Part shown: in pieces, positions 1 through 64,000 of the stretch
How the letters are laid out: the number at the start of each line of letters is the position of its first letter
Numbering within the stretch: position 1 is the first letter of the stretch
Assembly: GCA_021292105.1 (NCBI GenBank)
Contig: CM037857.1
Coordinates: 36,587,932 to 36,651,931 of the forward strand
Direction of reading: 5' to 3'
DNA length: 64,000 bases
From: Anadara kagoshimensis
Taxonomy: Eukaryota; Mollusca; Bivalvia; Arcoida; Arcidae
The notes under the pieces: generated by a model
Told to the model about the DNA's origin: nothing
Database searches by the model: none
What the model saw: the letters and a program-made list of their open reading frames with translations, nothing else
Position numbers and translations under genes: made by a program

Positions 1-911
1 GTGACAGAACTACTATATAAGGACTTACCACTATTATATACTAGTATTGTCTGATATATTATACATATTAACTATAAACTGAAAATCTATAAGTCCAAAC
101 AAAATATAATGGTTTGAGGTTTTAACTGTAATTAAGAATTGGTATGGGATTACCCTAGTGTTAAAATATATGCTTGTGCCTTTTTATTCATTTATGTCAC
201 ATTTCACATTGTGGAATACTGGCACAATATAACAATGAAATGATTCACATAAAACAGTAAACAGTCACATACTTTTTGCATTTAGCAATTGACTTACAAA
301 GTGAGGAATGTGTTCAGTTTCACAAAAACTCTATCCTCATGGCATTTTCAAAATGGAGCAAAGTGAGTGTTTTATGCCCTAGTCAAGATTTTTTCACTTA
401 TAGTGAGATGGTCAATTCTTAGATTGTGGAGGAAACTGAAGTGCCCAGAGAAAACCAGGCCTTCAGTAAGCAAACTGACAAACTCTAGATCTGTACGTAC
501 TGAGCGTAATTCAAATCTAAGTGGAGAGAGGTGTTGTGATCAGTAAGTGTGCAGTTTAGACCACTGAAGCCCAATCTAGAAATGATATTTTAATGATAAA
601 GAGAACTATTCAGCATCACTTAACAATTTTACATATTGCACACAAAATGTCATTAGGCAAATAAATACAAATCAGAATACATTTTATGAATTTTCACCCC
701 ATGGTGACCAAAAGTTTACACGTAACACAATTGAAAATCTATTGAGCAAATCTTGAGATATGGCATTTTAACTTCTAAACCATTTTGTTATAATATGTTT
801 CTTGCTTTTTATGGACTTGCATATTACCAAGCACAATGTCATATCATATGTGTGTTTATATACATCCTCATCAAACTCTTTAACACAATCAATGACTTTA
901 ATCTTTTTGAA
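1..911. other. Intergenic, 3' flank of the LRR gene
   Basis: No gene is seen here. The stretch lies downstream of the minus-strand LRR gene and probably contains its 3' UTR; a minus-strand AATAAA (plus-strand 183-188) is a possible but distant polyadenylation signal. Positions about 420-565 resemble a degenerate SINE body (GGAGGAAACTGAAGTGCCCA and GACCACTGAAGCC), a sequence also seen near 5400, 17900, 37650 and 39060. Confidence 0.4.
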
Positions 912-2533
912 TCAGTTTGTTGTCACCCCTACACCATCACCAGCTGCCAGTTTGTCTTGTATCACGGTATCCTTATCAACGTCAATCCTGTCTCCACCAT
1001 CATCAAAATCATCACTACTTTCACTGCTGTCTCCATTGTCATCTAGTAAGTCATCAAGTTCCTCCAGACCACTTTGTTCATCTGTACTTGCAGCGCCATT
1101 TAATCCACTTTTACCAACAAGAATGTAATCTAAACCCTGAAACAAAGATTTTGATTCTCTTTAAGGTAAATCACTTCATTTTTTAAAAAAATTGTTGTGA
1201 AAAGTTATTGCAAGACAAATCATCACTTCGACATATGTTTACACTAGTTTCACAAAATTCTTAGTAACATGTTATGTATACAAACAAAAACATTGTAAAC
1301 AATGTACTGGTAACAATTCTGGGATCGTATTTTACATTTAGAAAGGAACTATACAATATGCCAAAATGGGATTCAATGGTGTGGTTAAAAAAACGGTATA
1401 ACTAATTTTGCAGGGATCTTACCATCTTAATTAATACCAGTAGTGGTAAACACACACACACACACACACACACACATTTTTTTAAATATTTAGAAAATCA
1501 AGATATGAAGAAATATGTTTGTTTTGATGACAATCATAATACTGTAAACATATTTATTTTCGCAGTGTATTAATTTTTAACTTATTTTGTAGTCGTTTGT
1601 TTTGCGCGAAAATTTATACTGAGCGAAAATTATATTATGCTTATTGTGTTGTAGTGCATATTTTAAAAATGCGAACATTTAACTACGCTGATATGTCTGA
1701 ATTTTCTATACCTAGAAAATAAATACATGCGGAATTAAATTTATTTACAGTACATTATAAAATATTTAGACAATAAGAAATATATATATGTATATATTTA
1801 CCTTCCAATGTTCAGGTTTACTATCAATGGCATTGTCTCTTAAGTCAAACTTTGTTAATTTAGATAAAGCTAGTATTGTATTGTCATCAACCTCGGTTAT
1901 ACAATTCTGTTTCATAAATAATGATGTCAGTTCCTGTAACTGTAAAACACACACAGGAACCTGATTAAACTGATTCTGATTGAGATTCAGGTACACTAAA
2001 TGTTTTAATCTCCCAAATCCACCTGGGAGGTCTTTGATGGAGTTTTCAGCTAAACATAACCATTTCAAATTTTCTAAATTTTCTAGCTCATCTGGAATAT
2101 CTATGATTGCATTTTCCCGAAGACTAAGTTTTTCTAACTTTTTTAGTTTTCCAATACTTTCTGGTAGAGATATTAACTGACAATCCACTAACCAAAGTTG
2201 TTTTAATGAACTCATTTCACCAACTTCATTAGTTAAGACACCAAGTGGATTATGACATAAACTAATGTAGGTTAAATTTTTAAGTTTCCCAATGCCAGTT
2301 GGTAGCATGGTTAATTTATTGTTGTTTAGAACTAACTCCTCTAATTTTATTAAATCTGTTAATTCTGAAGGTGGCATCATAATCTGGTTATCATTAAGAA
2401 GTAGTTTTCTGACATTTTTTAGTTTCTGAAAGTTACTAGATAAAACTCCAATATTTCTGTGACTTAGATTCACCACTTCTTCATCAGATTTTATGGCTTT
2501 ATTTAAAATTTCTTCAACTTCTAATAAATCCAT
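912..2533 (-). CDS. Leucine-rich repeat protein with acidic C-terminal tail
   Basis: Two coding exons on the minus strand: 2533-1802 (ATG at 2533) and 1136-912 (stop at 914-912). The donor AAG|GTAAAT and the acceptor TTTCAG|GGT join in phase 0 (HWK|GLDYIL), giving 318 residues. Residues about 15-240 form roughly nine leucine-rich repeats of about 23 residues with the pattern LxxLxLxxNxLxxLPxxIGxLKxL, close to the SHOC2/PIRL-type intracellular class. No signal peptide or membrane segment is seen. Residues about 265-300 are strongly acidic (runs of D, E and S). Such proteins usually act as cytosolic scaffolds; the partner cannot be told from sequence. An acceptor-like site (TTATTTTAG) just upstream of the ATG, with exon start at 2591, suggests a 5' UTR intron. 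The exact orthologue is not recognised. The LRR call is firm; the two-exon model is well supported. Confidence 0.87.
1449..1476. repeat. (CA)n microsatellite
   Basis: Uninterrupted CA dinucleotide run of about 14 units inside the single coding intron of the LRR gene, followed by a T run. Confidence 0.9.
1542..1750. mobile_element. MITE with CTGTAAA termini (copy 1)
   Basis: A 209-bp element in the LRR gene intron, flanked by TA on both sides. Its ends are inverted: CTGTAAACATATTTATTTT on the left, and the reverse complement of the right end reads CTGTAAATAAATTTAATT. A second copy lies at 16070-16280. The TA flank and the small size suggest a Tc1/mariner-type non-autonomous element; no coding sequence is present. 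Confidence 0.7.
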
Positions 2534-2591
2534 ATTGTATGATGTTTTCTACCATATTATTTCCCAGTGTTCAATCTTTAGTCTGAGTTAC
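2534..2591 (-). other. Probable 5' UTR exon segment of the LRR gene
   Basis: The segment between a good minus-strand acceptor (TTCTATCTTATTTTAG) and the start codon at 2533 has no upstream ATG. It implies a further non-coding 5' exon that I could not place. Confidence 0.45.
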
Positions 2592-4216
2592 CTAAAATAA
2601 GATAGAACAAATTTTAAAATTAATTTTTCTTTAACAACTTAACACTCACCTGATTTTGAGTTTAAAGGTGAAATTAAAATGCTGACTGTTTATTTAGGAT
2701 TGACATTTAAATTTTTCAAGAAAATGTTAGTAATAAATGATGCTACTCAACAAAATCCAAGGTGGACATAGCTGATGAGGAATCTGTACATGTTGTGCAG
2801 TGAAATGGACTGGTGTTCCAAAAAGTTATGAATGGAAAAAATAATAAAGATATGCGCATTAAGGTTTGAGTTCAGTAGCTGTAGTTGAAGTCAAATGGTA
2901 GTGCCTGAATAGATTCCTCTAAAACCTCTAGGGATGGTGTCAAGACTACCGGTGCTGGCAAAAATCCAGTAAGTTACAGATTTTGGCAACACAAAGAGAT
3001 AATAGCCAACCTCTGCTTGCATGTACTATGTTTCAACATCACACATACCAGTCCCAAAAATAGATGCTGGATGTTTTTGAAGACTGCTATTGTCATAGTC
3101 TAGCTAGAATGGACAGGAGAGGCTAATACCTGATATTATGGTCTCAAAGAAAGGTAACTAAACAGACCAGTAAAGTCCAAAGTGTCAAGACAAAAAAGAT
3201 ATATAGTAGTGAAATTGGTGGGTCTACTAGACTACGTACGGAATAATGACCACTGGAAAATATTGACAGGTTTCCACACTCGGATGAAAATATACAAGTT
3301 TGCTTTAATTTAGAGAGTATGTGTCAAATTCAACATTTTTTTAAATTAGATTCAGAGGGACACTCAAATTGAGATTTGTTGTTTTGCATGTTTTTAATCA
3401 AAATGAATTGTTAACTATTAGGAAGTGCATTCTTGCTAAGGCAGTTAGGTTGAGGTATAACAGGGACGTGTTCTCACCAATGTGAAAAAGGGGTAAGGCA
3501 AATTTTAAAATATGTTGTTGTTCTGATCAAATGGCGTCATAAATACCATGAGAACTTGCTTGGGCTGAATGTACCTTCTATTTTAGAGAGTAGTAGGTCG
3601 CCTAAATCATTAACAATGAAAATATCACTTGACTTGGTATGACGAAATATGCGATAGCTTTTTAAATGCTGAGACAAAAAATATCTCATGATATTTTAAG
3701 CCAGAAAAAAGGCGTTACATTGTTAATATATTTAATAAAACTAAAAGATTATAAATATCTCAGAGAGGAATTTCCCTTATCACGTGACCTTTTGGATTTC
3801 CCCACCACGATGGTAGTGTGTAAACAAATGCAAACGGAAATCTCATACCAGTATCTATTTACAAGAGTTTATTGTTTGTTGTTGGCTATTAATTTACATT
3901 TCTCTTCAGGCAAATTATTTGAGGAACCAGGTATATAACTGAGATGTCAGTTGTTGTTGTTGTCAGGAGAATGGTTTTGCTATGCATTTTACAAATTTTT
4001 TGTTTTGTCTTCTTATGTAGCTCCCTCTTTTTGAGGAACACCCATATACCAAAGAGAAAAATGATCAGAATGCATTTGCTTAGCAAAATGTTCAGTTTTG
4101 TTGATCAATTTAATTAATTCCAATTCTTGTTTTTATTTCGGTTCCTTATGCAGGATTTAGAATATTTGCCAGGGACGGAGAATTTGTCAAACAAATCATT
4201 CACTCTAACATTGTTG
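2592..4216. other. Intergenic between divergent genes
   Basis: Between the minus-strand LRR gene and the plus-strand EEP gene. No coding exon could be supported. The first exons and promoters of both genes may lie here, but no TATA box or initiator stands out. Confidence 0.4.
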
Positions 4217-4331
4217 TAGACCTGAAATTCAAGGCTCTTTTAACGGCTTTTATATTCGGACAGTTGCCGTTACTGTAAGGGCAACTGTCCGAATATAAAA
4301 GCCGTTAAAAGAGCCTTGAATTTCAGGCCTA
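4217..4331. mobile_element. 115-bp foldback MITE, near-perfect palindrome
   Basis: Two 48-base arms (starting CCTGAAATTCAAGGCTC) are exact reverse complements around an 11-base loop. Including the outer bases, the element runs from TAGACCTGAAA to TTTCAGGCCTA. It is flanked by identical 9-bp direct repeats ACATTGTTG at 4208-4216 and 4332-4340. A 9-bp target-site duplication fits Mutator-like (MULE) elements. The exact arms and intact duplication point to a recent insertion. It has no coding capacity. Confidence 0.85.
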
Positions 4332-4340
4332 ACATTGTTG

Positions 4341-4884
4341 ATGAGCAACACATACTAAGATCACAGATCTATACATTGTGTTCTCCATCATAAGCATCAA
4401 TATCATTGTCAGATGTTCAACTTTTTAACAGTAAAATATTAGATTTTTATGGACTACGACTTGAAGAAACAAAGAACATTATAATTCTGATAGGTTTTTA
4501 TTATTTTTATGTCGTGATGAATATGGATGTGGCCTATAGCATTACCCGGCCATGTTCCTTTATGCCCCGTCATGAATATGGCCATAGCATATAGTGTTAA
4601 CAATGTTCGTATGTACACAGAGTCCGTTTCCGCTCAATAACTTCAGTATAAAAAGAGGTATGAAAGTGATATTACTAAGAGAAATACAGTATGGAATGAG
4701 GATGTGTCATGTATCAAATTGAAGTCATTAAAGCCAAGGTCACAAGACCATAAAAACTTTGAATAGGTGAGTGGGAGAGTAAACCCTATTCAATCAATCT
4801 ATTATAAATGAAGCTGTGTGATATGTGTCATATTGACACTTTCTTCTTGTGTGGTTTTTGTTTTTATTATACAGATTATAAAAG
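4341..4884. other. Intergenic stretch before the first placed EEP exon
   Basis: No supported exon. A pyrimidine-rich tract ends just before the first exon placed at 4885. The missing 5' exon or exons of the EEP gene should lie here or further upstream. Confidence 0.35.
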
Positions 4885-7800
4885 TTGGAATTTGGAGGAG
4901 TGTTAAGGTGGGAAGATGCTGATGCCAGATATTCTGACCATGATGTCTATAACGCTATAAAGGTATACAATTACTCAAATCAAAATTCTTTCAGTTGCAA
5001 TTGCAGAGCTGCCAACCCTATTTTGTGTAATTGCAGGTCCAACCGAAATCCAACTGTGTCTTGGTGCATCTCTACCAAAAGAATTGAAAATTGATCAAAT
5101 TTTCATGTGATGTTTCAGAGAAATGGATACAGTATAATGCACCTAGTAATTTTTCACCTACTCCTGGGCACAAAATTTATCCAATACAACCTTATTACAC
5201 CCATGTAAATCACTCTAATTCAAAGCAATTACAGATGAATTTGAGTGGTAATGAATAAACATTTCAAATCCTCAAACTATGGTCGTTTGCGGGTCAGTCC
5301 CCTTCTTGGCTTATCAGCAGGAATTCATGTCCAAATGAGGGTCAGACACATGGGTTGCTGGTCAGTTGGCAGCTCTGCAAACGTATATATGTAAAAATTG
5401 ATGTGGTTAGTTCAGAAACGGTTGAGGAAACCAGAGTACCAGGAGAAAACCACCAACTATTGGCAATTGACTAGATAAACTTTCACACAATTTGCCCAAC
5501 TAGAATTGGAACTAGTCTAGGTGGTGACAGATACTTAGTGATGTTAGACCAGTTGGTCACTAGAGTTAAGCTCTTATGAATATGTCTCTCTTGCTCTGTG
5601 TTTATTTAGCAAGTAAGAATAAAAAGATAAATGAAAAGGATTTATTAGTCACATCCTGAAATATAAGAACAATTTTTATGTGAGGACATGTAAAATGACC
5701 TTACATAACACAATCCAGCTAGCTACTTCACTGCAAATAATATTTTAAAGCATAGTTACTAAAAAAAGAGGATTTTAGGGACAAAGAATTGGTCCTTCTT
5801 TCACTGTAGGTGAAAATATTAATAAATGTCCTCAGGATATGGTAGATAATATTCCCCATATCTCTCTCTCTTCCACACGCACCCCCCCCCCCACCCCCCA
5901 CCCCCACCCCCCACCACACATCAGGCTTTAGACACTTCTAAATTAAGTTAGATAATAACATTAATGTGAGACCTGTAATGGTACAAACCTTGTCAGAAAC
6001 ACCGACATAAACTCACACAGTACTGGAATTTGTGATTAGATAAATCTCGAAGGTAAAAAATATATCCCATGGTCAAAGACTGATTGATTGCTGATGTGAT
6101 GTAAACAAAATTCAACTATCCAACCAACATACATGTAAATATAATCTCTGATATGTATTACTAGGAACTCATCATATGTTTTAAGAATAGGTTTATTTGT
6201 TATAGGTTGCTGTTGGGTCTATAACTAAAAGATTTCCTTGGAGTTTGGATTTCACAGAAAACAAAAAAGCTAACAAGGATGTTGTATCACAGTTGAAAAC
6301 AGTGGTATGTTATTGGTGCATGATGTGGTTTCTAACATTCTATTGCTTATTGTTGTTTTTGCCTCTCCACTCTTTTTATTCCTAAATATTTTAATTTTAT
6401 TGGTTTTAAATTATGATAACTTTGCCACACCTTAATGTTGAGAATGACTTGACATATGAGTACTGTAATACTTGTTTAAATACAGGTCTGAATGCAAATA
6501 TTTAACATATTTACATTTTTCACAGATTATGTAAATGAATTATTATTGAAAGTGAATTCTTTGAAAATCTCCTCTGAAACCTCTGACTGAAAATAGAACC
6601 AAATTTGGTGAGGAAGATCCTTGGTTTAATTTTGTGGCTATTATGGTTTTCTGTAAACTAAGATGGCCATTGTTTCTGTAAATAGAAAAATTAGATATAT
6701 AGAATACAGATTATTTATAGACTGATTTAGTACAAATTTGATTTTTTCACAGCTAGAACATGCCAGTAAAGAGTTATTTTTTAAGTCTTTCAAATTTGTC
6801 TAGTATATATTTTAGCCAATTCTTTCAAATTGTCTGTTCTATGTTCTAGAGCAACTGAGTCAAATGCATTGAATGATATTTGTTTTGAAAAATCTTTGGT
6901 TCATGTGTATTTCAAAATTTTCTTTGAAAATTTCTCAAGGCTGTCAGAAATTGAAATGTAAATAAATTTCCCATTGCAGGCTGACCAATCAAATTTAGTT
7001 ATTTGTCCTGATTGGTACATTTTTAGTGTGCAAGGTTGCCAGTTAGGTACTTTTTTATTGTTAAGTGTTTGATTTTGATACAATTTCCATACAAAAAGTC
7101 AGAATTTTTAGCACTTTTAATTAAAAAAAAGCCCTGTCAAATAGGAACAATCCTCTAATTTTGACATTTTCATTTTATCTATCCGTTTATCTAATTTTAT
7201 GGTACAAATCCATCAAAAATGGATAAATCTGTCGAATTGTTCATCCTGCATTTGAGCAATAAAAGCCTAATTTGACCTTTTGTTTTCGTTATTATGGTGT
7301 ACCGGTATATCACAGCTTAGTGGGTTCATCAATTGTCTTTCAAATTTCAGCATTTAGTGTATTCTGGTAATGACAGACATCCAGTTGTGAAACAATCTAC
7401 AAGTGGAAGCCATCAGTTTATTATATTTGGTGTTATTCATAGATTTATTTTAATTTGGACGAAGAATCAGAAATCTTTCATACACAATGTTACAGTTTCG
7501 AAATATCTCCATAATTATCATATTTATTCACATAGTTTCTATATAGTTCATACAAACAGAACATATAAAAATTCCAAAAATCATACAACAAATAAATGTT
7601 TAAGTGATGATTATAAACAAAAGATATTTTATTTGTCACCATGTTGTCAGTTATCCAATCATCAATCATCAAATTTATACATTGACAAATCCCAAAACAG
7701 CATTGGATCATGTGATTTGAACAATTTGATTAGGGAAAGTGAAGATTCACAGTTGGAATTGGAGATGATTGATAGAAATGGAGATTGTTGTAGAATTTCT

Positions 7801-10800
7801 GAGGAAAACAGGATTCTTAATGTCATGTCATATAATGTGTGGAACATGAATTCAGTGACAAATAAAGATAAGGATTATGTAAAACGGATAAAAAGTAGGA
7901 AAGGTGAGTTTGAATTTTAATATCTCCATCATCTTATGTTACTGCTCTACATACAGCTAGATGTCCAAGGACAGTGTGAGGCCATGATCCTGAATGATTT
8001 TTTTTTAGAAAAATCAAAAAAAAAAAATCTAATATACAACTTTTTGAGTAAGATGTCTTGCATAATGTTGATTTGGGTCAAGTACCATCATAATGATTTC
8101 TTAGATGTCATTCTCATTGACTAAAATGGAGGCATAAACTAGATAATTTTATTTAGTTGAAAAGTAGGATACACATTTTTATCATAAAATAGTGTTATGT
8201 AGTTATGAAATTGCTATATTTTTAATGATATGGGGGTTTCATTTTCTTAATTTATGGCAAATGACCTTCAAAATTAAGTCAAGGGACAAGGTTGTGACCT
8301 ACGTTTTACTTGGGGTACTTTGCGTTTTTATACAGATACAAAATGTGATATTTGACTATTCTGTGGTTTTAAGTCTACAGTTATTATGAAATTTCATATG
8401 TCAGTTTGTGTAGGCCGATTAGAAAACTCAGAGATGTTTTATGTTAAGGCATTGGCCATCTGTATTTTGATCACTTCAGTCCATCCAACATAAATATTTA
8501 TTGAAATACCAAGTGAATGTGATCATTTTAGGTAATTCAAAAGTTAAATCCAGATATTATAGCGTTTCAAGAAGTGAGATATGAACATCAGAAAGGGGGA
8601 CAACTTGGTCCAAATCAGGTTAGACATTTAGCAGATATCCTACCAAAAATCAGGTAAGATTTAGTGTAAAACCATGAATCACTGCCATCATATGTTTACA
8701 TAGATTTTCATGCATTTAAACTTTGAGGCTTTGGCAATAAATGGAGTGAAGCTTATAAGCAAAACATAGAGGAAATAGAACTTCTAACTAATACTGCATT
8801 AAGTGAGGTGGTAAAGTTACCAGTGGGTATTACCGTGAGGTTTTACTGTTATTGTCACATGGTAAAGTTACCAGTGGGTATTACCGTGAGGTTTTACTGT
8901 TATTGTCACGTGGTAAAGTTACCAGTGGGTATTACCGTGAGGTTTTACTGTTATTGTCACGTGGTAAAGTTACCAGTGGGTATTACCGTGAGGTTTTACT
9001 GTTATTGTCACGTGGTAAAGTTACCAGTGGGTATTTCCGTGAGGTTTTACTGTTATTATCGCAATATGATGGCCAATCAAAATGTCTTAAACAAAATTTT
9101 AATGAAAACTAACATACAGAAATTGAATAGTATTAACCTGTCACCAATGGTGACAAAAAACAAAACTTTGGACATTTTTATTCAAGTTTGTTATTTAATT
9201 AATTTACATGTGTTTCACATTGATTAAAAAATATTAGAAGTTATTTGACATTGATGAAGAAACAGACTTACTTATCTATCAATTTTGACATGTTATAAAA
9301 AATAAAGGGAACATATTTAAAAATCACTTTGTGGTTTTATTGCCCCAAAGAGAAATATTGACCAAGGTTGAAAGTTTGTGCCATTTTAAGAACTCTTTTT
9401 ATGTTTGATTTTTACACAGTTTGTATTCACACCAGGACAGCTACAACCTAACAGTCTATATGAGGGACGAACAGAAGAAGGTGTGGCTTTATTCTCCAAA
9501 TATCCAATGATCTCTTTCCATAATATACTACTGTTTAGGTAAGATTTAGCTGGTAAAGCATTCACAAATGATAGAGTATGATAGTCTTGTCATGAAACCA
9601 GTGTGAATTTGCGATATACAAGGTCAATTTGGATTTTAATTTGCTCTGGGATTGTGATTTTGAGATGGATTACATAGTATGTTTGGTTTTGATTAAATAA
9701 ATCTCTGTCCAGTTTAACCAACAATAACACTTATTCTCTGGCATTGGACATGTTGAACTGTGGAGAATATTTATAACCCCCGAAAACTATTTTGATTGGG
9801 GTATATAGGAATCACCATATCTGATTGTCCATCTGTCCATGTAAAAACTAAAATTGTGTCTGGGCCATATGTCATAATTCCTTTGGTCAACTGTCATAAA
9901 ACTTCACATGAATAATCTTTATGGTCTTAATGTGTGTCATGACCTTGAACCATATTGGAAAGAACAAGGTCATAGGAAAACATTAAATGCTTTGGGCAGG
10001 GGTATTTGGCGCTCAGAGACAGTTCTAGTTCATATTAAAATGAAAAGAACTTTAATCAGTCTAACAATTCCAATTTATATGAAGCTTGGCTAACCTGTTA
10101 ATTATAACTTTTTGCACAGGCCCCCAATTTTTTAGTCAAATGATTGAAATTTGTATATATATAAAGCTTGAAACTAAATCTTGGCAGATCCATTATTATA
10201 ATTTTTAACCCCCCCCCCCCCCCCCCCCTTTAAGAAAAGTATTCAATATTCAACAACCAGTAGGCCAATTGGATTATTTTTCATAAAACTTTAAGCAAAT
10301 GTTCATCTGTTACATTTTTTGTTTGTTTTATATTCAGAAATAGAAGTAATAGCGCTGATCTACATCAAAGAGTTTGTCAGCATATAGTTATACAACATCC
10401 AGTGATGGGTCTAGTAAGTATAATCAGTTATACAACATCCAGTGATGGGTCTGGTAAGTATAATCAGTTATACAACATCCAGTGATGGGTCTGGTAAGTA
10501 TAATCAGTTATACAACATCCAGTGATGGGTCTGGTAAGTATAATCAGTTATACAACATCCAGTGATGGGTCTGGTAAGTATAATCAGTTATACAACATCC
10601 AGTGATGGGTCTGGTAAGTATAATCAGTTATACAACATCCAGTGATGGGTCTGGTAAGTATAATCAGTTATACAACATCCAGTGATGGGTCTGGTAAGTA
10701 TAATCAGTTATACAACATCCAGTGATGGGTCTGGTAAGTAATCAGTATATTATACAACATCCAGTGATGGGTCTGGTAAGTATAATCAGTTATACAACAT

Positions 10801-13800
10801 CCAGTGATGGGTCTGGTAAGTATAATCAGTTATACAACATCCAGTGATGGGTCTGGTAAGTATTATCAGTTATACAACATCCAGTTATGGGTCTGGTAAG
10901 TATTATCAGTTATACAACATCCAGTGATGGGTCTGGTAAGTATAATCAGTTATACAACATCCAGTGATGGGTCTGGTAAGTATAATCAGTTATACAACAT
11001 CCAGTTATGGGCTGGTAAGTATAATCAGTTATACAACATCCAGTTATGGGTCTGGTAAGTATAATCAGTATACAACATCCAGTTATGGGTCTGGTAAGTA
11101 TAATCAGTTATACAACATCCAGTGATGGGTCTGGTAAGTATAATCAGTTATACAACATCCAGTGATGGGTCTGGTAAGTATAATCAGTTATACAACATCC
11201 AGTGATGGGTCTGGTAAGTATAATCAGTTATACAACATCCAGTTATGGGTCTAGCAAGTATCATTATAGTGAAAAAAAAATTTTTCAAGGAAGACCATGA
11301 ACATATGACTTGACTTATTTCAGTCTGTCTGTGAGGAGAATTGGGTCGTTTACAAGTTTTCTCCATTTTCCCCTGTTTGTCGCTACTTTTGTTGCCTCAG
11401 TCCATAAATTGCTCTTTTCATTCTCTTTTGATGGTTCTTCTCTAAGTCTATTGGGGTTGTCCTCTTTTCCTCTTCCCCTCTGGTGTCCAGGTAAGTGTCA
11501 TTTTTGTACTGTTGTTTCAAATTATCAAATTGCAACTCAGCATTTCCACCTTCCATTGACATACGACCTTGTGTTATTGGAATTAAAAATTACCTATGCC
11601 TGAAAATTGAAGTTAAAATTAGCCACATTTCTGTAAGCTAGCTAGGTCATGGTATATTTCATTTCAAAATCACAGAAAAGTTACAATTGATATGATTTTA
11701 AACATTTTAACAAAAATTATCTACATTACAGCTCTTGTGAATAGTGTGAATTGAGAATGACTGAAGCATTCCTTATGTAATGTATCAAATTAATCAGCAG
11801 TGTTTTCAATCATAGCAGATTAATGATTTTCTCTAGGTACTTTCAGTACTTTGATTTTTTTTTTACAAAACCAATGGCTCTTTTCTGGCCTGTCAAAGGC
11901 ATAATGTAATGTGTCTTGAAGACATATCAAAATTAAGATACCATTTCTCAACACTATAATCAATAAGCCATCCTTTATACCACTCGGCCATTAGACCCCA
12001 CTCCTATTAGTAAATTACAAAAACTATAGTTCAGTTAGACAGGTTTTTCGTTTTCACATATTGCACTGTATATCAGATGTATCCATATATGTATTTCTAG
12101 ATCAATATCCTCAACACACATTTTTCATTAAGTCATGAAGCCAGGGAGAAGTCAGTAGTTCAGATATGGAGATACATTCAGAGGCTAACAGGACCAGTCA
12201 TTTTTCTTGGAGATCTAAATGCAGAACCACAAGAAAAGGCCATCAGGTAATTAATATGCTGTAGATAATTTTTCACAAGTAGAAAACTGTTATCGCCATT
12301 GAGGATTAATCGACAAGTGTGAGAGTAGTTGAGGTTTGCTCACTGGATATAAATCTAAAATGTATTTTAAGAAGCTTACCAAAGCGTTGTGACTTAAGGT
12401 AGCGACGGACAGCGGTCGTGATTTTTTAACAATATGTTGATTAAAAGATCAAAGTCGGGAAACGGAGCGAACTTGATTCGGATAACGATCACGCGACTTG
12501 AAATCCTACTGAAACTAATGAATGTTTCTAGTTCACTGACTTAAAAAGAACAACAAAGATGGGAATACTACTCACGTGAGACTTTTTTCCAAATAAATAG
12601 CGGATTTACAAATAAATAAAATAAATCCAAATGTCCGATTGGAGCGTACATTATCCTACTTCTAAAATCGTCCGAGAGAAAAGAACCTTCACTCTGTCTC
12701 CGACATTGTAGTCTTACTACGGTAGCCTAATAACTATGCAATTGAGAAAAAATCCATGTAGAAACATTGTCATCAGCTACTGCTGTGTTTATGACAGATC
12801 TTGAAGGATCTTCCTGCTTGCAATGAGTGAATGAGATTCAAGTTGTTGATATGTCAATCGGCAAGATTGATCAGAAGCATGTTTTTGGAGCACATATATA
12901 TGGTATAACAAAAAACTTTTCTTACAAAAACATCTTTTCTGACATCACATTTGTCACTTCGTCGTAAATCCAAAAGAATGTCTCAAATATCCGACTGCAG
13001 GGCGGTCATTGTTTTGAATAAACCCGTGTTGACAACTTCAGAGTGACGTAACGAAATGTATACATTTGTGAAGTACTTGGCGGGGGCACATTTGGGGTGC
13101 TTGACTGATTAAATAATATTTAAAATACTTTATGTAATGTTTCAAAGTTAAATTTGATACTGCTTTTATTGAACTGAATAAATACATTGTGTTATGCTAT
13201 TTTTATCTTTTTTTACAGTGAAAGCTCCCTAAACCGACACTCTCTAAACCGGACAACTCTATATTCCGGACAAAATATTTGGTCCCGAATTTATCCTTCT
13301 TTATTTCAATTACAAGAACCTCTCTAAACTAGACACTCTCTATTCCGGACACCGGACAAACGTTTTAGTCCCAAGTTGCTTATATCCTTAAAATTGAACC
13401 TCTCTAAACCGGACAACATTTTGATTTTTTTAATTACTTGTTTTTTTCCTTTTTAATATATTGCTATAAAATTTATTCAATTATGAACACTTAAAAATCA
13501 CAAGTTTATTTTTAAAATTATTTTTTATTCTCATTTAAAACATTTGGTATGAATTCAATTATTTATTTATTATTAAATATTTTTCATCTAAATATATATA
13601 TATATTTATATTCTTTCTTTTGTGATTATTCTTTATAATCTAAATTTGTTTATTAATTTATTTATTAATTGACACAATAAATTAAGATAAGCACTTCTGT
13701 ACAATCTTATCTTTTTATCTATAGTTGCTACAGTTGTTTTGTTAATTATTATCCAGTGACACCTTATGTATAAAAGGGACTGGAAAAGTGTCAACACTAT

Positions 13801-16800
13801 TGTTGTCCTGTTAGGGATTAATAAAGGTAGTATGTTTGCCTTGAGTACCCTAATTAGAATTCTCTTAAGAAAGTGAATTAAAGGCGATTTAAAACCAATT
13901 AGTGCTTTTACATATAGCATATCCTATAATGAGATGTGTACCTAACAGTTGTTGATTGTGGCTTCTCTGACATGTATTACATCTTTCTAGATTTATTTAG
14001 TTAAGGGGATATAAGCAAGGTTAAAAATTCAAAACCTCTCTAAACTGGACACCTCCCTAAACCGGACAAAATATATGGTCCGGAGCTTGTCCGGTTTAGA
14101 GAGGTTTTACTGTATTATATTTACATAGATATTTATCGGCTTTTTGTGATATTATTGATACTACATCAGACCTCCTTGCAGTGTTCATTCATTAAAATCC
14201 CGAAAATTTAAAACAAGTGATCATGTATTTATTTATTTATTCAAACTAATCAATGCGCCAGGTCTGAGTTGTCCAAAGTCTGATAAAGATGTACAAGAAC
14301 TGATAATTATTAAATGAATGAAATGCGGTAACTTTGGTAACTTTGATAAACAAAAACATAAGGAGTCTTTCACGTCAATGTAGGCAAGTTCACGTCGCCT
14401 CAGTAGGAAAATATTACGTTCCAAATTGGAAAACGGTTCAAATACTATCCATCCCGGATTTCCCAATTTTTGCACGTTTTCCGTCACAATAAAGACATTT
14501 ACTCAAAAGTTAATCCACAAAAGTATCTTCATTTTCAGATATGATATGCATCTCTATGTGTTCTTTAAAATACACCTTTTTGAAAAAAGTTTATAGTTAA
14601 AAAAAATTTAATGCACATTTTAGAGGGTATAATTGCATCAAAATTTTGCATTTTTTAATGAAAATTTTCTATTCAACTACCATTTAATTCTGTTACAGGC
14701 AACAAATAATTATAATTGATGAGTTTATTTAAAACCCCCTTCATCAGACTTAATTTAAACAAAACTTACATATTTTATCAAGTATTTGCATAAAGTTATA
14801 AGTGTTTATATCAAGTGTCTGCACAACTGTTAGAACAAGACAGGGGAGACAACTTTCAAGGGGAATAACTCTTTTTTTAACTCACAAAGTAGACTTGAAT
14901 GTTTGATATATGATACAGGATATAATTATCTACATGTATGCAAAAAATTATAAAAATCTATAGTTGAATTATTTTCCATGGCTCTGTCTGTAGCCTCCTT
15001 AAGAGGTCATTTTAATGTTATGAGGTCACTTAGGAAAGTCACCTTTGGAGATCAGTTTGAGTTCAAGTTAAATCACCATATATAACTTTTGTAACTAGCC
15101 TTGTGGCTTACCAGGTTGTTTCCCAGAAAACTTTCTGTGAATAAAGACCAGTTTATCACCTGGTTAATTTCAAGTTTTTAGCTCAACTGAGCCATAGGCT
15201 CAGATGAGCTATTGCCATCTATCTTCGTGTGTTGTGTGTCGTGTGTCGTGTGTAAACTTTTCACATTTTTTTCAACTCCTCCAAAACTACAATGTCAAAT
15301 TGGATGATATATGGCAGTAATGATGGCAAAGTGAGGGCTTTCAGATTAGGATTATGTCGCCTTGGGGCCCCATAAAGGGAAAAATTGTTAAATCTTTAAA
15401 AATCATCTTCTCTGAACTTACAAGAGATATAGCTTAGATATTTCATGTAATACATACTTAGGACACCTAGTTTCAGATTTGCACAAATCGTAACTGTAGG
15501 GGCCAAAATAAGGAAATGGCAAGGAACTTAAGGGGAAAATTGCTAAAATTAATGTATTTGTCAATATACATGTATCATGAAAACTATAAACTTTTTGTAT
15601 AGGCATGTATATTAGAATATTGTAGGCATTTGCACAACAATCATTTTGATATATGAATGAAGGTCATAGGTTCAAAGGTCAAGGTCATAGATGCAAAGGA
15701 TTACTGAAATGGTTAATTATTTCAAAAACTATAAACTTTTTGTATAGGCATGTATATTGGAATATTGTAGACATTGGCACAACATGAATGAAGTCATAGG
15801 TTCATAGGTCAAGGTCATTATCTCAAAAACTATCAACTTTTTGTATAAGCTTGTATATTAGAATATAGGTTTAAAGGTCAAGGTCATAGATGTGAACAAA
15901 TTCTTATATAGTTAATTATTTGAAAAACTACATTAATTAATGTCATTGACCATTGAGATATGTACTCAGCCTTAGGTGAACGTTAAGGCCCATTGGCCTC
16001 TTGTTAATACTCATTTTTCATCTTGATGATTACCGGTAATAAAATTCATGCATCTTACTTTAGAATATACTGTAAACGTATTTATTTTTGTGTTGTACAA
16101 ATTTTCAATTATGTCCACAGTTGTTTGTATTGCGGGAAAATTAATACAGAGTGAAAATTATATTATGCGTAATGTGTTATAGTGCATGTTTAAAAAAAAT
16201 GTGAAAATTTAACTATGCTGAAATGTCTAAATTTCACATACCTTGAAAATAAATACACGCGAAATTAAATATGTTTACAGTATGTTACAGCATAGTTGAT
16301 TCACTGAATGTGTCATACACACCAATAGACTACTTATTTCAGTATATATTTACCATTTACAGATTTCTTAGAGGTGAAATTTCCATAGACAATCAATACA
16401 CACATGGAATCAGAGACATGTGGTCTTTTTACCATGGTGATGCTGAGATAGGTCAAACTTACAATGCATTAGAAGACACCCTAAAGAAAAGGGTGAGTTT
16501 AATAACAGAATGTGGTACATTGCTTAATAATTTGAGTGGCTTAAAATAAATTTCAGCTCAACTGACTTTATCTGGCAGAGCCATGCAGTGAAGTGTTTGG
16601 CCATAAAACTGTAAACTTTTCATGTGAAACCTCTGTACAAAATAGAAGTAAATTTGATCCTAGCGTGTTGGTGCAGTTAAAAATTGTGTCGGACATAAAT
16701 CTAAATCCTTGATGGCAGATGTAGTACTACAAATACAAAAATCAAATATATAACCGTTACAGTTTTGTATACTTAACCAATTTACCATAATCCCTCTAAA

Positions 16801-17841
16801 GTTTTCAGCTTTTCTACAAATTCTGACACCACATGTATTGAATTTCATAAATGTTTAAACATAAACGTTTAAATTTCATTAATTTTAAAAAATTTTGTAT
16901 TTCTGAATGTCAATTTTCAGTCTCCAAATTTTTAACACAATTTCCTGGAACCGACCTGGAGCATGTGACACAGCATAATAAAGATTAAAAAAAAAAGATA
17001 CAATGTTGTTTGTTTCAATTGGTTATTTCTGGATGGACCATTAAATGACAAGTTATGTAACATGTAATTACCGGTATGTTTTTATAATGTAAGGTTTTTA
17101 CTGATTTATTTTTAGATTGATTATATTTTCATGAGGAACATAAAACATGTGAAGCTTGTGAACATTTCTGTCATTGATGATGGAACTAGGGGGTATGTAT
17201 ACATTTACCAGTAATATCCTCATTGATATTACAACTTTATATATAGGGTGTATATTGTATACACAGTCTTACCGTATATAGACTCAGTTTATCTTTTAAA
17301 ATTTCAACATCAATTTGTACTGGTATACTCAAAAGTTGTTATTAAAGTCAGTACACTTTCTCTATCAATACTTCAAATTGAAAAATATTAAACACTCTGG
17401 ATACTGGATCAAACCTATACTCCTGTGTACATCAAGTTTTCAAAGCTTCGTCTTACATGATTGTGTAACTGGAAAGGGGAAATATGCAGTGGCCAAACCG
17501 GGATTCAAACCCCTTCCCAATACTAGCGGATGCTCTACCCACTGAGTTACCCAGCCACCTATCAAGCCTCGTCCGCCACAATTGTATACCCAGACATTGG
17601 ATGTTAGACATTCAGTTCAGCACATTAAGTTAAGTTATTTGGCGCCATTTTTGTTAGTTTTCTATTATGATCATTATTGTTGTACCTGAAAATCCCAAAG
17701 TCACTCTTGACTTAATAAAACTTACAGGTCATCTTAAAGATAAATACCGGTAGCTAGAATTTATGAATTTTTTAAATTATTTTCAGATTAAAGGCAGCTT
17801 CAGATCATGTACCCTTGTTGGCAAAGTTTGGTGTTTCTTGA
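4885..17841 (+). CDS. Endonuclease/exonuclease/phosphatase (EEP) superfamily protein, 5' end missing
   Basis: Ten exons: 4885-4962, 6206-6304, 7351-7903, 8532-8653, 9420-9538, 10338-10413, 12101-12246, 16363-16492, 17116-17192 and 17787-17841 (TGA), about 480 residues. The catalytic fold starts at the end of exon 3 with MSYNVWN (metal-binding Asn), followed by FQEVR (Glu), INILNTHFS, FLGDLNAEP (Asp/Asn), KRIDYIF and the terminal SDHVPL (Asp-His). These are the signature motifs of metal-dependent phosphodiesterases such as DNase I, sphingomyelinases and inositol phosphatases; the substrate cannot be assigned. The N-terminal 240 or so residues are not recognised. Phases agree across exons 1-3 and from exon 5 to the stop. 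The joins 3/4 and 4/5 are each off by one base with the visible GT-AG sites, so an indel or a misplaced boundary is likely. The first exon with its ATG is not identified. The exon 6 donor is embedded in a 40-bp tandem array. Confidence 0.85.
5408..5580. repeat. SINE-like body fragment
   Basis: Contains GAAACCAGAGTACCAGGAG, GGCAATTGACTAGATAAAC and a tail with GTTAGACCAGTTGG. It matches parts of the stretches at 420-565, 37620-37800 and 39000-39180. It lies in EEP intron 1 and appears to be an old tRNA-SINE remnant. Confidence 0.45.
5881..5923. repeat. C-rich simple repeat
   Basis: A run of C with scattered A, preceded by TCTCTC, inside EEP intron 1. Its minus-strand translation is only low-complexity glycine and is not a gene. 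Confidence 0.8.
6540..6850. repeat. Fragment of a hairpin/CTTGTT repeat family
   Basis: Shows CTCCTCTGAAACCTCTGAC, AACCAAATTTGGTG and AAGATGGCCATTG, phrases shared with the longer repeat at 25738-26857. No clear ends. It lies in EEP intron 2. Confidence 0.45.
8808..9062 (+). repeat. 51-bp minisatellite, five copies
   Basis: Five nearly identical 51-bp units (starting TGGTAAAGTTACCAGTGGGT) in EEP intron 4. As 51 is a multiple of three, the array reads open as a 17-residue period, but it has no start context, splice site or conservation that would make it coding. GGTAAAGTTACC in each unit is a short palindrome. Confidence 0.9.
9773..10031 (+). mobile_element. Non-autonomous repeat, ACCCCC-hairpin family (copy 1)
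   Basis: Starts with a short hairpin (AACCCCCGAAAACTA then GGGGTATATAGGAATCACC) and ends near GAGACAGTTCTAGTT. Inside it carries ATGTGTGTCATGACCTTGAA and AAGGTCATAGG. Same family as 49365-49630, 61651-61886 and 63011-63620. No coding sequence. It lies in EEP intron 5. Confidence 0.6.
10387..11262 (+). repeat. 40-bp tandem array of an exon end plus its splice donor, 22 copies
   Basis: The first unit is the last part of EEP exon 6 plus its donor (CTA|GTAAGT at 10414). Units of 40 bp then repeat to 11262, each with TTATACAACATCCAG, a TGATGGG or TTATGGG variant, CTG|GTAAGTA and TAATCAG. Twenty later units keep a GTAAGT; the last has GCAAGT. Unit-to-unit identity is very high, which indicates recent expansion. 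Confidence 0.95.
12400..13215. other. CpG-richer block of unknown nature in EEP intron 7
   Basis: Visibly richer in CG dinucleotides (GCGACGGACAGCGGTCGTG, CGTCCGAGAG, ACGCGACTTG) than the surrounding intron. No supported open frame. It may be one unit with 14113-14520, split by the Tigger-like insertion. It could be an old inserted element or an internal promoter. Confidence 0.35.
13216..14112. mobile_element. Tigger/pogo-like non-autonomous DNA transposon
   Basis: An 897-bp element flanked by TA. The left end reads CAGTGAAAGCTCCCTAAACC, and the reverse complement of the right end reads CAGTAAAACCTCTCTAAACC. Both ends carry several CTCTCTAAACCGGACA-like subterminal repeats. This terminal style is typical of pogo/Tigger elements. 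The middle is AT-rich and shows no transposase. It lies in EEP intron 7. Confidence 0.8.
14113..14520. other. CpG-richer block with an 84-codon minus-strand open frame
   Basis: Contains a minus-strand frame from 14487 to 14233 (begins MTENVQKLGNPGWIVFEPF) that I do not recognise. Base content resembles 12400-13215 on the other side of the Tigger-like insertion. No splice or promoter evidence supports a gene; a chance frame or a remnant is possible. Confidence 0.3.
15180..16005 (+). mobile_element. Pearl/HINE-like non-autonomous repeat (copy 1)
   Basis: Starts with a hairpin (AGCTCAACTGAGCC, ATA, GGCTCAGATGAGCT) after a T run and ends GGCCCATTGGCCTCTTGTT. The inside has degenerate units with AACTATAAACTTTTTGTATA and TTCAAAGGTCAAGGTCATAG. 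A 5' stem-loop, a 3' stem-loop close to the end, internal tandem cores and insertion after T recall the bivalve pearl elements and Helentron-derived HINEs; that link is an inference. It lies in EEP intron 7. Confidence 0.65.
16070..16280. mobile_element. MITE with CTGTAAA termini (copy 2)
   Basis: A 211-bp TA-flanked copy of the element at 1542-1750, with ends CTGTAAACGTATTTATTTT and AAATATGTTTACAG. It ends about 80 bases before the EEP exon 8 acceptor. Confidence 0.7.
17490..17562 (-). mobile_element. tRNA-derived SINE head, minus strand
   Basis: On the minus strand GTAACTCAGTGGGTAGAGCA resembles a Pol III A box and GGTTTGAATCCC a B box. There is no acceptor-stem pairing, so it is a SINE head and not a tRNA gene. 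It lies in EEP intron 9. Confidence 0.6.
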
Positions 17842-18594
17842 ACAACACAAAAATGGAACATGACATGAAATCAGACATGGTGAAAACTTGATTACAGATT
17901 ACTTACCTTCTCGTTGCCTAGGTTCAAAACCAACTGGTGCAGATCAGAGTGTGAGAAAGTTTGTCAATTAGCTGTCTCCAACTTCCTAGCACTGATAATG
18001 ACAATCTTGAAAGAAGCTTGATTAGGGTCTAATGCATCACTACTTCACTCCAAAAGCTGAAAATGTATTGGACTTTAAATTTTACTTTTACTTTTTGAAA
18101 GGATGACAAAAATAGCTGATTAATTATTTCATGTTAACCACAGGATTTGAGTTATCAACTTGAAAGGCTGATAGGAAACAGTTAATTACCGTACTACAAG
18201 TGGCAGATGTAGGAAGCTAGACAAGAAGTGTTTACCCTTCCAGAGCATCTGGTTTCATTTCCCTGGTGGAAGTTCACATGTTTGACTTAATGTACCCATT
18301 TTCAAAGTTTTTACTTTGTTTTAGGATTATAAAATGGACATGGACCAGTAGGTACTCCCTGTTTAGCTTAGCTACACCTGCCAGGTGTGAAATCAAATTG
18401 AGAATGTAAGGATTATGGTACTTATGGACATTAAATATATCCAGAATAATTTTGAATATGTAGACAGTAACAATATGGTGATGACGACCTGACTGACCAT
18501 AAATTTTTTTTAGGGCAATGTGCAATTATTGCTTATTCAGTTGGCTTTATTTTCACTTATATTTGATTTTGTATGATAGATACTGGTAAACAAC
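17842..18594. other. 3' flank of the EEP gene
   Basis: No gene seen. The segment about 18237-18285 is the reverse complement of about 62060-62110 (CCTGGTGGAAGTTCAC). The part about 18350-18410 (TGTTTAGCTTAGCTACACC) matches 62110-62160 in the same orientation, so both places hold pieces of one rearranged repeat family. Confidence 0.45.
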
Positions 18595-18610
18595 AATGAC
18601 CTGCCCCCTT

Positions 18611-18887
18611 GACCTTTCATTAGGAATATTCATATGCGATGATCCGTCCCGTACATGAGTACCATTAGAATTTGAAGTTAATAATAAGCAAGTCATATTT
18701 CTGACGATTTAGAGGAACCAGTAAAAGTGGTGGTTACAGGCAGGTGTTCCTTATATACAGGTTCAAATAATATGAATACAGAACAATTGGGATAAAATTC
18801 TACTGGCCTTTATAAGCAGGTGGCCCTTATATAGAGGTGGTCTTTAAGTCAGGTTGAACTGTTAATATTTAAATTAAAGGTCAAGTA
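18611..18887. mobile_element. MITE with TTGACCTTT ends, split by a nested MITE (copy 1)
   Basis: Left end TTGACCTTTCATTAGGAATA and right end TTTAAATTAAAGGTCAA are inverted. A related, unsplit copy lies near 39608-39793. The insertion at 18719-18861 interrupts it. Confidence 0.55.
18719..18861 (-). mobile_element. Tigger-like MITE nested in another MITE (copy 1)
   Basis: Read on the minus strand it begins CAGTTCAACCTGACTTAAAG and contains CTATATAAGGGCCACCTGC and ATCCCAATTGTTCT. The copy at 36872-37053 shares these phrases. CAGT termini suggest a pogo/Tigger relative. Confidence 0.6.
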
Positions 18888-19245
18888 GACAGGTCAATGT
18901 TGTTTGCCTATAACAGTTATTAATTGTACATTCCACAAAACAAAACTTTTATTATTTCAGATAAACATTCCAGAAAAACTTTTGTTTATATTATGTACAG
19001 TTATGATACCGGGTAATAAAAATTTATTTTACAACATGTTATATCATAAACAGATATATATATACAGGCCCGTAGGCAGGTATTTTAGAAAGGGGGTGCG
19101 AATTTGAAGAATGTTGTTACACGCACCAACGGCGCGGTTGCGCACCGCAGGTGCGCCTTACTAGGGGGGTTGGGGGCATGCCCCCCCAGAAATTTTTTGA
19201 AAAAGAAACGCAAAATGGTGCATTTTGGAGTATTTTAATGAACAA

Positions 19246-22200
19246 TTAGTAGTCAAATATGATGTTTTGAAGTTCCATTTTTCTTGGGTGTTTTTTGGCG
19301 AATACATCAACAACCTTATCGAGAACAACTAGTTTTGCATAGTGAATGTGCATCAAAGCAAGGCCGGTTAATCTATTTTCGGTCATAGATGCCCTCATGT
19401 ATGTTCTTAGCCTTTTGAGTGAACTTGCCCCTCGTTCACAAGAACAGCTTGTGATAGGTAGAGTACATGCTATTTGTAACAGAACATATATGTTTGGAAA
19501 CCGGTCCTTATCACAAATCTTCAATGCATCAATGAGAGTTGAGGGAGTGTTTTTAGTTTCAACGCATTTCTGTTTCCAAAGAATAAGTTCTGTTCCAAAT
19601 GTTTCTACAGATGGAAGATCGTCACCATACATCTCTATCGCTTCATCAAGGTTAGAATCAACTTTGGTCTTGATAACTGATGGAACAAGTCCTATTAGTA
19701 ATGAACTCTTGACCGAAAACTCTGAAATAATAATAAATACCTGTTATAAAGTGAATTACATATACATAAAATTGGTCGAAAAGTGAATGGCCACAATATA
19801 TGAAACACACTGAATTTATATTGTTTCCAATATAGAATTTAGTGTTTTAAATGAAACTTTAATTTTCACCTCAATTTGAAATAGGAATATTACTAAACAT
19901 CTGTTACCAAATACTAGTAACTCATACTAATATTTTCAGAAAGATAATATACTTATATCCTGATTACCTGAAAATCTTTCCTTTAATTCCATTTTTATAT
20001 GGTCAACAAATGGTACAGCTACATTTCTTTGGTAATATTGAAGAACCTGATGATGACATGGTTGTTTTTCACAAATCTCACAGTTTTCAACAGGGGTATT
20101 GGACCTATGCTCTTGTCTTTTGGCAATCCTTGGCAAAGTAGGTGTTTCACCAACCTGAAAAGGTAACATCAAAGTAATAACAATAAGGAACTCCAAATGT
20201 TTATCCACTATGATATTATGCTGCAGATTAATATAGTTCAATTCGTTGATATTTTAGGTATTTAATTTTGCAATTACAATAAAGAGATTTTGAATGAGCA
20301 AAACATTTCTCTTTCATCAACATATTTTCTATTTACAATTCTATAATTAATATTTTGTGAGATTTTATATTAAAAATCCTTGTTAGAAATTCACAGATGC
20401 CAAATAAACAGTTAACAATTGTTAATTCTTCAGTGTTTTTAGATTCCTCACAAAAAGAGTGAAGTGATTATATGTTAATCCCCATTAGGATAACATGTGT
20501 TGTCAAGAAATTCAGTTAAAAAACTTTGATTCCAAACTTTAGCATGTGGTATGGAATGACACAAAGAGTAAGTGAAGGATGAGCGTTTTTGCTATATAAC
20601 CAGATAGCTTTTTACCTTTTCAGCCATCCTTACTGCTTGATCAAACCAATTCTGAAATAGTGGGTTGAAATTCTCCCTCATTGTGACATAGTCTTCTTGC
20701 ACTTTACTTATCTGAAATAAACCGTTCCAAATGAATTAGGTTTTGCTGAGATAACATCGTGATACAAAGAATATATACTCACTGCAAATCAAAGTGAAAT
20801 TGATCAAAAAGATCTTAATGAGTTCTCCAAAACATATATTAAATTATAGACCAAAAACCTTTATCCTAAGGTTTGATTTGAGGTATCCATCTAGTGAAGA
20901 GTATCGTACTGTCATACCTTTCTATGTTCCTTTTGTTGTTATTTTTTTAAATTAGCATTTGTGACCGCCATATTTGAGTGGCAATGTCATATATTCAAAA
21001 CAAATCCATTAGGTCCTTAATTATGATTTAATGTGCTTACAGCAAAGAACAAAAAAGAAATTCATGGCGTAGTCTACACATAATAGTTCGTTTTATATTC
21101 ATTAGTTATAAGATTTTTTGTAAATTGAAAATACAATGTGCGAATATGTAACTTACTTTCTGAATTGCACCCAAAATATCCAACTCTTTTTCTTGAAGAC
21201 TCTTCGTTATCTCATCTAGTCTTGCCAGGGTCATGTATAATATCAAAAAATTGATAATAAAATCAAAAGATGTTATACTTTGAAGCAGTCCTGACGCATC
21301 TTTTTTGGAATCATTGTTCCAGTCCTTGAATAGTTCCATCTGATTTAAATCTTCATGCATTCCATATGCAATGACTTCAAACGCCTTAACCATATAAACA
21401 TAGGCTTGATAAAAATGCTTATACGATTCATGGCGAACAGCCCATCTGGTGACACACAAATTCAACAATGGTTTTCTCTTGTTAGTATCAGGTATATCTC
21501 TTAAGATTATTGCTTTCAATAGGCCTTCTCTCTTTGGACTGTTATTAAAAAATAAACATACTGCTTTCATTTTGTCAATGACATTCCTAATTGATGGCAG
21601 TTTACATGAATGGACGATGACCAAGTTTAGTACATGGCTACAGCAATGAGTGTATGTTGCAAGGGGAGCATGCTTTCTTATAATTTTTTGTACCCCTATA
21701 GATTCACTTGACATGTTAGGTGCACCGTCATATGACTGACCTCTCATATTCCGGACTTGAATATTCATTGCCTCCAAACCTGCTAGTATTTTTCCAGCGA
21801 TATGTTCTCCAGTTATCCTTTCCAGCATAATAAACTCTAAAAATTCCTCTCTAATATTTTGGTTTTCATCCAGAAATCGAATGCACAGTGGAAGGATTTC
21901 CTTGTTGTGAGATTCGACTTCATCCGCCATTATTGCATAATATTTTGCTTTTTGTATTTCATCAATAATATTCTGCTTGATCATTGACCCTATTATTGAT
22001 ATAAGTTCGTTTTGTATGGATGGTGACAAATATGTGCTATTTTTGGCTGTAGGATGTTCCAAATGTTTTTTTAAAAGTGCGTCCGATTCACTTAAAACTT
22101 TCAGCAAAGCTAAAAAGTTACCAGGATTCTTTGAAGAATCTTTTATATTTTCAATGTCTCCTCTTAATGCTATGTTTTGTCTTCCACAAAACAAAATCGT

Positions 22201-23783
22201 CTTAGCAATCATTTTTAAAATATGTCTGTTTTCTTTGCACCTGACCCTTTTCTCGTCGTTAACAATAAAAGGAAGTGTTCTCTCTGGCTGTTCGTGTTTC
22301 AACACAAAGTTTGCAGAATCAATGGCACATTCCATGTGATATTTAGAATTTGTATGCTCGTTAAGTTTTTCTTTAATTTTGTGCCACTGTGTGAATGGCT
22401 TGTTCACAAAATTGCTTTTATTTTCTCTGTTTCTACAAAATAAACTGCAATGAAGGCAGAATACACCATCAAGACATGGACTATAAATTGCCCATGTATA
22501 TCCTTCTATCATCTTTGGTTTGAAAGACCTGTAACATCCATGAATAAAAGTAGATGGGAATATTTGTCCTGGTGTTAACTTAATATGGTTTGTCAGTAAA
22601 TGATACTTTTCTGCGTCACTTAATCTTTGTATTGCATTTAGGCATTCTTTTGGTGTCATCGAACAGTTTAAAATTCTACCAAGGTCAACCTTATATTTCT
22701 GTTCAATATTTGGAGCAGCATGAGTTTCGTCATCGATCCGGTGAAAAACGTTTTCGATATGAGCATTCGCTGTTTCCATCTGAGCGTCTTCTGCTTCTAT
22801 TTCAACATTCTCTGTTTTGAAGTATAATAAATATTAAATAAGAAATAATGAATACACAGTTTCATTTGTTGATGTATTTGTGTATTGGTGTATGGCTATA
22901 ACAGCCGGTATAATTTGTAAATATACCACTTAATTTTGCAACACCTTATCTGAATATAATTCCTCATCAGTAGTGCAAATGTAGTTAGACTTATTTTTAA
23001 GTTTATTTTGGATTTCAATTTCTTGATCTAAAAATTGAAAATTCAGAATATTTGAATTTCTGAAACACCCGGGTGCATTTCTCTTGTCAAAGACCACTGC
23101 GATAGCTCAGTTGGTAGAGTGCTCGCTCCGTAAGTGGGAGGTCGCGGGTCTGACCCAAGACTTGAGAGTGGGTTGTGACTGTTCTTTCGCCAAGCACTCG
23201 GGATTACGAAATGAAAGTCACGGTTCTTTCAGATGAGAACTTAAAATAAACGAGGTCCCCTTTTACGGTAGGCGTGGCACGATAAAGAACCCTGCTGTAT
23301 AATTCCATCAGCGCAACGCACTGGCAACAGTACTGCAATTTCGCCTATAGCTGGCGACGTCTCGATATAAGCGAAATATTCTTGACTGGGACGTTAAACA
23401 CCATTACTCAACTCAACTCACCTCTTGTCAAAGTTTGCATGTTATACTATGTAATTGATTTGGGGCCTTTGCTACGTTCTGTTATGTTTGGATTTAATTA
23501 TATTAGGCATTGAAACATTTGCTTTGTTTTTGGCTTTTGCAGTAATATTGAATGTTTCTATCACCCTACAAAAATAAAGCTCTTGGTGGATGATTTGATG
23601 TCCATAAACCAGTTAACCACATCGCATAATATTTAAAGCCACATGTTTATTTCAAGGTTGTAATAAGATGTGTATTGTGTTATCATTAAGAAGCATTGTT
23701 TCACATACTGCACATTTTAAACACCTGCATTTTTTTGGGGTGTGTGTGTGTGTTTTTTTTAATTATTAATATTATCTTTATTT

Positions 23784-23822
<39 letters not shown>

Positions 23823-25268
23823 TATTATTATTATTATTGTTATTATTTTTTGGGAGGGTTCAAACCATGGCCGAGTCATAATAAAACTAAAACTTGAGAT
23901 ACTGCTTCCTCGCCTGGCGAGCAGTATCAAGAGGATTTTTGACTGGTTCATCCGGTGCCAGGATAATGTGACTGGGGAGTGGAACGTTTGTCTGCGGCAT
24001 ACCGACCCGGTAAGCTGGCACCTTAAAAATGTAACAGGAGGGAGAAAAATGCAGGGTCGGACCGGGGATCGAACCCGGGACCTCCCGCACTATAGGCGAG
24101 TGCTCTACCACTGAGCTACCCAGACCGCTACAAAAAGTCGCCCCGAGTGCGTGGTAGTGCCATGCAGACTATAAACACACATGCATGCCACATGCATTTA
24201 TAAATGAACTTCTTACATAACCCTTAGATTAAAACTTGCTCTCGTCACGAATAGCAGAAAAAATTGCTGATGCGACGTTAAACAACATTATAATCAACCA
24301 ACCATATCTGAGAATTGATTCACTGACCTTACCGTAGGTTGATGGTTTTCATGGGGTTGTCCTGCTTTCTGCAGTTTAGAGTGACCGTCTTAATTCGAGG
24401 GAAATTATATTAAAAGGGCACAAAACTTAAATCTTTTTAAAAGAACTGTGTAAAAACATATTTTACCTCCATCATATTCACTATTTACTTTCATTTTCTT
24501 GGTAGGTGGCAATAATTGATCATCCCTTTGCTGATGTAGTTCATATGGATTGGCAGGTTTATATACAATTGGAATAAAATGGTTTGGTTCAAATGGTCTT
24601 CCATGTGTGTTGTCCAAATTTCCATCTCTTGACCACATTATAAATATGGTATTTTGATTGTTTGATGTAATAAGTGGTTTAACTACACCACTGATAATAG
24701 GTCTGATGTTATTGTTACAATCTGGGTATACAGACCAAATATTATTGCCTATGACTGAAGCAAGACCCATTACATCAACCATACCAGACCATTGTCTATC
24801 TGTACATGTCATCCAAGCTTCCTTCTCAATAGCTTTAACTGGGTCACTTATAACACTGGCTTCATCTCTCAGCACAATTGAAAACAAATTACTGCTGTCA
24901 TATGTTATCTCTGGACAATCTGCAGCCATCAGGAATTTTGGGTGATTAGAATATTTATCGGCATTAATGTAAATTTCTGCAGCTGTCATCATCCTTAAGA
25001 TGTTTGCTAAAGCATATGAACCGCTTAATAAAAATGACACAGAATTAAACAAACAATTTCCATTTCCAAGAGTTTTCACTGGAAATGCCTCGTGTTCAAC
25101 AATTGGAATATCAAATGGCATCAGTGCAGCACCCAACTCATCCTGTTCCAGTTCAGATAACTGCTGTGTTGAAAATTGGTGTATACTTAATTTTTTACGG
25201 TTATGTTCAACAATTTCTTGAACTCTTTTCTTGTTGTTTGACTCAATGGCAAATTTTAAGTCATTCAT
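19246..25268 (-). CDS. OTU-domain/hAT transposase fusion protein
   Basis: Five minus-strand exons: 25268-24467, 22811-21157, 20711-20616, 20154-19968 and 19721-19246; every junction is GT-AG and in phase, giving 1071 residues. Residues about 60-240 resemble an OTU cysteine protease of the vertnin-like kind: LGNGNCLFNSVS with nucleophile Cys72, and PNHFIPIVYK with His230. Cys380, Cys386, Cys389, His420 and His426 form a TTF-type zinc finger. The hAT transposase core follows, with probable catalytic acids Asp564 (IMADEVES), Asp629 (SYDGAPN) and Glu1009 (SCERGASSLKRL). The C-terminal part is the hAT dimerisation domain. It would cut and rejoin transposon ends in the nucleus; the OTU part may remove ubiquitin or a relative, which is inferred. 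The OTU-transposase join rests on one 1.65-kb intron with compatible phase (G|AG, Glu268). If the first donor were skipped, a 287-residue OTU-only product would end at 24405. Confidence 0.85.
23093..23420 (+). mobile_element. tRNA-derived SINE, full-length-looking
   Basis: The head has TAGCTCAGTTGGTAGAGTG (A box) and GGTCGCGGGTCTGACCC (B box). A conserved body follows, with TTCTTTCAGATGAGAAC, ATAAAGAACCCTGCTG and CTATAGCTGGCGACGTCTCG, and the tail ends TTGACTGGGACGTTAAACAC. It sits in intron 1 of the hAT gene. Same family as the copies at 33903, 60171 and 62481. Confidence 0.85.
23731..23846. repeat. T-rich and (ATT)n low-complexity tract
   Basis: A GT run, then about 35 T, then ATT repeats, next to the 3' end of the minus-strand SINE at 23850-24129. 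It is most simply that SINE's tail in reverse. Any plus-strand reading frame of poly-F/I here is an artefact. Confidence 0.8.
23850..24129 (-). mobile_element. tRNA-derived SINE, second family
   Basis: On the minus strand the head reads GGTAGCTCAGTGGTAGAGCA (A box) and GGTTCGATCCCCGG (B box). The body contains GCTTACCGGGTCGGTATGC and CTGGCACCGGATGAACC, then an A/T-rich tail. The body differs from that of the 23093 family. Nested in intron 1 of the hAT gene. Confidence 0.8.
24130..24310 (+). repeat. SINE 3' end fragment
   Basis: Ends with TTGCTGATGCGACGTTAAAC followed by AACATTATAATCAACCAACC, the tail style of molluscan tRNA-SINEs, but without a head in this orientation. Confidence 0.5.
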
Positions 25269-25737
25269 TTTAGATCATAAGCTGCATAGGTTACTGTGGA
25301 AGAAACCTCGGTTTAATAAAATCTAAATTTGACAAGGATACGGAACAGAATACGGAACACGGATATGTCCCAAGTTTCAAAACTCTCTCTTTAACGATCA
25401 AGTAATGATCAGGCAAAATCACTCAACCATGAAAGTAGGTCAAATAATAATTGCGCATTTGAAGCGGCTAATTAAAGTAAGACTGTGTACTTCGTTTCGG
25501 CGACTTAATTACACATGTATGTTTTCAGGTTTAATAGTGGTAAATGATTTTTAACGAGGCTTTAATAGTGCTTAATGGTTTTCAAAGGGGGGTGCGTTCG
25601 CACCCCTCGCACCCCCCCTGAATACGGGCCTGATATATATATATATATATATATGTGGGAATGGTGTTTTAACACCATTTGACCATTTGTTAGCATTTAT
25701 ATACAATTTTTGTGTTGTACATCTTTTTCTTATTTTT

Positions 25738-26857
25738 AGCTCAACTTGCAATGGTGAAGTGTGCGTCTGTGTGTAAACTTTAATCTTTTCCTCTGAAACT
25801 ACTGGGGCAATTTAAACCAAATTTGGTGTAGAAGGGTGGGGTAGACTAAAATTTGCACAAGGCAGTCCTGCCCAACATCCAAGATGGCCACCATTACTAT
25901 AAATAGCAAAAAATGCAAAAGTAGCCATTGTACATTCAATTTTCAAAAGATTTTGTTCAAATGTGAAATGTAGAGAGTAAATAGCAGGCATTTAACATAT
26001 GTAACAGGTTTTTATGAGAAATTTTTTTGTTGACCCAATTTTGCAAATGATGCGAATGAGGTGTAATAATTAGTCAATTATTAAAAAAATCTTCTTTTCT
26101 TAAATCACTGGCCAAATGGGAACTGAATTTGGTGTGAAAATCCCTAGTTTGCACCAAGCGACCCTGCCCAACATCTAACATGGCCGTCATTACTATAAAA
26201 GCAAAAATGCAAAAGTAGCCATTGTGCATTCAATTTTCATATGAGTTTATTCAAATTTTAAATGTAGATTGTACGTAGCAGTCCATTTAACATATGTAAC
26301 AGGTTTTTTATGAGAAATTTTTCATTATTTTCAGTTTTTGCAAATGAGGTATAATGATTAGTCAATTCTTTGAAAATCTTTTTCTCTGAAACCACTAGGC
26401 CAATTGGAATCAAATTTGGTGTGGAAGATAACATATATAACAGGTTTTTATGAGAAATTCTTTTGTTGATCCAATTTTGCAAATTATGCGAATGAGGTGT
26501 AATAGTATTAGTCAATTATTAAAAAATCTTCTTTTCTTAAATCACTGGGCCAATGGGAACCAAATTTGGTGTGGAAAATACCTAGGTGGGTTAGACTTAA
26601 GTTTGCCCCAGACAACCCTATCCAACACCCAAGATGACCCCTGTTACAATAAATAATAAAAGGCTTAAGGAGTCATTGTACATTCAATTTTCAATTGATT
26701 TTGTTCAAATGTAAAATATAGAAAGTAGATAGTGGGGTATTTAATAGGTATTGTGCCATTCTATATAACAAAGCAATGCTTGCTGTAAACGAAATTTACT
26801 GATATACATGTACATGTCAGTCAGTTGAGCATTGCAGGCCCTTTTGGGCCTCTTGTT
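25738..26857 (+). mobile_element. Pearl/HINE-like repeat, second subfamily
   Basis: Begins AGCTCAACTTGCAATGG after a T run and ends GGCCCTTTTGGGCCTCTTGTT, a hairpin followed by CTTGTT. The inside has three or four degenerate units with AATTTGGTGTGG, AACCCTGCCCAACATC-like phrases and AAGATGGCC. No coding capacity. Confidence 0.6.
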
Positions 26858-29168
26858 ATATATTTGTGACAATCATTTTGTATAAAGATAAGTGTAGTCT
26901 TTTGTTAAAAATAAATAAAATTGGCATTTGTCTTTTTCTGAGATTAATTTTGCAGTTTACTCTTTTGCTTTTAACTTTGTTGTTACATGATAATTTATTA
27001 TAAATATTTATTGGTACATTAAAGAAAGTTTATTTTGACTCAAGGATTGGGTTTGATTTCTTTGTTTTCTAATGCATGTATCTGAGAGCAGTTTCTATAC
27101 CAATCATTGGGAAGACAAAACCCTGGCAAGAAAGCATTTGAGTTAAAAAGAAATGATTTCAAAAAGTTTTGTAAATTGTTTTGGTGGACCAGAAATATGC
27201 ATACAAAAGCTCACTATATCTGGCTTAATTACAAATGTATTATCTAGTAGAACATGGTTTACATGAATAACATGGTATGCAGAGTTGAGTGGCGTTGACA
27301 CAATTTTTTTTCTTCAAATTTACAAGTTGCTCCAATTTCAACAAAATGTTATTTACAAAAAACATATTGAGTTAAATGTCGATGATAATTAAGATATTCT
27401 TCCGAGTCATGGCGGCCAAATTTGTGCCTATCGTGAGCTGGGTGCCTGGTGAGCGATTCAGACTCCTGGGAATCTCTTGTTTAGATAATAAATTGTGCAT
27501 GAAAAAGCAGTCAAGGCTCTACAATCACTGCTACTTACAACAAGCAGTATTCTCTCTTTTGTTAATTACATATCCAGAAGTGGATCCATCAATATAACAA
27601 TACAGAATATACAGAAAAAATGAATATGAGTTAAGTAACCCAAATTTAATTCCTAATATTGACTGGAAGCAGATAATTTTTTATCAAAAATACATAAATA
27701 ACACAATATGTTGGCTAAAACCCCTATGTGATATAAAATAAGAAAATGAATGTCACAAGAAAAATTGCACAGAATTCTTTCAAAATTTTCCAGTTGCATA
27801 TTCTCGGTTCCGGACATCCGGGCATTTCAGGTAAAGATGTTATCGATCGCCTTAGATACGGTGACAACATACCGTTATATAGCATAGTAAATAATAGAAA
27901 TGTACTATCATTTACCACGGACATTATACTTTATTTTAGTCTTTAAGCGATTTTCAACAAATTTGCAGTCAAGTCTATTTGTTAACATTGTCATATGGAT
28001 GGAATGATTTTAAAAAAAATATTTTAAATGTAAATTCATACATATTTTTAAAAGGACAGATCTGTCTGTCAGCGTTCAATATGGTCACGAACTTGGTCAT
28101 ATTTATTTATTCATATATTTATGTATTATTTATTAATTTATTTATTTAAATATTTTTTTTGTGTGTAAATGACACGAGAACTTAATAAGTAAAATAATCA
28201 TTTTTTGAGATTTTAAATGATGAAACTGAATTACAAATAGCGACATTTCGTGAATTTAAATAAGTTTAATTTCCTACCGTCGATCACTCGGTCCATCACT
28301 AAATACATTAAAAATCAAAAAATAAAATATAAATCCATGTTAACACATCTTTCCAACTAACATTTAATGTGGGACATCGTGAAGACTTTATCACTATATT
28401 AACACCTGTCAATCATTTTTGTATATTGTAAAGTAGATCTACCTCAGATTACCGGCGATGGAATGTCTAATAAACAGGATCTATTGATACTGAAGTTAAT
28501 TGATAATCTCTTAATTACCGGTATATGAGAATCGGATGTAAATTCTACTTTTAATAAATTGAGGTCAATAAATATATCGTGAAAAACATAAAAGAATTTT
28601 TATTTCAACTTTTTTTTCAGTTGGTATTACCTGGATCCCGGATGTTTTAACCGGTATTGGTTTTTATGTTATTTAAAATACACCTAAGTAGAGACGATTT
28701 CTAAGTTATTTTGAATTATTTATAAATTTTAAATTTTAAAAATGTTTTATGACGATATCATGGAAATATTGAAATTAGAGTTATAGCAGGATGAGAAAAT
28801 GAATTACGACAGAATTGAAGATACAGAGAATGAGAATTAGAGGTACCACTAAATTACAACTTCATCCATATTTTACTGATCAGAAATACACAATTGGAAA
28901 AAATATATGAAATAATTAATAAATACTAATAATTCAATACTGTAATAATTTTTTTTAAAAATTACGGAACAAATTCAAAGAATGTTCCCCATGCTTCGTG
29001 GTCATTTTTTATCCCGCCTGAATCGCCAAATATACAGCTTATAAATTTAATATTTTTGACTGTTTGATAAATTGTGAAAGTCTCTAATCATTTATAAAAG
29101 TCATTTAATTTTTTGTGGAAACGTTCATGTCACATAACCTTGCCAAACATAACTTTTATTTCATTTTT
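26858..29168. other. AT-rich intergenic DNA without a supported gene
   Basis: A 73-codon plus-strand frame at 27376-27597 (MAAKFVPIVSWVPGERF inside) and short frames at 27724-27946 are not recognised and lack splice or promoter support. The region otherwise shows AT-rich runs with TTTATT repeats. I see nothing else in it. Confidence 0.4.
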
Positions 29169-31488
29169 AGCTCACCTGACCGAAGGTCATGTGAGCTTAT
29201 GGCATAGCGCAGCGTGTGTATGTGCGTGTGTGCGTGTGTGCGTGTGTGCGTCGTTAACACCTATTTTCGACTTCTCCTCTGAAACTACTGGACAGTTTTT
29301 AATGAAACTTTGTCAGAAGTATATATGGGCCGGTGCAATTCAGATTTGTTCGTGGCGTTGCCATGGCTACCATAACTAGGTCAAGGTGACCTAGGGGTGC
29401 AAAAATCTTAAAAAATCTTCTTCTCCGAAAGTACTGATTGGAGAAAAAATCTGATGTGATATTTGGCTTCTCTAGGGTCTTAAGCCTATAGTTTGTTCAT
29501 TTTGTGAAATTCTGATAAAAAATAGGTTACGCGTTTTTGCGTTTAATTTTGAAAAAATCGTAAAATAGCTTCAAATTGTTATAACTTGACTATTTGACCA
29601 GATAATGACATGGGGTTTTTTTGTTTTGACATCTTCTTGTTAGTATCTTCAAAATGAGGTCAAGGTCAATTGTGAAGGTCGTGACCTATTTTTTTTACCT
29701 CTCATTATAATTATTATCTCGAAAACTATAAACTTTTTGTATAGGCATGTATATAAGAATCTTGTAGGTATTGATACAACGATCATTTTGATGTATAGAA
29801 AAAGGTCATGGGTTCAAAGGTCAAGGTCACAGATGCGAAACAATACCGAAATGGTTAATTATCTCGAAAACTATAAACATTTTGTATAGGCATGTATATT
29901 AGAATGTTGTAGGTATTGATACAACGATCATTTTGATGTATAGAAAAAGGTCATGGGTTCAAAGGTCAAGGTCACAGATGCGAAACAATACCCAAATGGT
30001 TAATTATCTCGAAAACTATAAACATTTTGTGTAGGCATGTATATTAGAATGTTGTAGGTATTGATACAACGATCATTTTGATGTATAGAAAAAGGTCATG
30101 GGTTCAAAGGTCAAGGTCACAGATGCAAAACAATACCGAAATGGTTAATTATCTCGAAAACTATAAACATTTTGTATAGGCATGTATATTAGAATGTTGT
30201 AGGTATTGATACAACGATCATTTTGATGTATAGAAAAAGGTCATGGGTTCAAAGGTCAAGGTCACAGATGCAAAACAATACCGAAATGGTTAATTATCTC
30301 GAAAACTATAAACATTTTGTATAGGCATGTATATTAGAATATTGTAGGTATTGATACAATGATCATTTTGATGTATAGAAAAGGTCATGGGTTCAAAGGT
30401 CAAGGTCACAGATGCGAAACAATACCCAAATGGTTAATTATCTCGAAAACTATAAACTTTTTGTATAGGCATGTATATTAGAATGTTGTAGGTATTGATA
30501 CAACGATCATTTTGATGTATAGAAAAAGGTCATGGGTTCAAAGGTCAAGGTCACAGATGCGAAACAATACTGAAATGGTTAATTATCTCAAAAACTATAA
30601 ACATTTTTATAGGCATGTATATTAGAATGTTGTAGGTATTGATACAACGATCATTTTGATGTATAGAAAAAGGTCATGGGTTCAAAGGTCAAGGTCACAG
30701 ATGTGAAACAATACCGAAATGGTTAATTATCTCGAAAACTATCAACATTTTGTATAGGCATGTATATTAGAATGTTGTAGGTATTGATACAACGATCATT
30801 TTGATGTATAGAAAAAGGTCATGTGTTCAAAGGTCAAGGTCACAGATGGGAAACAATACCCAAATGGTTAATTATCTCGAAAACTAGAAACATTTAGTAT
30901 AGGCATGTATATTAGAATGTTGTAGGTATTGATACAACGATCATTTTGATGTATAGAAAAAGGTCATGGGTTCAAAGGTCAAGGTCACAGATGTGAAACA
31001 ATACCCAAATGGTTAATTATCTCGAAAACTATAAACATTTTTTATGGGCATGTATATTAGAATGTTGTAGGTATTGATACAACGGTCATTTTGATGTATA
31101 GAAAAAGGTCATGGGTTCAAAGGTCAAGGTCACAGATGCGAAACAATACCGAAATGGTTTATTATCTCGAAAACTATGAACATTTTGTATAGGCAAGTAT
31201 ATTAGAATGTTGTAGGTATTGATACAATGATCATTTTGATGTATAGAAAAAGGTCATGGGCCCAAAGGTCAAGGTCACGGATGTGAAACAATACTGAAAT
31301 GGTTAATTATCTTGAAAACTATTAACTTTTTGTATAGGCATGTATACTAAATTGTTGTAGGTAATGATACAACGGTTATCATGATGTAAAGAAAAAAGTC
31401 ATTGGGGTTTAGTATTTATGTTTTCTTTAAATCTATCAGCTAGCCATTAGTTATCAGGTGAGCGTATCAGGCCCATGGGCCTCTTGTT
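29169..31488 (+). mobile_element. Pearl/HINE-like repeat with expanded 145-bp core
   Basis: Begins with a hairpin (AGCTCACCTGACC, GAA, GGTCATGTGAGCT) after T's and ends CAGGCCCATGGGCCTCTTGTT, with TCAGGTGAGCG just inside, complementary to the start. Positions about 29708-31430 are a tandem array of about eleven 145-bp units. It inserts as T|A..T|T-like, and no target duplication is evident. The structure fits bivalve pearl elements and HINEs; the family name is an inference. Confidence 0.75.
29708..31430 (+). repeat. 145-bp satellite core with nuclear-receptor-like half-sites
   Basis: Each unit contains CTCGAAAACTATAAACATTT, GGCATGTATATTAGAATG, TTGATACAACGATCATTTTG and GGTTCAAAGGTCAAGGTCA. 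The last phrase is exact in nine of eleven units (first at 29811). It contains a DR1 (GGTTCA-A-AGGTCA) overlapping an extended half-site TCAAGGTCA. Confidence 0.85.
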
Positions 31489-32173
31489 TAATGTTGGTCT
31501 GTACGAATCGCTATATAAATCTATAGTATCTAAGGGGTTAGTGTCACTGTTTCCAAGGTGTCTTAAGTCGCCATCTTCACCTGTGACGTCACACCGAAAC
31601 CGAGAATACATGCACAATTAAACCTTATAAATGTTTTTCAACCCTTCAGTACCAGTCTGTTATACACAAGCTATGCTGTTACACATTTTTGTATTGTATT
31701 TGGCCTCCGACGATGTGATACTTTGTGGTGTTTGAGGTCACATTGCCATCAAGTTTGCATGGTAGCAGGTCATCCTAAAACCGGAATCATGTTCACACCG
31801 TTATTGGTTTAATATTATACAATCGCCTGACCCTTTCACTTCGATAATATTCATGTATTAATGCGAACAATTTTTCACAATCATTTTCTTTTGTACAATA
31901 ACATCATAAACATAAAGTTTTATTTCTTAATACCATACTAATATGGTAGTGAAATAATTTTTAAAAAGATTTTATTTAAATTACTAAATTGTGTTATGTC
32001 TGTTTTTACTATATTTCTTTTCGGAGTTACTTCTCGTTAAATTACCTGGCTGTTGTTGGGCTTATTTCCGTCAAAAAAATATCCACGAAGTCGCAAAAAA
32101 TGAATTAATTAATCACAGGTATAAAATACAGTTAATTTCCATGACACATCTGCAATCATGAACCTGTGTTACG
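31489..32173 (+). promoter_or_regulatory. Probable promoter/5' UTR region of CCDC125
   Basis: The stretch between the repeat and the CCDC125 ATG has more CpG than its surroundings (CACCTGTGACGTCACACCG, ACCGAAACCGAG). It holds a full palindromic CRE, TGACGTCA, at 31584-31591, about 590 bases before the start codon. The transcription start was not located, and a 5' UTR intron cannot be excluded. Confidence 0.4.
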
Positions 32174-35100
32174 ATGACAGATTTCGATGTAGAAAACGAC
32201 TTGAGACATTTAGAATGTGGTGATTTAGGCTTGGGTGAAGGTCTCAAGCCAGGATCCCTTCTGGGATCAAGATATCGTTGTCAAATGTCGTCTAATGAAA
32301 ACTCGGATAAATCTGAACTGCTGAAAACTAACGAAGAAGAAGCTGACATTACCGAGGTTGATCATGACGTAGAAAATGGCAATGAGGGTGACCATTCTGG
32401 TCATCATGCAACTCAACTACACCACCACGCACAGTCTTCTTTACGTAAACTGATTCAACTAAAGGCAGCATCACGTCACAAACATCATGATAAACAAATC
32501 AAAGAGAAGTTCCCTACCTATGCAGATGTACCATATGGGACTTCACTCAAGCAACAGAAACGTTTATTTGATAAAAGCATTGAAGACATCAAGAGAAGAC
32601 AAAGATGTTATTCTCTGGACAGTGGGGAATTGGGTCAGTCAAAAAACAATGGTAGGAAGATTCTCTCTAGGCCTGTATTAAGCATGGGAGAATCTGGACA
32701 TTGCCATTTTAATGGTTTTCATTTCTGAGTTGGTTTTTATTAATCTTGCTTCATTAACATGTGCTTACTTTAATTAACTTTTGTTTGGAAGCCTTTTAGT
32801 TCATTTGAGTGAATTTTAGTGTATGCTATAAAAATACTATTTTCTCTCTTGTTTTTGGGGCTTTAAACTTTTAACTTTAAGAATTTCCTCTGGAGAACCA
32901 GTTAACCAATAACAGCGATATATACTTGACACCGACACTCCTCAACCCTTGTTCAACAATGATATTGGTAACATCACAGGCATTCATTTTTGGGGAATAT
33001 TTATTTGTGTACCATGTAACATCCAGCACTTTTAAGAGCAAAAATGCTCCATCCAAATGCCAAATGGAAATTTGATACTTTCACAAGCTATTATAATTTA
33101 CATTAGAAAATCTAATCCTTGGATCAAAACAAAATTTTATTTAAAGTACCAATTATGAACAAAAAATGAGATTTAGACAATTTAATATTCCTTATAGATT
33201 GTTAAACACCCCAAATCATCCAAAACTCTCTATCTTGTCCTTCTCTGTCTTGCCAAACACTGGTTTTGTTATATTACAGATCCAAAATGAAAACAAAATT
33301 TTAAAATTTGAATCAATTAAATTTTTCATTTACAGATTAAAAAAGAAATTCAAACAATTAAATCATGTTGATATTTATTGATTTTGTCACAGTAACCTAA
33401 AGCAAACTACAAATTATCATCCTCTCATGAACTGAGAGTATTATATGTCAGCACATTAAAGTTCTTACTTTTTATCAGGGATTCAAAATTATGTTTTATA
33501 ATGGAAGGTCTTACTCTAGGACCTTTTAGGACCTTTTGTTTTTTAATTTTTTGTCAGGTCCCATATAAAGTTTTGAATGTCTAATACCAGCATTGAAAGG
33601 TCCTTGCATAAAAATGTTATCATAAGTAGTATTATCTTGGTCAAAAATGGCAGGTCCATGGAACTTTTACAGTTAAATATCAAGGTTCCTAATATAAATC
33701 AAAAGGCCCTAGAAAAACCACCTCAGACCTAGGGAATTTTGAACCCCTGTAGATATAGTATTAGTGCATGTATTGATTAGTATGTATTTTGAAACTAAAT
33801 AAAATGTCTGTATTCTAATTATTTTATTTGCCAAAGAACACTTACTTTTATCATTAAAGTAATATCCTGTAGTAAAATTAATTTCCTTTCATGGTAAACA
33901 AGTTGAGTTGAGTATTGGTGTTTAATGTCCCAGTCAAGAATATTTCACTTATATCGAGACATCACCAGCTAGAAATAAAGGTGCAGAAATTTTGCCTGTG
34001 TAGCGCTGATGGCATTATACAGCAGGGTTCTTTAGCCTGCCAAGACCACCGTGACACGGAACTTCTATTATTTTAAGTTCCCATCTGAAAGAACCATGAC
34101 TTTCAATTCATAATGGTGAGTGCTTGGGGAAAGAACAGTCACTACCCACTTTCAAGTCTTGGGGTCAGACCCGGACAGGGATGGAACCCACGACCTCCCA
34201 CTTATGGAGCGAGTACTCTACCAACTGAGCTACACAGTGGTTTTTTGGTAAATGAGAAAATATTTGCAAAGTGATAAAGAGTGCAAGTTACAACTAAACA
34301 AAAGCTGAACTATTTTTGTCATACACACTCAATAGTGATGGAAATCAATTGATTTTTCATAATTGATGATTGGAACTAAAATAGGAATGAATTGATTATG
34401 TAACAAATGAAGAAGAAAATGAACATTTGTTCATATTAAGTGTAAAATAATAGTATGGAATTTCAGATGTTGGCTTAAGTATTTTACTATTTTTTGAACA
34501 GGCATTTTATATTGCATTTATCTTATTTGAATTTTGTCCCATGTATACATAGTTTGGAGATGAATAAAATTATAGCCATGCCCTGCCTCTATCCTTAGAT
34601 CTAGGGAATGGGAATAATTTGCCATTGAGCAAAGTGAAAGCCAAAATCTTGTGTTATTTCTTGAAATTTCATTCCTTCAAAACAAGAGGGAACCCATCAT
34701 CCTTTATTCATTATTTTAATCATGTGCCTAAAATAAGATGACAATCGTTAATAATTGACCATTAACACATCAATAACAATCAAGGACTGGAATTCACTCC
34801 CTCTAGAGACAATGTCTACTGATTCTCATCAATGAATATACAATGTATCTAAAACCCAAAAGGTGTTTCTAAATTTTAACAGAATCTATATAGCATAATA
34901 TTTAGAAACTGTACAAGTTGGTAAAATCTTCAGTATGTTGAAGATGGTGTATAAAAGAAATAAAAGTGATGTTATATTAATCATATGTTTGCCATGGTTG
35001 GGGCAGTGGTTTGGATAGAATAATTCTAATTTTTAAATGATTCAGATTCTCACCCCTAAACCATATAACATTTGCTTATGATGTTATATTGATCATGATT

Positions 35101-38100
35101 TTGCTGTGTAATTGACCCCAGGGATTATGGATAGCAATACATACAGGTTTTGACTTTCCTTTGTTTGGATGCCTTATTTTGTAATGATGCATCTATCATT
35201 ACATGAACATTATTTATAGGCTATTATAGCATGAAGTTTATAACAACAAAAGTACTTTATTATTACTAATGTTTATTAACCGGTATGTATTGCATGTTTT
35301 CACACTGAGCCATGATCAATACCTTGTATATATATTATTGTTATTTATGTAATCATATACATGTATTAACAAAAAACTGTCAGCTTGCTGCTTTATTTCT
35401 AACACTGCATGGTGTTTTATGACATGCACATCTGCACTCTCATTTATTAATACATGTACTATTATTAATTTTAATTTAGTTTGGTCAAGCATGTCAATTA
35501 AAGCCAATCATATGATCTAGCATACATTTAGATGATGTTTAGAACTACCATGACAAGATATGGTTTTATGGTGGTGATTTGCTTAATTGTATATTTTACT
35601 CATTGTGTATTTCTGGATAAGATTCAAATCTGATATTTTGGGAATGATGGTGCCATTTCAGTAGTATCTTGTTTATTCTCCATATTTAATCATTTTAGTC
35701 AATCTCTCAAACTGTACATGTAACCCCTATAGGAATTGGCGTATCACCAGCCATGCCTTTATGTTCCTACATCACGGTACCAAAGTAGAGCCACTGCAAC
35801 TAATGACGTACTAGTGTCAGTGCCGTCATTAAAAAGCATAATTCAGACTGAGTTTTCATTCTTTTTGTGTTAATCCAAGCATGTCGGGCCTTTGTCAGAA
35901 CATTTTAGGCGTGATTGGAGATCCGTCAATTGGTCAAGTGATGTAGAGCTATGGCTTAATGCTAAATGTAGAATTCCATTTATACAGTGTAGTAAGGAAA
36001 AAGTTGTCATTTGTCTTGCCGAAGGTCAGAGGTTTCTCTCCAGTTCCTCTACCATCTCTAAATTGACTATCTTATTATATGTGAAAGATTCATGACTAGG
36101 GTGTAAAACACCATTATTCCACTACACTCAACAAAACTAATTTTAATTGGACAATTTTGACAATTTATTTAATGTACAAGCTGTGTATGCATGGACACAG
36201 TGTTTTTTCAGTATTGCATACTGGTATGTATTGTAGAATTCACTGCATGGTATTTTATATTTTTATGTAATTTAATAAATTAAATACTACTGATACATGT
36301 ATTGTAAATGTGTAAATTACTTTAATGTTGTAAATTTTGCTACTAAAATGTACATTGAAAAATGCCTTTTTTCCTGTTAAAGCAAAGAATTATTTGAGTG
36401 AATTTAATAGTTTGTGATAAACTGTATCTACCAGTACATTGTATTTGATTACTAGTAAATGTTTCACATAATATAATCAAATTATTTTACTGAAGTTTTG
36501 ATAAAAAGTTAACTAGGATAAGTTAAATGTTCAACAGTGAAGTTATAATTTATTTATAGAATAATTGAATCCTTCAAATATGTTTATTAATAACTTATGA
36601 GATTTATTGAAAATATTTAATTTTTGTCAATTTATTTTTTATTACCAGAATATTCACAGCATAAAATGACAAAAGCAGATATTGATATGAAGCTAAGTGC
36701 AGCAGAACAGGTAGAATACATTTATGTTAAACACTACTTCAAGAGTTTCATCAATTCTGGTTGCCTTTAGTAAATTTTTTAAAATACATATCCATTTTGT
36801 ATTTTGGCTTCCATCATACCATTAACCTTACTGGTTACACTCTACAATTATTTCACAATAACAAAGACTTACTGTATACAATCCATTTTGCCTTAACGAC
36901 CACTTCTATATAAGGGCCACCTGCCTATAAAGGCCTGTAGAATTGTATCCCAATTGTTCTTTATCCATATTATCCTGTATATAAAGGCCACCTGCCCATA
37001 AAGGCCACTTTAACTGGTTCCCTTGGGTGGCATTTATAGACAGGTTAAACTGTATTGTAAAAAAATATACAGAGCTTAAGGCCTTAAAAATTTATCAGTT
37101 TGACTTAAACATTTGTTAAATCCTAAGTTTATGTTTTGCCCTTTGTTCCAGAAGTTAGCTAGGTGTGTGTTTTCTAAAGTCACAACATTAATGATTGAAA
37201 TTTTATCTCTTTATATTTGCATGTATTTCTATACAGACACATGACCAAGTCATTAAGATTATAGACTCATTCAAGAATGTGGGTTTGAATCACTGTCAGG
37301 CTTTCTACTATGATCTTGAGGGAAAAAATCAATCAAGTATTTTTCATGATTTTAGGAAGTTGAAGAGTTAAAACTAGAATTGGAGACATATGAGAGAAGA
37401 CTTGATGCCAAGTATAAAGCCATTGCCATACTTAGAAAACAGGTATGCATATGTATAATGTATAACCTCTTAATTGTCAATAGCATAGTACATGTAGTTT
37501 TGTTAAAATTTTACAGACTTGCGCTACTTATGGTAATAATGGGTAATGATTATTGATTAATAAAACTTTTATGTCCAAGTCCAAATTATTTAACTTTCTA
37601 TCAATGCAGCCAATTCTGAAATAGTGGAAGAAGCCTGTAGTACATACATATAGAAAACCATTGAATTTACCAAGTTAACTGACAAACTTTATCAAATTCG
37701 GATACATGTATGTCCAAGTGGGACTCTAACCTAAGCAGTAAAAAACTCTGCAAACCATAAGTACCATGTAAGCATTTTAGACCACTTGGCCACCTATGTA
37801 GTGATGTAAACTGTTTATTTTTAAGTCTGAAGTTAGTTCAAACCTAAAATAAATTATGATCTGACTATTGAATATATAAAAATATAATTAACTAGCAGGT
37901 ATACAAGTTTTATATAATATTAAATAAACAAGAATAAATAAAATTGCACATTGGAAGTATGATATAAAGTGTAAAAATCCCATTGTTGGCTACAAACAAT
38001 TAACTTGAAATTCACATGTGGAGGTAACAAATATAAAGGCAACTTTGCTGGCAAACTAAAGTCAACAAAAGCAGATCTACTGCCTCATGTTGAGACCACT

Positions 38101-41100
38101 GATTATATAAAACTCCGGAATTCGGACCTGTACTTAACATACTGACAAAATGGTCTTGGTTTTTTCAAGACTTTATAACTTTATTGAAATTCCTTATTCT
38201 TGTTAACAGGCTGCAGATGCAGAAGCTGAGCATTCTGAATTGGAGAAAAGAGCTAAACACTGCAACACAACTCTAGCGGAGGTATATAAGTAATAAAGTA
38301 TTATGTAGCTAGCGAAACAGGAGGGTTTTATCCTCTGGAGCACCAGACCTTATTTAACTTCATTTGCCAGTTTCCAAGATTTTTTATTTTGGACTGTGAT
38401 TTGGACATGGATTGGTATGTTTGATTTTGAAGTGATACTGTATAGAGTGTTATTTTCTCTGGTGCAATTTTGGTGGTCATATTAAAAATTGCCAATATAA
38501 AAAAAAAATATCTCTATGAAATTTTTTAAATGCCAATTGTATTGTGTTTTTTCTTATGGTAATGAGCAGATTTTATGTGGTAGTTAAGATTTATCTCCCT
38601 TTGTAAGTATGTTGTATTTAAATATCAATCGTAATCTGATTTGATTATCCTTATATTTTTACAAGCTGACTAGTTAAATAATCAATCGATCAATCACTGA
38701 TCAGCATTGGATTTACTGAGACTCATGAATCACCCACTGAGAGACTAAACAGTATCTGATTGATGATGATAATCCACTATGTATAAAGCAAGTTAATTGA
38801 ACATTGACTGTGATTGTTTCAATAATACATATATATATTTCAAAGTATTATACTATTATATGATGTTTTGTTGATATATGTTTTGATTTTGTATTGCTAC
38901 AAGTAATAATATGATGAAATGGTGAAATCCTAGACTATGTCTAATTTGAACTGTAAACTTTGTTCTTACTTCTGATATCTGGAAGAGGGGACTCAGTGGA
39001 CCAGTGGTCTAAAGTGTATGTTTAAAGATCACATTGTCTTTCACTGTCTAGGTTCCCATTTGGTAAAGATTCTAGTGCGAGAAAGTTTCATCAGTTCACT
39101 TGCCAAAGGGTGGCATTTTTTGTGGGAATCTGGTTTTCTCTACCATTCCTTAACTGACCACCTTGATAATAGGGAAAAAAGTTTGGAGTCTAAAACTTTA
39201 TTACAATTACTCATATCTAGAAGTTAAAATTAAAACTTTCATAATCAATGAGTTGTGAGATTTTTCACTGTGTTATGCATGATTCCAGAGAAAAGTTTAA
39301 TCAGGAATATTTATTCTTTATTAGAGTGTAATATATAGAATACAATGATTCAAAGTGATGATTTTATAACAAGTATGTTTTGTTTAAAACAGGAGTTAAA
39401 TAAACTTCACTTTGAATTGAATTGGAGAGAGTCTTCTATAGAAGATAATCAAGAAAGATGGACTGAAAGATTTGACAGGTAGTGTAAAACTTAAAAAAAA
39501 ATCCTGAAATAAATTGCTCACAAATATAAAATAAAGAATTAAAATCATACAAATATCTATGTATAGTCAAACAACATTGTTCAGATTGGCCTGTCAGTTT
39601 GACCTTTCCTAGGAATATTCATATAAGAGAATCCATCCATTGCATGGGTAGTGTTAGGATTCACAGTTAATGCATACACAAAACATGTTTTCTTTTGGAA
39701 AATAGTATATTCTATGATGTAGACAAAGTAAGGGTGAGTTCCCTTTACATAGATGTACTTGTCTAGAACAAATATTTAAATTAAAGGTCAACCAGACAGT
39801 TTAGTGCTGTTTGCCTATTGGAATTACGTATCATATTTCTAGCATTAATCATAGAACATAGAAAGTGCCAATATGAAAAATATTGTTTAATAAAATAATG
39901 CTGTTCAGTGACAATTGACGATTTTTTGTGGCTGCTGGTCAAATCCTGTTTTTATTCGCGAAGATCTTGGCGAAGATCTTGATCTTCTCGAATGTAGCTG
40001 TTACATGCAGATTTCTCAACCCGAATATTCTTCCGTTACAGAAAATCAACTCTCTCTCGTATGTAGGTCGAAGTTTGAATAATGGGAGATAATTCAAATT
40101 TCAATAACTTTTGTATTCTATGGATTTGATGGGTAAATTGTCATGTAAATGGGTTTATTTATTGAGTAATATTGATTTAGTAAGAAATTGATACGAGATT
40201 GAAAAGAGAACGCTGCATTTTGTTGTATTTGAGGATAGAATATGTTGATGACGTCACGCGGATCCCCCCTCCCGGTCAACAGATTTCTTTGTATATATTA
40301 TAATCTGAAATCTGATTGGTTGAGATCGTCTTCTTGACCCAGATGTTAGCTATTTTTAGCAGTAATTAACTTTTAATGGTTTTATCATACCTGCCAACCC
40401 TCCCGATCAGGGATTGAGATTAACGGGCGCCCAGTTTTTCGCTCTGGGCGATAAATGTATCATACACAGGTCGCCCAGGGCTGCCAGGTGGCGATTAGAA
40501 TTTTCAGTTCGGTGTATTTGACATTCCGATCCGTTTACCGATTTTCTGTTTATTTCTGATTGGCGACAATAATAGTAAAATTGAAAAATGGGTATCATAT
40601 AGTTAACAAGTGTAAATGGACCGGTGTTCCGACCGGAATTCAAATACGGTGCCATTTCGTTTCCTTTTCTGATATTTATGTATAAAATGATACTTCCGAC
40701 TTTCTGCCATGTGGGAATTTTTAGGAGCATCGACTCCAAAGGCTAAACAAGGACCTGCGGAAAAACGAAAGTACTATCAAGAGTATGATAAGTCCAAACG
40801 CATCGGAGCATATAAAAAGCCATGGGAAGATGGCAGGCCTTGGTTGTATGATACGCAGGACGGAATGAAGTGTGCCGATTGTGTAGAGTTCGACAGGAAA
40901 AAATCTGTATTTACCGAGGGTTGCACTAGTTACAAACTTGACAGTGTAAATAAACATGACATTTCTGAATCTCACAAACAGGCCCAAGCCTTTAGTAATG
41001 CAAAACAAGTTCCTGCTCATAAATCAAAATCTGCCAAAATTATACAGTCATTGACATTGGCAGTACCTATAGATCAACATTTTCTGCAAAACCATTCGTC

Positions 41101-44100
41101 AATGTAATTGCAGATGTTGAATATCGAAAAGTAAAGCAAGGGATAGAATAATCCAAATGTATATGCCTGATATATTCAGATCAACCATCACTCTTGACAG
41201 TTCATTGTATGGCTCATCGAAAAGTTAAGCTCAATCCCTGCTGATGTGAGGAGTCTCCCCTTGGAAATTTTGGAATTTTGTGCTATCATACTGCTTTTCC
41301 CGTTTTTCAAAGCATTCCGTGAAGTCATCCTTAAAAAATTATAAATTGATAAGATTGAAATCTGGGATAGCAATCACCTTTGTAGAGTGGTCATCTGTCA
41401 ACTACATTTTTATCATGTACAGAACCTTTGTAGAGGGGTCACCTGTCAAACCCAGTCAGCGGGGATCCTAATGGCCACCCGGTTGAAAAAATTGTTGTTT
41501 ACAAGATTTACTAAAATTATGCTGGTCTCGGGAATAAAAAGTCTTCCAAAAATTATCGAATTCTTAAAACACAACTCTGGTGATATAAATAATAATAAAA
41601 TAATAGTTAATTTTTTCAAGTTATTAATTTATTTTAAAAAATATCCTCAATTATGACATGAAAGATATCAGAAGCTTATTAGCTCACCTGAGCCAAAGGC
41701 TCAGATGAACAATTGTCATCTATCTTCATCCGTCTTGTATAAACTTTTTAGCTCACCTGAGCCAAAGGCTCAGATGTGCAATTGCCATCTATCTTCGTCC
41801 GATGTGCGTCATGTATAAACTTTTCACATTTTTTATCAATTCCTCCAAAACTACAGAGCCAAATTGGATGATATTTGACAGTAATGGTCAAGTAAGGGGT
41901 TTTCAGATTTGCACAAATGCAAGGATTATGTCCCCTTGGGGCCCCATAAAGGGGAAATTTGTGAAAATCTTTAAAAATCATCTGCTCTGAACCTACAAGA
42001 GATATAACTAGATATTTCATGTAAAACACTATGGGCACCTAGTTTTAGATTTGCACATATTGTAGCTTTAGGGGCCAAAATGAGATAATGGCAAGGTACT
42101 TGAGGGGGAAATTGCAAAATTAATGTATTTGTCAATATATTTGAAAACTATAAGCTTTTTGTATGGGCATCATCATCATGTGTATTGGAATACTGTAGGC
42201 ATTTGCACAACAGTCATTTTGATATATGAATAGAGGTCATAAGTTCAAAGGTCAAGGTCATAGATGTAAACGAATACTGAAATGGTTAATTATCTCAAAA
42301 ACTTTGAACTTTTTGTGTAGGCATGTATATTAGAATATTGTAGGCATTTGCCTTACGGTCATTTCCATATATGAACGAAGGTCATAGGTTCAAAGGTCAA
42401 GGTCATAGATGCAAACAAATACTGAAATGGTGAATTATCTCAAAAATGATAAACTTTCTCTATAGGCATGTATATCAGAATGTTATAGGCATTTGCACAA
42501 TGTTCATTTTGATATATGAATGTAGGTCATAGGTCTAATGGTCAAGGTTATAGATGCAAATGAATACTGAAATGATTAATTATCTTAAAAACTATAAACT
42601 TTTGTATAGGCATATATGTTAAAATATTGTAGGTATTGGCCTAACGATCATTTTGATATATGAATGAAGGACATGAGTTTAAAAGTCAAGGTCACTGATG
42701 CAAACAAATACTGACATGGTTAATTATCTCAAAAACTATAAACTTTTTGTATAGGCTTCTAAATTGTAGGTATTGACCTAATATTCATTGCGATATTTAG
42801 ATTAAGGTCACGGGTTCAAATTTTTCTTTACCTTTTTAGTTGTTTATAAACAATATATTGTAGCTAGATTTCAGATATATTATATGTAGCACTCTTATGA
42901 CTAGTTATGTTATAATAAATTTGCAAAAAATCCTTACATATAATTGGCCCTTACTGCTGAAAATTTATTTGGACATTCTCTTTAATTAATGTCAATGACC
43001 ATTGAACCTCTGCATGAGATATGTACTCAGCTGCATGTGAGCATTAAGGCTCATGGACCTCTTGTTTAATATTAGGGTCTCCATGACGATGGAAGTAACT
43101 TTGACCATCCTTGATGGTTCCATACATGCATTTATTCGGATTGAACTATTTCCTACATGAATCCTTAATATTGGTCCAATGTGTGAATATTAAAACAGCC
43201 CCATGCTCATAGTCTGCACATTGCACACTACATGAACCCGCTATGTTGTGTTGGGAGCAATGCAAGGTGAACATAACAACCTCCTTTCAGTTACCTGACA
43301 ACTTCATATACCTGACACTACATTGATGGAGACACTGAACTCCCTGTCTTTCTAATCTTTCGCGAATTTTAGTACTTTCAGTACTTTGATTCCATTCCTA
43401 GACTAAGAGCCAAATTTGCCATTTGTGTCTAACTAAATTCTTAGAAATTCTTTTACAAAGTAACATATTTAAGCCAATATGTGAAGAAAAATATTTTATA
43501 AAGAACTATATTTCTACAAATTTTGGAGATTTGGCTACTAATATTTCAATTTGTGAAAACCTAGCAATCATGGCAATAAATTTATTGTGAAATTGACTGG
43601 ACATGTATACCAGCATGTGCTTATCATGGCAATAAATTTATTGTGAAATTGACTGGATATGTATACCACCATGTGCTCATCATGGCAGTTAATTCATTGT
43701 GAAATTGACTGTATATATATACCATCATGTGCTTCTTCTGGTACATCATAACTTACTGGTACTCAATTTGAATGATTTATTGATTGATTTATTGGATGGG
43801 TGGATGGATGATGGACAGAAAAACATGTATGAATGGATGAAAGAATGAATGGGGTTTAATGTTGCATTCAAGAATATTTGAGTTATATTAAGACGTATAT
43901 GATATTTTGTTCTTTGTAGTATTTGTAAAGAAAATGCATCACTTATGATTGTTCTTGAAGAAAGATCTGAAGAACTCAGACATGCTAATGCCAAGATATT
44001 TGGTAAGTCTAATTTTTCTTGTCATTGTTATACAATGTATCCAGAGTAATGAATAATGGATACATAGCGAAAAATGAATCATTATTTTCCTTGTATAAAA

Positions 44101-47100
44101 ATTTGATTCAGAACTTATTCTCATGTGGAGATAAAAAATGCAGTAAAAATCGTATAACTCATTGGGGAGCCCAGGAAATATTAGAAACAATTGAACACCA
44201 GCACACACCTGAGTTACTTTGCTAAAATGATTGACAGATAAACATATGTAGAGTTCACCTCTCTAAAATAACTCATTTAATGAGTACCTGTTTATTAAGG
44301 TTGTTAGATTCTACAGATTTCCACATTTCACTTTCATGATAATTGACATATTGCCAGCCATGCCTTTTATGTTCCGACAATGGCCAACCATCATGGTACC
44401 AAAGCAGCGTCACAGAAACTAATCGTGTTCTAGTGTCAGTGACATCATTAAATGGCACAATTCAGACCCAGTTTTCATTCTGTTTTTTGTGTAATTCAGG
44501 CATGCCAGGCCTTTGTCAGAACATTGTGGGCGTGGCCGGCGATTTGTCAATTTTGTGCAATAATGATGATGGACTGATGTTACAATGTAAATTATACAAC
44601 GTAAGTAACCTAATAATGTCTTTGACAAAATGTTTTACAATATATGTTTTTTTTGTAGCTTTAGACAGAGAAAGAGATGAGTTGTTAGCTTTACTAGATG
44701 TTCATGAGAGATCAAGATATATGAAATCACGGAGTCGAACATCAGATGATGGTTACTTTGACTATACCTCAACAGAGGTAAGATATTACTTGTATTTGTC
44801 AATGATCCAGGCATGTCCTTGGTCCAAGCATGTCCTGAATCAATAAGCTTTTCAGAAGTTTGTGTTAACTTTTGCATGAATCAAGTATATTTATATTCAA
44901 TCCTCAGAAGCTATCCTTCAGTGTTCCTGTTGGTGGTTCCTGTGGCATGAATCAAGTGCATTGGACCATCACAATGCTAATCTTCAGCAATCCTGTTGGT
45001 GGTTCCTGTGGCATGAATCAAGTGTATTGGACCATCACAATGCCAATCTTCAGTATTTCTATTGATGGTTCCTGTGGCATGAATCAAATGCAATGGACCA
45101 TAACAATGCTAATCTTCAGTATTCCTGTTGGTGGTTCCTGTGGCATGAGTCAAATGCAATGGACCATCACAATGCTAATCTTCAGTGTTCCTGTTGGTGG
45201 TTCCTGTGGCATGAGTCAAATGCAATGAACCATCACAATGCTAATCTTCAGTATTTCTATTGATGGTTCCTGTGGCATGAGTCAAATGCATTGAACCATA
45301 ACAATGCTAATCTTCAGTATTCCTATTGGTGGCTCCTGTGGCATGAATCAACTGTATTGGACCACCACAATGCTAATATTCAGTATTTCTATTGATGGTT
45401 CCTGTGGCATGAATCAAGTGCATTGGACCATCACAATGCTAATCTTCAGTATTTCTATTGATGGTTCCTGTGGCATGAATCAAATGCAATGGACCATAAC
45501 AATGCTAATCTTCAGTATTTCTATTGATGGTTCCTGTGGCATGAATCAAGTGCATTGGACCATCACAATGCTAATCTTCAGTATTTCTATTGATGGTTCC
45601 TGTGGCATGAATCAAATGCAATGGACCATCACAATGCTAATCTTCAGTATTCCTATTGATGGTTCCTGTGGCATGAGTCAAATGCATTGAACCACCACAA
45701 TGCTAATATTCAGTATTTCTATTGATGGTTCCTGTGGCATGAATCAAATGCATTGAACCATAACAATGCTAATCTTCAGTATTCCTGTTGGGTGGCTCCT
45801 GTGGCATGAATCAACTGTATTGGACCACAACAATGTTAATATTCAGTATTTCTATTGATGGTTTCTGTAGTATGAGTTGAGTCATTTGGACCATCACAAT
45901 GCTAATCTTCGGTATTCCTGTTGGGTGGCTCCTGTAGCATAAATCAACTGTATTGGACCACCACAATGTTAATATTCAGTATTTCTATTGATGGTTTCTG
46001 TAGTATGAGTTGAGTCATTTGGACCATCACAATGCTAATCTTCAGTATTTCTATATGTGATTTCTAGAGTTGAGTCATTTGGACCATCACAATGCTAATC
46101 TTCAGTATTTCTATATGTGATTTCTAGAGTTGAGTTATTTGGACCATGTGGACCATCACAATGCTAATCTTCAGTATTTCTATATGTGATTTCTAGAGTT
46201 GAGTCATTTGGACCATCACAATGCTAATCTTCAGTATTTCAATTAGTAGTTCTTGTGGCATGAATCAAGTGCATTGGATAATCACATTTTTAAGTGGATT
46301 CAGCTGTCACAAGGTTGAGTTTGCTTTTATAATGTTCTGAACAGGTAATTATTCATATTTGTTTTACTGCTTGTAATTTTGTTTGTTTGTTTGTTCAACA
46401 GAACAAAGGGAGATTTACATTATGTTTAATCATTTTGTATAATTGACAGTTAGCTGTGCTTGGAGCATGTAAATGTCGCATGAAGAGCCCAGAACCATGT
46501 GGTTGTGCACATGCTGCTGCCAACATGAGAAGAGAGATGGTTAAAATAAAACATGAGGTAAGATTTGGGAATAACCGAATCCTACACCAGTGACAATCTA
46601 AGATAGGAATATCTCGGATGAGAATGAACACTTTCCTGCCTAGATTGAGATTGAGATTAGAAATATCCATCTTGTTATCGCCCATTTGCAACATGAAATA
46701 CAAATTGTAAACAAATATTTGCAATATCAAATGCCATCATCTTAAAATGATGTAGCTAATTTTTGTTCATTCATGCATAAAATGATTATGATTTCATGAA
46801 TTTAGTTAGTTTAAATTACAGTTGCATTGTAGATGAGAAAAGTAACCCTAGGGAGGGATAGAGAAATCATACTTATGGAAATCTAGAGAAAGCATGGAAA
46901 ATTATATGTCTCACCATTCTAACCTTAATAAATTGTCAATCAGCAAAATATTAATGTAAAATTGCATTGTGCAATAACATTGCTAGGTTTCCATAGAAAA
47001 TATGTAGAAACCAAATTGTAGAAATTACTTGTATTTTGTACTTTTTAAATAACCTTGTTCTTTACAAATTTGCTAGAATGTGTCAGTTATATATTTAAAT

Positions 47101-48061
47101 ATTGTGTTCAAAAATCAGTAACCAATGGCTATTCTGGCTTCTTGGATGATTGTGTTCATTTCATTTAAAACAGCCAGAGCTACATGTTATCATACTACAT
47201 CCATATCTTTGTTATATCCAACCAATTGAATTTATTCTATAGAGTTTAGATGGTTAATTAAAAGTCCTTTAATGACTCAGTATTAAAGCTTTTGGTAACA
47301 GTTTTATGGAAGGCAAATGTTAAAGTTTTGATTGAACTTTTTATGGACAAATTGTTTAGGCGAGAATCACTGTTCTTCTGACAAATACTTTAGTGAGATG
47401 TGAGTATATGCCAAATTGACAACTCTTATTGGGTAAAACATTTTCTTGATTGGCAAGAAGTTAATGTAGACCCTCGGACCCTCCATGTATTTTTATAGAC
47501 AATTCTTGTTAGTTTTAAGTTTTCAAATTGATGAGGTATACATGTAAACCACCATATATTTGTTTGGACCACTCTGGTTGGTAAGTAAAGTTTTCTGATT
47601 GACAAGTTATGCTGGTGAACCACATAATTGACAGATTGCTGGCCACGCCCACAATGTTCCGACAAAGACTCAGCATGCTTGAATTACACACAAAAAGAAT
47701 GAAAACATAGCCTAAATTTGTGCCATGACGTCACTGACACTAGTACGTCATTAGTTGCTGTGATGCTGCTTTGGTAACATGATGGTGGCCAGTGTCCGAA
47801 CATAACAGGCATGGCCAGTGATATGCAGTTCTGACAGTCTTTTATTTAATTTAGACGGAGTTACAAAAGAGAAGACAAGAGGAGGCCTACTTAACTGCTG
47901 ATGTATATAAATCTGCTTTTGAAGATCAATTACAAAGAAATAAAGTATTGATGTTAAATCTAGCCAACATTGCCACACCAGGGGCATCAAAACTGGTCAA
48001 AGCAAAGGCAGCGGTAAAAACCTTAATACAGATACTCAATGATGGTATGTTTACTAAAATG

Positions 48062-48098
<37 letters not shown>

Positions 48099-50003
48099 AG
48101 GAATATCAAAAATGGTCAAAGCAAAGGCAGCGGTAAAAACCTTAATACAGATACTCAATGATGGTATGTCTACTAAAACGTCACACACACACATGCGTGC
48201 ATACACACACACACACACACACACACAGACAGACAGACAGAGTGGTGAAAACCTTAATACAGATACTCAATGATGGTATGTCTACTTAAATGTCGCACAC
48301 ACACACACACACAACACACACACACACACACACCTGCAAATCTAAAACTAGTTTGGTACCTTTACAATGTTGAGTCTGTAAACCAGTTCATTTATCAATT
48401 TTTGTTAATATTGATGAAGTGTAAATACTGTTAGATAATGCTATTTACGTGTATTTTGTGGGTTTTTTTTTCAGAAGATACATTCAGTCAGAAGTCTGAC
48501 ATAGAAAAACCTAATTTAAATGGATTGAAAGAAACAGTGGATCTTCCTGCAGTAAAACCTATGAATGATAGAGAACTTGTCTTAGCTCTAACAGAAATAG
48601 TAAGACTTTATATTTATAGGGGGTGATATATAAGCATTAAAAGATAGGGTATTATGGACTATGACACAAGTCAAATTCATTTTCTGCTTCTGATGAAAGA
48701 TTAACGATACCTACTGTATTACAGCACAACATTGGTCACACTATATGTTGGTACCATTGGCCTTTTCTATTGATAGGTTACCATACTTGCTATATAGGTT
48801 TTCCAAGGAAGCTTGTTTCAAGGCAGGTTTTATGATTAACAAAAGTTACCTTGAGTATGCACAAGTACGAAGTGGATCAGAAACATTTGCACAAACATTT
48901 ACATCATATGAATTTTTTTATTTTATTTTAGAGATAAAATAATAACTGTGTCAATCCAGAAGTATCTGAAATATTGATTATGCAATGTAAAACAAAATTC
49001 AACCAAGAATCTAACAAGATCAAGAATTTCAGCAAATCCACATGTACCTTGTAGCATTTAAAAATACATGTATCTGATGTACAGTAAAATGTTTTTAACA
49101 CAAACCACCGTGTACCAAACCGTTAGCCTTTCCTTTAATTAAAACTTAACAGATGTATGTAGCATATATTAAGACACAATACCTCAGCTGAAAGTTATCT
49201 CTTAAGAAGGACTTCTATTGTGGCAGGAGATGAATAAAATATCTCTTCAAATTTCCTGACTGGGTTTGAGACCACAACTCTCAACACTTAAGGGGTCTTA
49301 TAGGCTTAGTGGTCTAAAGTCACAGCTTACAGATCACAATACCTCTCACCACTTCACCTGGTTATACCCCCGCAAACTAGTTTGGGGGGGGGGGGGTATA
49401 TAGGAATCACTATGTCTGTCCTTCTGTTTGTCTGTCAGTGTAAAATTGTGTCCGTGCCATTTCTCATCAATGCTTTGGAGGACTCTCATGAAACTTCACA
49501 TGAATACTCTTCATGGTCCAAAGGTGTGTCATGACCTTGAACCAAGGTCATATTGGAAAAGTCAGGGTTGCAAGAAAACTTTAAATGTTGGAGGTGGGGG
49601 GTATTTGGTTTCAAGAGACAGTTCTAGTTTGGTTTTGTATCATACTCATCAAAAATGTTTTCCAGTTCATTTTTTAAAAGGGTGATTTTCCCTTGGTATT
49701 CCAATTTCCTGTATCATCCAAAAAAATTATGACCTCCATATAAGTTGAAGGATATTGACTAGGGTGTAAAAACCATTAAGCCACTCCCACTCTCAATTCA
49801 CAAACCAGTATTAAATATAAATGTAGCTGCTACTAACCATTTCTGTAAATTGCAACAATAACTCGGTGTTTTATTTACAGTTACATGAAAGGAACGAAGC
49901 ATTTTTCCACCAGAAGCTTGCCTCACAAGTACTGGCAGAAAAAGTCAAACATTTGGAAGAACAACTAGAACATCAGGACCAGGAAGTATTCACACCAGAT
50001 TAA
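32174..50003 (+). CDS. CCDC125: Coiled-coil domain-containing protein 125 homologue
   Basis: Eleven coding exons: 32174-32651, 36649-36710, 37356-37442, 38210-38281, 39393-39478, 43920-44002, 44659-44777, 46450-46557, 47855-48044, 48475-48599 and 49881-50003 (TAA). All donors are GT, all acceptors AG, and all phases agree, giving 510 residues; as I recall, human CCDC125 is about the same length. The N-terminal 160 residues are acidic and His-rich (HHATQLHHHAQSS), then long charged coiled-coil stretches run from about residue 165 (EVEELKLELETYERRLDAKY) to the end. A short Cys cluster (CKCRMKSPEPCGC) sits in exon 8 and a helical C-terminus closes the protein. The family is thought to act in cell-motility signalling; no enzyme motif is present. 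Reading through the exon 1 donor would give a 184-residue short form ending at 32728. The family name comes from remembered sequence, not a search. Confidence 0.85.
33903..34242 (-). mobile_element. tRNA-derived SINE (23093 family)
   Basis: Reverse-orientation copy. On the minus strand the head reads TAGCTCAGTTGGTAGAGTAC and the tail ends TTGACTGGGACATTAAACAC. Somewhat diverged. It lies in CCDC125 intron 1. Confidence 0.85.
35734..35931 (+). mobile_element. 200-bp MITE with long inverted ends (copy 1)
   Basis: Begins AATTGGCGTATCACCAGCCA and ends GGCGTGATTGGAGATCCGTC followed by AATT. It shares the inner phrase TAGTGTCAGTGCCGTCATTA with the copies at 44341, 47626 and 54952. It lies in CCDC125 intron 1. 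Confidence 0.75.
36872..37053 (+). mobile_element. Tigger-like MITE (copy 2)
   Basis: Contains CTATATAAGGGCCACCTGCC, ATCCCAATTGTTCTTTATCC and ends AGACAGGTTAAACTGTA. Same family as 18719-18861, opposite orientation. It lies in CCDC125 intron 2. Confidence 0.6.
37618..37800 (+). repeat. SINE-like body fragment
   Basis: Shares AACTGACAAACTTTATCAAA and a tail TTTTAGACCACTTGGCCACC with the fragments at 420-565 and 5408-5580. Heavily decayed. It lies in CCDC125 intron 3. Confidence 0.4.
39000..39180 (-). repeat. SINE-like body fragment
   Basis: Shows GGTTCCCATTTGGTAAAGAT, GAGAAAGTTTCATCAGTTCA and a GGTTTTCTCTACCATTCC phrase, the usual body of this remnant family in the other direction. It lies in CCDC125 intron 4. 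Confidence 0.4.
39608..39793. mobile_element. MITE with TTGACCTTT-like ends (copy 2)
   Basis: Starts TTTGACCTTTCCTAGGAATA and ends AATTAAAGGTCAACCAGACA. Same family as 18611-18887 but without the nested insertion. It lies in CCDC125 intron 5. Confidence 0.55.
40408..41240 (+). mobile_element. Internally deleted hAT-like transposon
   Basis: An 833-bp element with inverted ends CAGGGATTGAGATTAA (left) and CAGGGATTGAGCTTAA (reverse complement of right). It carries only a zinc-finger exon of a transposase-type gene and none of the catalytic core. No convincing 8-bp target duplication is left. The ends differ from the CAGGCCCGTA element at 19065, so it is a separate hAT lineage. It lies in CCDC125 intron 5. 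Confidence 0.7.
40709..41107 (+). pseudogene. TTF/BED-type zinc-finger N-terminal exon of a hAT transposase
   Basis: A 132-codon frame starting MWEFLGAS. It contains RPWLYDTQDGMKCADC, a Trp-aromatic and paired-Cys arrangement, with a later His near DISESHKQA, as in the N-terminal finger of ZNF862- and KIAA1586-like hAT proteins. No DUF4371 core, catalytic acids or dimerisation region follows within the element, so it is a leftover 5' portion and not a working gene. An exapted short zinc-finger protein cannot be excluded, as the frame is open. Confidence 0.65.
41681..43066 (+). mobile_element. Pearl/HINE-like repeat with duplicated 5' end
   Basis: Two starts are present, at 41681 and 41750, both AGCTCACCTGAGCCAAAGGC after T-rich sequence. 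A single end reads CTCATGGACCTCTTGTT. About five degenerate 145-bp units inside carry TTCAAAGGTCAAGGTCATAG-like phrases. One 5' end may be a tandem insertion into another, or an internal duplication. It lies in CCDC125 intron 5. Confidence 0.65.
43566..43738 (+). repeat. 58-bp tandem repeat, three copies
   Basis: Units with ATCATGGCAATAAATTTATT, GTGAAATTGACTGGA and CCAGCATGTGCTT in CCDC125 intron 5; the third copy is most diverged. Confidence 0.8.
44341..44552 (+). mobile_element. 200-bp MITE with long inverted ends (copy 2)
   Basis: Begins AATTGACATATTGCCAGCCA and ends GGCGTGGCCGGCGATTTGTC with AATT. The ends are inverted over about 35 bases (TTATGTTCCGACA against TGTCAGAACATTGTGG). It lies in CCDC125 intron 6, about 100 bases before exon 7. 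Confidence 0.8.
44915..46285 (+). repeat. 66-bp satellite array in CCDC125 intron 7
   Basis: About twenty units with ATGCTAATCTTCAGTATT, GATGGTTCCTGTGGCATGAA and GCATTGGACCATCACA. The period is 66 bp in the first two thirds and shrinks to about 60-62 bp in a later variant block (CTATATGTGATTTCTAGAG). Because 66 is a multiple of three, long stretches read open with a 22-residue period (SCGMNQ); splicing of exons 7 and 8 ignores them. Confidence 0.9.
47626..47830 (-). mobile_element. 200-bp MITE with long inverted ends (copy 3)
   Basis: Reverse-orientation copy starting AATTGACAGATTGCTGGCCA with a CRE palindrome, TGACGTCA, at 47726-47733. Its eroded end lies about 25 bases before the CCDC125 exon 9 acceptor, so it contributes the sequence just upstream of that splice site. 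Confidence 0.8.
48045..48340 (+). repeat. (CA)n tracts with partial copies of CCDC125 exon 9
   Basis: Three CA-rich tracts alternate with copies of the exon 9 3' end and its donor. The first copy (about 48096-48180) keeps GGTCAAAGCAAAGGCAGCGG through GATG|GTATGT, donor at 48164. The second (about 48241-48290) keeps ACCTTAATACAGATACTC and a donor at 48276. The true donor is at 48045. Confidence 0.9.
49365..49630 (+). mobile_element. ACCCCC-hairpin family repeat (copy 2)
   Basis: Starts TACCCCCGCAAACTAGTTTG then a G run and TATATAGGAATCAC, a strong 5' hairpin. It ends AGAGACAGTTCTAGTT. Inside are TTCACATGAATACTCTTCAT and AACCAAGGTCATATTGGA. It lies in CCDC125 intron 10. Confidence 0.65.
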
Positions 50004-51869
50004 GTGACTTATATATGCAGATTTTAATACTTCATTTGTAACCTTACATTTCATACATTTATTTAAGTTAGAATTAATCAATAATTGATGAAATCAAATA
50101 TATATATAGCAGGGTATCAAATAGTTTAGTACTAAAACAAAATCTAAAATGTGGTTATCCTGTCTTTCTGCAGACAAGGCCAAGAAACCTAACAAAAGCG
50201 GATTTAAGACATTGTTTTATGTGGTATAATTATTGGCATAGTTAGTGTACATTCCTCTGTGAAAAGTGCTATAAAAGTCGGTTTGTATAATTATGCATTT
50301 TGCATTGCTGCCATTAGCTGACTATCAATACATCAACAGATTATGCAATGTGGAGACTACAGATTTTTTGCATGTCCAAAGACGTCGGCTATGTTTCAGT
50401 ATTCCAGAAAAAAATTGAATGCTTCTTATGAAGGAATAAAATAGAAAATCAAAAAGATGATTGAAATTGAAAGAAAATGTAGTTTTATACAAAATCCTAG
50501 TAGAAATATTCTGGAAAATACCATCTTGTTGGATTGCAAAAGTAGAAAAATATTCCTTGGATAGAAAAGGTAGAACAAAAATCTGTTTGTCAAATTATTC
50601 TTAAAATACATCTTGTTGGATAGAAAAAGCCAGAAAAATTCTGTTGGATGGATAAAAAAAGAAGGAAAATTCTGTGGGATAGACAAAATATAAAAATTCT
50701 TAATCTAGAAGAAAATTACTGGCAATACTTATGTAATCTGTGTGATGGAGCTGTTAACAAACTAGCAGTTAAATTTTTGTATCAGTTAAATACATGATGT
50801 AAGGTCTTCAGAAAATGTGCTTGTTTTCAACTTCCCCAAAAACAAAATAGTAACTGTTGTAGAGTTGTGAAATCTTTTTGTACAAAAATTAATTGTACAA
50901 GTTATAACTTGTATAGCACATTTTGTACAAGTTGTAACATAGTATAAAACATTTTATAATTTACAAAAATGATGTTTTTACCTCATAAATACACATAATA
51001 GCATAGCAATGATTTAAGAAACCTTCAGATGCATGGGACTTTAACTTTTAACATATTCAAAAAGGCAGACTTACAAAGATTTTTTTGGACCAAACAATAT
51101 CTTTCATTTGTCTATGGAATTCATGACTCAGGAAAATGACGTTTTAGTCATAAGAGTCCTATAGTGTGTTAGGCATTATAGTAAAAATTTGTTGTCATTT
51201 TGTAGTAGGGTCACTTTTTTCAGCTGATATTGTAAACCAACTGTTATTCTGAACAACTGTTGAACGTTTCACCAAGGCATAATAATCTTGAAAGTAAATC
51301 GTTGTGAACTTGTTTTAGAAGTCATGGAATGGTTTTGATAAGAGAATCACATGTAGTGCTCTGATGTTTTTTTGTTGTTTTTTTTTTTTTTTTTTTTTTT
51401 TTTTATTATTGTCATTTACATATGACATTTACGAAAAAATGCATTTAAAATGATTTCCATGGAAATTACCGGTAGTTTTTCAGCAAAAGCATGACCTTGA
51501 TACAAAGTGGTGACAAATGTTTCTTGAATGACATGGTTCTTGAACGAAACCAAACTGATGGTAGATAACTTCTATGGAGTGGATGGGAATTGAGATTTAA
51601 ATAAAACGTTTATATTGTCACAAATATTTATATAAACCCCATGATTTTATTTGTTTATCTGAATAATGGCACAAATCTAGTTTTAGAAATATATTTGTGG
51701 TGGGTAGTTTTAAAATATGCATATAAGAAATGTAGTTAAAAATGGCAATTACAAGTATTATAATAATTGAATAAGATCTATTGAAATTAAGAATTTGATT
51801 TCATGTAAAGCTTACAGTAAGTGCAGACAGAATATTTTATGGCATACCCCCTTGGTGCTCGTTGTTAAT

Positions 51870-51910
<41 letters not shown>

Positions 51911-53300
51911 GAGCTATCCTATTCTTTTGATGCTCTTTTTTTCTGTTGTTGTTTATACCAAGCTTTTGTGTTTGTTAACATTCATATGACCAGTGATAAA
52001 ATAAAACAAAAGAAATTGTTATAGTATCAAAAATAAAAACAAAATCTTCTATAGTCTATTACTCACTCTCAGACAATTTCATTATTGTGCATTAGAAAGA
52101 AATAACAAATTTAACTTTGTATATGTGTTATGACATGAAAACTGTGCTTATAACATTTCAACTTTTTGTTAACCTTTATGACCTGGTTTTAATGCTTTCA
52201 GATTTACAGTTAAAGTATAATCTACTTTTTCAACATTTTGAAATTGAAAGATACCCCAAATTGCCAAAATTATCCTTATTTAAACATAATGGTAAAGGTG
52301 TAGAAACCATATTTGAAATGGGAAGTTATAATTTTTATAAACATTTTCACAACTTGACCAATTTTTAAAAGATGTCGGTTTTTTTCAGGGTTACATTTAA
52401 GTTTTTATGTTTTTTCAGTACGATGTAATTTATATTTTGACTTTTGGTGAAAGTCATGTTTTAAGCCATTTTATCTTTCAGATGTAATAGGTCGTATAGA
52501 AATGCATATTGTTTTTGTTGATTTTTAAGTTGTTATTTGTTGTTTATCACACACACACACATACACACCCACACACACACACACAGAGCTGTTATGTGCC
52601 ATTTTCATTTTTAGGTATCAATACTTTCAGTGTCATCATTCAGTGTTTTAGGTTTCCAGCAAATACATATAATATTCAATTCTGCGCTATGTGACTATCT
52701 TTTTTTGATTTAATAAGTCAAAACACTGCACAGTTGAACCTGAAAAAAATGGCACCTGGAGTACCTGTTCAACCTGAACAGAATCGTCTGTCCAGGGACT
52801 GGTTGCTCAGTGCTTCGGTTGGTTAGCTAAAATAGGTTTTTGTTTTGTTTTTATGCAATATTTTTATTTCTGTTCAAAGTTAATGCACATAATTGTGTGT
52901 ACACGCAGTTACAATGAAAACTATTTTTATATCAAATACCTACAATAGCATTTTGAATTTTCACTATTTTATTAAGCTAACAAAGCATTGAACAATCGCG
53001 CCTAGAATGTGTTTCATTTAGTCTTATTTAACTGTGCAATGTATTCCAAATAGATATAGATCCCTTACTGTTTATTGTATTGCTATAGAAAAATGACTGA
53101 ATATTTCTGTCAAACTGTTTATAACATTTTCTGGAATTGTCTTTTTGAAAAAAAAACATTAACTTGCAACAAAAATAGTTTTGAAATTGTGCATTAATTT
53201 TTACTTTATTCTACTTTATAAATGTGAACTAACCAATAATGATGGAAGTTGTTCTTTATACTCTACAAAAGTCAGTCATAAACTGTCCTCCTTGCATCTG
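50004..53300 (+). other. CCDC125 3' UTR and downstream flank
   Basis: No further gene. The first AATAAA after the stop is at 50435-50440 and could be the polyadenylation signal. Long T runs lie at about 51370-51403 and 51869-51906, and a CA tract at 52549-52586. AT-rich throughout; short frames look like chance. Confidence 0.45.
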
Positions 53301-53309
53301 TAGTACTTG

Positions 53310-53515
53310 TCAGTAGGGTCTACTGCTGTACTATGCGATACCCTCTAACGTTTGTGTAAAACCCTAATTTCCAATGGATATAGAATCTTATAATATGACT
53401 TTTTCCGTAAAACTGATGTTATTTTGGGAAATTTGCATCGTTAACTTTTTCCAAAATGTACCGCATAAACGTTAAGAGGTAATGATCACATGGTATAGCT
53501 GTGAACCCCATTTGA
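53310..53515. mobile_element. MITE with GTACTATG/ACCCTCTAACGTTTGTG ends (copy 1)
   Basis: Left arm GATACCCTCTAACGTTTGTG and right arm CATAAACGTTAAGAGGTAAT are inverted; outer ends pair CTGCTGTACTATG with CATGGTATAGCTGTG. The middle holds TTTCCAATGGATATAGAATC. Related to 55423-55730. Confidence 0.65.
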
Positions 53516-54129
53516 CTGAAGCCTTAGTGGTTCCTCTATGGAACATAAGTCATTAACCCTCTTGCTGCCAAATTAATTTTTCAACGCAACGTTGGCAGTG
53601 CCAAATTGAAGCCCATAATGCGAAATGGTATGACATCAGACATGCTTTTAGTCATATAACATCATTAATTAATTGTATATTATAATCTCAATAGTCAACA
53701 TTCTACATTTTTGTTTACTTTTCAAAAGAACATGAGTATCTCTTAGTATTTTAACCAGGATTTGTCAATTCCATTGAAAGAACTTGTGTCTGTATGGCAG
53801 GCTGTTGGTAGAGTATACATATTCATTTGGCAACAAGAGGGTTATCCAATGAGTAAATTATAACACATATAACATTACTCCTTCTCGCACAAATTCTGTG
53901 TCTTATTTTTTTTATCCACATTCGCTGTCATTTGTCCATCTATAATCCACTGTAATGGTTTGTCTATCTGTCTGCCTTCTGTATTTTTAAGACACCTCCC
54001 TCTTCTTTCTTCTTGGAGGGTGACATTTACCATGTTCTTCCTCTGTTTGACCTATCCATCCTCACTTACATGTTTTATTTCTAGTTGTTTCAACTAATTT
54101 CCTGGGATTTAACTCAAGGGCTTGGTAAT
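53516..54129. other. Intergenic, nothing recognised
   Basis: AT-rich flank with no supported gene or repeat boundary. Confidence 0.3.
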
Positions 54130-54560
54130 CAAAACTATTAATGTTATTCACTTGATCTTTTTGATTGGCTTTCATTTGCCATGGAAATTATTGTTTTCAT
54201 TTGTTCTTTAATTCTTTTTGTATATTATGCTCCATAGACACTATTGTTTTTATTGGCTCTCTAATACATTTTGAATATTATGCGCCATGGAAACCATTGT
54301 TTTCTTTGGTTCTGTAATACATTGTGTATATTAACTGCTATGGAAACAATTGCTTTCATTGGTTCTCTAATTGTGGTTATTATTTTTTATGGAAACTATT
54401 GTTTTCATTGGCTCTCTAATGCTTGGTGGTATGTGCTATGGAAACTATTGGGCTTTGTAATTCTGGGTGATTTTTATTTGGTATGGAAACCATTATCTTT
54501 TTACTGGATCTGTGAGGCTTGATGTATATTATTTAATATGGAAACATTTGTTTTTTCATT
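54130..54560 (+). repeat. Degenerate tandem repeat of about 60 bp
   Basis: About seven loose units with ATGGAAACNATTGTTTTCAT and TGGCTCTCTAAT, decayed to different degrees. Adjacent to the next array. Confidence 0.65.
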
Positions 54561-54910
54561 GAATCTCTAAGTCAGGAATCATTACATTTATACTTTTACT
54601 TGCCATGGATACTATATATTTCATTAATGCAACATTATCAAATGGATGTATACAGACTGTGTCTCCATGGTAACATTGAATCTCTAAGTTAGGAATCATT
54701 ATATTAACACTTTTACTTGCCATGGATACTATATATCTCATTAATGCAACATTATCAAATGGATGTATACAGACTGTGTCTCCATGGTAACATTGAATCT
54801 CTAAGTTAGGAATCATTATATTAACACTTTTACTTGCCATGGATACTATATATCTCATTAATGCAACATTATCAAATGTATGTATACAGACTGTGTCTCC
54901 ATGGTGACAT
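54547..54910 (+). repeat. 118-bp tandem repeat, three copies
   Basis: Units with CTTGCCATGGATACTATATA, ATGCAACATTATCAAATGGA and GACTGTGTCTCCATGGTAAC. Copies two and three are almost identical; the first is a little diverged. The minus strand reads open because of periodicity only. Confidence 0.85.
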
Positions 54911-54951
54911 GGAAGTCAAGTTTTGGTAATCTGCCAATGCAGAGCAATGTC

Positions 54952-55155
54952 AATTGACGTATCGCCGGCCACGCCTTTTATGTTACGACACTGGCCGCCA
55001 TCATTGTACCAAAGCATCTCCACGATAACTAACGGCATTCTAGTGTCAGTGACGTCATTAAATATCACAGTTCAGTTTTCATTCTTTTTGCCTGTAATTC
55101 AAGCATGCTTGGCCTTTGTCGGAACATTGTGGGCATGGCCTGGGATCTGTCAATT
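54952..55155 (+). mobile_element. 200-bp MITE with long inverted ends (copy 4)
   Basis: Begins AATTGACGTATCGCCGGCCA and ends GGGATCTGTCAATT. It carries an intact TGACGTCA at 55050-55057. This and copy 2 look closest to the family consensus. Confidence 0.8.
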
Positions 55156-55422
55156 ATCTTACACAACACATTATTTTGACATTTGCATCTCCAGGACTGT
55201 CATTTATAATACAGTTTAAATATTAGCATGTTTAGGATGTCAGTTTGAGTATCTGTTACGAAGTCTATTACCTTGTGCAGAAAACCATTTCTATTATAAT
55301 CAGGTGTTTTACAGAAATGTAAGTCCTTAAGTTGTGTATGGTCACACATTTGTGATGTTACATATGTCTGGTCACATTTTGTGATGTTGTTGTCTGCATG
55401 GTCACATGTTTGTTTCATAAAT

Positions 55423-55786
55423 GGGGTTCGCTGTTGTACCACTTGATACCCCGTAACGTTTGTGCAGAGATGTATTTCCAATGGATATGGAATCAAATAG
55501 GATGTCATTTTCCCATAAAACTGATGTTTTTTGTGAATGGGGTTCGCCACTGTACCACATGATACCCTCTAATGTTTGTGGGAAACACTTATTTCCAATG
55601 GATATGGAATTGGGAAAGATGACATTTTCCAGTAAAAATGATGTTATTCCGGGAATTTGTGACAACATTTGCCAAAATGTTCCACACAAACATTAAGAGG
55701 TATTAATCACATAGTACAGCGGCGAACACCAATTGCTTCATTTCGCATAAATGTAAAAAGGAATAAATCCAGTGGTACATGTGTGA
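55423..55786. mobile_element. Composite MITE cluster related to 53310-53515
   Basis: Two left arms (GGGGTTCGCTGTTGTACCAC and GGGGTTCGCCACTGTACCAC) are followed by one full right arm (CATTAAGAGGTATTAATCAC to GCGGCGAACACC at 55730). A further partial right arm follows (AATCCAGTGGTACATGTGTG). It looks like one copy inserted into, or recombined with, another. Confidence 0.6.
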
Positions 55787-58249
55787 ACCCCAATGTGTTG
55801 ATTTGTACATTTTTATTTGAGGAATATTGCTGCTGACATTTTTGTTTTATTATTTTTGCATTGCAGTTTTATATTTATAATACATATATATGTTATACAA
55901 GTTGTTATAATTCATATAGATATTTATTAATCTATTTTATTGTTTGGTCATTTTATTAAGTTAACAGTTAATACAAGTAATAATGTAGGTTTTGATCTTT
56001 TGATCTGAAATGATATAAAGTAAAAAAAAATCTGCAAGCTACAGTAAAATTATATTACCATTTTCATTTCAAAACAATACTAAAAATACAGGAAACCAAT
56101 ATCTGTGAATAGTGGAGTATGGTGTCGTTAACAAGTGGATACCAAGCGGTATTCAGTAGAGTTCTAATATTGTAATAACAATTTTTCTGGCAAAACTATT
56201 CAGTGATTAAAAATTAGATATATCATTAACAAGTGTTGAGATCTAATTTATTTCTTACATTTCAAAAACAGTGAAGCCTGTCTTAACCTAATACCTTCTG
56301 TAGGGAAGTGTGGTTGATTTAGACAGTTCTACTAGGATGTCATTAACTTTTGAAGTAGCTGGCTAATTTTTAAAAAAGTAACAGGCAGTTCATTGACACC
56401 AAAAAATCTAATTAGACATTGGATTTAACCACTTGGAATACAAAATAGTCTGCATTTTTAGAGAATAGCAGGCATTTTTCGCTGGCTACCAGTTTCTACT
56501 GACATCCGTTCTACTAATAATAGAGTGAGAATTTATCATATGCACTAACAGAACTACAACATAATACTAAATGATTTATTTTTTTTGCATTTAATATTGA
56601 TTGTCCATTGATTACAAAGAATTGTATAATTTTTTGTACTATTTACATTGTGGAATAACAAATACATGTATTTTATTTGCACTTTCATGTCTAGTCAGAA
56701 ATACTTAAACTATGTCTTTATTTTAAAGCTTTTGTTCTTGTCAGATTTTTTTTTTTACCTGAAGTAATGTTTACTGTACAGCAATTTTACACAGGTAAAC
56801 AAAAGGGTAGCATTGATTAGCATATTGTTAAGTTTTTGTTTAATTTTGCTGCTTAGTTTTTGTTTTTTGTTTGTATTGATTTTGTTGTTTTATGTGCAAA
56901 AGTAATTTAATGATCAGTACAATTTTAATATAATCCAATGTAATCTTAAGCTTGATTCGGGTGTCAGTGTCTGAATAATTTGTAAAACATGTATTTTCTG
57001 TGTTTTGGTACATTCAAACTAATTTTATTTAGAAAAGAAATTGCTCATTAAGCCGTTTTCTGTCTCATGGTATATAATTAAGGTAAAAATGAAGACCCTT
57101 TTCCACTCAGAGAGGACCTGTGATTGCTAAAAATTGTGTATTTTCAAGAATATTGTGAAAGATGAAGTAAGGTCACAGAATAATTAACATATGGTTATTC
57201 TTCAATTTGATTTTATATATACTTAAAATACATTGTCAATGAAACTTAGAGATTTTGTAGTTCTCTATATGTCTTCATATTTTTTTGATTTAAAAAAAAC
57301 CAACAAATTTTTGCTTTCACAGAATGCAGCTTGTCTTATTTTCATTTCAGCCATGGTACTATGAATTTTGATAATTATTGGTTAGTATAGGAAAAATAAA
57401 CGTTCTCAATTTTTGCTTTCCTGTTAAGGCAATTTTTATTTTTATGAGACTCGGATTACCAATTTTCTGTTTTGACAAATCAAAGTATAAATGAATTCTA
57501 TTAATTGTTGAATAAAAAGTGGTTCGTCATTTCTCTGCTACATTAATTGCAGGGTATTATATAGTCATGTCCTTCACTCATCAGTTTTAGCTTGGCAGTA
57601 TTTCCCATCTCGATATAAGTGAAAAAATGGACATGAAACTAGGCGATTACTCCTTGTCATATTTTGGTTTTCGAAATAATAACTTTTGTGATATTTAACC
57701 AATTTTAATGCTTATAATACACAAATAAGTGTATAGTGATAATATACTGGTCAAATGTGAATTATTATTTTTTTGGTTGTGCAATTTTTGTAATCATTGC
57801 CCAATTCAGCATTTTTGCATGCTTAGTGATGCTATTTTGTCACACATGCAATTCCTATGCAAGAATTTTTTTCGTCTTGCATTGAAATTTTCTGTGAGAT
57901 TTTTACTCACATAATTAGAGATTTTATCTGATTTTAAGAGTAGCTACGATACTTGACTTAGAATGAAAGATTTCTTTTTACATATCAAATTATTTCTTGA
58001 TCTCAGTTAATTAACACATTAGTACGGGATATTAATTTTAGTGCAATACTGATTGTTAGACAATAAGACATACTCCAATTACATGGAATGCAAAGAAACT
58101 ACGGAAGTTACTGGACATAAATATTGGTATACTATAAAAAGTGATCATCAGGTTAGAACCAGCTATAATATTTTGGTATTAAAAAAATATTATAAAACAT
58201 GTTTAAATATGAAATTTTTCATTGAGTTGTCTGTATATATTGTTGTTTG

Positions 58250-58254
<5 letters not shown>
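55787..58254. other. AT-rich intergenic DNA, nothing recognised
   Basis: No supported gene, repeat boundary or RNA. Short frames (for example 57729-57914 and 58053-58250) have no recognisable content. Confidence 0.35.

Positions 58255-58288
<34 letters not shown>
58255..58288. repeat. (TG)n microsatellite
   Basis: Uninterrupted TG dinucleotide run of about 16 units. Confidence 0.9.
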
Positions 58289-58292
<4 letters not shown>

Positions 58293-58565
58293 GTTATGTC
58301 ATACCCCTAGCATACTAGTAATTTCATGAGAAAGATTTAATGGAAAACTTGCAAAAAATTTGAGGGAAAATACATTTTTATGAAAATCAGATAAAAAAAA
58401 ACTATAAAAATTATAGTATATTTGTTTCTGTAAAAATGACATAACCTTATGTACCATGTAATTGTCATATTATGTGCATTTTTTAATGATTACAAATAAA
58501 AAAATCAAATAAAAAGATCATGATAAGTTTTCATTATTGTTTTCACACTCAGTATACCAATACTT

Positions 58566-58678
58566 ATAGTCAGTAATTCTAACTGGTGTTGGACTGTATG
58601 ATAGTTAGTAACTCTAACTGGTGTTGGATGGTATGATAGTTAGTAACTCTAACTGGTGTTGGACGGTATAAATCTCAG
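58566..58678 (+). repeat. 45-bp tandem repeat, about 2.5 copies
   Basis: Units with TAGTAACTCTAACTGGTGTT and GGATGGTATGATAGT. Confidence 0.8.
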
Positions 58679-58904
58679 TCACTTATAATTAACTAATAGT
58701 ACAAAATATAATGATGTATTTGTGTTCATTGATGATTATATATGGCTAATAAAGTTACATTTAACAATATTGATTCTACTTCTTTTGTATGCTATAAGTT
58801 GGTCATATTTTGTCTACCAAAGGAATTGGGGACCATATAATACATGTATTTACTCTTTTCTTCATCCAACATGTTGACTGCCACTTTTGTTGAAAACTAT
58901 TTAA

Positions 58905-61497
58905 GAGTCATTCTCTGTAAGGACCAGACGATTTGGCTATGTTTTGGAAATCACATGTCTCAGATTTTGATGACATTGCACATAATTGTTAAATACACAT
59001 AAAAAATCAAAATGAAAAGCCCCATGCAAAATTTTAAATCATCGTCTCCATGGTAACCAACCACTAAGAGGCTAATCTCTGGAATTTCAGTCAATTTTAG
59101 GTGCATATCAAATATGCCACCAGAATATGCTATTTATGATAGTGATCTTCAATATTTTGTTTTTATTCGGAACTTTGATGGTCATCCTTATCTTTTTCAA
59201 GTCAAAACTGTAGGATTTTACAAGTTTTCATTTATTTTGAGTCAATTTTATCTCAAAAAATGCTCTAAAATTGACCTAAACTAGCTGAACTTTGAGATTG
59301 AATATTTTGAAAACGCGGGCACTGGAATAGTATCACAAACATTTAAGTTATAGGGGAAAGTGGATTCAACAAAATATCAAAAAATTAGAGTGGTACTTTT
59401 TGATTAAAGAAAATAAATCAGTTTCAAATTTACAGAAATAGCCCTAGCAGGGTCCCTTTTTAAGAAAGAATTATCTCCCCTTAGTAAACAATATAATATT
59501 TATTTTCTCTTTTTGATATGTTTCATCTCGTAAGTGCCAAACATTTAATTAAATAGTATTTTTAAAAAATAAGTATATTAACTTATATATATTTTGATTA
59601 AAATCCTGACAATAAAGCACAAAAGTTATATTTGTAATGAACTTTTTTATTAAACACTTGAAAAAATATTTGTATTTTACATGTTTAAAATAGGTCTCCC
59701 TTTATCAACAGAATTAGTTCCCTTTATTTACCAATAAATGGGATTTCTTTTCTCTTTGTCATATTTTTTTTTTAAATTCATTGAAAAATATCTAATTTTT
59801 TGCACTCACAAATATCATGGTTTATTATTTGTATGTTTGAATCTTTATATATGTTTACAAATAAATATGCTTTTATTATGTAATTGATTACGAGGCACTG
59901 AAACTTCGTAATATTCTTATACTTTATAGGAATTTTCTAACAATTGGTTGGTGAATTTGGTTAAATCTGGCTAACTATATACACTGTCGTGTCATTAAAA
60001 TTTTGGTCCATTACAGTTTCTCATTTTAAACTAAGTACTCTATTTTCCTACAGTTGTTGCAGCTTTAAAACTAACATGATCTTGTTCATGACAAGTAAAC
60101 GTGCATCTATTGAAATCTATTAGAGCCTTCAATTAATAAACATTACAGTTTTTTTCTTTCATAATAATATACCACTGCTGTAGCTCAGTTGGTAAAATGC
60201 TCTCTCAGTAAGAGGTAGGTCGTGGTTGGAACCCCGACCAAGTCTATCCCTATACCCGAAGTTTGGTATGCATACTACCTATTCTTTTGCCAACCACTGT
60301 CCCAGTGGTTAAACACCATTACTGAACTCAACTCTATGATATAATAAAGATAGAACACATTCAAACATAACTCCAACTATAGATTAAAACTATTATTAAC
60401 CAAAATTGTAATGACAAGACAATGTATATATAGTTAACAAGATTTAACAAAATTCACCAACCAATCGTTAAAAAATCCTATAAAGTATAAGAATATTACG
60501 ATGTTTCAGTGCTTTGTAATCAATCACATAATAAAATCATTTTTATTAAAATTGTAAACATATATAAAGATTCAAACATACAATTAATAAACCATGATAT
60601 TTGTGAGTGCAAAAAAATAGACATTTTTCAATGAAATTTAAAAAAAGTACAACAAAGAGAAAAGATATTCCATTTCTTGTTAAACAAAGGGAGCTAATTC
60701 TGTTGATAAAGGGGACAAATTACTAAACATGTAAAATCCAAATACTTTTTTAAGTGTTTAATAAAATAGCTCATTACAAATATAGTTTTTGTGCTTTCTT
60801 GCCAGGATGTTAATCAAAATATATATAGGTAAATATACATATTTTTTAAAAATAATTAATTGATTAAATGTTTGGCACTTAGGAGATGAAACATATCAAA
60901 AAGAGAAAATAAATATCATATTGTTTATTAAAGGGAGATAATTCTTTCTTAAAAAGGGACCCTGCTAGGGCTATTTCTGTAAATTTGAAACTGATTTATT
61001 TTCTTTAATCAAAAAGTACCACTCTAATTTTTTGATATTTTGTTGAACCCACTTTCCCCTATAACTTAAATGTTTGTGATACTATTCCAGTGCCCGCGTT
61101 TTCAAAATATTCAATCTCAAAGTTCAGCTAGTTTAGGTCAATTTTAGAGCATTTTTTGAGATAAAATTGACTCAAAATAAATGAAAACTTGTAAAATCCT
61201 ACAGTTTTGACTTGAAAAAGATAAGGACGACCATCAAAGTTCCGAATAAAAACAAAATATTAAAGACAACCATCATAAGTGGCATATTCTAGCGGCATAT
61301 TTGATACGCACCCAAATTTGACCTAAAATCCAGAGATTGACCTCTTAGTGGTTGGTTACCATGGAAACGATATGAAAAATTCTAAGTTTGATAATTTTTT
61401 CTTGGTTTCTTATATGTAGCCATTGTTTAGGTAAATTATTTTCAAAATCTGTGACATGCGATTTCCAGAGGAGTTTGGTCCTTACAGAGAATGACTC
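58905..61497. mobile_element. 2.6-kb foldback element flanked by TTAA
   Basis: The left arm (58905 to about 60015) and right arm (about 60395 to 61497) are inverted copies of about 1.1 kb, clearly alignable but diverged by eye. The ends read GAGTCATTCTCTGTAAGGAC and are bordered by TTAA at 58901-58904 and 61498-61501, the target used by piggyBac and Kolobok elements. Arms contain CTCCATGGTAACCAACCACT near the outside and AATTTTCTAACAATTGGTTG near the inside. The centre holds a truncated SINE. No coding sequence is seen. Confidence 0.8.
60171..60336 (+). mobile_element. Internally shortened tRNA-derived SINE
   Basis: The head reads GTAGCTCAGTTGGTAAAATG and GGTCGTGGTTGGAACCCCG; the tail reads GTTAAACACCATTACTGAAC. 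Most of the body seen in 23093-23420 is absent. It lies in the spacer of the foldback element. Confidence 0.75.
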
Positions 61498-61650
61498 TTA
61501 AGAGATCTTTATAAAACTTAACAGGAACAATCTTTGTTTGGAGTATATGTAGATGTACCATTGGCTATTGGTATGTTGACCATTTACATGGTTGGGAAAA
61601 CATGGATTTCCTAGTTGGGTTTCTTTTGGGACAGTGTTATAACTTTTTAT

Positions 61651-61886
61651 ACCCCTGCAAACTAGTTTTAGGGGGTATGTCTGTATGTCTGTGTGTCTTT
61701 CTGTGTAAAATCCTGTCCAGGCCATATCTCATAGCTGCTTTGGACGACTGTCATAAACCTTCACATGAATAATCTTCAAGGTGTGTCATGACTTTGAGCC
61801 AAGGTCATATCGGAAAGGTCAAGGCCGCAGGAAAACAGTAAATGTTGGGGGCAGGGGTTACCGACTCTCAAGAGACAGTTTTCGTT
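61651..61886 (+). mobile_element. ACCCCC-hairpin family repeat (copy 3)
   Basis: Starts TACCCCTGCAAACTAGTTTT then AGGGGGTATG and ends CAAGAGACAGTTTTCGTTAT. It holds AAGGTCATATCGGAAAGGTC and lies just outside the foldback element. Confidence 0.65.
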
Positions 61887-62480
61887 ATAACGTGTTTTGA
61901 TTGAAAAACAATGCATAGCTGAATATCATGTACTTTTCAGTATCCATAGTAACATTAAATAACACAATCAAATGATAAAAAACAAACATACTAACCCATG
62001 TCCGAATCACAATCCAGAAGCAAAGTAAAAACTTTGGAACTGACAAGTTAGGTTAGATACGTGAACTTCCACCAGGGAAGTGAGGCCAGGTGCTCCGGAA
62101 GGGAAGCGCCTCCTGTTTAGCTAGCTACACCCGCCACGTGTGTAATCAAAATTGTGTGAAAGGAACATGGAACTATGAATTAGTTCAGGAAAAAAAACAT
62201 ATTTAGGAAAACCCACAAATTTTGAAATTTAACTCGGGATCGAAATTGAGATTAGTCAATGCAATTTTGCCATAGATCAAAACTTGGTAGTTTATCACCA
62301 CATTTAACTAAAAGGAAAAACTACTTACATTTCTGATGTTTATGAAGTATATGTACATTGTTGGGTACTCACTGTGTGAAATATCCCTGTAATATGAATG
62401 TTGTCTAAAATTTGATGTTACTTTTAACAAGCATGTACTGCATTTTGACGAGTTGCAGTTCTTTATCATGATTAATTGAT
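61887..62480. other. Intergenic with a rearranged repeat piece
   Basis: No gene. Positions about 62030-62160 share two segments with 18237-18410, one inverted and one direct (CTTCCACCAGGGAAGTGAGG and TGTTTAGCTAGCTACACCC). Confidence 0.4.
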
Positions 62481-62812
62481 TAATGGTGTTTAACGTCCCA
62501 GTCAAGACTATTTCACTTATACCGAGACGTCGCCAGCTATAGGCGAAGGTGCAGAAATTTTGCCTGTGCGTTGCGCTGATGGCATTATACAGCAGGGCTC
62601 TTTAACGTGCCAAGCCCACCGTGACACGGGGTCTCGTTTATTTTAAGTTTTCATCCGAAAAAAACGTAACTTTCCTTTCGTAATGCCAACTGCTTGGCTA
62701 AAGAACAGTCATTACCCACTTTCAAGTCTTGGGTCAGACCCGGCCGGGGTTCGAACCCACAACCTCCCACTTACGGAGCGAGCACTTTACCAACTGAGCT
62801 ACCGCAGTGGTC
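62481..62812 (-). mobile_element. tRNA-derived SINE (23093 family), well preserved
   Basis: On the minus strand the head is GGTAGCTCAGTTGGTAAAGT with B box GGTTCGAACCCCGG. The body matches 23093-23420 and the tail ends TTGACTGGGACGTTAAACAC. It is the best-preserved B box of the four copies. Confidence 0.88.
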
Positions 62813-63010
62813 TATCTTTATTATGATACCTCACCTGTATAAAGTAGAGAACTTGTGTCATTGTGACTGATGCCATCTAAGCATCCTTTTATAGATATTA
62901 CAACTGGCTACATTCAGTGTCCAACATCAGGGAAAATAAGGGAAATTTTAAGCTCAATTCAACTCATTTTCAGTTAGACCTTTACATACTAGTGTTACTT
63001 TTATTAATAA

Positions 63011-63620
63011 TTCATGTAGGAATCGCCATGTCTGTCCGTGTAAACTGGAGTCCGGACCATATCTCATAGCTGCTTTGGATGACTGTCATTAAACTTCACA
63101 TGAATAATCTTCATGATCCAAAAGTGAGTCATGACATTGAGCCAAGGTCATATCGAAAAAGGTCAATGTTGTAGAAAAAGTATGTTTGTAAATCGTGTCT
63201 GGACCATATCTCAAAGCTGCTTTGGACGACTGTCCTAAAACTTAACATGAATAATCTTCATGGTCTAAATGTGTGTCATGATCTTGAACTAAGGTCATAT
63301 CTGAAAGGTCAAGGTCACGGAAAAAGTATGTTGAAAATGATGTCTGAGCCATATCTCATAACTTTTTTGGATGACTATCATAAAACTTCACATGAATAAT
63401 CTTCATGGTCCAAAGATGTGTCATGACATTTAACCAAGGTCATATCGTCATGGTTGAAGGTGGAAAAATATGTTTGAAAATATTGTCTGGGTCATACCTT
63501 TTAGCTGCTTCGGAAGACTGTCATAAAACTTCACATGAATAATCTCCTTGTTCGAAAGATGTGTCATGATCTTAAACCAAGGTCATATCACATTAAACCC
63601 TTTAGATGTTGGGGGGGGCT
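63011..63620 (+). repeat. Tandem array of the ACCCCC-hairpin family core
   Basis: About four units of about 145 bp with CATATCTCATAGCTGCTTTG, AACTTCACATGAATAATCTT and CCAAGGTCATATC. The usual 5' hairpin is missing or decayed and no clear 3' end was found. Confidence 0.65.
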
Positions 63621-64000
63621 TGACTGACAAGGCTTGGCTGCTTACTTTGGAACGCTGTAAATATTCAAACAAACCACGTGTTTATGTCAGTAATTATATC
63701 CATGATCATTTAAACTTTACTTGCATATTATAATTGTTATTGCGTAAAGATCCATTCTCTTCCGATATCCAAATTCCTCAAATTATTTGGAATAAACAGG
63801 GCATTACTTGAGTGGTCTTTTCAAAAGGGATGGCTCTGGCATATGGATTACAGTATCTAATTGGGGGTAATGAAAATACCTGGTTTTCTCTCAATACCGT
63901 ATTGATATCAGCATAAACACTTAACTGTATGTAAAACACTGTTATACACCTAACACCATTGAATCAAACTGCAAGACAACTTAACTTCATCAACAGTACT
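63621..64000. other. Window end, nothing recognised
   Basis: No gene, RNA or repeat boundary could be supported up to the end of the window. Confidence 0.3.

Follow-up and report, generated by a model that had tools for sequence, protein, structure and literature searches.

A hAT-superfamily transposon of the bivalve Anadara kagoshimensis with an OTU-like domain predicted at the N-terminus of its transposase

The stretch of DNA analysed here (hereafter, the window) comprises 64,000 nucleotides of the Anadara kagoshimensis genome (assembly GCA_021292105.1, contig CM037857.1, positions 36,587,932 to 36,651,931 of the forward strand). It contains a hAT-type element, here termed family A, which encodes a gene on the minus strand. 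An initial annotation placed the feature at 19246..25268, within a single pair of CAGGCCCGTA ends; the single pair was recovered in the window sequence at 19065 (+) and 25632 (-), whereas the element itself proved to be wider than that span. Its features, in window coordinates, are as follows.

19065..25632, gene on the minus strand: hAT-type element of family A, 6568 bp, with CAGGCCCGTA at both ends
19060..19064, no strand: target duplication ATATA, left copy, lying within a TA repeat and ambiguous alone (clear 5-bp duplications occur at other copies)
25633..25637, no strand: target duplication ATATA, right copy
19065..19080, plus strand: 16-nt terminal inverted repeat flanking the gene on its 3′ side, with 88% complementarity to 25617-25632
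25617..25632, minus strand: terminal inverted repeat on the 5′ side of the gene
24467..25268, minus strand: exon 1, OTU-like domain, residues 1-267 and the first base of codon 268
25053..25055, minus strand: codon of Cys72 (motif NGNC), putative nucleophile
24579..24581, minus strand: codon of His230 (motif PNHF), putative general base
22812..24466, minus strand: intron 1, phase 1, GT-AG in 7/7 full-length copies examined
24054..24126, minus strand: tRNA-like sequence in intron 1 (tRNA-Tyr by ARAGORN), probably a SINE head
23091..23411, minus strand: dispersed repeat in intron 1, probably SINE-like, with 81-84% matches at 62813-62476 and 34245-33901
21157..22811, minus strand: exon 2, encoding a TTF-type finger region and the RNase H-like core of the transposase (from Pfam and conserved columns)
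20616..20711, minus strand: exon 3
19968..20154, minus strand: exon 4
19246..19721, minus strand: exon 5, encoding the hAT dimerisation region (Dimer_Tnp_hAT, 3.9e-9), which includes the ER motif, and the stop codon

Joined together, the five exons comprise 3216 bases, that is, 1071 codons and a stop, with zero internal stops, and all four predicted introns are of the GT-AG type. The 1071 open codons over five exons in the initial annotation were thus borne out, and the phase that it gave for the junction of exons 1 and 2 (G|AG) is correct.

The transposase part shows the characteristics of the hAT superfamily. Pfam searches with the exons of the window identified DUF4371 in exon 2 (2.5e-16) and the hAT dimerisation domain in exon 5 (3.9e-9), and no integrase; zf-C17orf113 in exon 2 scored 0.22, under the cut-off. 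The alignment of exon 2 contains conserved D, D and CxxH columns, and the residues D297, E298, D362, C390 and H393 (exon 2 numbering) are invariant across six families. The conserved acidic residues of the RNase H-like core include the presumed catalytic ones, and the ER motif of exon 5 was recognised by eye.

The usual target duplication of hAT elements is 8 bp. Such a duplication was absent here, and insertions of family A and of two further families (B and C, described below) are flanked by 5 bp. In family A, the duplication is exact in six of the eight copies having both ends read (ATATA in the window, AAGTT at L011, GATTT at L013, CCTCT at L014, TTTTA at L015 and TATAT at L017/L029); L012 has one extra base, L016 has no duplication, and the ninth copy (L018), which has no recognisable right end, falls outside this count. 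Elsewhere, 5-bp duplications flank 2/2 insertions of family C (CATGG and TCGTG) and 1/1 of family B (GAATG). Repeat copies that are free of the insert and retain a single copy of the target were found for L014 (window 18800-18862) and for the family C element L021. The hAT5 group reportedly goes back to Kapitonov and Jurka in 2007. Groups of hAT elements with 5-, 6- and 7-bp duplications have been described (PMC12730594), those with 5-bp duplications constituting the hAT5 group (PMC12730594, PMC9004415), which has in common with family A both a hAT transposase and the length of the duplication; the parts of these two descriptions at hand do not mention an OTU domain. By its sequence, the element is assigned to the hAT superfamily, and it is hAT5-like in its 5-bp duplication, the hAT5 group having been set beside it through descriptions only.

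A search of the genome (1.115 Gb in 36 contigs) with the 3′-terminal 896 bases of the gene as a query identified 14 matching places, nine of which match nearly along the whole query and five as short pieces. The OTU exon is present in all nine of these copies, so that copies of the element lacking this exon, which the initial annotation had named as a possible refutation, do not occur inside family A. The exon is free of stops and frame breaks in seven of the nine; C9 contains two stops, and C19 is split by a frameshift. The whole frame was translated in seven full-length copies (the window copy and L011-L016, with L017 and L018 outside this set) and is open in five of them, L011 and L016 having frameshifts. 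Over the aligned bases, identity to the window copy reaches 99.8-99.9% in six copies, which indicates recent movement of family A. In six aligned full-length copies, intron 1 is retained with small gaps only.

Three further families in the same genome, here termed B, C and D, share the order of an OTU domain followed by a hAT transposase. In family B, the OTU and transposase matches lie inside one open frame, with up to 1075 codons between stops. Family C (L021) contains one OTU and transposase frame of 1068 codons in an element of 4272 bp with CAGGCCCGTA ends; several other copies of this family are broken. Family D (L023), which is represented by a palindromic pair of copies, has an intron within the OTU part, and the transposase follows. 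By Pfam, family B yields DUF4371 (5e-16), OTU (0.00018, 22.5 vs 23.3 bits) and hAT dimerisation (0.13), and family C yields DUF4371 (6.4e-27) and dimerisation (1e-7); Pfam listed no OTU match for family C, searched with the whole protein, or for family D, searched with the exon that is devoid of the Cys part. A scan of the genome for transposases, in which 79 of the 357 candidates were scored so that all counts are lower bounds, found a same-strand OTU match no more than 4 kb upstream in at least 42 of the 79 scored rows (11 of family A and 31 others). Among the 31 rows other than family A, the distance between OTU domain and transposase is exactly 403 bases in at least 27, and a frame of 1074-1075 codons occurs in at least 13. 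Families B and C have no intron at the position of intron 1, where their frame is open, which fits the splicing-out of that stretch in family A; the fusion in one unspliced frame in these families means that it does not depend on the predicted splicing. The reading of the locus as an OTU-hAT transposase fusion is upheld by these frames together with the nine exon-bearing copies of family A, and the fusion, which recurs in distant relatives within this genome, is a real and old arrangement.

The identity of the N-terminal part is less immediate. Pfam OTU matches exon 1 of the window with E=0.058 and 14.3 bits, below the curated cut-off of 23.3 bits; phmmer, run with this exon on solved structures, found no OTU protein and one unrelated row at E=0.98, and neither NCBIfam nor PHROGs yielded a match for exons 1, 2 and 5. 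A profile built from the four hAT OTU domains, when compared with solved structures, places OTUD1 (3.3e-5), OTUD5 (1.2e-3) and A20 (6.6e-3) at the top, with oligosaccharyl transferase rows also turning up from E 0.14, and a nine-member OTU profile finds OTUD1 at 1.9e-6. Pfam OTU recognises, with E<=1, all nine aligned OTU-like domains, which come from the same genome and from several transposon types (7.5e-9 for the best of them and 0.037 for the window domain). Because the window domain alone falls below the cut-off, the OTU call rests on these relatives and profiles. Cys72 and His230, the residues pointed out in the initial annotation, occupy invariant columns in 9/9 of these domains and are likewise kept in the OTU domain of family D; the initial call of an OTU exon with these two residues is supported by this invariance and by the four-domain profile, but not by the Pfam score of the window domain by itself. 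The matches of these profiles to known enzymes mainly span the region around the Cys, so that the OTU fold as a whole is putative. The position three residues ahead of the Cys, where an acidic residue is expected, is occupied by Asn in three of the hAT families (A, C and D) as well as in one PHD protein, which makes the third catalytic residue uncertain. AlphaFold, applied to residues 1-267 as a single sequence without an alignment, returned a pLDDT of 31.

Relatives that lack the OTU domain exist as separate families. No upstream OTU match was found in 37 of the 79 scored rows, one of these being a displaced fragment that belongs to family A. In the OTU-less family E1 (L034), the CAGTGGCGTAG end at which three copies start lies approximately 300 bases ahead of the frame, too close for an OTU exon to fit in between. 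In a transposase tree of nine rows, one per family, a single branch (96/95) splits the four OTU families from the five OTU-less ones, and family B sits on a long branch. The five OTU-less rows include three fragments of 400-433 codons (L048-L050), for which the upstream DNA was assessed through genome match scans only. The OTU tree unites A, C and D in a clade (100/97), outside which B falls. Topology tests of the OTU domains did not reject a grouping of all four hAT domains together (p=0.25) and rejected that of A with B alone (p=0.0047); in the transposase tree, grouping A, C and D together is nearly rejected (p=0.067). From these sequence comparisons, the history of the domain may have involved one capture with later loss or two captures, as both fit. 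Over aligned columns, and not as a measure of selection, the pairs among A, C and D are 36-40% identical in the OTU domain vs 24-34% in the transposase, the A-B pair 30.7% vs 31.4%, and the pairs involving B are about equal in the two parts or slightly higher in the OTU domain. Conservation of the OTU domain that matches that of the transposase argues that the domain matters to the element. In searches of viral and prokaryotic sequence collections, the transposase alignment found no match in either, and neither the OTU exon nor exon 2 matched viral contigs.

Taken together, it is very likely that family A is a recently mobile cut-and-paste transposon of the hAT superfamily with 5-bp duplications, whose N-terminal OTU-type domain is part of the same polypeptide as the transposase. 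By analogy with the families to which its parts belong, a spliced transcript would be translated into a protein of 1071 residues, and its finger and RNase H-like core would bind the ends of the element, excise it and insert it elsewhere. We tentatively propose that the OTU part may act in cis as an isopeptidase that strips ubiquitin from the transposase or from proteins that assemble where the DNA is cut. Removal of ubiquitin might result in a longer-lived transposase, or might turn repair or silencing in favour of the element.

The Asn in place of Asp ahead of the Cys in families A, C and D would also suit a weak or dead OTU fold with a binding or structural role in place of isopeptidase activity, as reported for vertnin, which is given as an inactive OTU-like homologue (PMC10318531). 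However, the Cys and His are retained in all nine aligned domains from several transposon types as well as in family D, which renders such a loss of activity unlikely. It is also conceivable, but rather improbable, that the domain acts on ubiquitinated PCNA or chromatin where the element is excised, to which a PCNA-binding motif of the PIP type would bring it in some families. Sequences that resemble such a motif are QSTVLSFF in family C and QETLFSFF in family D, both directly downstream of the OTU domain, and SRKISEFF at the N-terminus of the OTU-less E1 protein; on the other hand, the sole match to the pattern in family A lies inside the transposase core and not in the linker, family B has none, and a pattern this short may also occur by chance. 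The N-terminal placement of the OTU domain, together with a poorly alignable stretch ahead of the finger, might suggest that the domain is a protease that releases the transposase by cleaving its own polypeptide. OTU enzymes cleave after ubiquitin-like tails, however, and a conserved cleavage site was not seen in the alignment, which makes this highly improbable. We reject as hardly credible the reading of the OTU domain and the transposase as two genes in one element, or of the former as a landed host gene, with a splice junction that arose by chance: exon 1 can be read unspliced until it terminates at 24405 and exon 2 contains an internal Met as a possible start of a shorter protein, but the exon occurs in 9/9 copies, the intron is GT-AG in 7/7, and B and C encode both parts in single unspliced frames.

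The interpretation as a hAT transposon with a fused OTU-type domain can be compared with several known systems. Ginger1 transposases are described as carrying a C-terminal OTU or Ulp1 domain with a proposed role in repair, and Ulp1 domains are noted on Mutator elements (PMC2836005). Ginger1 thus resembles family A in the fusion of a cut-and-paste transposase to an OTU-like domain, as well as in having element ends and introns; it differs in its Gypsy-integrase-like transposase, in the C-terminal position of OTU or Ulp1 and in its duplications of the CCGG/CCGT type (PMC2836005). By contrast, family A combines a hAT transposase and 5-bp duplications with an N-terminal OTU domain, and no integrase is found by Pfam. 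Helentrons likewise bear an OTU-like domain on a protein of a mobile element, which in their case is a rolling-circle Rep-helicase (PMC6431247, PMC5148889). The hAT7 elements of rust fungi have similarly taken up an accessory enzyme, but they carry TET/JBP dioxygenase genes and have 7-bp duplications (PMC12730594). Vertnin, with which the comparison is by description only, has an OTU-like fold that is said to lack the catalytic residues (PMC10318531), whereas family A keeps the Cys and His. No OTU-hAT fusion was found among the matches listed in the open-licence PMC literature (titles and abstract openings), PMC9017028 touches on the subject in its reference list only, and PMC6004678 mentions neither hAT5 nor OTU; Repbase may contain cases.

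It is tempting to speculate further that these families belong to an old hAT5-type clade with an obligatory active deubiquitinase, adjoined in some families by a PCNA-binding motif. At the excision site, this enzyme would edit the ubiquitin attached to PCNA, to chromatin or to the transposase, so that repair is steered or silencing escaped; we see only a small chance that this is so. With the fusion described here, hAT joins the types of transposase that have been seen carrying an OTU domain. The presence of intact, near-identical copies, of unspliced fused relatives and of OTU-less relatives in one genome makes the role of the domain testable. Consequently, the question of how DNA transposons benefit from domains that cut ubiquitin or SUMO can now be addressed with fused and OTU-less transposases of the same kind.

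The hAT families of this genome in which an OTU-like domain precedes the transposase would not be the only elements to carry this deubiquitinase-like protease domain, since a further transposon type with a like OTU addition is, judged from its predicted protein, represented by a MULE-type frame at another locus (L-numbers denote such loci, with local coordinates).

L044:1545-4001, + strand: MULE-type transposase with N-terminal OTU-like domain, single open frame

This frame scores 3.3e-10 for MULE and 0.0033, below cut-off, for the OTU-like domain. Elsewhere an OTU domain follows a PHD finger, both above Pfam cut-offs.

L043:1948-3000, + strand: PHD finger, then OTU domain
L045:2167-3501, + strand: PHD finger, then OTU domain

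Among the hAT elements, two near-identical family D copies lie head-to-head in L023, forming a palindrome of ~9 kb. The following are PIP-like motifs, candidates for PCNA binding.

Family C, L021 residues 282-289: directly after the OTU domain
Family D, residues 293-300: directly after the OTU domain
OTU-less relative E1, L034 residues 6-13: at the N-terminus

The window itself holds other features, of which the zf-C17orf113 finger is perhaps the beginning of a further hAT-derived gene.

1769-2548, - strand: leucine-rich-repeat protein exon (LRR_8, 1.9e-27)
40691-41104, + strand: zf-C17orf113 finger (2.7e-10)
44869-45690, + strand: tandemly repeated frame (list of open frames)
54556-54915, - strand: tandemly repeated frame (list of open frames)

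Repeat units in these last frames include GGSCGMNQ... and CYHGDTVCIHPFDN...

An OTU-like domain also occurs C-terminally.

L030:4194-7583, - strand: large open frame with C-terminal OTU-like domain and DGPTTQY.QK.NF motif

Large open frames of the same kind are present in L038, L039, L042 and L046. Pfam assigned no transposase family to any of these five frames, and their DGPTTQY.QK.NF motif may mark an undescribed DDE-type transposase.
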